Below are positions 1 through 11,415 of a stretch of DNA of 11,415 nt, piece by piece. A program made the position numbers and the translations under genes. The stretch's first letter is position 1. Every line of letters starts with the position of its first letter. Where the stretch lies: positions 1 through 11,415 of the forward strand of contig JANSXJ010000092.1 of the NCBI GenBank assembly GCA_024743015.1. The letters run 5' to 3'. The notes under the pieces are model-generated. The model saw only the letters and a list, made by a program, of their open reading frames with translations. It was not told the origin of the DNA and searched no databases. This stretch comes from Hyphomonas sp. Its GTDB lineage: Bacteria > Pseudomonadota > Alphaproteobacteria > Caulobacterales > Hyphomonadaceae.

Positions 1-129
1 GGTGTAGCACTGGTAGAGCCGCCAGCCGTCCTTGTCCGCGCGTTCCTGGCAGATGCGGATTTGATCCTCAATCGAGGCATCACGTTGAAGATCGGAGGAA
101 TAACGGGCGTAGATGGCAACGGCGGTCAT
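1..129 (-). CDS. Serine recombinase (resolvase/invertase family), N-terminal fragment cut by window edge
   Basis: Only the first 43 codons are inside the window; the gene continues past the left edge. The translation begins MTAVAIYARYSSDLQRD and contains the Y-x-R-x-S signature of the resolvase catalytic domain: Tyr7, Arg9 and the presumed nucleophile Ser11. The following segment (SIEDQIRICQERADKDGW, about residues 19-36) matches the helix that follows the catalytic loop in large serine recombinases annotated as recombinase family protein. Such enzymes make double-strand breaks through a phosphoserine link and integrate, excise or invert DNA. The ATG at 129 overlaps the stop codon of the small upstream gene as ATGA, so the two are probably translated together. 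The C-terminal part, which would tell a large integrase from a short resolvase, is not visible. Family call is firm; its role (own mobility or remnant of another element) is open. Confidence 0.88.
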   Translation of the reverse strand, partial: MTAVAIYARYSSDLQRDASIEDQIRICQERADKDGWRLYQCYT

Positions 130-317
130 GAATCCGGCTCCTTGGGCGCAGCGGCAGCGCGTGCTGTCTCCATGTTCTTGCGATGTTCGTCATAATCGCG
201 TTCCGCCGCCCAGCGCGCAAGATACTTTGCAACGGCAACCAGCGCCGGATCATGCCTGCCTGTCGCAGCAGGCTTCGCCTTGGGTGAGCGCGTCTTATGT
301 GCTGTTTGCCTAACCAT
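126..317 (-). CDS. Small hypothetical protein coupled to the serine recombinase
   Basis: A 63-residue, basic and alanine-rich protein (starts MVRQTAHKTRSPKAKPAATG, ends AAAPKEPDS) with no family I recognise. Its C-terminal half is likely helical (PALVAVAKYLARWAAERDYDEH). The stop codon overlaps the recombinase ATG by four bases (ATGA), and this is the main reason to accept it as a gene. I chose the ATG at 317 because it is the only in-frame ATG; the frame stays open up to a GTG at 485, which would give 119 residues, but the extra N-terminus is mostly Arg/Ala-rich and that GTG has no evident ribosome binding site. The ATG at 317 also has only a weak upstream purine run, inside an inverted repeat. 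A small partner gene before a recombinase may help regulate it or act with it, but that is inference. Confidence 0.55.
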   Translation of the reverse strand: MVRQTAHKTRSPKAKPAATGRHDPALVAVAKYLARWAAERDYDEHRKNMETARAAAAPKEPDS

Positions 318-334
318 ATGGGCATTCTGCCCAT
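318..334. repeat. Perfect 7-bp inverted repeat next to a start codon
   Basis: ATGGGCA-TTC-TGCCCAT is a perfect inverted repeat with 7-bp arms and a 3-base centre. It directly abuts the ATG (317-315) of the small minus-strand gene. In RNA it would form a hairpin over the ribosome binding position; in DNA it could be an operator. If the longer GTG start at 485 is used, it is just coding sequence. Function is not shown. Confidence 0.4.
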
Positions 335-485
335 CACCGGCCCGGCGTTTTCCTCGGGCGTTCCTCGCTTGGCTCGGCCACCGCGCACCGGCAGCACGCT
401 GCGCCAGGACTTGTCGGGACAAAAAAGTCCGAAAACGCGCTTTGGGCAAGGCTTTGAAGTAATTGCGGAATGTGCGCCGCAGCAC

Positions 486-584
486 AATAAGCTAACGTGT
501 GCCTAATAATTTGTTAATACCTGAAGTTGTATTATGAAAATATAGTTAAATTCCTAAATTTTGCATGATTAAGTTGAGGATAGA
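486..584. promoter_or_regulatory. AT-rich divergent intergenic region with ribosome binding site for the 585 gene
   Basis: This segment is much richer in A and T than its surroundings and lies between the minus-strand recombinase unit and the plus-strand small genes, so promoters for both directions are expected here. On the plus strand a GAGGA ribosome binding site at 576-580 stands four bases before the ATG at 585. TTGTTA (511-516) and TATAGT (541-546) resemble promoter hexamers but their spacing (24 bases) is wrong, so I do not assign an exact promoter. Confidence 0.3.
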
Positions 585-854
585 ATGAGTAAGAAGAAGA
601 AAGATCACGCACTGCTTATCGAATACAAGGCGTTGGGGACAATTTGTATCGAAGAGCTTTGCCAGGCGATCCTGGAAGACCTTCACGCCTTGCGGGATAA
701 CCACAACGTTCGGTTCGTCACCGGCGTCCGTCTCAGGTTGCCGGTGACGAACGAATATGGCGATCCCCTGCGGGTGCGGCGCGACAGTGGCGGGTCGATG
801 TTCCGGATCGACACGCACCATTACCGGCCGATGTGCCTGGACTACGACAGGTAG
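585..854 (+). CDS. Small hypothetical protein of the integrase module
   Basis: An 89-residue protein that I do not recognise. It begins with a lysine run (MSKKKKD), followed by a predicted helix (about residues 10-38, ALLIEYKALGTICIEELCQA) and a second half rich in beta-type residues (VRFVTGVRLRLPVTNEYGD, about 42-60) ending in HYRPMCLDYDR. There is no signal peptide or membrane segment. The start is supported by GAGGA four bases upstream. The stop lies six bases before the ATG of the next gene, so both are probably one transcript leading toward the integrase. Small proteins in this position often regulate excision or integration, but nothing in this sequence proves it. Confidence 0.6.
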   Translation: MSKKKKDHALLIEYKALGTICIEELCQAILEDLHALRDNHNVRFVTGVRLRLPVTNEYGDPLRVRRDSGGSMFRIDTHHYRPMCLDYDR

Positions 855-860
855 GTCGCC

Positions 861-1097
861 ATGAGACAACCCCTTTACCTGAACCTGGAAGAGGCGCGCG
901 CGGTGCTTGCGGAGATGGGCATCGAGCTCAGCGAGCGCCAGATAAAGCGCGCCGCCGAGATGGACCCGCATGGACGGCGCAAGCTGCCGTTTTTCATCGA
1001 CCCGATCGACGGCAAGCTCAAGATCGAAAAGCAGGCGCTCATCGGGGCTTACCTTAAAAGGCAGGTGCAGGCCGCGAGAAATCTAAGGCCGAAATAA
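861..1097 (+). CDS. Small putative DNA-binding protein, excisionase-like
   Basis: A 78-residue protein, basic at the C-terminus. Residues about 8-32 (LNLEEARAVLAEMGIELSER) look like the first helices of a helix-turn-helix, and residues 34-65 have the order helix, short turn with basic residues (PHGRRKLPFF), a DGKLKIEKQAL segment and a last helix. This resembles the recognition helix and wing of small excisionase/MerR-type proteins, where the wing is followed by a helix. The pattern is by eye, so the excisionase call is an inference supported mainly by position, just before a tyrosine integrase. A ribosome binding site AGGTAGG (849-855), overlapping the previous stop codon, supports the ATG at 861 and tight coupling with the preceding gene. 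Confidence 0.62.
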   Translation: MRQPLYLNLEEARAVLAEMGIELSERQIKRAAEMDPHGRRKLPFFIDPIDGKLKIEKQALIGAYLKRQVQAARNLRPK

Positions 1098-1178
1098 AGT
1101 AAAAAATACATTGAATACTGGAATCGCGATGTGATTAAATGACATATATATTCAAAATAATAACAATAATATTTAATA
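1098..1178 (+). promoter_or_regulatory. Very AT-rich leader before the integrase, possible promoter
   Basis: These 81 bases are mostly A and T. TTGAAT at 1111-1116 followed after 18 bases by TTAAAT at 1135-1140 is a possible sigma-70 type promoter. No purine-rich ribosome binding site precedes the integrase ATG at 1179 (the sequence there is AATATTTAATA), so translation is either weak, leaderless or dependent on an unstructured AT-rich leader. AT-rich DNA here may also serve bending proteins or excisionase binding. Confidence 0.3.
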
Positions 1179-2405
1179 ATGGCAGATATAAGAAAACGAG
1201 AAGGTAAAAAAGGAACAACCTATCAAGTTCGCTTCCCAAGCAAATCCACAAAATCTGGATACGCGTTCAGAACATTTGATACCTTAAAAGAAGCCCGTGA
1301 TTTTGTTGAGAGCGGCCAGGCGCGCAAGGGCAGTGGTGCCCGCCACAGCGAAATCAGGACGGTCGAACAGGCCATCGAAAAGTGGCTTGATGTCTGTGAG
1401 AAGGAGGGACGGCGAGGACGTGATCCGGTGACGCCATTTACTCTAAAGACCTATAAGTACCGCGCCACGATCATGAAGGCCTATCCGTGGAGTAAGGAGT
1501 TGAATGAACTTGGTGCCCCAGATGTGGTGGAGTTTCGATCTTGGCTCATCAGGCATCATAGCCGTGATCTCGCGCGGAAAGTTTTATCATCACTCCATTC
1601 AATGATTCTGGAGATGGTCACCCGGGGAATTCTCGACCACGACATTGCGGTTGGCGTTTATATTGGGAAGAGTTCCCGCTACGAAGAGCCGGTCCAAATT
1701 CCATCCGAAAGGGATGTGCAGAGCTTGCTCGAAGCGGCAGATCGTCTGTCTAATTCCAAGAATGCGCAGATCAGTCGCAGTTGGGAGAGATATCGTCCCA
1801 TGCTTTATCTCGCTATCGACTCCGGCATGCGCCCACAAGAGTATATTGTGGTGCCGGGTTTCAGTCTCAGAGATAACGGGATAATGGTGGACCGTGCTCT
1901 TGAGCGCGGCTCGAACAAAATATCCGTAACCAAAACACCTGCGGGGCGGCGGTTTATTGACCTCAGCCCAGAGACATACGACATGGTGGCGCACTACCGT
2001 GACAAGCATGCCATCGAAAATGCTGATGATCTGATCTTCCCCACTGCCACCGGGGGGTGCCAGAGCATCGACAACTGGCGCAAACGTGGTTTCGGTGCCG
2101 CGTGTCGGGAGGCCGGACTGATCGACGAAATCCAGAAAGACGGAGAAGCTGTCGAGCGGCCACGATACCGGCCATATGATCTACGTCACTTCTATGCGTC
2201 CATGCTTATTGAACGACGTGTGAGCTTGAAGCGCGTGCAGACGATTATGGGGCACCGCGACATTCAGACAACGCTTAACGTCTACGGCCATGTGATCGAA
2301 CGTGTTGAGAGTGAAGCGGAGAAGCACACAGGGCTTGTGGCAAGCTTTTCCCAAAATCCATGTGGCAAATCTGTGGCGCAAGATCATCAATTAATTGATT
2401 TATAA
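1179..2405 (+). CDS. int: Tyrosine recombinase / integrase
   Basis: A 408-residue site-specific recombinase of the tyrosine class, which integrates and excises the element by cutting and rejoining att sites. The N-terminal part (about 1-55) looks like an arm-binding domain (basic, TTYQVRFPSKS), residues about 60-160 are the core-binding SAM-like domain, and 175-385 the catalytic domain. The catalytic set is visible: Arg218 in SGMRPQE, Lys252 in SVTKTPAGRR, Arg336 in YDLRHFYAS, His359 in IMGHRD and the nucleophile Tyr369 in TLNVYGH. The first His of the usual H-x-x-R is Tyr333 here, a common variant. Its stop codon lies 11 bases before the tRNA-Trp core, the usual position of an integrase that targets a tRNA 3' end. 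The first 100 bases are AT-rich and the rest resembles the neighbours. Family and intact active site are clear. Confidence 0.95.
   Translation: MADIRKREGKKGTTYQVRFPSKSTKSGYAFRTFDTLKEARDFVESGQARKGSGARHSEIRTVEQAIEKWLDVCEKEGRRGRDPVTPFTLKTYKYRATIMKAYPWSKELNELGAPDVVEFRSWLIRHHSRDLARKVLSSLHSMILEMVTRGILDHDIAVGVYIGKSSRYEEPVQIPSERDVQSLLEAADRLSNSKNAQISRSWERYRPMLYLAIDSGMRPQEYIVVPGFSLRDNGIMVDRALERGSNKISVTKTPAGRRFIDLSPETYDMVAHYRDKHAIENADDLIFPTATGGCQSIDNWRKRGFGAACREAGLIDEIQKDGEAVERPRYRPYDLRHFYASMLIERRVSLKRVQTIMGHRDIQTTLNVYGHVIERVESEAEKHTGLVASFSQNPCGKSVAQDHQLIDL
2334..2382 (+). repeat. Putative left arm-type integrase binding sites (TGTGGCAA repeats)
   Basis: Three copies of a TGTGGC-containing motif lie within the 3' end of the integrase gene: CTTGTGGCAAG (2334-2344), ATGTGGCAAA (2360-2369) and CTGTGGCGCAAG (2371-2382). 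The last two are 11 bases apart, one helical turn. Matching copies occur beyond the tRNA core with the same 11-base spacing. Tandem short direct repeats flanking a tRNA-derived core are typical arm-type sites bound by the N-terminal domain of tyrosine integrases. Binding is inferred. Confidence 0.6.
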
Positions 2406-2415
2406 GAGTTTTTGA

Positions 2416-2464
2416 CGGTCTCCAAAACCGCAGGTCGCGGGTTCGAACCCTGCTGCCCCTGCCA
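2416..2464 (+). other. Attachment-site core: 3' half of tRNA-Trp(CCA)
   Basis: The sequence runs from the anticodon arm to the encoded CCA end of a tryptophan tRNA. The anticodon stem pairs 2416-2419 with 2427-2430, and the loop CTCCAAA (2420-2426) holds the anticodon CCA at 2422-2424. The T stem GCGGG (2437-2441) pairs with CCTGC (2449-2453, one G-T pair) around the loop TTCGAAC (2442-2448). The 3' acceptor strand is 2454-2460, the discriminator G is 2461 and CCA is 2462-2464. No D arm or 5' acceptor strand precedes it: the bases upstream are integrase gene and a T-rich spacer. It is therefore not a functional tRNA gene but the identity block by which the element restores the tRNA on integration. 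Confidence 0.88.
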
Positions 2465-2520
2465 TTTAAATATCAATCACTTAGCTGAAGTATATGAAAA
2501 GAAATGGCTGGATTTGTCTG

Positions 2521-2534
2521 TTTTTGCCACAAAA
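2521..2534 (-). repeat. Putative right arm-type site, inverted copy
   Basis: TTTTTGCCACAAAA reads TTTTGTGGCAAAAA on the minus strand, so it is an inverted copy of the TGTGGCAA motif seen left of the core. It stands 57 bases after the tRNA CCA end. It probably belongs to the integrase-binding set, although one short copy alone would prove little. Confidence 0.45.
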
Positions 2535-2590
2535 TTACGGTCTCTTGTGAGCCGCAGAAATCCGCCACTCTCTGAATCAGTCCGTTTGGC

Positions 2591-2612
2591 CTTGTGGCAA
2601 ATTTGTGGCAAG
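2591..2612 (+). repeat. Putative right arm-type sites, paired direct repeats
   Basis: CTTGTGGCAAA (2591-2601) is followed directly by TTTGTGGCAAG (2602-2612), with the TGTGGC cores 11 bases apart. The pair closely copies the left pair at 2361-2382 in sequence and spacing, though this one lies outside any gene. Similar motifs on both sides of the core suggest that both flanks belong to the element. Confidence 0.6.
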
Positions 2613-2623
2613 TCTTGATGGGT

Positions 2624-2640
2624 TTCCGGCTTTGCCGGCA
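2624..2640 (-). terminator. Hairpin after the defence operon, possible terminator
   Basis: Just downstream of the herA-like stop codon on the minus strand, GCCGGC-AAA-GCCGG forms a stable short hairpin with a three-base loop. No T run follows it (the next bases are AAACCCATC), so it is not a classical intrinsic terminator; it may protect the mRNA end or terminate weakly. Confidence 0.3.
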
Positions 2641-2642
2641 AG

Positions 2643-4328
2643 CTATTCGGTCGTTGCGTCCGATTCAGATTCGATAAGTGGGGGGCGCTCTTGCAAGCGC
2701 CACCGACGTATCGCGTTTTCAACGTAGGCCGCGTCGGCTGCTTCTTCGGCCCAGCAAGCTGCGAACGGTACATCGGCACTTTGTGGCCGGTTTTCCTCTG
2801 GCAGATCATTAAACCGGAGCCGTACCGGCACCACCGAGCCCTCTCCAACCACAAGTGCCTCCTGGGTCCGGAGCGTCGGAAGAACGTTCACCAGGCTCCG
2901 CACCGAATCCGGAAGCGCCCGCTGCACAAAATTCTGATCTTGCTCATTGCTCATGCGTAAGGCGATGAGCGTGTTGCATTGCGACAGGATTGATTCGGCA
3001 AGCTCCGAGGGGCGCTGCGATATCAACCCGAGGCCAACACCGTATTTTCGGCCTTCCTTGGCAATCCGGGATAATGCCTGCTTGGTCGGCTGAAACGATG
3101 CATCGTCTCGCCGGGGAGCATAGCGGTGCGCTTCCTCGCATACCAATACGACCGGAACCTGGACGGGGCGCGGACTCCATACCGCGAAATCAAAGATCAT
3201 TCTGCACAGAACGGAAACCACGACATCCACAACATCCGATGGCACACCGGAAAGGTCGATGATTGACAGAGGTTTGTCCAACACCGGGATGCGGAGATAT
3301 TGCGCGACAATATCTTTAAGGTTGTCAGTTACGTCATCATCAGGCCGGATGAGAAATGAAAAGCGGCTGTCCTGCTGGAGCGTGTCGATCTTGTTTTTGA
3401 TCTTGAGATAAGAATCCTGCTTTGAAGCCTGAGTGGGCATGTTCGCATCAATGTGTTCGACCAGCTTGCCCAGCGTATAGGGAACGGGGGTGTCTACCGT
3501 TATCTTCTCACTGGCCACGCCCGGCAGTCCGAAGGCCCTGCGCGCAGAAAGCATCGCGTCTTTAAGGATATTGGTCTGACTTGTTGCAACATGCTCGGTC
3601 TTGCCGATGAACAGTTCGACGCTTTCCTCGAAATTCAGCAGCCAGTGCGGCAGATTGAGTGTTGTCGGATCGATGATTTCTGCGTCGCCCGGAAATGCAC
3701 GGCGGTACTCGTTGTGCGGATCAAGCAGGATCACATGCGCCTTCGGCGCGACGTCAAGGATTGACCGCAACAGCACCGTCACCGAACACGACTTACCGGA
3801 ACCGGTCGTGCCGAGCACGGCGAAATGCTTGCCCAGCAGGTCGTCCGTCATAAGGTAGACCGGCAAGGATGAGGCTTGCGAGAGGGTGCCGATATGGATG
3901 CTCGGCTTGTCCGGTCTGTGATAGATACGCGATAGCTCCTTGACGCTGGCCACAAAGATGCCCTGGCCAGGCAAGGGGTACGTGACAACGCCGCGCTGAA
4001 AATCGAACTCGCTCTCGCCAAGACCGGTTCGGAGCGCCTCCCCAAACAACTCGATCTCAAGCCACTTGGCATCAGACGCAGGTTCACGGGCAGGCGCCGT
4101 ACCGCTGCCACCGTCAAGTAGAGTCTCTGTCATACGAAGTGCGGTCACCACGCCGAACACCAGCTTGTCGCCGGCCTCGATCTTTACGATTGAACCTACC
4201 TGCCCGACCGTATAGCGGCGGCTCTTATAGGTCCGGTAGAGGTCTTCCACCGTTCCCTCAAGCGCGCCAATAACTTTGGAACCGGAGACTTCGACCACGC
4301 GGCCGATTTTCAGGATCGACTCGTTCAT
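2643..4328 (-). CDS. herA: HerA-type hexameric ATPase of the SIR2-HerA defence pair
   Basis: A 561-residue HerA/FtsK-like P-loop ATPase. Residues about 1-130 contain a beta-rich HAS-barrel-like domain (ILKIGRVVEVSGSKVIGAL). The Walker A motif GTTGSGKS is at 173-180, Walker B VVLVCEEAHRY at 393-403 with Glu398/Glu399, a sensor segment GLGLISQRPSEL at 432-443, and a likely arginine finger at Arg458 in NTLIALRM. HerA proteins form hexameric rings that pump DNA or act as scaffolds; in SIR2-HerA defence the ring assembles with SIR2. The ATG at 4328 overlaps the SIR2 stop as ATGA and has GGGAGAAG upstream, so I prefer it to an upstream in-frame start at 4373. It is the last gene of the operon. All ATPase motifs are intact. 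The defence role comes from the SIR2 neighbour. Confidence 0.9.
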   Translation of the reverse strand: MNESILKIGRVVEVSGSKVIGALEGTVEDLYRTYKSRRYTVGQVGSIVKIEAGDKLVFGVVTALRMTETLLDGGSGTAPAREPASDAKWLEIELFGEALRTGLGESEFDFQRGVVTYPLPGQGIFVASVKELSRIYHRPDKPSIHIGTLSQASSLPVYLMTDDLLGKHFAVLGTTGSGKSCSVTVLLRSILDVAPKAHVILLDPHNEYRRAFPGDAEIIDPTTLNLPHWLLNFEESVELFIGKTEHVATSQTNILKDAMLSARRAFGLPGVASEKITVDTPVPYTLGKLVEHIDANMPTQASKQDSYLKIKNKIDTLQQDSRFSFLIRPDDDVTDNLKDIVAQYLRIPVLDKPLSIIDLSGVPSDVVDVVVSVLCRMIFDFAVWSPRPVQVPVVLVCEEAHRYAPRRDDASFQPTKQALSRIAKEGRKYGVGLGLISQRPSELAESILSQCNTLIALRMSNEQDQNFVQRALPDSVRSLVNVLPTLRTQEALVVGEGSVVPVRLRFNDLPEENRPQSADVPFAACWAEEAADAAYVENAIRRWRLQERPPLIESESDATTE

Positions 4329-5404
4329 GGCGCTTCTCCCGCAATAAAATCTACAAGCTTTTCGAATTTCCAAAGCTCGGCGTTGAGAACGGCCTGTGCC
4401 GCGTCTTCGTCAAGAGCGTGTCCAATAAACCGTCCGGTATCACCGCTACCGATAAAAGCGTTGAAGCGGGAGTCGCAACGATCGCTAAATGCGCGGAGAC
4501 GCTCGTCTTGCTTGGTCCGGTCCGCCTCGGGTCCGATAAAGGAAATTACTGTGAGATTGCTGTTATTCGCGTTTACCGCATCACAGATCGCTTCGTTGAT
4601 ATGTTCGTCATTGAAACTGTAGCCGAGCACGATAAGGCAGTTATTGACGCCGGCAATGCGCAGCCGGTTGCGAAATCTGCCAATCAAGGTTTCGTATACG
4701 CCGTATTGCGTCTGAAGGTATTTTTGCTCTGAAGGGTAAACGACCACCGGTTCATCTGCCGCATCTTCATTGGCATTTCGGCCGCGCCGGACATGACCGC
4801 TGGCATCGCGGGTCCAATTGATCGATCCGTGAAGTTTGAAGATGCGGTACGAGATTTCCGCACTGCCTTCATCGAAGGTTTCTGCGTCAAACCACGCCCG
4901 GTTGGTGCCCCGAAACCCGTCTACGTAAGCGAACCGCAATTCATCCAAGCTCGCTTCTAAAAGCGTATCGTAATTCAGACTGAATATGTCGCGCGGTCCC
5001 CGGTTGCGCGGTCCGCGAAGCCGCTGCAAGAACCGGGCATGATGCGCGCTTGATTCCCAGTCATCGGCAACCTCGCTCACGATCTTTTTCTTTATCGCTG
5101 TCAACCAGCTATCAATCTCATCAATGGTTATGCTGTGGCCATCGCCGGTCGTAATGGTGCCAAGAATATCCCTATACCGAACGAGAAAATTGATGAGGTC
5201 TTCAATCGTCGCCGGCCGGTCGCCGCTCGGCTTGAGCCCTGTGAATTGCTGCAAGAGCTTCTCATCAACGCCATTCAGTACGTTTTCCGTGAGTTTGCCG
5301 ATCAAAGGCTTTCCGGCGCACATGCTGCATCCAGCGCCAAGAAGGAAGCACGTATCACTTCCTGTCAGCCACTCTGTAATTTGTTCTCGTACATCACCTG
5401 CCAT
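4325..5404 (-). CDS. SIR2-family NAD-binding defence protein (SIR2_2 type)
   Basis: A 359-residue protein of the SIR2-like group found in antiphage systems. The NAD-binding Rossmann signature LLGAGCS is at 21-27, the SIR2_2-type FSLNYDTLLE at 141-150 (Asn144, Asp146), the catalytic-histidine segment KLHGSINW at 190-197 (His192), and LGYSFNDEHIN at 260-270. In characterised SIR2-HerA and related systems such proteins hydrolyse NAD+ on infection and stop growth of the cell. The ATG at 5404 has a good ribosome binding site, GAAGGACGG, so this gene can start translation independently; it lies 39 bases after the methylase-nuclease gene and overlaps the HerA gene by four bases. There is no signal peptide or membrane segment. 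All key residues are present, so an active NADase is expected. Deacetylase function is unlikely from family and context. Confidence 0.9.
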   Translation of the reverse strand: MAGDVREQITEWLTGSDTCFLLGAGCSMCAGKPLIGKLTENVLNGVDEKLLQQFTGLKPSGDRPATIEDLINFLVRYRDILGTITTGDGHSITIDEIDSWLTAIKKKIVSEVADDWESSAHHARFLQRLRGPRNRGPRDIFSLNYDTLLEASLDELRFAYVDGFRGTNRAWFDAETFDEGSAEISYRIFKLHGSINWTRDASGHVRRGRNANEDAADEPVVVYPSEQKYLQTQYGVYETLIGRFRNRLRIAGVNNCLIVLGYSFNDEHINEAICDAVNANNSNLTVISFIGPEADRTKQDERLRAFSDRCDSRFNAFIGSGDTGRFIGHALDEDAAQAVLNAELWKFEKLVDFIAGEAP

Positions 5405-5443
5405 CGTTTTCCGTCCTTCGCAGCATAATCCTCTCGTGTCGCC

Positions 5444-8400
5444 TTAAGTCGGTATCGGCACGGACTGCACCGTCGCAGTGTCTTCCGGCGACAACCTGAA
5501 AACCTCATTCATCCGCTGGTCCATTTCAGCGCGCAAATCGTTCACTGCGCGCTCTTTTCGCGTTTTCTCATGCGGCGTCCGGGCGGCCGAGAACTCATCC
5601 ATCGCCGAAATCAGGCGCGTTGCCAGTGCCTCGATGGCGGCCTGCTCTGGCTCATCGGGAACCGGGACAGGGAGGTTCTCGATAAACTGCTTGCCATGTG
5701 AGTAGTAGCCGCCGCGAAATGCGCTCGTGTTCGTGCGTACGAATGCTTCGCTCAAAGGATGGTTTAGAACAGCAAGCAGGTAGAGCGTTGAAACGTCCGC
5801 GCCGTCTTTCGCGCGCACCATGTAATAGGGGCCGTTACCGCCGCCGGTAAAAAGCGTGTTGGTTTCGTCATAGGCGTATCGCGGCTCCACCGAGAGTACC
5901 GGTAGAATGATCTTCGGGCTGTCAAATTTGGTCAGGCTTTGAGAGCGTCCGTACTGATACCACTGGCGTTCGGCCGCCGGGCCGCCAACGATATTGCGCG
6001 CTTCCAGTTCTTCCCGCCGGGCATTCAGATAAGCCCAGCATCCCGGATAGTTTGCTGCCATCACATCGGGCTGGATCAGCCGCGCGCGAAGCTTGCCGGC
6101 GCCATTGGCGATAAGCTCATACGGGAAAATCATCCAGGCATTCGCATCAGGCCGGCCGTAAGCGTAAACCGTTACGTCGTGCAGGCAGGGACGCAGAATC
6201 GCGCGTTCAAGCTGCCAGTCCCGGTCATTCCACCGTAACGTAATACTGTCCGCGTCTGTAGCGTCCGGCCGAACAATGTAAATCTTGTCGGCACTGGTCT
6301 GCACGCCCACTTCAATGTCGGCCACAGCCGAAAGCTTCGCAGGAAACTCCGCCCGGATGCGCGCAAACAATGTTCGCACCTCTTCATCGGCAAATTCCCA
6401 CGGGTCCGCGTCAAGCTGGTTTGCCGGTATTGTGGTCACAAGGCCTTCCTGCCCATAGCGCCAGACTTCCAGAGGCCCGGCTTTTTCAACTCTCACCGTT
6501 TGGGAGCCTGCGCGGTTCAGAACCAGAATGCAGGTGTAATTGGACGTGCCCCGGCCAAAGACCTGTTTCACACCGAAATGCACGATCTCTTCGAGAAAGT
6601 TATCTTGAGCCAGCAGGCCGCGTAGCGCCCGCCCGGCGTGAATGGTCATGAATTTATGCGGTACGATGATCCCGATCCGTCCATCAGGTCGCACGAGAGA
6701 CAAGGAGCGCTCGATGAACAGGGCATATTTATCAAAATTGTCCTGCCGGGCCGTGGTGAACGGCGATCCATCACGCTTGTAATAGGCAACTTCGTCCGGC
6801 GAGAACGCCACCATATTTTGAATGCGGATATAGGGCGGATTGCCGACGATCACACTGAATCCGCCACCGGCGATTTCCGCCGGAAACTCGTCATCCCAGG
6901 TGAAGGGGTTGATTTTTTCGCGCAGCTCAGCCGGCATCGCGCCGCACGCAGCTTGCCACTCTGCTGCACTCACCAGCGAGTTGCCGCAGCGGATAATATC
7001 GCCGAGCGGCGGTAACGCCGGCCGGTTTTGTACCGCGACGAATTCCTTGAGCGCCGCCTCGTTCTCGTCTTCGATCAGTTTTAGCAGCAGGCTGAATTGC
7101 GCAACCTCGACAGCGTTCGGATCGATATCGACACCGCGCAAATGGGCCAGCAGGATGCGGCGCTTTTCTTCGAAAGTCAGTCGCCACAGCCCGGCGCCGG
7201 CGTCATAAATCCGCCGCCCCGTATGTTCCGCGCGGTCGTGGTCGAGATACCAGCTCAAATAGTGGCTGAGCAGATATTCATATGCGGAAAGCAGGAAGAT
7301 CCCGGACCCGCAGCACGTATCCGCAACAGTAAATCCGTCCAGCTCTGCCGGAGATTTTCCCGCAAGAGCCGGTCCGAGTGTCCGGTCTACAATAGCATCT
7401 GCAATGAAGCCCGGCGTCGGTACGACACCGCCGCTTTCCCGGACTTCAGGCTTGCTGATAATCTCGACAGCCCCGTCCCGGACGGTAATGACCTCGCCGA
7501 GAAATTGCTCGTAAATTTCCCCGAGCACTTCGGTCTCGACGACGGCAAAAGTGTAGGGGCTTTTCGGATAATACAGGTCGCTAATAATGCGCGCGAGCGT
7601 GGCATCGCTGATACGAACGCCGAGACGTTCATCATCCAGAAGCCGGAAGAGTCCGGAGTCGTAAAATTCATCGGCGCGCCGCAGGACCGCAAGTAGCGCG
7701 TCGAAAGTCGCTGCGCCATCAAGGTTCTTGAGCGTTTCATATTTTTCGATTTCGCGATCTTCGCAAATGCGCAAAAAAACGATCCGGGACAGAAAAAGCT
7801 GGACCGCATAGGTCAGCTCTTCGGCTGAGAGGCCCGGCGTGCCTGCATGAATGTCGATGGCGAGCCGTTCGCGCCAATCCCGCACCTGGGCGAGGAAGAA
7901 GTCATCGAATTGCTCGGCGCCGTGCCGCGTGGCGTCAATCGCAAAATGGCGGTCGAAGTCACCGGAATACACGGCTTCTCGCGAGAGCAGGGACCAAAGT
8001 TCATCGAACCGTCCGTCGAATTCCTCAAAGTCAATCAGAGCCAGCCGCGCGACATGCGCCTCCTCCGTTTCCGCCGGCACTGGCCGGCAATCATAGATCG
8101 CGAGCTGATGGAAATTTGTGACGACCGAAATCGGCAAGCTTGCTGAATATCCGTAGCGTCTTGTCTGGAATGCCGGATTGCGATCGCGATCAATTCGGAC
8201 GCTCGGTTTCTTTGCCTCGACGAACAGCTTGCGCTGACGCGCCAGGCGCAGTTCGTAGTCTGGCCTTTTCGATAGTCGTTCATCTCCCACTTCGACGGTC
8301 GCCTCTTCGACGACCTCGCGGAACGCAAGCGGATGGCCCGCCGCATTGTGAACGTCCCAGCCGAGTGCTTCCAGAAACGGCGTAATGAATTCCGTTCGTG

Positions 8401-8512
8401 CTTGTGTTTCGTTGTAGGTGGGGCGCAGGTGATCGGCCTCATTGCGTTTAAAACGCTGCACCAGATCGGCTACGCGCGCACGCGCTGCTTCCTTGTCCCC
8501 TTCGCCGTTCAT
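5444..8512 (-). CDS. Eco57I/type IIG-like restriction-modification fusion (nuclease + N6-adenine methylase)
   Basis: A 1022-residue multidomain protein. Residues about 35-150 carry a PD-(D/E)xK nuclease-like domain: TEFITPFLEALGWDV (40-54), RPDYEL (83-88) and FVEAKKP (97-103) give the Asp85, Glu99, Lys101 set. A helical linker follows to about 360. The gamma-class N6-adenine methylase core has motif I ADTCCGSGIFLL (397-408) and motif IV GNPPYIRI (557-564). The C-terminal part (about 720-1020), with YYSHGKQFIENLPVPVP (936-952), matches the TaqI-like target-recognition region. Together these predict a single-chain enzyme that recognises a DNA site, methylates it and cuts unmodified DNA. I take the ATG at 8512, which overlaps the previous stop as ATGA; an upstream in-frame start at 8596 would add 28 residues inside the preceding gene. 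The BREX methylase PglX is an alternative relative, but the N-terminal nuclease motif favours a type IIG-like enzyme. Confidence 0.88.
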   Translation of the reverse strand: MNGEGDKEAARARVADLVQRFKRNEADHLRPTYNETQARTEFITPFLEALGWDVHNAAGHPLAFREVVEEATVEVGDERLSKRPDYELRLARQRKLFVEAKKPSVRIDRDRNPAFQTRRYGYSASLPISVVTNFHQLAIYDCRPVPAETEEAHVARLALIDFEEFDGRFDELWSLLSREAVYSGDFDRHFAIDATRHGAEQFDDFFLAQVRDWRERLAIDIHAGTPGLSAEELTYAVQLFLSRIVFLRICEDREIEKYETLKNLDGAATFDALLAVLRRADEFYDSGLFRLLDDERLGVRISDATLARIISDLYYPKSPYTFAVVETEVLGEIYEQFLGEVITVRDGAVEIISKPEVRESGGVVPTPGFIADAIVDRTLGPALAGKSPAELDGFTVADTCCGSGIFLLSAYEYLLSHYLSWYLDHDRAEHTGRRIYDAGAGLWRLTFEEKRRILLAHLRGVDIDPNAVEVAQFSLLLKLIEDENEAALKEFVAVQNRPALPPLGDIIRCGNSLVSAAEWQAACGAMPAELREKINPFTWDDEFPAEIAGGGFSVIVGNPPYIRIQNMVAFSPDEVAYYKRDGSPFTTARQDNFDKYALFIERSLSLVRPDGRIGIIVPHKFMTIHAGRALRGLLAQDNFLEEIVHFGVKQVFGRGTSNYTCILVLNRAGSQTVRVEKAGPLEVWRYGQEGLVTTIPANQLDADPWEFADEEVRTLFARIRAEFPAKLSAVADIEVGVQTSADKIYIVRPDATDADSITLRWNDRDWQLERAILRPCLHDVTVYAYGRPDANAWMIFPYELIANGAGKLRARLIQPDVMAANYPGCWAYLNARREELEARNIVGGPAAERQWYQYGRSQSLTKFDSPKIILPVLSVEPRYAYDETNTLFTGGGNGPYYMVRAKDGADVSTLYLLAVLNHPLSEAFVRTNTSAFRGGYYSHGKQFIENLPVPVPDEPEQAAIEALATRLISAMDEFSAARTPHEKTRKERAVNDLRAEMDQRMNEVFRLSPEDTATVQSVPIPT

Positions 8513-10260
8513 GAAGCGATTGACCGTTTGCCGCGCCGGCGGCGGGCAAGCCGGCGATCCCGCATCTTCTCCCAGACATTGCGCAACATCCGGCAATCGC
8601 TGCGCGACAGACCCATCGTGCCCATCAGCACAAGCCGATCGTTCTCGGCCAGAACCTCATCAAGACGGCCATCGCGGACAAGCCGGTCGCAATCCTTCAA
8701 AGGCAGGGCGGACCCCAGCTCGGCCGGCATCATGAGCCGCTCGGCTTCAGTTGGCTCAAGTTCCAGGACGCCGCCGCCGTAGCTGCGTCCCTCGATTTCG
8801 GCAGAGGCAGCAGTCAGATATGTATAGGTATTGGCGATCACGCGCTGCGGGTCAGTCTTGCAGCGCATCCGGTGAATGGTGTCCGTCGAAGTTGCTTCGG
8901 CTGTGTTCATCACCACGCGCGGAAAATCATAAATCTGGCGGAACATGAAAGCGTCAGGAACCCAGACAGAAGGCACCGCATACCAGGGTTCGCGGATCGA
9001 GCATTTGTAGCCTTTGTGAACGTCGTCGTCTTCTCCGAGGCGGATATAGCTTTCAAGCAGCTTGCCCGGTTTTGAGCCGTTGATAGGCGCAAGGTGCAGC
9101 AGGTGGACCCGCTGGTCGTCTGCGGCAAGATTTTTCCAGTCGCGCTTGCCGACCCGTGCCCCCATCAGGTGGGCCGATCGGGAAATCAGCGGCATTGTGT
9201 GCTTATGCAGTCCGCGGGCTTCGATCTCGCTCTGACGTAATACGAAAAACTGGTTCTTGCCGGTAACGACACCGACATTCACCGAGGCATAAGTATTCAT
9301 TGGCGTCGCCACGCCAGATTCACGCAGCTCGCGCATAAATTCGATCTCGGCAGCGTTCAGGAAATATTTGAGCCACTTTTCGCTATCGTGACAGATCGTT
9401 TTTGGCGATGCACCCTTCAGTACGGCGGCGGGCGTTCGATTTACAATACTGGCGACGGAGTCGCTTTCCGTCAGAGTGACCTGACAAGGATTGCTTTCCG
9501 AAGGCGCTTTTCGCGCATCGTCTGCCAAAAGAAGCAATACTTCTTGTTCTGCCTTGTCGAAAAATAATTCATTACAGGCAATCAAATCGATCCGGCCAAA
9601 TCTGTCGGTTAAAAATGAACGCAGCTGCGCGGCATAACTGACCTGAAGCAGCTCAGCAGGCAGCACAAGTGCCATGCGCCCGCCGGGACGCAGGGCCGCC
9701 GCCGCCGCGACGACGAACGGAACCCAGATATTTGTCAGACGATTCGGGGACAAGCCCTGATCGTTCATGATCGCCATTGCGCGGCTGCGATGAGGCTCCG
9801 GGAAACTCTGATAGCGAATGAAAGGCGGATTGCCGATAGCCACATCAAAGAGTGGCCGGTCAGGGCGGCTCCACCATGCAAAGAAATCACTGGTTTCAAC
9901 GGCGTCCGCCGCCCGAAGTTTCAGTTGGCTCTTTAGCCGTTCACGGGCCTTGTCCGCCTCATCCGCCAGAATTTCGATGCCTTGTAAATGATCGGCCCGC
10001 GCCGGCCCTTTTGCGCCAAGGTGCCCAAGGCGCTCAGCCGCCGCGCTGAGGAATGCGCCGTCGCCACAACTTGGCTCAAGAACAAAATCATCGGCATCAC
10101 GAATGGCCCAGGCACAAAGCCACTGCGCTAATTCGTTAGAGGTGTAATAGCCACCCCTTAGTTTATCAGCGTCAAGTTCAGTGAACCGGCCGCTATTCGT
10201 ACGGGACGGGCCTGTGCTTTGAGAGTTGTCATGAAGAGTGGTTGCTGTAACTTCGGTCAT
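8509..10260 (-). CDS. N6-adenine DNA methyltransferase, class I SAM-dependent
   Basis: A 583-residue gamma-type N6-adenine DNA methyltransferase. Residues 36-49 (GGYYTSNELAQWLC) fit motif X, residues 60-71 (VLEPSCGDGAFL) are the SAM-binding motif I, and 143-150 (GNPPFIRY) the catalytic NPPF motif IV. Residues about 320-520 probably form the target-recognition domain, and the tail is strongly basic (RLARRRRGKR, 570-579). There is no nuclease motif, so it should be a modification enzyme only. Its ATG at 10260 overlaps the regulator stop as ATGA, and its own stop overlaps the start of the nuclease-methylase fusion. Two adenine methylases in a row could modify the two strands of an asymmetric site, or have different targets. 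It is distinct in sequence from the methylase domain of its neighbour. Confidence 0.9.
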   Translation of the reverse strand: MTEVTATTLHDNSQSTGPSRTNSGRFTELDADKLRGGYYTSNELAQWLCAWAIRDADDFVLEPSCGDGAFLSAAAERLGHLGAKGPARADHLQGIEILADEADKARERLKSQLKLRAADAVETSDFFAWWSRPDRPLFDVAIGNPPFIRYQSFPEPHRSRAMAIMNDQGLSPNRLTNIWVPFVVAAAAALRPGGRMALVLPAELLQVSYAAQLRSFLTDRFGRIDLIACNELFFDKAEQEVLLLLADDARKAPSESNPCQVTLTESDSVASIVNRTPAAVLKGASPKTICHDSEKWLKYFLNAAEIEFMRELRESGVATPMNTYASVNVGVVTGKNQFFVLRQSEIEARGLHKHTMPLISRSAHLMGARVGKRDWKNLAADDQRVHLLHLAPINGSKPGKLLESYIRLGEDDDVHKGYKCSIREPWYAVPSVWVPDAFMFRQIYDFPRVVMNTAEATSTDTIHRMRCKTDPQRVIANTYTYLTAASAEIEGRSYGGGVLELEPTEAERLMMPAELGSALPLKDCDRLVRDGRLDEVLAENDRLVLMGTMGLSRSDCRMLRNVWEKMRDRRLARRRRGKRSIAS

Positions 10261-10454
10261 CCCGGACGCCTCACATGGAAGAGTGGTTGTTCATCGTGAA
10301 GCAGGCGTTCAATCGCCTCGCGTACGACCCAGGCAACGGAGACCTTATTCTCATTTGCGATCTCCAGCAGCGCTGCATGCTGCTCGGGCGACAGGCTGAC
10401 GGAAAGCCGGTGAGGGGACTTCTCAGAATTTTTTTTGCGTGCTGATCGTGGCAT
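10257..10454 (-). CDS. Ribbon-helix-helix transcriptional regulator, first gene of the defence operon
   Basis: A 65-residue protein with a basic N-terminus, a short strand HRLSVSLSPE (about 15-24) and two helices (QHAALLEIANENK, VSVAWVVREAIERLL to residue 52). This is the ribbon-helix-helix fold of the CopG/Arc group, whose dimers insert the strand pair into the DNA major groove. I start it at the ATG at 10454, which has AAGGA nine bases upstream; the frame is open to 10547, but that extension would run through the operator. It overlaps the methyltransferase start by ATGA. Three repeated 10-bp operator modules just upstream suggest autorepression, keeping the restriction and SIR2 genes low until the methylases act, as control proteins do in restriction systems. 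No toxin gene adjoins it, so it is not an ordinary antitoxin. Confidence 0.82.
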   Translation of the reverse strand: MPRSARKKNSEKSPHRLSVSLSPEQHAALLEIANENKVSVAWVVREAIERLLHDEQPLFHVRRPG

Positions 10455-10470
10455 GATCTCGAATCCTTGT

Positions 10471-10500
10471 TTGCACCACCTTACACCACCGTGGTGCAAA
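10471..10500. promoter_or_regulatory. Three-module operator of the ribbon-helix-helix regulator
   Basis: Three consecutive 10-bp modules are visible: TTGCACCACC (10471-10480), TTACACCACC (10481-10490, direct) and GTGGTGCAAA (10491-10500, inverted). The outer modules form the inverted pair TTGCACCAC/GTGGTGCAA, and the inner two form CACCAC-C-GTGGTG. The array begins 17 bases upstream of the regulator ATG. Repeats spaced by one helical turn fit cooperative binding of ribbon-helix-helix dimers. Autorepression is inferred. Confidence 0.65.
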
Positions 10501-10571
10501 TGATAATCCATTATGTTTCGGTTATCCCCATTCACCTGCCGAGGCACATGACGACCATCTTATCAGAAAAA

Positions 10572-10586
10572 GAACAAAAAGGGAAC
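10572..10586. promoter_or_regulatory. LexA (SOS) box, alphaproteobacterial type
   Basis: GAACAAAAAGGGAAC is GAAC-N7-GAAC, which on the minus strand reads GTTCCCTTTTTGTTC. This is exactly the alphaproteobacterial LexA consensus GTTC-N7-GTTC. It is 118 bases upstream of the regulator ATG and 380 upstream of ardC. On the minus strand a weak promoter (TTCCCT, 17 bases, TAAGAT) overlaps the box and would read into the defence operon; the link to either gene is uncertain. Confidence 0.6.
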
Positions 10587-10748
10587 ATACGGCGCGTCCG
10601 GCTGACACCGGAAACGGGCTCTCGTGAACCAGGCCCCGGCAAACCCGGGTCCCGGCCATTCGGCGTCGATCCCGCGCACGGGAATACTGGCGGCGCCGAC
10701 CGGCGCTGAAGCCGTTTCTTTCTTCTCGGGGGCCTGCGGCCCCGTCCT

Positions 10749-10878
10749 CCGTCAAGGCCAAGACCCTGCGCTAACGCTCCGGGCGGCACTGCGGCGGTGT
10801 CCCCGACCTTCCTCCCCCACTTCGTTTTCGGTCGTGCAGGCCGGGTGATCCCCCTCCGCCGCCTGCCGGCCTTGACGG
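10749..10878. repeat. Long-spaced perfect 11-bp inverted repeat
   Basis: CCGTCAAGGCC (10749-10759) is exactly complementary to GGCCTTGACGG (10868-10878), with 108 bases between the arms. In single-stranded DNA or RNA it would close a large loop that itself contains GC-rich segments. It may belong to an mRNA leader structure, a transfer or replication site, or a single-stranded-DNA promoter; nothing in the sequence decides among these. Confidence 0.45.
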
Positions 10879-10908
10879 TCTCCCCCCGCTCATTGGCGCG
10901 GGCCTAGC

Positions 10909-10946
10909 CCGGTTTGCAGCAGCAGCACGCGCTGCGCGCAAACCGG
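10909..10946 (+). promoter_or_regulatory. Hairpin just upstream of the ardC ribosome binding site
   Basis: CCGGTTTGC (10909-10917) pairs perfectly with GCAAACCGG (10938-10946), and inside it CAGC repeats can pair further with GCTG. The stem ends seven bases before the AGGAGGA ribosome binding site at 10954-10960. It may be a leader hairpin or a folded single-strand promoter; no U run follows, so it is not an intrinsic terminator. Confidence 0.5.
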
Positions 10947-10966
10947 AAAAACTAGGAGGAAGACCA

Positions 10967-11415
10967 ATGAAATCAGATATCTATCAGCGCATAACCGATC
11001 AGATTGTGGCCGATCTGGAACGCGGTGTTCGCCCTTGGCTTAAGCCGTGGAATGCGGAGCACGCCGCCGGGCGGATTACCCGGCCCTTAAGGGCGGGCGG
11101 CCAGCCCTACAACGGAATCAACGTCATCATGCTGTGGTCGGCAGCGATGGCAAGCGGCTTTGCCGCGCCCATTTGGATGACCTTTCGGCAGGCCAAAGAG
11201 CTTGGCGGACATGTCCGCAAGGGCGAGAAGGGCAGTCTCGTTGTCTATGCGAACACCATCACCAAGACCGAGGAAAACGAGCGCACAGGCGAAGAAGAAG
11301 AGCGGAACATCCCGTTCATGAAGGGATACACCGTCTTTAATGTGGAGCAGATCGACGGCTTGCCCGCGCATTTCTATGCGCCCGCGCAAGCGCCCCTTGA
11401 TCCCGTGCAGCGGAA
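10967..11415 (+). CDS. ardC: ArdC-family antirestriction protein, N-terminal part cut by window edge
   Basis: The first 149 codons are visible and the frame is open to the right edge. The protein begins MKSDIYQRITDQIVADLERG, followed by the ArdC N-terminal (DUF1738) signatures RPWLKPW (about 22-28), YNGINVIMLW (48-57), WMTFRQAKELGG (70-81), VRKGEKGSLVVYA (83-95) and VFNVEQIDGLP (122-132). ArdC proteins bind single-stranded DNA and protect incoming plasmid or transposon DNA from restriction in the recipient; a zinc-metallopeptidase-like C-terminal part, if present, lies outside the window. The ATG at 10967 has a perfect AGGAGGA site six bases upstream. The gene is divergent from the defence operon and preceded by a hairpin leader. 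It is typical of transfer modules of conjugative elements, which supports the mobile-element reading. Confidence 0.93.
   Translation, partial: MKSDIYQRITDQIVADLERGVRPWLKPWNAEHAAGRITRPLRAGGQPYNGINVIMLWSAAMASGFAAPIWMTFRQAKELGGHVRKGEKGSLVVYANTITKTEENERTGEEEERNIPFMKGYTVFNVEQIDGLPAHFYAPAQAPLDPVQR

Follow-up and report, generated by a model that had tools for sequence, protein, structure and literature searches.

A complete Eco57I-type restriction-modification (R-M) cassette and a SIR2-HerA pair of the Nezha type, as recognized by their domain content, form a single five-gene array in the window, i.e. the whole stretch of 11,415 nucleotides from Hyphomonas sp. that was analysed. This union is real and conserved, but it rarely takes this exact five-gene form, and each half also exists without the other. 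As distant bacteria share this gene order, the locus looks like a two-layer phage defence that would combine R-M with an NAD+-destroying SIR2-HerA pair. The array, read 5' to 3' on the minus strand, and the candidate operator ahead of it are as follows:

10472..10496, minus strand: candidate ribbon-helix-helix (RHH) operator, CACCA then TGGTGTA-N3-TGGTGCA, 17 nt 5' of the RHH start
10257..10454, minus strand: RHH regulator, 65 aa (PF01402)
8509..10260, minus strand: separate Eco57I-type N6-adenine DNA methyltransferase, 583 aa (PF22837 M_Eco57I_C; PADLOC MTase_II; motifs)
5444..8512, minus strand: type IIG (Eco57I-like) nuclease-methylase-specificity fusion, 1022 aa (HSDR_N + Eco57I + TaqI_C; PADLOC REase_MTase_IIG)
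4325..5404, minus strand: SIR2_2 NADase-like protein, 359 aa (PF13289; PADLOC SIR2; solved SIR2 8w9l)
2643..4328, minus strand: HerA/FtsK-type ATPase, 561 aa (DUF87/HerA PF01935; PADLOC HerA; solved HerA 8wiv)

Gene calls and domain matches confirm the order, the coordinates and the overlaps described in the initial annotation: ATGA overlaps are found at three of the four junctions (RHH/methylase, methylase/IIG and SIR2/HerA), the only non-overlapping one being IIG/SIR2, with a gap of 39 nt. All catalytic motifs are intact, and the residues singled out beforehand (SIR2 N144 and H192, HerA K179, nuclease D85 and K101, NPPF and NPPY) do exist. The five genes are probably co-transcribed. A promoter scan predicted no minus-strand promoter across the operon region, including the upstream side of the RHH gene, so that it speaks neither for nor against co-transcription. 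The contig also carries a tyrosine integrase gene and an ArdC N-terminal gene and looks mobile.

The RHH protein (PF01402, E 7e-6, a match obtained with a longer frame) has no PADLOC match, and such a gene opens the R-M cassette in all nine loci compared. In these nine R-M loci, TGGTGTA-N3-TGGTGCA lies no more than 80 nt from the RHH start (seven exact copies, L085 with one mismatch and L087 with two) and is immediately preceded by CACCA in seven of them (absent from L083 and L086). The motif has a single exact occurrence genome-wide, and 0.01 occurrences with at most one mismatch are expected in shuffles of the window. Together with CACCA, it is probably the operator of the RHH protein, which would probably act as an autorepressor of the operon. 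The separate methylase matches M_Eco57I_C (PF22837, E 1e-31), an Eco57I domain and PADLOC MTase_II (574 bits), and carries motif I (EPSCGDGAF) at 62 and NPPF at 144. The IIG fusion (PADLOC REase_MTase_IIG, 918 bits) combines HSDR_N, Eco57I and TaqI_C-like specificity domains; its PD-(D/E)XK nuclease residues (P84-D85...E99-A-K101) are invariant across seven aligned rows including that of the window, and its methylase part has motif I at 398 and NPPY at 558. As in Eco57I-type R-M, a nuclease and a gamma-type N6-adenine methylase share one chain with a specificity domain, and one separate M.Eco57I-like companion methylase is present, in agreement with a passage of a review that gives Eco57I, a type IIG/IIC enzyme, one accompanying MTase (PMC4081073). 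Eco57I-type R-M is also defined by a recognition site and by cleavage at a distance. Unlike such systems, the cassette of the window is preceded by an RHH regulator and followed by SIR2-HerA.

The SIR2 protein matches SIR2_2 (PF13289, E 3e-13), PADLOC SIR2 (174 bits) and, in a profile search, the solved SIR2 8w9l (E 3e-35), and the HerA protein matches PF01935 (E 3e-47), PADLOC HerA PDLC04105 (441 bits) and the solved HerA 8wiv (E 1e-78). As in Nezha, the two genes are adjacent and overlap by 4 nt. Alignments to 8w9l and 8wiv place the active-site Asn and His of an NADase in SIR2 (N144 and H192, both unchanged throughout 23 aligned rows, the window's among them) and both Walker motifs in HerA (Walker A GTTGSGKS at 173-180, which contains K179, and Walker B CEEA). 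The top sequence matches of both proteins are solved SIR2-like and HerA chains from common entries (e.g. 8wld and 8woc). In contrast to Nezha, the pair here closes an R-M operon at its 3' side, and it lies outside the curated NCBIfam antiphage subfamily, as SIR2 scores 79 bits and HerA 314 bits for equivalog cut-offs of 500 and 850. Nezha is further characterized by a SIR2 12-mer with a HerA 6-mer and by phage-induced NAD+ loss. The SIR2 protein is predicted to be an active NADase. In the consulted part of PMC11559045, published SIR2-HerA pairs deplete NAD+, and SIR2 mutation or herA deletion abolishes protection.

The methylation-associated defence system (MADS) has a methylase and a HerA-like protein, a likeness reflected in weak PADLOC matches to mad2 (61 and 44 bits) and mad8 (79 bits); membership was rejected, the NCBIfam MADS2 scores being 28.6 and 36.4 bits for a cut-off of 720. 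Membership of BREX was likewise rejected (PglX-family scores of 71 and 70 bits, cut-offs 500 and 400), and neither BrxC nor PglZ is among the matches listed for the five proteins, which for three of them comprise the top 25 PADLOC families. HerA/FtsK ATPases have been recruited into modification-linked defence (HerA/FtsK capture and BREX-Related Capture, BRC), as described in sections of PMC10853773 and PMC12839542, but the BRC set (PglZ, DUF6079, DUF4007, STAND and HerA) was not recognized in the window, and the words 'sirtuin' and 'NADase' are absent from the main text of the BRC paper (PMC12839542). The excerpt of PMC7251935 holds nothing on a union of R-M and SIR2-HerA, and no publication recognized as describing this five-gene set came up in searches of the open-licence PMC literature.

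The same five-gene order was found in three further genomes (L003, L005 and L007), with a gap of 29-39 nt ahead of SIR2 in all four loci; L003 belongs to Pelagerythrobacter marinus and L007 to Thalassospira lucentensis. The proteins of these relatives are 66-94% identical, each of the five genes gives the same kinship (window with L003, L005 with L007), and dN/dS, which could be obtained for 10 of 15 comparisons, ranges over 0.04-0.14 (several values being rough, with dS exceeding 1), so the operon genes are under purifying selection where this could be computed. No sequence common to the flanks of the window and those of its five-gene relatives was detected (tblastx, E 1e-5). At strict thresholds, the SIR2 clade was detected in the window's own genome only, in both its order (one of 398 genomes) and its class (one of 385; E 1e-40), as was the IIG clade in the class (one of 385; E 1e-100). 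With a relaxed IIG search of the order, 51 of 398 genomes gave a match, the window's included; the best other match shares 41% identity across about 60% of the protein. As the order recurs in three genomes despite the rarity of these clades, it reflects more than chance. Among viral contigs and phages, an alignment search gave seven distant SIR2 relatives (25-30% identity) and none for IIG; of the 25 phage records obtained with the IIG protein, none reached 80% query coverage.

On a slight balance of probability, these data point to an R-M cassette that acquired SIR2-HerA at its 3' end, the pair forming a second defence layer that would be both co-expressed and separable; the shared order, gaps, kinship and dN/dS argue for this reading, as does the NAD+ depletion by known pairs. 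The process can be envisaged as follows. The RHH protein would repress its own promoter, both methylases would mark the host genome, the separate one being protective, and the IIG enzyme would cut incoming DNA that lacks the marks. A phage surviving restriction would then meet the SIR2-HerA complex, in which HerA would gate the SIR2 NADase, and the loss of NAD+ would stop phage production. A back-up role of SIR2-HerA would fit best. Against a second layer of this kind, the exact set is present in only four of the genomes examined, SIR2-HerA is absent next to the R-M trio in all five plasmid lineages examined, the pair stands with no R-M gene found in L008, L010, L012 and L017, and in L006 the pair precedes the methylase-IIG pair instead of following it (about 275 nt apart, RHH absent). 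The single operon proposed in the initial annotation thus holds as a conserved unit in four genomes and not as a fixed system. The two halves being usually found apart had been named there as an argument against a composite system; this is partly the case, since the trio stands alone in these lineages and the pair has no R-M gene found at these loci.

A survey of the best 80 of 386 SIR2-HerA relatives found R-M or BREX genes nearby in 22 of the 80 loci, and in all 22 these genes (49 on the SIR2-HerA strand, none opposite) are co-oriented with the pair. The R-M seeds of the scan were mostly drawn from five of those loci, so that the count may miss other R-M types; 17 R-M-linked loci remain once the seed loci are dropped. 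In the same sample, linkage concerns 19 of the 34 rows of the window's HerA clade and 5 of 44 elsewhere, in a 'quick' tree of 78 of 81 rows (L010, L021 and L069 being omitted for short matches) where long branches meet, one such join touching the 34-row group; the Fisher values are merely descriptive, as related loci are not independent. Both the strand bias and the clade difference support the second-layer reading. Two independent defence systems could instead be mere neighbours in a mobile defence island, their shared transcript being accidental. Each module does occur alone, the contig looks mobile, and the consulted part of PMC11559045 describes a Vibrio cholerae island in which Nezha lies close to both an endonuclease and a type II R-M system. 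Such an accident appears improbable, given that all 49 neighbouring genes share the SIR2-HerA strand, that the short gaps are conserved across proteins of 66-94% identity and that the partner is exchanged at the same position within the subfamily.

In the window's subfamily, this partner is type IIG, type III or BREX PglX, and the pair lies directly 3' of it in six of the seven partner-bearing loci. Part of PMC3506569 already noted in 2012 that Sir2 genes are linked to type I R-M, within a proposal coupling immunity (R-M or CRISPR loci) to suicide genes; unlike those cases, a whole SIR2-HerA pair is involved here, with several partner types in one subfamily, which provides a concrete multi-type case for that old proposal. 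One SIR2-HerA clade might even be a portable effector for DNA-modification immunity, carried on the same strand and usually behind type I, IIG, III or BREX/PglX genes, swapping partners and providing an NAD+-depleting abortive layer with a trigger linked to the modification system, whether it fails or acts; this broader view is somewhat doubtful.

As to the trigger, a 2025 review lists the activation of Sir2-HerA as 'Unclear' in its table (PMC12198126, seen in part). IIG cleavage or stalled restriction might yield DNA ends or fragments onto which HerA would load, switching SIR2 on, so that restriction would do the sensing and NAD+ loss would act as the effector. This reading draws on the tight coupling of the pair behind nuclease-bearing partners (IIG in L003, L005 and L007, type III Res in L013, type I operons e.g. 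in L020, L022 and L031). It is nevertheless rather unlikely: immediately ahead of SIR2, L015 and L016 encode the BREX methylase PglX and not a restriction enzyme, and full-length pairs persist in L004 and L014 although the partner is gone. The PglX objection is softened by L015, where genes for an SbcD-like phosphoesterase and an SMC-like AAA protein follow herA and leave room for a nuclease; these genes speak for the DNA-end reading and also count against the second-layer one.

In L004, SIR2 and HerA are both full-length, their motifs are intact, and the pair stands beside an IIG vestige only, a short one that stands above shuffles against L005 and not against L007, L003 or the window (the matching peptide gave tblastn E 2.2 and 8.2), and L014 has an equally intact pair beside a frameshifted PglX vestige only. 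No R-M gene was found within 10 kb upstream of the pair in L008, L010 (whose sequence ends inside herA), L012 and L017, a result that concerns the locus rather than the rest of the genome; the upstream side is uninformative in L009 (49 nt) and L011 (673 nt). No R-M vestige exceeded shuffles upstream of SIR2 in L006, L008, L010, L011, L012 and L017, and PADLOC (E 1e-5) detected no R-M family among 38 selected flanking ORFs of nine subfamily loci (L004, L006, L008-L012, L014 and L017).

It could be supposed that SIR2-HerA is a restrained toxin like PrrC, kept off by the R-M enzymes or by self-methylation and freed by anti-restriction or unmodified DNA; the coupling hypothesis cites both the Sir2-type I R-M links and the PrrC-PrrI interaction (PMC3506569, in part), and the pair lies directly behind an R-M gene at many loci. 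The retention of intact pairs beside vestiges at the L004 and L014 loci argues against a need for such restraint of the NADase, and with the four loci where no R-M gene was found it makes this reading highly improbable. For the same reason, the earlier suggestion that SIR2-HerA senses unmodified DNA is unsupported and not favoured. Retention of the pair after loss of the partner in L004 and L014 is what a separable layer would show. A natural operon with two methylases, and sister loci in which the partner is swapped or lost, make the activation of Sir2-HerA testable, the question being whether restriction, modification state or neither controls NAD+ loss. The L014 locus itself appears to be mosaic, since its SIR2 and HerA genes diverge unequally from those of L016 (86% and 99% DNA identity, respectively).

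The initial annotation described five minus-strand genes in order with ATGA overlaps at three junctions, and the gene coordinates and Pfam and PADLOC families bear this out; the fourth junction, between the type IIG nuclease-methylase (IIG) and SIR2 genes, is a 39-nt gap. The features of the window are:

585-854 and 861-1097: two small unnamed ORFs before the integrase
1179-2405, plus strand: tyrosine integrase, convergent with the operon (Pfam)
10454 to 2643, minus strand: apparent five-gene operon (RHH regulator, N6-adenine methylase, nuclease-methylase, SIR2, HerA)
10967-11413, opposite strand: N-terminal domain of ArdC, an anti-restriction protein (Pfam), truncated at the contig end and adjacent to the restriction-modification (R-M) operon

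Pfam places an M.Eco57I C-terminal domain in the separate methylase and a SIR2_2 domain in the SIR2 gene product, and the fusion and HerA proteins score 918 bits against the type IIG model and 441 bits against the HerA model of PADLOC, respectively. Alignments and motif reading indicate intact catalytic motifs in the operon proteins. Among solved proteins, the methylase part of the fusion matches adenine methylases, and the closest to SIR2 and HerA are the SIR2-like protein 8w9l (E 3e-35) and the HerA 8wiv (E 1e-78), several structure entries being common to both sets of matches. Given the integrase and the N-terminal part of ArdC, the setting of the operon looks mobile. A promoter scan of the operon region predicted no minus-strand promoter anywhere, including before the RHH gene, a result that is neutral on co-transcription.

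Judged by its genes, the front half of the operon (RHH-methylase-IIG) is a complete R-M cassette; the Eco57I arrangement, in the text available from PMC4081073, consists of a type IIG enzyme and one companion methylase. The same trio, with overlapping genes, occurs on plasmids: the IIG protein is found at 60-80% identity in 12 of 72,556 plasmid records, and the methylase in the same 12. Five lineages were read (Ancylobacter, Xanthomonas citri [one of eight records], Mesorhizobium, Rhizobium and Neorhizobium). Neither SIR2 nor HerA follows the cassette in the four annotated lineages (the Rhizobium record is unannotated), and tblastn of the 13-19 kb read from each of the five found neither. In the plasmid set as a whole, HerA and SIR2 matches all lie below 60% identity, the best-ranked among those listed being 40.5% for HerA (10 of 651 records) and 32.5% for SIR2 (40 of 249). 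A Lactobacillus kefiranofaciens plasmid (NC_015603.1) carries relatives of SIR2 (29%, 20188-21057) and IIG (30%, 31522-34323) about 10 kb apart.

In all nine R-M loci (the window, L003, L005, L007 and the five plasmid lineages), an element TGGTGTA-N3-TGGTGCA lies at most 30 nt from the RHH start. Seven loci match it exactly, while L085 has one mismatch and L087 two; CACCA directly precedes it in seven of the nine, and it occurs once in the window's genome. By analogy with RHH repressors encoded ahead of toxin-antitoxin genes (PMC3874152), this element is read as the probable RHH operator.

A SIR2 alignment of 23 sequences, chosen among 120 homologues listed of 2764, was scanned against genome contigs, and the best 80 of 386 relatives were used. 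Three loci besides the window keep the full five-gene order: L003 (Pelagerythrobacter marinus, 29 nt before SIR2), L005 (a Competibacteraceae MAG, 34 nt) and L007 (Thalassospira lucentensis, 33 nt). Each of the five genes gives the same kinship (window with L003, L005 with L007), and dN/dS is 0.04-0.14 in the 10 of 15 comparisons that were computable, a rough estimate as several dS exceed 1; the other five are saturated. By these comparisons the five-gene unit is conserved, and the exact set is rare: at a strict threshold, searches outside the window's genome found no SIR2-clade member in its order (397 genomes) or class (384), and no IIG-clade member in the class (384). The proposal of a single composite system thus holds in part, as the order is kept in these three loci, whereas the R-M trio stands alone in five plasmid lineages and SIR2-HerA in L008, L010, L012 and L017, where no R-M gene was found within 10 kb upstream.

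The window's subfamily, defined by a SIR2 identity of 45% or more, has 15 loci (L003-L017), of which seven carry a same-strand R-M or BREX gene no farther than 4 kb away: L003, L005 and L007 an IIG gene, L006 a methylase-IIG pair downstream of HerA, L013 a type III Res (1250 bits), L015 a BREX PglX (1471 bits) and L016 the tail of a PglX (292 bits). SIR2-HerA directly follows its partner in six of the seven. As read from these loci, the pair changes partner within the subfamily. In L006 (8959-14066) the union is reversed, SIR2-HerA being followed after about 275 nt by a methylase gene and the beginning of an IIG one, without RHH; this methylase, 63% identical to that of the window, falls in the range of the plasmid methylases (62-66%) and is no closer than they are. 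Of the 65 more distant loci, 15 carry such a same-strand gene at no more than 4 kb, type I in 14 of them, as in L020 (HsdR-HsdM-HsdS-SIR2-HerA, gene identities checked). In 38 of the 65, an ORF of 120 aa or more on the same strand ends within 150 nt of SIR2, and it is HsdS in eight; PF09903 (DUF2130) accounts for another five, a recurrent neighbour of the distant pairs (L018-L082).

As early as 2012 Sir2 was linked to type I R-M, and papers of 2024 and 2026 describe HerA/FtsK recruited to systems that are modification-linked or resemble BREX (passages of PMC3506569, PMC10853773 and PMC12839542). Whereas that earlier Sir2 link is, in the available text, with type I R-M, the subfamily also has type IIG, type III and BREX PglX partners. 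The initial annotation named no known system with this exact gene set, and among the open-licence papers listed by searches none was recognised as naming it or the partner-swapping clade.

R-M seeds, taken mostly from five of the same loci, matched 49 genes in 22 of the 80 SIR2-HerA loci, all 49 on the SIR2-HerA strand. This strict linkage of the pair to strand and position suggests that co-expression with a modification system matters. A HerA tree was built from 78 rows; in the window's group 19 of 34 are R-M-linked, counting two vestiges and L006, against 5 of 44 in the rest (Fisher 4e-5; 16 of 34 and 7e-4 without these three), values that are descriptive, as the rows are related and the tree is a quick one, flagged for long branches that meet.

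Two loci point to partner loss. L004 sits within the IIG group of this tree, and upstream of its SIR2 only a near-collinear 41-nt stretch resembles the 3' end of the L005 IIG gene (score 37; maximum of 300 shuffles 30); it does not exceed shuffles against L007, L003 or the window, and is likely a short IIG vestige. In L014, about 155 nt of a frameshifted PglX gene are left (score 118, against at most 31 in shuffles). No vestige was found upstream of SIR2 in six other loci (L006, L008, L010, L011, L012 and L017). Since both L004 and L014 keep SIR2 and HerA at full length, motifs included, the pair, on this sequence evidence, outlives its partner.

SIR2-HerA pairs described earlier deplete NAD+ and no longer protect once SIR2 is mutated or herA is deleted (PMC11559045); a 2025 review lists the activation of Sir2-HerA as 'Unclear' (PMC12198126). 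If self-DNA methylation or R-M proteins were required to keep the pair quiet, a cell that lost them and kept the pair intact should suffer. Unless another methylase substitutes, L004 and L014 count against such a requirement, and with it against the annotated idea that the pair senses unmodified DNA. The alternative of a back-up fares better: in the simplest reading, SIR2-HerA would be expressed along with the modification system as a second defence layer with a trigger of its own. Cut DNA may or may not be a universal trigger: L015 and L016 have a methylase as direct partner, but L015 also has SbcD-like phosphoesterase and SMC-like AAA genes downstream of HerA.

L015 (804-14801) has a BREX type 3-like order: BrxF, BrxC, an AlbA_2/HATPase protein, PglXI, SIR2-HerA, SbcD-like and SMC-like AAA. 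PglZ was not among the genes checked there, on a contig stretch that stops after the SMC-like gene, and SIR2-HerA may replace a BREX effector. The window's genome also carries a second, distant SIR2-HerA pair (G000:C28:10994-11467), with 31% identity for SIR2 and 32% for HerA.
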